Positions 1 through 15,243 of a DNA stretch of 15,243 nt are shown here, one piece after another. Made by a program: the position numbers and the translations under genes. Origin of the DNA: Anaerolinea sp. (lineage in GTDB: Bacteria; Chloroflexota; Anaerolineae; Anaerolineales; Anaerolineaceae); assembly GCA_013824385.1 (NCBI GenBank), contig PNNU01000029.1:1-15243 (forward strand), written 5' to 3'. The stretch's first letter is position 1. Each line of letters begins with the position of its first letter. Under the pieces are notes generated by a model. The model ran no database searches. It saw nothing but the letters and a program-made list of their open reading frames with translations, and was not told the origin of the DNA.

Positions 1-91
1 GGATGAAATCCACCGCATGGTGGAAACACCGATTCCGACGGACGGTCATCCTCGCGACCGCTGGTTTGCCCGTGTTTTGGCCAAAGGGTAA
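1..91 (+). CDS. C-terminal end of an upstream protein, probably the alpha subunit of the 2-oxoacid:ferredoxin oxidoreductase (partial)
   Basis: An open frame enters from the left edge (codons begin at base 2) and ends at TAA 89-91. It gives 29 residues that end in RWFARVLAKG. The fragment has no recognisable motif, so the identity comes from context only. In the three-gene KorAB/Vor-type oxidoreductases, the pyrimidine-binding alpha subunit usually precedes the beta and gamma subunits found here. The ribosome-binding site of the next gene (AAAGGAG, 90-96) overlaps this stop codon, which indicates one transcription unit and likely coupled translation. The reading frame is sure; the product name is an inference. 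Confidence 0.55.
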   Translation, partial: DEIHRMVETPIPTDGHPRDRWFARVLAKG

Positions 92-102
92 AGGAGAAAA
101 GA

Positions 103-885
103 ATGGTATTGGAAAACTGCGAACTTGAAACAACCGTTTTTGAACGACCTGATACTCTAACCGGCGCAACCACCCATTACTGCCCCGGCTGCACACACGG
201 CATTGCCAACCGCTTGATCGCGGAAGTCATCGATGAGATGGGCATGCGCGAAAAAACCATTGGCGTGGCTTCAGTGGGCTGCTCTGTATTTATCTACAAC
301 TACCTCAACATGGATTTTGTCCAGGCGCCGCACGGTAGAGCCCCGGCCATGGCCACAGGCGTCAAACGCGTGCTGCCCGACCGCATGGTATTCACCTATC
401 AAGGCGACGGCGACCTGGCCTCGATCGGTATGGCAGAGATCGTGCATGCCGCGGCTCGCGGTGAGAACATCACCGTGTTTTTCTTGAACAACACGAACTA
501 CGGTATGACTGGCGGACAAATGGCGCCGACCTCCATGCCCGGACAAAAAACCACCTCCTCTCAAAACGGACGGGATGTTGAAACCCAGGGTTATCCCATC
601 AGGGTGTCAGAGATGTTTTCCAAGCTGGACGGCGCTTCTTATATCGTACGCCGCAGCTTGCATGATCCCAAGAATATCCGTATGGCCAAAAAAGCCATTC
701 GCATGGCTTTTGAAACCCAGGTACGCGGTTTGGGATTCTCAATGGTCGAATTGCTTTCGATTTGTCCGACCAATTGGGGCATGAACCCCAAGACTTCCAT
801 CCAATGGTTGGAAGAGAAAATGATCCCCTATTATCCCCTGGGCGATTACAAAATTCATCCGGCTTTGGCCGAGATCAAACTCTAG
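103..885 (+). CDS. 2-oxoacid:ferredoxin oxidoreductase, beta (thiamine pyrophosphate-binding) subunit, KorB/VorA-like
   Basis: This cytoplasmic subunit holds thiamine pyrophosphate and carries out CoA-dependent oxidative decarboxylation of a 2-oxoacid, passing electrons to ferredoxin. The 260-aa protein has the family's YCPGC motif at residues 26-30. Its TPP/Mg motif runs from GDGD (101-104) to the NN pair at 129-130, followed by NYGMTGGQ (132-139). The length is normal for KorB-type beta subunits. There is no added 2[4Fe-4S] domain, so a separate ferredoxin is expected as the acceptor. The start at 103 is set by AAAGGAG at 90-96, seven bases upstream. The gene lies 11 bp after the preceding stop and 12 bp before the gamma subunit gene. 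Whether the substrate is 2-oxoglutarate, a branched-chain 2-oxoacid or another 2-oxoacid cannot be decided from this subunit, so no symbol is given. Confidence 0.93.
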   Translation: MVLENCELETTVFERPDTLTGATTHYCPGCTHGIANRLIAEVIDEMGMREKTIGVASVGCSVFIYNYLNMDFVQAPHGRAPAMATGVKRVLPDRMVFTYQGDGDLASIGMAEIVHAAARGENITVFFLNNTNYGMTGGQMAPTSMPGQKTTSSQNGRDVETQGYPIRVSEMFSKLDGASYIVRRSLHDPKNIRMAKKAIRMAFETQVRGLGFSMVELLSICPTNWGMNPKTSIQWLEEKMIPYYPLGDYKIHPALAEIKL

Positions 886-897
886 GCGGAGGCAGAC

Positions 898-1437
898 ATG
901 CAGACAGATGTTATTATTGCAGGGTTTGGCGGCCAGGGTGTGCTTTTTGGCGGTCAATTGCTGGCTTATGCCGGGTTGGATGAAGGCAAGCACGTCACCT
1001 GGATCCCGGCTTATGGACCAGAAATGCGTGGTGGAACAGCCAACTGTACCGCCATCATTTCTGATGAAGAGATTGGTTCTCCACTGGTACGCTACCCCGC
1101 GGCAATTATCGCCATGAACCGGCCTTCACTCGATAAATATGAAAATCAGGTAAAACCAGGCGGCTTGTTGGTGGTCAATTCCTCCATGCTGGATCGTCCA
1201 GTGAAACGCACCGACATCCGAGTGGTCGAAGTGGATGGAAGCGGTGTGGCTGAAAGATTGGGCGATAAACGTATGACCAACATGGTGTTGTTGGGAGCTC
1301 TGCTGGCCAACCTGCCCATGCTGCCTTTGAGCGCCATTGAAAATGCGCTAACCGTGCATCTTCCTGAACGGCATAAACGGCTGCTGCCCAAGAATTTTGA
1401 AGCCTTAAGAGAAGGTGCCAAATATTTGGCCAAGTAA
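898..1437 (+). CDS. 2-oxoacid:ferredoxin oxidoreductase, gamma subunit
   Basis: This is the small catalytic-domain subunit of the 2-oxoacid:ferredoxin oxidoreductase family (POR gamma domain), and it completes the enzyme encoded just upstream. The 179-aa protein opens with the glycine-rich loop GFGGQGVLFGG at residues 9-19. The family signature YGPEMRGGTANC follows at residues 39-50. The length matches stand-alone gamma subunits, which are usually about 175-190 aa. The start at 898 follows GGAGG (888-892) by five bases, and the gene begins 12 bp after the beta-subunit stop, so the two are one operon. No further gene follows on this strand before the tRNA, so this is probably the last gene of the operon. 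Substrate specificity is not readable from this subunit. Confidence 0.92.
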   Translation: MQTDVIIAGFGGQGVLFGGQLLAYAGLDEGKHVTWIPAYGPEMRGGTANCTAIISDEEIGSPLVRYPAAIIAMNRPSLDKYENQVKPGGLLVVNSSMLDRPVKRTDIRVVEVDGSGVAERLGDKRMTNMVLLGALLANLPMLPLSAIENALTVHLPERHKRLLPKNFEALREGAKYLAK

Positions 1438-1440
1438 ACG

Positions 1441-1464
1441 AATTGTTGTAAGTGAACAATTTTC
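1441..1464 (+). terminator. Weak terminator-like hairpin after the oxidoreductase operon
   Basis: AATTGTT (1441-1447) and AACAATT (1455-1461) form a perfect 7-bp AT-rich stem with a 7-nt loop, beginning 4 bp after the gamma-subunit stop and ending in a short T run. The low GC content makes it a weak intrinsic terminator. The REP-like structure downstream may do the real work. Confidence 0.3.
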
Positions 1465-1498
1465 TGCAGTTTGTTGTACGAAGGAATTGTGATTTTGC

Positions 1499-1575
1499 CT
1501 CACCCCACCCCCGACGCTTCGCGTGTGGGGGCTTACCCCTCTCCATCCATCGGATGGAGAGGGGCAGGGGAGAGG
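1499..1575. repeat. GC-rich REP-like double-hairpin palindromic element
   Basis: Two hairpins lie in tandem. The first pairs the C5 tract and ACGC with GCGT and the G5 tract around a TTC loop (about 1506-1531). The second is a perfect 13-bp stem, 1536-1548 with 1552-1564, closed by a 3-nt loop. An outer, nearly perfect stem (CCTCACCCC 1499-1507 with GGGGAGAGG 1567-1575, one mismatch) encloses both, giving a cruciform-like fold. The element contrasts sharply with AT-rich flanks. This C-tract/G-tract design is typical of dispersed intergenic palindromic repeats (REP or MITE-like). Only one copy is in the window, so dispersal is an inference. A T7 run at 1590-1596 follows, so it may also assist termination. 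Confidence 0.6.
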
Positions 1576-1685
1576 CCGGCGTAAAAGTGCTTTTTTTGAT
1601 CTCAATCGATATATGAATTTACTGATTTATAAGTTCTAAAAGAGAGTCCTTTAGAGCCATGCCATGGGACTCGAACAAAATTCCC

Positions 1686-1714
1686 TAGACATGGTTCCCT
1701 GACCGTGATAAAAT
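1686..1714 (+). promoter_or_regulatory. Sigma70-type promoter of the tRNA-Gln gene
   Basis: TAGACA (1686-1691, 5 of 6 to the -35 consensus) and TAAAAT (1709-1714, 5 of 6 to the -10 consensus) are separated by exactly 17 bp. Transcription would start near 1721, about 10 bp before the mature tRNA 5' end. Confidence 0.6.
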
Positions 1715-1730
1715 TTTAGACGTTCGTTAG

Positions 1731-1801
1731 TGGGGGCTCGTACAATGGCAGTACTGCACACTCTGGATGTGCATATAGAGGTTCGAATCCTTTGCCCTCA
1801 G
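1731..1801 (+). tRNA. tRNA-Gln (anticodon CUG)
   Basis: A full cloverleaf can be folded by eye. The acceptor stem pairs 1731-1737 with 1794-1800, the D stem is GTAC/GTAC, and the anticodon stem is GCACA/TGTGC. The 7-nt anticodon loop is CTCTGGA, giving anticodon CTG. The T loop is TTCGAAT. The discriminator base is G (1801) and CCA is not encoded. Position 1-72 is the weak U-A pair, and U1-A72 plus G73 are known GlnRS identity elements, which agrees with the anticodon. Unusually, pair 3-70 is G-U. The T stem also has a G-U pair at 50-64. The glnS gene follows immediately, so the charging enzyme and its tRNA are encoded together. Confidence 0.95.
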
Positions 1802-1810
1802 CCTCACCTT

Positions 1811-1841
1811 AAAGCACCCAGTGACTCTTCACGGGTGCTTT
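1811..1841 (+). terminator. Hairpin between tRNA-Gln and glnS (terminator or processing signal)
   Basis: AAAGCACCC (1811-1819) pairs with GGGTGCTTT (1833-1841), and the stem continues as GTGA/TCAC around a CTCT loop with a single bulged A. The T tract is short (TTT, then ATCCTT), so termination may be partial. The hairpin begins 10 nt after the tRNA. Read-through would give a tRNA-glnS transcript. Confidence 0.55.
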
Positions 1842-1868
1842 ATCCTTATATTACTAGGAGTTATTTTT

Positions 1869-3548
1869 ATGACCGATGAACCCGTTGTCACCCCCAGCAA
1901 TTTTATAAGTGAAGCCGTAGAAGAAGACTTGAAAACGGGACGGTTTGACCATGTTCAAACCCGGTTTCCTCCAGAACCAAACGGGTATCTCCACATTGGT
2001 CATGCAAAAGCACTTTGCATTGATTTTGGGATTGCAGAGACTTTTGGCGGCGTGTGCAACCTGCGGTTTGATGACACGAATCCAGTCAAGGAAGAAACGG
2101 AATACGTGGATGCCATCAAGGAAGACATCCAGTGGCTGGGGTTTAAATGGGGGCAGGAGCTCTACGCCTCGGATTACTTTGACCAACTGTATGATTTTGC
2201 CATCGAATTGATCAAAAAAGGCAAAGCCTATGTGGATGACCTTACAGCGGATCAAATCCGTGAATACCGCGGCACGTTGACGGCACCCGGCAAAGACAGC
2301 CCCTGGCGCAACCGCACGGTGGAAGAAAACCTGACCCTGTTTGAGAAGATGCGCAATGGTGATTTTGCTGAAGGCGCGTGCGTGCTCCGCGCCAGAATTG
2401 ATATGGGTTCCAGCAATATCAACATGCGCGACCCAACCATGTACCGCATTCTCAAGACACCCCACCACCGCACCGGCAGCAAGTGGTGCATCTACCCAAT
2501 GTATGATTTTGCCCATGGCCAGTCTGATTCAGTCGAAGGCGTGACCCATTCACTTTGCGACCTGGCTTATGAAGACCACCGTCCACTGTATAACTGGTTC
2601 CTGGATGAGTTGGGGTTATTCAAGACCCGCCAGATCGAGTTTGCTCGCCTGAATGTGACTTATACCATCCTGAGCAAACGCTTCCTCAGACAGCTTGTGA
2701 CAGACAAATTTGTGAGCGGCTGGGATGATCCCCGTATGCCGACGTTGTGCGCCATGCGCCGTCGCGGATACCCCGCGAAGGCTGTCCGCAATTTTATCGA
2801 TCAAGTGGGTGTGGCGAAAAACGAGAACCTGATTGATGTTGGTCTGCTTGAATTCAATGTGCGCGATTTATTGAATAAATCCGCCAAACGTGTGCTTGCA
2901 GTGCTGAACCCGGTCAAGGTGGTCATCACCAACTATCCTGAAGATAAGGTGGAGCAGCTTGAAGCCATCAACAACCCCGAAGATCCCTCAGCCGGTACGC
3001 GCTCCTTGCCGTTTTCGCGGGAGTTGTATATAGAGCAGGATGACTTCAGAGAAGTGCCGCCTCCCAAGTATTTCAGGCTCACACCGGGACGTGAGGTGCG
3101 CTTACGTTATGGCTATATTATCAAGTGTGAAAGCGTGGTCAAAGATCCCCGGACCGGTGATGTGACCGAAATCCATTGCACTTACGACCCTGAGACTCGC
3201 GGAGGATACGCTCCTGACGGTCGCAAGGTGCAGGGCACCATCCACTGGGTATCAGCTAGTCACGCAGTCAATGCAGAAGTACGCATGTACGACCGATTAT
3301 TTACGGTTGAAAACGCCAAGAAAGTGGATGAAGATAAAACTTACCTCGATTATGTAAATCCGGAATCGTTGAAAGTTTTAATCGATTGCAAAGTGGAACC
3401 CAGCCTGGCAAATGTAACCAAAGGCGAGCAATTCCAATTTGAGCGTAAAGGTTTCTTCTGTGCCGACCAGGATTCCAAACCTGGAAAGCCCGTCTTTAAC
3501 CTGACTGTGACATTACGAGATTCATGGGCCAAGATCGAAAACAAATAG
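1869..3548 (+). CDS. glnS: Glutaminyl-tRNA synthetase (GlnRS)
   Basis: This enzyme attaches glutamine directly to tRNA-Gln in the cytoplasm using ATP. The 559-aa protein is close to the usual bacterial length of about 550. It is a class I synthetase: [12 protein letters not shown] ends in the HIGH motif at residues 42-45, and ILSKR at 267-271 is the KMSKS-type loop. The block [10 protein letters not shown], characteristic of GlnRS/GluRS, follows. The C-terminal half carries the GlnRS anticodon-binding beta-barrel region, including a QFERKGFFC segment near the end. The start at ATG 1869 is preferred because TAGGAG lies at 1855-1860. A longer frame from GTG 1821 would start inside the hairpin and lacks a ribosome-binding site. 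tRNA-Gln lies 67 bp upstream. Many bacteria lack GlnRS and use GatCAB instead, so this gene implies a direct route here. Confidence 0.97.
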
Positions 3549-3553
3549 AACTC

Positions 3554-3586
3554 AAGACCTCCCCAAAAGCGGGAGGTCTTGTTTTT
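3554..3586 (+). terminator. Intrinsic terminator of glnS
   Basis: AAGACCTCCC (3554-3563) and GGGAGGTCTT (3571-3580) form a perfect 10-bp GC-rich stem with a 7-nt loop, followed by GTTTTT. It begins 5 bp after the glnS stop. Because the opposite-strand operon ends at 3638 and converges on it, the same hairpin may also limit transcription from the right, but the minus-strand side has no good T run. Confidence 0.88.
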
Positions 3587-3637
3587 ATATTTAATTTTAG
3601 TGAACATTTATCAGGATATCTGGATCAAAGCCATAAT

Positions 3638-5335
3638 TTATAGTAAAGGACTTTCCTGGTTAATTTTATCCAAAACCTTATGAAGACGTTGAGCTCCTTC
3701 TTGTTTGGTTAATTTTCCTTCCCTGACTTGTTGGGCGATTCGTTGAGTTAGTGTTCGGACATCATCGATTTGGGCGTCATTAGCTGCCGTTTCGAAACTG
3801 CGGTTCCACTTATTGCTGGCATGGCGGGTCACATTATCCCATGCATAATCAGTTTTATCCACCACCACTCCTAAATCCACTTTATTGGCTGCACCAAATA
3901 TTATAGTTGTGGCACCACCTACGACAGCGTCGGCTACCCCCACCACAGGATTTTCAGTCAGTAACCACACTACACCTTTCTTGCCTACTTCTGCGTACGT
4001 ACGCATGACAGCATCAAATCCATGGTAGCCTCGTTCTGCACATATCTTCTGTGCCTTCATCCCAGCTTCCACGAGATCCAATCCTTTTCCTGCGACTCCC
4101 AGGTTTTTCCCAAGCTTACCTATTTTCTCAGCTGCTTTTAATTTGGCAACGTCCGCCACATATTCAGTAGTTGCTTCTACTCCCGGGGTTTGATCCAATT
4201 TTTTTACAGCTTCCTTGATGATGTTTGCTGTTTTTAATGACTCAGGATTCGTAAGAAATTTTTCATAGATGCCGGTAAGTGTGCCTGCCGCACCGACTGG
4301 ATCTTTGACCAGATTTAACGCCAGTTCATACGGGTTTACCGGTGGTGTCTCTGTTTGTACTGGCGGTGGTTCAGTAACCAGCATTGGTGGCTCTGAGACA
4401 AGTTCTGGTGGTGTTTGAGTGATCACCGGAGGAATTGTTTGAGGAGGTGCATATACAGTTGCTGCCATGGGCACCGCAGTATTAGCTGCCTGAGAGGCTC
4501 CTTGAGCGAGCAGCCAGGCCAAACCTGCTCCAATTAGACCGCCTGTGATCGGTATAAGGGGTGAACGAACTGCCTTTGCTTGTGGAGAAGCCCATGTTTC
4601 ATCAAAACTACCGGTCGCAACGGTTGTTTCCTCACTATCGCTTCCGTACGGTACTACGACAATCTCTGGTGAATTATCTGTAGGGGCAGTGTCTCCATTC
4701 GGCACAACCACAATCTCAGGGTTATTCTCAGTGGGTGATTCAGTTTGAATAAAATCACCTTCTGTTAATGGCAGTCGATCTTCCGCAACCGACCAAAGAG
4801 CTTCTGCATATTGCTCAGGGGTCTTTCCAGAAAAGCCAACATAAACACCCAAACGATAATGATCATTACGCGTTGGCATATTCCAGGCTAAGGTATACCC
4901 AATATCTACACCTGTATATGTAAAATATGCCGCAGGGTATCCATGAAAGGTGGTTTGTTTACAAGAACCATCTTGTATCGAAACACCACAAGGTTCGTCA
5001 TCAAAATCTCCTGAATTTGATAGAAATAACTCAGTCCGCTCGAGAAATACATAATTCTCATCTATAAGGTCGTAATTAATATTACACCCTCCCAATCCAT
5101 AATCATTAGTGGCAACTAAAGTACCAGGTACTCCCCCTTTTTGAGCAGCTTCAAATAATAATGCCAGACAAGGACTCGTTTCTTGGTTAATAATTGATTT
5201 TGCTATTGATTTGGAAGACACCTTTTCTTGAAGGGGGAGGGTTCTTTCTCTCTTTGGAACGCTGGCTGAACTTATCATCACCAAGGATAAAATCCCCACG
5301 AAGGTCAATAAAACGTGTAGTTTTGAATTTTGCAT
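3638..5335 (-). CDS. Exported or membrane-anchored protein of unknown function, paralogue of the first gene of the same operon
   Basis: I do not recognise this 565-aa protein as a named family. An N-terminal hydrophobic signal segment (about residues 7-25) is followed by a Cys-containing domain (56-190) with the motif TTFHGYPA at 128-135. Next is an acidic, Pro-rich linker with two repeats, EIVVVPNG and EIVVVPYG (207-231). A glycine-rich hydrophobic segment, LIPITGGLIGAGLAWLLA, lies at 260-277. A Pro/Thr-rich stretch (297-335) leads to a helical C-terminal domain (about 336-565) ending in NQESPLL. From GSFDETW (242) onward it closely matches the 596-aa protein encoded at the operon start, whereas the N-terminal domain is only loosely similar. 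The start is supported by GAGG at 5342-5345, six bases upstream. It is the last gene, 26 bp after the 83-aa gene. The role is unknown; an envelope structure or secreted factor is plausible. Confidence 0.85.
   Translation of the reverse strand: MQNSKLHVLLTFVGILSLVMISSASVPKRERTLPLQEKVSSKSIAKSIINQETSPCLALLFEAAQKGGVPGTLVATNDYGLGGCNINYDLIDENYVFLERTELFLSNSGDFDDEPCGVSIQDGSCKQTTFHGYPAAYFTYTGVDIGYTLAWNMPTRNDHYRLGVYVGFSGKTPEQYAEALWSVAEDRLPLTEGDFIQTESPTENNPEIVVVPNGDTAPTDNSPEIVVVPYGSDSEETTVATGSFDETWASPQAKAVRSPLIPITGGLIGAGLAWLLAQGASQAANTAVPMAATVYAPPQTIPPVITQTPPELVSEPPMLVTEPPPVQTETPPVNPYELALNLVKDPVGAAGTLTGIYEKFLTNPESLKTANIIKEAVKKLDQTPGVEATTEYVADVAKLKAAEKIGKLGKNLGVAGKGLDLVEAGMKAQKICAERGYHGFDAVMRTYAEVGKKGVVWLLTENPVVGVADAVVGGATTIIFGAANKVDLGVVVDKTDYAWDNVTRHASNKWNRSFETAANDAQIDDVRTLTQRIAQQVREGKLTKQEGAQRLHKVLDKINQESPLL
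3641..4615 (-). repeat. Duplicated C-terminal coding segment, copy 1
   Basis: This segment of the 565-aa gene (GSFDETW to the end) is homologous at DNA level to 6578-7566. Three islands are identical in both copies: 3783-3835 with 6717-6769 (53 bp), 3957-3994 with 6891-6928 (38 bp) and 4410-4479 with 7365-7434 (70 bp). Between them the copies differ mainly by single substitutions. Confidence 0.85.
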
Positions 5336-5361
5336 TTACCGCCTCATCTAATTTTGGTAGA

Positions 5362-5613
5362 TCAACTATTATGGCTTTTTTTGTGGATTAAGCGGGTAAT
5401 AAAAAAAGACAAAGCTATGCTTCCGCCAAATATCAGCACTTTGATCGGAAAAGTCAGACACTCCAATCCACTGCCCTGGCCGATCATGGAATACATAAAC
5501 GAGCTGATCTGCCCAAAAATGATGCCAACCACCATGGAAATGGCAAAACCTGCCAGCATGGAAGGGAAGCTGGGGCGTTTTGGTTTAGGTGCGTAAGGGT
5601 AAGGGTAACTCAT
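5362..5613 (-). CDS. Small two-helix membrane protein of unknown function
   Basis: This 83-aa protein has a Pro/Tyr/Lys-rich N-terminus (residues 2-17) and two predicted transmembrane helices at about 18-43 and 55-76. A short loop holding the only cysteine joins them, and a basic tail (HKK) ends the protein. I know no named family for it. A strong ribosome-binding site, AAGGAG at 5622-5627, lies eight bases upstream of the ATG and marks it as a genuine gene despite its size. It lies 29 bp after the 310-aa gene and 26 bp before the 565-aa paralogue, so it is co-transcribed with them. A scaffold, anchor or small pore subunit for the neighbouring envelope proteins would fit, but that is inference. 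Confidence 0.82.
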   Translation of the reverse strand: MSYPYPYAPKPKRPSFPSMLAGFAISMVVGIIFGQISSFMYSMIGQGSGLECLTFPIKVLIFGGSIALSFFITRLIHKKSHNS

Positions 5614-5642
5614 GTGATGTGCTCCTTTGAACGGTGGACTAA

Positions 5643-6575
5643 TTAATAGGCAGAAACCAGTGTGCGGATCCAGTCCAGGGCTTCTGATCGTGACTGCATT
5701 TGAGATATCTCAATCACCTCTCCCAGAAAATCAAGGCGGAAGAGGTGATTTTTACCAATCAGAAACACGCTGGTGGTCATTTGTTCCGGTTGAAAACTGG
5801 TGAAGCCAATGGTAATGGATACTTGTTCAGGGTCCGAGAGTGAATCTGCCAGGGATGCACCGGTAGCTCCGATCTGCAGCCGAGACAGATTGGCACTTTC
5901 AAGGTATCCGATGGATAACAAGCTTTCCAATTGAGCCTGAATTGAGATCTTATCCAGCGATTCTGTACCGGTAACACCGAGCGCATTAAATACATCAATC
6001 CAGCCGTTATCTCTTACAAAAGAGGTCTCCAATTCGGTTTGTAAAAAGGTCTCGCTGCCATCCCCATTCAGGATGTAAGCAGTGTCACGCTGCAAGCAAG
6101 CTTGCTTGAAGAGGAGAAAAGCACTTTGTGACATACCTATTTTGGTGTTTTGCCCTGGTTCGATACTAAGCCAATCAGGCAGAAGGCCTGGTAACGTCTC
6201 TTCCCACTGCAAAGGGGAATGCAGGATAAATTGTTCATTTATCACACCATACTGTACCACCCCTGACCCCGCCAGCAGAAAATGGGTGCTAAATGCTTCA
6301 ATATTCGTACGTAGGGTGGTATAGATGCTCTTTTGTCCCACTGCTGCCAGCATTAAACTCTCTGTGAGTTCAGCCGATAAGCTCTTTTGGGATTGGTAAT
6401 ATCCCTTGCTGGTCAACGTCTCAACCGCCTGCGGTATCCAGTTTTCGATCTCTTCAGCGGAAGGGGGGTCTTGACTCCCCAGCCATTCGCCAAGTGCGGA
6501 CCCCTGTTGTATGGGCAGGTGTAACAGGGTGGATAACACCCAGGTTTCATGCCAGTTCAATTGATAGATACTCAT
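5643..6575 (-). CDS. Soluble protein of unknown function with two similar halves, translationally coupled to the upstream paralogue
   Basis: This 310-aa protein has no signal peptide or membrane helix and is probably cytoplasmic. It is not a family I can name. Two related segments, ETLTSKGYYQSQ (52-63) and ESLLSIGYLESA (217-228), lie about 165 residues apart. Each is preceded by helix-like sequence and followed by a strand-rich region (about 97-121 and 251-291), suggesting two repeated helix-plus-sheet halves. Its ATG overlaps the TGA of the preceding gene (ATGA, 6572-6575). The ribosome-binding site AGGAG (6587-6591) lies within that gene's last codons, so translation is coupled and stoichiometry may be controlled. 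A chaperone or adaptor for the exported partner is one possibility. A two-fold architecture also occurs in EspG chaperones of type VII secretion, but I see no motif that proves that link. Confidence 0.82.
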   Translation of the reverse strand: MSIYQLNWHETWVLSTLLHLPIQQGSALGEWLGSQDPPSAEEIENWIPQAVETLTSKGYYQSQKSLSAELTESLMLAAVGQKSIYTTLRTNIEAFSTHFLLAGSGVVQYGVINEQFILHSPLQWEETLPGLLPDWLSIEPGQNTKIGMSQSAFLLFKQACLQRDTAYILNGDGSETFLQTELETSFVRDNGWIDVFNALGVTGTESLDKISIQAQLESLLSIGYLESANLSRLQIGATGASLADSLSDPEQVSITIGFTSFQPEQMTTSVFLIGKNHLFRLDFLGEVIEISQMQSRSEALDWIRTLVSAY

Positions 6576-8362
6576 AATAGCGGACTCTCCTGATTGAATT
6601 TATCCAGCACTCTCTGCAGTCTACGACTGCCTTCCTGTTTGCTGACTTTTCCATCCTCCACCTGTGTGCGGATCCGTTCAGTGAGATGTTTCAAGTTCTC
6701 TGTCTTTTCGTTTTCTGCTGCCGTTTCGAAACTGCGGTTCCACTTATTGCTGGCATGGCGGGTCACATTGTCCCAGGCGTAATCGGCTTTTTCCACCACC
6801 ACGCTAATATCCACTTTGTTGTCTGTTCCAAATACCATGGATGTGGCTCCACCCACGGCGGCGTCTGCCAAACCTACCACCGGGTTTTCTGTCAGTAACC
6901 ACACTACACCTTTCTTGCCTACTTCTGCATAGGTGCGTAGGACTGCATCCATGCCGCGGTAGCCTCGCTTCGCACATATCTTCTCGGCATTCATCAATGC
7001 TTCAGCCGTATCGAGCAACTTCCCTGCGATTCCCAGCTTTTTGCCGATCTTTGCTACTTTCTCAGCCGCTTTTACCTTGGCCACATCCGCTACATATTCA
7101 GCGGTTGCCTCTACTCCAGGGGTTTGATCCAATTTCTTTACTACATCCTTGATGATGTTTGCCGTCTTTAATGAATTTGGATTGGTTAGAAATTGTTCAT
7201 AGATGCCTGTGAGTGTTCCTGTCGTACCGACTGCATCTTTCACCAGGGTAAAGCCTAATTTATATGGGTCAGGTGGAGGTTCAACCGGTTTTATTTGCGG
7301 AACTTCAGTCTGTATTGCGGGTGGTTCATTAACCAGTTTTGGCGGTTCGGTTGCCAGTACCGGGGGTGTTTGAGTGATCACCGGAGGAATTGTTTGAGGA
7401 GGTGCATATACAGTTGCTGCCATGGGCACCGCAGCATTGGCTGCCTGAGAGGACCCTTGAGCGAGCAGCCAGGCTAACCCTGCTCCAATCAGACCACCTG
7501 CTATTGGTATAAGGGGTGAACGCACGGCCTTTGCTTGTGGAGATTGCCAGGTTTCATCAAAGCTGCCTGTCTCAGCAAAAGTATCTTCCGGCGAGGTCTC
7601 TCCATACGGTACGACGACTACTTCTTGTTCTGCTTCGGTGGGCGCTTCAGTTTCGCCGCCGTAGGGCACAACCACCACTTCAGGTTGCGTGTTTTCTTCA
7701 ACAATAACAACCTGCTCGGTTTCAATGGGCAGAGACTCTCCTTGATCAGGAGGTGGAAGTTTTAATTCAGGATATCGGTTATAAGTGACAGCATAAAATG
7801 TCTCAGCAACCTGCATCCAGTCCGGTGTGAGATAGATGTGTTCGTTACCGACAGTTTCATATGAATATAGGTTAAGATAGAAAACAAGCTCATGATCTGG
7901 GATGTACCAATGAAATGCCTTTGCGTTTTCTTCGATAGGTTCAGTTGTTTCTAAAAGCGCGGGGTAACCATGAAAAGTCGTTTTTGTGCGAATAATCCAG
8001 TCTCCACCAGACATAACTTCTGGATCTTCTGCCGAACTCATAATAATTAACCTTGCCGAATACCAGGAGAAGTAATGATCAGTAGTTCGCTTGTCAATTT
8101 CTTCTTCCAGTTGAAGATCGCAATGAATATAATTCTGATTAATATCCGTATAATCGGTGGCCGATGATTCTTGCCCCTTCAAGCCTGCGCTGGCGGCTAC
8201 TTCGCGAAGAAGTGCAAGACAATCAAAGCTGTAATCCAACTGGTTAATTGACCCCGCTTTTGCAGAACCTTCACCATAAACAGGGCTTTGAATGGATGAA
8301 AGCAACAATGCGACCAGAAATCCAGTTAGACAGAGAAAATAAAGTCGGCGTTTTGTTTGCAT
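6572..8362 (-). CDS. Exported or membrane-anchored protein of unknown function, first gene of the four-gene operon
   Basis: This 596-aa protein is a paralogue of the operon's last gene. A signal-like N-terminus (RR at 5-6, hydrophobic about 7-24, cleavage plausible near 30) leads to an extracytoplasmic domain (about 45-200) with TTFHGYPA at 128-135. An acidic linker follows with two exact EVVVVPYG repeats near 228-254. Then come GSFDETW (266-272), the hydrophobic segment LIPIAGGLIGAGLAWLLA (284-301), a Pro-rich spacer (320-366) and a helical C-terminal domain (about 367-596) ending in NQESPLL. The start at 8362 is chosen because AAGGAG gives a seven-base spacing to ATG. An upstream GTG at 8368 lies against the ribosome-binding site. 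The family is unknown to me. An Arg-Arg pair alone does not prove Tat export. Its stop overlaps the next start. Confidence 0.85.
   Translation of the reverse strand: MQTKRRLYFLCLTGFLVALLLSSIQSPVYGEGSAKAGSINQLDYSFDCLALLREVAASAGLKGQESSATDYTDINQNYIHCDLQLEEEIDKRTTDHYFSWYSARLIIMSSAEDPEVMSGGDWIIRTKTTFHGYPALLETTEPIEENAKAFHWYIPDHELVFYLNLYSYETVGNEHIYLTPDWMQVAETFYAVTYNRYPELKLPPPDQGESLPIETEQVVIVEENTQPEVVVVPYGGETEAPTEAEQEVVVVPYGETSPEDTFAETGSFDETWQSPQAKAVRSPLIPIAGGLIGAGLAWLLAQGSSQAANAAVPMAATVYAPPQTIPPVITQTPPVLATEPPKLVNEPPAIQTEVPQIKPVEPPPDPYKLGFTLVKDAVGTTGTLTGIYEQFLTNPNSLKTANIIKDVVKKLDQTPGVEATAEYVADVAKVKAAEKVAKIGKKLGIAGKLLDTAEALMNAEKICAKRGYRGMDAVLRTYAEVGKKGVVWLLTENPVVGLADAAVGGATSMVFGTDNKVDISVVVEKADYAWDNVTRHASNKWNRSFETAAENEKTENLKHLTERIRTQVEDGKVSKQEGSRRLQRVLDKFNQESPLL
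6578..7566 (-). repeat. Duplicated C-terminal coding segment, copy 2
   Basis: This is the counterpart in the 596-aa gene, in the same orientation and about 2.9 kb from copy 1. It includes a Pro-rich spacer slightly longer than that of copy 1. The N-terminal coding parts of the two genes show no comparable DNA identity. Confidence 0.85.
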
Positions 8363-8694
8363 TCTCACTCTCCTTGAGCAATTGCATTGTTAGACACTAT
8401 AAATAATTCATAATCCGTTTCTTCTATTTATAAAAAGAATGAAAAATGAAAAACACAACTTTTCCTTCAAAAAATACTTCAAGCTGCCAACTTGGATAGG
8501 GTATTTTTGTAGTTGTGTATGAGGTGCGTTGTGGATAAAAAACCTCAAAGGTTTTGCTCCGATGAACTGTATTTACTTCAGTGACATTCAAATAATAAAA
8601 TCCTTCAAATCCATTAAATATTGTCTCGACTAAAAAGTAAAGGGAAATCTTTACATTATTTCTTGAGTTTTAAATTAACCAGATTCGCTGTCCA

Positions 8695-8728
8695 ATTCAT
8701 TCGAACCCTCTAAACATCTTGAATGAAT
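8695..8728. repeat. 8-bp inverted repeat, possible operator
   Basis: ATTCATTC (8695-8702) and GAATGAAT (8721-8728) are perfect inverted copies separated by 18 bp. The centre-to-centre distance is 26 bp. A dimeric regulator site is possible; chance is also possible in AT-rich DNA. Confidence 0.3.
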
Positions 8729-8803
8729 AAAATAACACATAAATGAATTTATAACCTGATTAAGCATCAAGTTAAATCAAACAAGTTTCATGTTTTTATT
8801 TCC

Positions 8804-8834
8804 TTTACAAGGAGGGTACAATATTAACTATAAT
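8804..8834 (+). promoter_or_regulatory. Candidate promoter of the HD-GYP gene
   Basis: TTTACA (8804-8809) and a consensus TATAAT (8829-8834) are 19 bp apart, longer than the ideal 17. A start near 8841 would give a leader of about 120 nt that carries the hairpin at 8882-8918. Confidence 0.42.
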
Positions 8835-8881
8835 CGAATAAATGTAACTACCCTCTCAACATAAAAGAATTCGTCGCCAAT

Positions 8882-8918
8882 AAACATCACAGAGAAGGTG
8901 GTTTTCTCAGTGATGTTT
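8882..8918 (+). promoter_or_regulatory. Stable hairpin in the putative leader of the HD-GYP gene
   Basis: A 15-nt arm, AAACATCACAGAGAA (8882-8896), pairs with 8904-8918 with a single A-A mismatch and a 7-nt loop (GGTGGTT). It is followed by only a short T run (TTTTA including the stem end). It ends 44 nt before the start codon. It could be an attenuator, an mRNA stability element or a palindromic operator. Confidence 0.5.
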
Positions 8919-8962
8919 TAGTAATCAGGGATTTATTTGAAAAAAAGCGGGATAGCACTTAA

Positions 8963-11900
8963 ATGAGATCCAAACCTGCTGTATTTGAGAATCAGGCTGT
9001 CCAACCTTTGTTGGATTCTTTTGGTTCCAGCATTGCGATAGTAGATGAAAAAGGCACAATTGTCCTAGTCAACCAGGCATGGCGAGACTTTGGTAATGAA
9101 AACGGCTATCTGGATAAAGATTTTGGACTCGGGAAAAATTATTTGAGTCTATGCGATTCAATAATGGGCATGGGAAAGGAAGAAGCTCGTCAGGTAGCAG
9201 ATGGAATCAGAAAAATATTGAATGGTGAAAAAAAAGAAGAATTTGTAGATTATTCGTGCAACTGTCCCACAGAAAACCGCTGGTTTAGATTAAAAATCTC
9301 CAAATTTGACTACAATCAAAAATTTATTATTTTGATCCATAGCAATATTTCTCAAAATAAGGTTATTGAAGAGAGTTTATTCGAAAGCGAATTTCTTTTT
9401 AAAAGGGTTATCGAACAATCATCTGAGGGAATTGTCATCATCAATGAGGTTGGAAAGATCATTGAATGGAATCATGCTGAGGAAACTATCACCGGCCGCT
9501 CACGTGAAGAAACCATTGGCCGATATATGTGGGATGTGCAGGAAGAATCACGTGCAGGAAAAACCTCGGCCAAGCTTGTTGATCTGATGAAAAAGGGGAT
9601 TATGGAATTGCTCGAAACCGGCACATCTTCCTGGGCTGGAAAACCAACTGAAGTCAACATCGTCAAACCGGATGGCACATTGGTTACGATTGAGAATGTA
9701 ATATTCCCTATTAAGCATAATCATGGTTTTTTGGCTTGCGGCATCACTCATGATATAACCGAATTAAGAAACTCAAAGAAGGCACAGCAGATTTCAGAAA
9801 GCCGATTTCGTACTTATGTAAATTATTCTCCTGCCATTGCCATGGTGATCAATCAAAAGGGAGATTTTCTGGATGTGAATCCTCAAGCTATTCTGAAATT
9901 GGGTTTTTCTGAAGAAGAATTTCTTAAAATGAATATTGTTCAATTGATTCCAGCCGAAGAGCAGCCAAAAACGAACGAACTTCTTTTGAATTTAAAAGCG
10001 AATGGACAGGCATCTGCTGAATTACAAACCTTGAAGAAAAATGGCGAACAGATTTTGCTTTTTTCAAAAGCTGTGGAGTTGCCCGATCAATCCATCATGA
10101 TTCTTTGCAACGACATTTCGGAATTAAGAGAATCCCAAACAAAATTGGAAGAGAGTGAAGCATTTTTAAATAACATATTGGATAATATTCCATCCATGAT
10201 CACGGTAAAAGAAGCAGCAACATTGAAATATTCGAAGGTTAATCGGGCAGTTGAAGAATTTCTCAAAACATCGAGTAATGAAATCCTTGGAAAAACCGTG
10301 CACGATCTATTCACCAATGGTGAAGCCAGGTTTTACACAGAACAAGATGAATTAACCATAAAAGGGAAACAAATTGTTGATATTCCAATTGAAAATGTGT
10401 TCACTAAAGACCATCAACAAAAATTCTTTCATGAGAAAAAGATCCCCATGTATGACGCTGATGGTAATCCCAGCTTTATATTAAGCATTTCTGAAGATAT
10501 TACTGAGCAAATACAATTGGAAAACGATGCAAAAACCCATTTGGATAAACTTGAGGCTATCAGTAAATTAACCACCAGGATGCAAGCTCCCGGTTCTTTG
10601 GATGATATGCTGCCTGTGTTGCTTGATGTATTTCTGGAAACAGTGAATGCCCCCATGGGAAGCATCTGGTTGTATAAACCAGAACAAGATGAACTCGTCC
10701 CTGTCTATTATTCGGGCGGCGGCCACGATAATCGACTGCTTGTAGAGGAACCGCTCAAACCTGGTAAGGGTATTCCAGGGATGGTTTTCTTGACCCGGGA
10801 GTCTTATATAACCCAGAATTACAATGAAGACCCCTGGTTTTCTGTTCAAAAAAAAGGAAGATTGCATAATCCACTCTGTGGAGTTACCCTTCCGCTGCGC
10901 ACAACCAACAGTGTGATTGGTGTGATCAATATAAGTACTGAATCTGAAAGATCATTTATTGATGAAGATATTAAACTGTTGACCACATTGAGCGAAATTG
11001 CGGGCAATGCCATTCAAACCATTTCGTTGAAGGAACAAACAGAACAAAGGCTCATGCGATTAACAGCCCTGAGTTCGATTGACAGGGCAATTTCTTCGAG
11101 TTTTGATATGATGGTAAGTTTTGAGATTTTAGTCAGCAATGTGATTTCACAACTTAAGATGGATGCTGCCGATGTGCTTCTTTATAACCCGCATTCACAG
11201 TTATTGGAGTATTCAACCGGCCAGGGATTTTGGTCTAACGTCATTGAATCCGCTGTTTTGCGTCTGGGTGAAAGCCTGGCTGGTAAAGCCGCCGTAACTC
11301 GTGAAATGGTAGTCGTGAAGAACCTTATCGATTCTAATATTCTGTTTGCCAATCAACAATTGGCAAAGGAACAATTTGTGAGTTATTACGGTGTACCTCT
11401 GGTGGCAAAAGGGGAACTCAGAGGTGTTTTGGAAGTATTCAGTCGAACTCAGCACACCCCGGATGATGATTGGGTCAATTTTTTGAAATCCCTGGCGGAG
11501 CAGGCAGCCATTGCCATAGATAATACCGAAATGTTCGAAAATCTTCGGCGATCCAATATGGAATTGGTCATGGCTTATAATGCCACGATTGAAGGCTGGT
11601 CACATGCCCTGGATTTGCGTGATAAAGAGACGGAAGGTCATACACAGCGTGTAACCGAGATTACAGAAAGACTGGTCAGAGCGTTTAATTTTCCGGATAA
11701 TCAAATAAAATATGTCCGTTGGGGGGCACTTTTGCACGATATTGGCAAAATGGGTGTGCCTGACGGTATTTTACTGAAACCGGGCCCACTTTCAGAAGAA
11801 GAATGGGTGATCATGCGCAGACACCCTCAGTATGCTTTCGAGATGCTTGCTCCTATCAGCTATTTAGCCCAGGCTATTGATATTCCGTATTGCCATCACG

Positions 11901-12139
11901 AAAAATGGGATGGTACGGGCTATCCGCGTGGATTGAAAGGTGAACAGATTCCGCTTTCGGCCAGGTTTTTTGCAGTGGTGGATATTTGGGATGCTCTATG
12001 CAGCGACCGCCCCTATCGCAAGGCATGGCCCCATGAAAAGGTTATCGAACATATTCGTTCACTTTCAGGCACTCACCTGGATCCGGAAGTGGTGGATTTT
12101 TGCCTTGGATCAGGTATATTGTCCAGCAAAACCAGATAG
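8963..12139 (+). CDS. PAS/GAF-sensing HD-GYP domain protein, predicted cyclic-di-GMP phosphodiesterase
   Basis: This 1058-aa cytoplasmic protein has no visible membrane helix. It carries four PAS modules (about 12-135, 140-270, 277-390 and 396-515), two GAF domains (about 525-690 and 697-858) and a C-terminal HD-GYP domain (about 870-1050). The HD-GYP site looks complete: GHT at 892-894, HDIGK at 925-929, HHEKWDGTGYP at 978-988 (GYP 986-988) and VVDIWDAL at 1005-1012. HD-GYP proteins hydrolyse c-di-GMP at a metal centre, so this is probably a multi-signal phosphodiesterase. The first PAS contains RWFRLKISKF, like a common bacterial PAS variant. The upstream ribosome-binding site is weak (GCGGGA). 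A REC-histidine kinase gene follows 209 bp downstream and may work with it. The sequence is more AT-rich than glnS or the oxidoreductase genes. Signals are unknown. Confidence 0.93.
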   Translation: MRSKPAVFENQAVQPLLDSFGSSIAIVDEKGTIVLVNQAWRDFGNENGYLDKDFGLGKNYLSLCDSIMGMGKEEARQVADGIRKILNGEKKEEFVDYSCNCPTENRWFRLKISKFDYNQKFIILIHSNISQNKVIEESLFESEFLFKRVIEQSSEGIVIINEVGKIIEWNHAEETITGRSREETIGRYMWDVQEESRAGKTSAKLVDLMKKGIMELLETGTSSWAGKPTEVNIVKPDGTLVTIENVIFPIKHNHGFLACGITHDITELRNSKKAQQISESRFRTYVNYSPAIAMVINQKGDFLDVNPQAILKLGFSEEEFLKMNIVQLIPAEEQPKTNELLLNLKANGQASAELQTLKKNGEQILLFSKAVELPDQSIMILCNDISELRESQTKLEESEAFLNNILDNIPSMITVKEAATLKYSKVNRAVEEFLKTSSNEILGKTVHDLFTNGEARFYTEQDELTIKGKQIVDIPIENVFTKDHQQKFFHEKKIPMYDADGNPSFILSISEDITEQIQLENDAKTHLDKLEAISKLTTRMQAPGSLDDMLPVLLDVFLETVNAPMGSIWLYKPEQDELVPVYYSGGGHDNRLLVEEPLKPGKGIPGMVFLTRESYITQNYNEDPWFSVQKKGRLHNPLCGVTLPLRTTNSVIGVINISTESERSFIDEDIKLLTTLSEIAGNAIQTISLKEQTEQRLMRLTALSSIDRAISSSFDMMVSFEILVSNVISQLKMDAADVLLYNPHSQLLEYSTGQGFWSNVIESAVLRLGESLAGKAAVTREMVVVKNLIDSNILFANQQLAKEQFVSYYGVPLVAKGELRGVLEVFSRTQHTPDDDWVNFLKSLAEQAAIAIDNTEMFENLRRSNMELVMAYNATIEGWSHALDLRDKETEGHTQRVTEITERLVRAFNFPDNQIKYVRWGALLHDIGKMGVPDGILLKPGPLSEEEWVIMRRHPQYAFEMLAPISYLAQAIDIPYCHHEKWDGTGYPRGLKGEQIPLSARFFAVVDIWDALCSDRPYRKAWPHEKVIEHIRSLSGTHLDPEVVDFCLGSGILSSKTR

Positions 12140-12276
12140 ACTATTTTCTCAAGCTCAGTCTGTAATCCCCCTGTAATGAGTTTTTGTGTTTACGAGAAAA
12201 AACCATCTTGGGCAAGATTCTCAAAAAAATACTTATTTGGTCTTATATATTTTGATGTATTAATTAGACTTTTTAG

Positions 12277-12310
12277 ATGTAATATGTAATATGTAATATG
12301 TAATTGTAAT
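12277..12310. repeat. Tandem heptamer repeat (ATGTAAT x4 plus partial)
   Basis: Four exact ATGTAAT units run from 12277 to 12304, followed by the partial unit TGTAAT (12305-12310). The array is 39 bp upstream of the kinase start codon, inside its probable promoter region. Short tandem repeats like this can change copy number by slipped-strand pairing. Confidence 0.85.
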
Positions 12311-12348
12311 ATTTTGATAAATAGTCTAAGAATAGATGAGGGGTATAT

Positions 12349-13869
12349 ATGAAACAGCGATTACATGTATTGATTATTGATGATTCTGATGAAGATGTTT
12401 TTATATTAGAAAAAACCTTACAAGATGGAGGGTACGAATTAACGAGTTCAGTTGTAGATTCAGCACTGGCTATGCGTTCGGCTCTCGTTAACCAGAATTG
12501 GGACATAATCACATCAGATCATTCCATGCCTCAATTTGATGCAAAACACGCTTTGGATTTGGCAAAAGAATTATGTCCGGAAACGCCATTTATCATTATC
12601 TCAGGTGAAATTGATTTAGATTTAGCAGTTTCATTGATGAAAGCTGGCGCGAAAGATTATATTCAAAAACGGGAATTGATACGTATCCTTCCAGTGATAG
12701 AACGCGAATTGTATGAGTCTGAGTTGCGTCGTAATAGACAAAAAGTAGAACGTGACTTACTAAAATCAGAAATCCGATACCGTAGACTTTTTGAATCCGC
12801 ACAAGATGGGATTTTAATTTTAGATGCAAACACGGGATTGGTCATAGATGTTAACCCATTTCTCATGACCATGTTAGACTATTCAATCGACGAGTTTTTA
12901 GGGAAAGAATTATGGGAGCTTGGGGTCTTTATAGATAAAGACATATCAAAAAAAGCGTTTCTCGAGTTGCAAACAAAAAATTATATTCGATATGACAATA
13001 TTCCACTTGAAACAAAACAAGGCAAACATATTTCTGTTGAGTTTGTGAGCAATGTCTATTTAGTAGATAATCAAAGAATTGCCCAATGTAACATACGTGA
13101 TACAACAATACGTGAGTTAACACTTCTTGAGATTAGTAATTTAAATAATGATCTGGAACAACGAGTGAACGAACGAACTGCTCAGCTTGAATTTGCAAAT
13201 AAAGAACTCGAATCCTTTAATTTTTCGGTTTCACATGATTTACGCGCTCCACTCAGACACATGATGAATTATGCAGATGCTTTGAAGGATGACAACTCCA
13301 AGAATCCGAGCGCAGAGAGTTTACGACTTATTCAAAAAATCCGCGAATCTGGCGATCGAATGGATGCGCTGATCGAAGCACTATTAGCATTATCCCAATT
13401 CTCCCGTTTTGAGTTAAAACAACAGGAGGTAAATTTAAGCAGAATTGTTCAGCAAATATCTATTGAACTTCAACAAAACGAACCATCCCGTGATGTCAAG
13501 TGTATTATTGCCGATGGAATTATAGTCAATGGAGATGAACAATTATTACGAATAGTGTTGGGAAATCTATTGAGCAATGCTTGGAAATTCACCTCCAGAC
13601 GAAAAAACGCAGTTATTGAGTTCGGAATAACTGAACAAGATAGCGAAAAGATATATTTTATTAAAGACAACGGGGCTGGCTTTAACATGGATTATGTTGA
13701 TAAGTTGTTTTCTGCCTTCCAAAGGCTTCATAGTGAAAAGGAATTTCCTGGGATTGGAATTGGATTGGCTACTGTGGCACGTATTATCCATCGACATGGT
13801 GGACGCATTTGGGCAGAAGGTAAAGAAAATCTGGGATCAACATTTTGTTTCTCTATTGGTAACTCATGA
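12349..13869 (+). CDS. REC-PAS-histidine kinase (response regulator/sensor kinase hybrid)
   Basis: The 506-aa protein begins with a receiver domain (about 5-120) that has the acidic pair DD (11-12), phospho-acceptor D57 and a conserved lysine in DYIQK. A PAS domain (about 138-258) and a coiled-coil linker (about 258-290) follow. A HisKA domain has FSVSHDLRAPLRH with the phospho-acceptor at H296. The HATPase domain has the N box (LGNLLSNAWKFT), DNGAGF and GIGIGLATVARIIHRHGG. There is no membrane segment, so it is cytoplasmic. The start at 12349 follows GAGGGG (12338-12343) by five bases. Having REC at the N-terminus means the kinase is probably itself switched by phosphorylation from another kinase. 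No separate regulator gene is adjacent. The HisKA/HATPase part resembles phytochrome-type kinases. It lies downstream of the HD-GYP gene. The gene is strongly AT-rich. Confidence 0.94.
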   Translation: MKQRLHVLIIDDSDEDVFILEKTLQDGGYELTSSVVDSALAMRSALVNQNWDIITSDHSMPQFDAKHALDLAKELCPETPFIIISGEIDLDLAVSLMKAGAKDYIQKRELIRILPVIERELYESELRRNRQKVERDLLKSEIRYRRLFESAQDGILILDANTGLVIDVNPFLMTMLDYSIDEFLGKELWELGVFIDKDISKKAFLELQTKNYIRYDNIPLETKQGKHISVEFVSNVYLVDNQRIAQCNIRDTTIRELTLLEISNLNNDLEQRVNERTAQLEFANKELESFNFSVSHDLRAPLRHMMNYADALKDDNSKNPSAESLRLIQKIRESGDRMDALIEALLALSQFSRFELKQQEVNLSRIVQQISIELQQNEPSRDVKCIIADGIIVNGDEQLLRIVLGNLLSNAWKFTSRRKNAVIEFGITEQDSEKIYFIKDNGAGFNMDYVDKLFSAFQRLHSEKEFPGIGIGLATVARIIHRHGGRIWAEGKENLGSTFCFSIGNS

Positions 13870-14149
13870 TTTGATAGAAGGTTAGGACGATTTTTTAGCA
13901 ATTCATGCTTTCGATCTTCATAATGGATAATAGAAATTTCTAAAATTTCGCTAATAATCCTGTCTGATAGTAATATAAGTGGTTTCTTCTTTTGATATAC
14001 CGAGCTTGCTTGCTCCACAGATAGGATTCGCAAAAGCCGACATTTGTTGAATCAGAACCTGAAATTAAAGCCATCTGTTAATTCATCTCGACAGCCTTTA
14101 TAATTGGTGAGCGATCTGATTTTGAGTATGGCGCCATTAAATGGGATGA
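13870..14149. other. 280-bp intergenic region before nadC
   Basis: No gene is supported on either strand. It holds a 12-bp perfect palindrome, TAGAAATTTCTA (13931-13942), and a small hairpin, GAGC/GCTC (14002-14015). A consensus -10 box is near its right end. A T6 run at 13891-13896 follows the kinase gene but has no convincing stem in front of it. Confidence 0.5.
14076..14104 (+). promoter_or_regulatory. Candidate promoter of nadC-nadA
   Basis: A perfect -10 box, TATAAT (14099-14104), lies 45 bp before the nadC ATG. The 17-bp-spaced -35 position, TGTTAA (14076-14081), matches the consensus poorly, so an activator or alternative -35 recognition would be needed. Confidence 0.35.
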
Positions 14150-15007
14150 ATGATGAAAAATTATCCGATTACTGCAAACATGCTGAGAACCATTCAACAA
14201 GCCCTGGTCGAAGATATTGGCGCGGGGGATGTGACTTCGAACACCATAATCCCCGCCGATGAACAGCTCAAAGGCCATATCATCGCCAAGCAGGATGGCA
14301 TCATTTCGGGTTTGTTGGTGGCTCAAGCGGTGTACCATGCCTATGATGCAAGCATTGAATGTGTGTTGACTACAGAAGAAGGTCAGCATGTGAAGAAAGG
14401 GCAGGAACTCATGCAGTTGGCAGGCTCGGCGCGAGCCCTGCTAACGGTGGAACGCACCGCCTTGAATTTCTTGGGACGCATGTCTGGCATCAGCAGCATG
14501 ACCCACCTCTATGTGGATGCAGTAAAAGGCACCCAAGCGAAAATTCTTGATACGCGCAAGACCGTCCCCGGTTTGCGTGAGTTTGACAAACTGGCCGTGG
14601 CTTTGGGCGGCGGAACCAATCACCGCATCGGGCTGTATGACATGATCTTGATCAAAGACAACCATATTGATTTTGCCGGATCGATCGAAAAAGCGGTTCA
14701 GAATGCACGGGCAGCCAGAACGGGTCTTGAAATTGAAGTGGAGGCGCGTACCCTTGATGATGTCGATAGCGCCCTTGAGCAGGGGGTTGAGCGCATCATG
14801 CTGGATAACATGAATTGTCAAATAATGACCTGGGCTGTGGCCTTGAATCATGGCCGGGCCAAGCTGGAAGCATCAGGGAATATTACCCTGCAGAATGTGC
14901 GAGAGGTGGCGCAAACCGGTGTTGATTTCATCTCCATCGGCGCTCTCACCCATTCAGTCATCATATTCGATGTTAGTTTTGATTATCTAGAGAAACCTGG
15001 CAGGTAA
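14150..15007 (+). CDS. nadC: Nicotinate-nucleotide pyrophosphorylase (carboxylating), quinolinate phosphoribosyltransferase
   Basis: This cytoplasmic enzyme converts quinolinate and PRPP to nicotinate mononucleotide with release of CO2, in de novo NAD synthesis. The 285-aa protein has a typical length and carries the family signatures. These include EDIGAGDVTS (21-30), VERTALNFLGRMSGIS (100-115), DTRKTVPG (134-141), GGGTNHRIGLYD (153-164) and the active-site segment ILIKDNHI (166-173). IEVEAR (195-200), MLDNM (217-221) and the C-terminal ASGNI with a GALTHS block complete the set. Basic residues R102, R136, K137, H158, R159 and K169 are those expected to bind substrate. ATG 14150 is taken as the start. 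A second ATG at 14153 has slightly better spacing to the weak GGGA (14143-14146) and is equally possible. nadA begins two bases after the stop, so the genes are coupled. Confidence 0.96.
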   Translation: MMKNYPITANMLRTIQQALVEDIGAGDVTSNTIIPADEQLKGHIIAKQDGIISGLLVAQAVYHAYDASIECVLTTEEGQHVKKGQELMQLAGSARALLTVERTALNFLGRMSGISSMTHLYVDAVKGTQAKILDTRKTVPGLREFDKLAVALGGGTNHRIGLYDMILIKDNHIDFAGSIEKAVQNARAARTGLEIEVEARTLDDVDSALEQGVERIMLDNMNCQIMTWAVALNHGRAKLEASGNITLQNVREVAQTGVDFISIGALTHSVIIFDVSFDYLEKPGR

Positions 15008-15009
15008 AA

Positions 15010-15243
15010 ATGACCACTGAAGAAATGTATCAGCAGCTAAAAGAGAAACTGGCCGATATTGTTCCAGATGTGGAACTGCGTTACAAGGCGGAACTGGCGG
15101 TTCAGATCAACGCGTTGAAAAAGCAAAAAGATGCAGTGATTTTGGGCCACAATTATATGGACCCGGTTTTGTTTCACTCAGTGACTGATATCAAGGGTGA
15201 TTCGCTTGAATTAAGCCGCAAAGCCGCCGAGACTGATAAGTCG
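15010..15243 (+). CDS. nadA: Quinolinate synthase, N-terminal part (cut by the window edge)
   Basis: NadA condenses iminoaspartate with dihydroxyacetone phosphate to give quinolinate, the substrate of the preceding nadC product, using a [4Fe-4S] cluster. Only 78 codons are present and the frame is open to the right edge. The segment contains the family motifs ILGHNYMDP (44-52) and GDSLELSRKAAETDK (63-77), which match the first domain of quinolinate synthase. The cysteine ligands of the cluster lie beyond the window. ATG 15010 is two bases after the nadC stop. The ribosome-binding site is only a weak AGG inside the nadC tail, so translation probably depends on coupling. The nadC-then-nadA order is one of several known nad arrangements; a nadB gene may follow but is not visible. 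Confidence 0.93.
   Translation, partial: MTTEEMYQQLKEKLADIVPDVELRYKAELAVQINALKKQKDAVILGHNYMDPVLFHSVTDIKGDSLELSRKAAETDKS

What the first reader, a model, noticed from the sequence alone, without database searches (positions are those of the whole stretch)
3638..8362. Compact four-gene operon of unknown function with paralogous exported proteins at both ends
Seen: four minus-strand genes with gaps of -4, 29 and 26 bp. The first and last encode exported or membrane-anchored proteins sharing a helical C-terminal domain. Between them are a soluble two-halved protein and a two-helix membrane protein. I recognise no named family in any of the four. Inference: two variant exported subunits with a cytoplasmic partner and a membrane subunit suggest a dedicated envelope assembly, secretion or toxin/effector system. 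This is the best candidate in the window for an undescribed system.
Basis: partly seen in the sequence, partly recalled or inferred. Interest (0 to 1): 0.78.

Follow-up and report, generated by a model that had tools for sequence, protein, structure and literature searches.

The report
EspG-fold adaptor with two modular exported proteins
An operon, probably from an environmental bacterium of the Anaerolineae, pairs two mosaic exported proteins with a cytosolic protein predicted to fold like the EspG chaperones of mycobacterial type VII secretion, a pairing for which I found no published description.

The parts
6572..8362 (-). Gene A: signal-like helix, extracytoplasmic head, acidic/Pro linker, Gly-rich hydrophobic helix (aa 285-303 of the 598-aa ORF), Pro-rich linker, helical tail with hydrophobic hairpin. 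First gene; its stop overlaps the start of B
5643..6575 (-). Gene B: 310-aa soluble protein with predicted EspG fold (T7SS chaperone fold)
5362..5613 (-). Gene C: 83-aa two-helix membrane protein, basic/Pro-Tyr N-tail and basic C-tail (N-in/C-in hairpin inferred)
   Evidence: only sub-threshold family matches
3638..5335 (-). Gene D: paralogue of A with a diverged head (four Cys, two aligned pairs) and a closely similar hydrophobic helix and tail
4766..5182 (-). Head of D (aa 52-190): modelled alpha/beta domain resembling Mog1/PsbP/LpqN-type domains
4478..4606 (-). D aa 244-286: hydrophobic-helix module where A-D identity sets in sharply (nt identity 0.53 for codons 211-240, 0.84 for 241-270)
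3553..3581 (.). 11-bp hairpin between glnS and D, T-rich on the plus-strand side; plausible shared terminator
   Evidence: 6 terminator-like sites found in the region against 5.3 expected, so weak on its own

Best explanation
B is a cytosolic adaptor/chaperone with the EspG fold. A and D are modular proteins that Sec exports by an N-terminal signal and that stay anchored by a Gly-rich membrane helix, with an exchangeable disulfide-bonded head outside and a helical tail that stays inside or in the membrane. B, made translationally coupled to A, binds the shared tail of A and D, keeping it soluble and handing it to a membrane partner. C is the best local candidate for part of that partner. Relatives of B with FHA or zinc-ribbon domains suggest that in other strains this adaptor also docks to phosphothreonine-marked proteins. 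Shown: gene order, predicted B fold, A/D mosaicism, co-occurrence on other contigs. Inferred: topology, the B-tail contact, the role of C, any link to a type VII machine.
Against: No contact between B and A/D was modelled or measured. Lys/Arg flanks of the Gly-rich helix (2 before, 0 after, in A and D) do not support tail-in, and in 1 of 13 rows (P0007) the helix falls below the hydropathy threshold of 1.5. By what is listed, only 3 of 33 B relatives have a D-like neighbour, so B may have other partners. TMq to EspG is only 0.38-0.49 with rmsd 6.7-9.4 over whole chains, so the parts are arranged differently. B's two halves show no significant likeness to each other in profile comparison. The tail fold is unknown.
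Confidence: 0.45

Rival explanations
1. A Chloroflexota branch of type VII secretion: B is a true EspG-type targeting chaperone working with an EccC-like ATPase and WXG100 proteins encoded elsewhere, and A/D or other proteins are its clients.
For: EspG fold. EspG-fold chaperones are described in T7SSa, EsaE of T7SSb, YfjC beside a predicted pore-forming toxin, and T7SSh (passages of PMC10765036 and PMC11217815, section 13 of the latter). A few WXG100 proteins are reported in Chloroflexi (passage of PMC3935865). FHA domains recur in T7SS components.
Against: None of the 10 window proteins scanned shows a WXG100, LXG, PPE or FtsK/SpoIIIE domain. A and D begin with Sec-type signal-like helices, unlike T7SS substrates. 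No genome is held, so the core genes could not be sought.
Confidence: 0.25
2. Polymorphic toxin or contact-inhibition locus: A and D are toxins with constant delivery modules and exchangeable parts, B is their chaperone and C the membrane immunity protein.
For: Head and tail exchange; relatives P0010, P0011 and P0048 keep the head and a hydrophobic helix but end in other domains; the hydrophobic hairpin in the A/D tail would fit a membrane-acting domain; B. subtilis yfjB-yfjC precedent (passages of PMC10765036).
Against: No toxin domain by Pfam or PADLOC and no significant PHROGs match. A and D share one tail, so two toxins would be near-duplicates. Only one C for two genes. The single membrane helix would leave the tail inside the producing cell.
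Confidence: 0.15
3. Envelope sensing: A and D are receptors whose heads bind ligands, and B (with FHA in relatives) passes the signal to Ser/Thr-phosphorylation partners; no secretion is involved.
Confidence: 0.12

Closest known systems
EspG (EspG1/3/5), ESX/T7SSa targeting chaperones of mycobacteria
   Same: Predicted fold, aligned from residue 1-2 to 310 of B; no convincing membrane helix; encoded next to candidate clients
   Different: No sequence-family match (PF14011 hit by 0 of 30 members at E<=0.9); no PE/PPE/WXG100/EccC domains in the window proteins scanned; some relatives fused to FHA or zinc ribbon
EsaE (T7SSb, S. aureus) and YfjC (B. subtilis)
   Same: EspG-like predicted fold without EspG sequence; gene in the client's cluster or beside it (statements of the papers)
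   Different: Their clients are an LXG toxin and a T7-associated predicted toxin; A/D have signal-like helices and no LXG match. Sequences not compared here
TshG of T7SSh
   Same: EspG-type chaperone in a non-mycobacterial system
   Different: Five-component locus next to Tad pilus genes; 'Chloroflex' does not occur in that paper's main text
Polymorphic toxin systems (PMC3482391, passages seen)
   Same: Mosaic proteins with exchanged terminal domains
   Different: No recognised toxin domain and no recognised immunity gene
Mog1/PsbP/LpqN-type domains (PknH extracellular domain, LpqN, PsbP; also Eag chaperones)
   Different: Low identity (4-13% in the rows named), Foldseek E above 1e-3; the grouping name is recalled, not from a call

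Membership tests
EspG chaperone family | EspG tertiary fold | tested here: met
   (predicted model, not solved)
EspG chaperone family | Sequence match to PF14011 | tested here: not met
   PF14011 not among the 24 families matched by any of 30 members at E<=0.9 (at E<=1 showed 25 of 26). One search covered one plasmid record and is uninformative
EspG chaperone family | Binds the tip of a PPE/LXG-type helical client | not testable with these tools
   no complex prediction or assay available
EspG chaperone family | Encoded in a genome with an ESX/T7SS core (EccC, WXG100) | tested here: inconclusive
   none in the 10 window proteins scanned; no genome held
Type VII substrate (A, D) | WXG100, LXG or PE/PPE domain | tested here: not met
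   no such Pfam match at E<=1 in 12 members scanned, A and D included
Type VII substrate (A, D) | No Sec signal peptide | tested here: inconclusive
   basic N-region plus hydrophobic stretch of mean hydropathy 1.98 (A) and 2.27 (D), which looks like a signal; no dedicated predictor was available
Polymorphic toxin | Constant delivery part with exchanged C-terminal domains | tested here: met
   P0010, P0011 and P0048 share the head and a hydrophobic helix but not the tail of D; for the mosaic P0002
Polymorphic toxin | Recognisable toxin domain and cognate immunity gene | tested here: inconclusive
   no toxin family found; C untested as immunity

The most novel reading that the evidence does not exclude
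The EspG fold serves outside classical type VII secretion: in Chloroflexota it is the cytosolic adaptor of a mosaic, Sec-inserted membrane display or sensing system, wired in some strains to phosphothreonine signalling through FHA fusions. Equally open is that it marks a Chloroflexota type VII branch not yet in the T7SSa-j scheme.
Probability: 0.35. Interest if true: 0.75.

Novelty: new variant of a known kind. Interest (0 to 1): 0.58.

Why it matters
In the papers seen, EspG-fold chaperones are described in Actinomycetota and Bacillota, where they help decide which proteins a type VII machine exports. Finding the fold in Anaerolineae-type DNA, beside Sec-exported mosaic proteins and fused in relatives to FHA domains, means either that type VII targeting reaches a further phylum or that this chaperone fold is more general than type VII secretion. 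Either reading is directly testable with one small protein pair.

Tried and rejected
Naming by sequence: Pfam, NCBIfam, PADLOC and PHROGs gave nothing above a curated cut-off or of clear significance. The ECF-transporter match of C (20.1 bits against a cut-off of 30.7) and the DUF1366, sCache_2 and SHOCT-like matches of A/D are sub-threshold and were dropped. Solved-structure searches by sequence: none for B or A/D.

Mobile-element origin: no relative confirmed in viral contigs, no B or A match in plasmids, no B match in phage records.

Genome contexts: both scans of genome contigs confirmed no relative (with the single sequence; with the alignment, only one degenerate pattern usable), which does not show absence. 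Contexts of relatives were therefore inferred only from contig names and longest-contig lengths. The tail of D could not be modelled, so its fold is not claimed.

Literature: searches of the held PMC library for EspG with Chloroflexi (2 papers), type VII secretion with Chloroflexota or Anaerolineae, WXG100 with Chloroflexi, three of EspG/fold/FHA/Chloroflex (20 of 34 listed), two of EspG/Anaerolin/Ktedonobacter (20 of 134 listed, all 20 with zero EspG) and EspG-like/EspG fold/structural homology (none) showed no title or abstract start about an EspG protein in Chloroflexota. The papers not listed were not seen.

Full report
What is there. Four genes lie head to tail on the minus strand: A (6572-8362, with an alternative GTG start at 8368), B (5643-6575), C (5362-5613) and D (3638-5335). 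A and B overlap by the four bases ATGA, and the next gaps are 29 and 26 bp. A hairpin at 3553-3581 separates D from the convergent glnS; terminator-like sites in the region are not above the shuffled expectation (6 against 5.3), nor are promoter-like ones (10 against 10.3), so one transcript is inferred from spacing only. The surroundings look chromosomal: a TPP-binding and a POR-domain oxidoreductase subunit, tRNA-Gln and glutaminyl-tRNA synthetase, two large sensor proteins and a quinolinate phosphoribosyltransferase. No whole genome is held for the window.

Origin. A relative of the A tail, P0046, 93% identical to A over 239 aligned residues, is named from an Anaerolineaceae MAG. P0009, an A-like fragment (70-78% by the alignment used), is labelled Ignavibacteria, but it sits on a 1472-base contig and may be mis-binned. 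I take Anaerolineae as likely, not shown.

Genes A and D. Each has an N-terminal signal-like helix, a head, an acidic linker, a Gly-rich hydrophobic helix, a Pro-rich linker and a tail containing hydrophobic stretches. The D model was made from 11 sequences: A, D and 9 of 13 relatives, the four with other ends left out. Only the head (about 52-190, block means 62-83) and, moderately, residues 531-560 (64-76) modelled acceptably. Foldseek gave no hit at E<=1e-3 for D. VIA rows for the head include several Mog1/PsbP/LpqN-type domains (Rv0999 orthologue 8.9, PknH extracellular domain 8.8, TiME 8.8, Tsi3 8.2, PsbP 7.9, LpqN 7.6, Eag chaperones 7.3-7.4) and others such as TM1622 (8.5), BT_1490 (8.2) and MucB (7.5). 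These values are middling and show a fold class only.

Mosaicism. Between D and A the head is 32% identical and the hydrophobic-helix segment 90%. At DNA level identity rises from 0.53 to 0.84 between neighbouring 30-codon bins at D codon 241, with an exact 70-nt match further on. P0002 is a natural mosaic: its head is 93% D-like and 32% A-like, its tail 91-93% A-like and 60-76% D-like. P0006 has the same tail behind an unrelated-looking head; P0010, P0011 and P0048 keep the head and a similar hydrophobic helix but end differently. In P0011 and P0048 the alternative ends share a Cys, a His and an Asp in alignment, which reminds me of cysteine peptidases; Pfam finds no such domain, so this is a lead only.

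Topology. In alignment A4, head Cys fall at D positions 56, 84, 116 and 125, present in 11 of 13, 11 of 12, 10 of 13 and 9 of 14 non-gap rows; the tail has one Cys (D 432), present in 9 of 11 non-gap rows, which are all nine rows with this tail. The number of head Cys is even in 13 of 14 rows with a head (0, 2, 4 or 8; P0006 has 0); the exception, P0011, has 3 and seems to lack its start. This fits an oxidising outside for the head and a reducing inside for the tail. Against it, the basic residues flank the N-terminal side of the helix (2 before, 0 after in A and D), and the helix is below the 1.5 threshold in 1 of the 13 rows that reach it, P0007. The topology is therefore inferred, not shown.

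Linkage. Outside the window, 13 D-family proteins were found over two searches (both scored only the roughly 8000 candidates sharing most words). Three of 13 share a contig with a B-family protein: P0047/P0014 by the names ACD_34C00161G0001 and G0003, which leaves one gene number between them as in the window; P0003/P0016 and P0007/P0017 by equal contig length and source (4176, jgi; 13469, ena), an inference. Of the other ten D-family contigs, nine are shorter than 5 kb. From the B side it is 3 of 33; only the longest contig of each cluster is listed, so this is a lower bound. Several B relatives lie on contigs of 58 kb to 1.5 Mb with no D-like hit listed. B thus looks like the wider family, and A/D may be one kind of partner.

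Interpretation. The known role of EspG is to bind one end of a helical client and deliver it to its type VII machine (PMC10765036, passages). EspG-fold proteins encoded with or next to a client are known: EsaE, and YfjC beside the predicted pore-forming YfjB. I therefore propose that B binds the helical tail shared by A and D. The signal-like start of A and D argues against their being ordinary type VII substrates, and no WXG100, LXG, PPE or FtsK/SpoIIIE domain was found in the window's proteins or in the A/D family. Type VII involvement stays an open rival at about 0.25. A review says a smaller number of WXG100 sequences occur in Chloroflexota (passage of PMC10765036), so a machine in the same genome is possible.

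Verdict. What is new is the fold of B. The held library showed no paper on EspG in Chloroflexota in what was listed; most subscription journals are outside it. I rate this a new variant of a known kind, with interest 0.58.

Noticed in passing
1731-1803 and 1821-3548 (+): A tRNA-Gln (CTG) gene lies 17 bases upstream of the longest reading of the glutaminyl-tRNA synthetase ORF, on the same strand, so a tRNA may be transcribed together with its own synthetase.
   Followed up: no
8963-12139 and 12349-13869 (+): Divergent from the operon lie a 1058-aa PAS/GAF/HD protein and a response-regulator/PAS/histidine-kinase hybrid; a regulatory link to the operon is possible but untested.
   Followed up: no
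8369-8962: 594-bp intergenic region between the operon and the divergent sensor gene; the two 1-kb bins that hold most of it have G+C 0.34-0.35; no Rfam match there at gathering scores.
   Followed up: partly
relatives P0011 and P0048: They share the head and a hydrophobic helix with D but end in a different domain with conserved Cys, His and Asp and no convincing Pfam match.
   Followed up: partly
relative P0010: Same head and a similar hydrophobic helix, but a Gly-rich end of unknown fold without a Pfam match.
   Followed up: no
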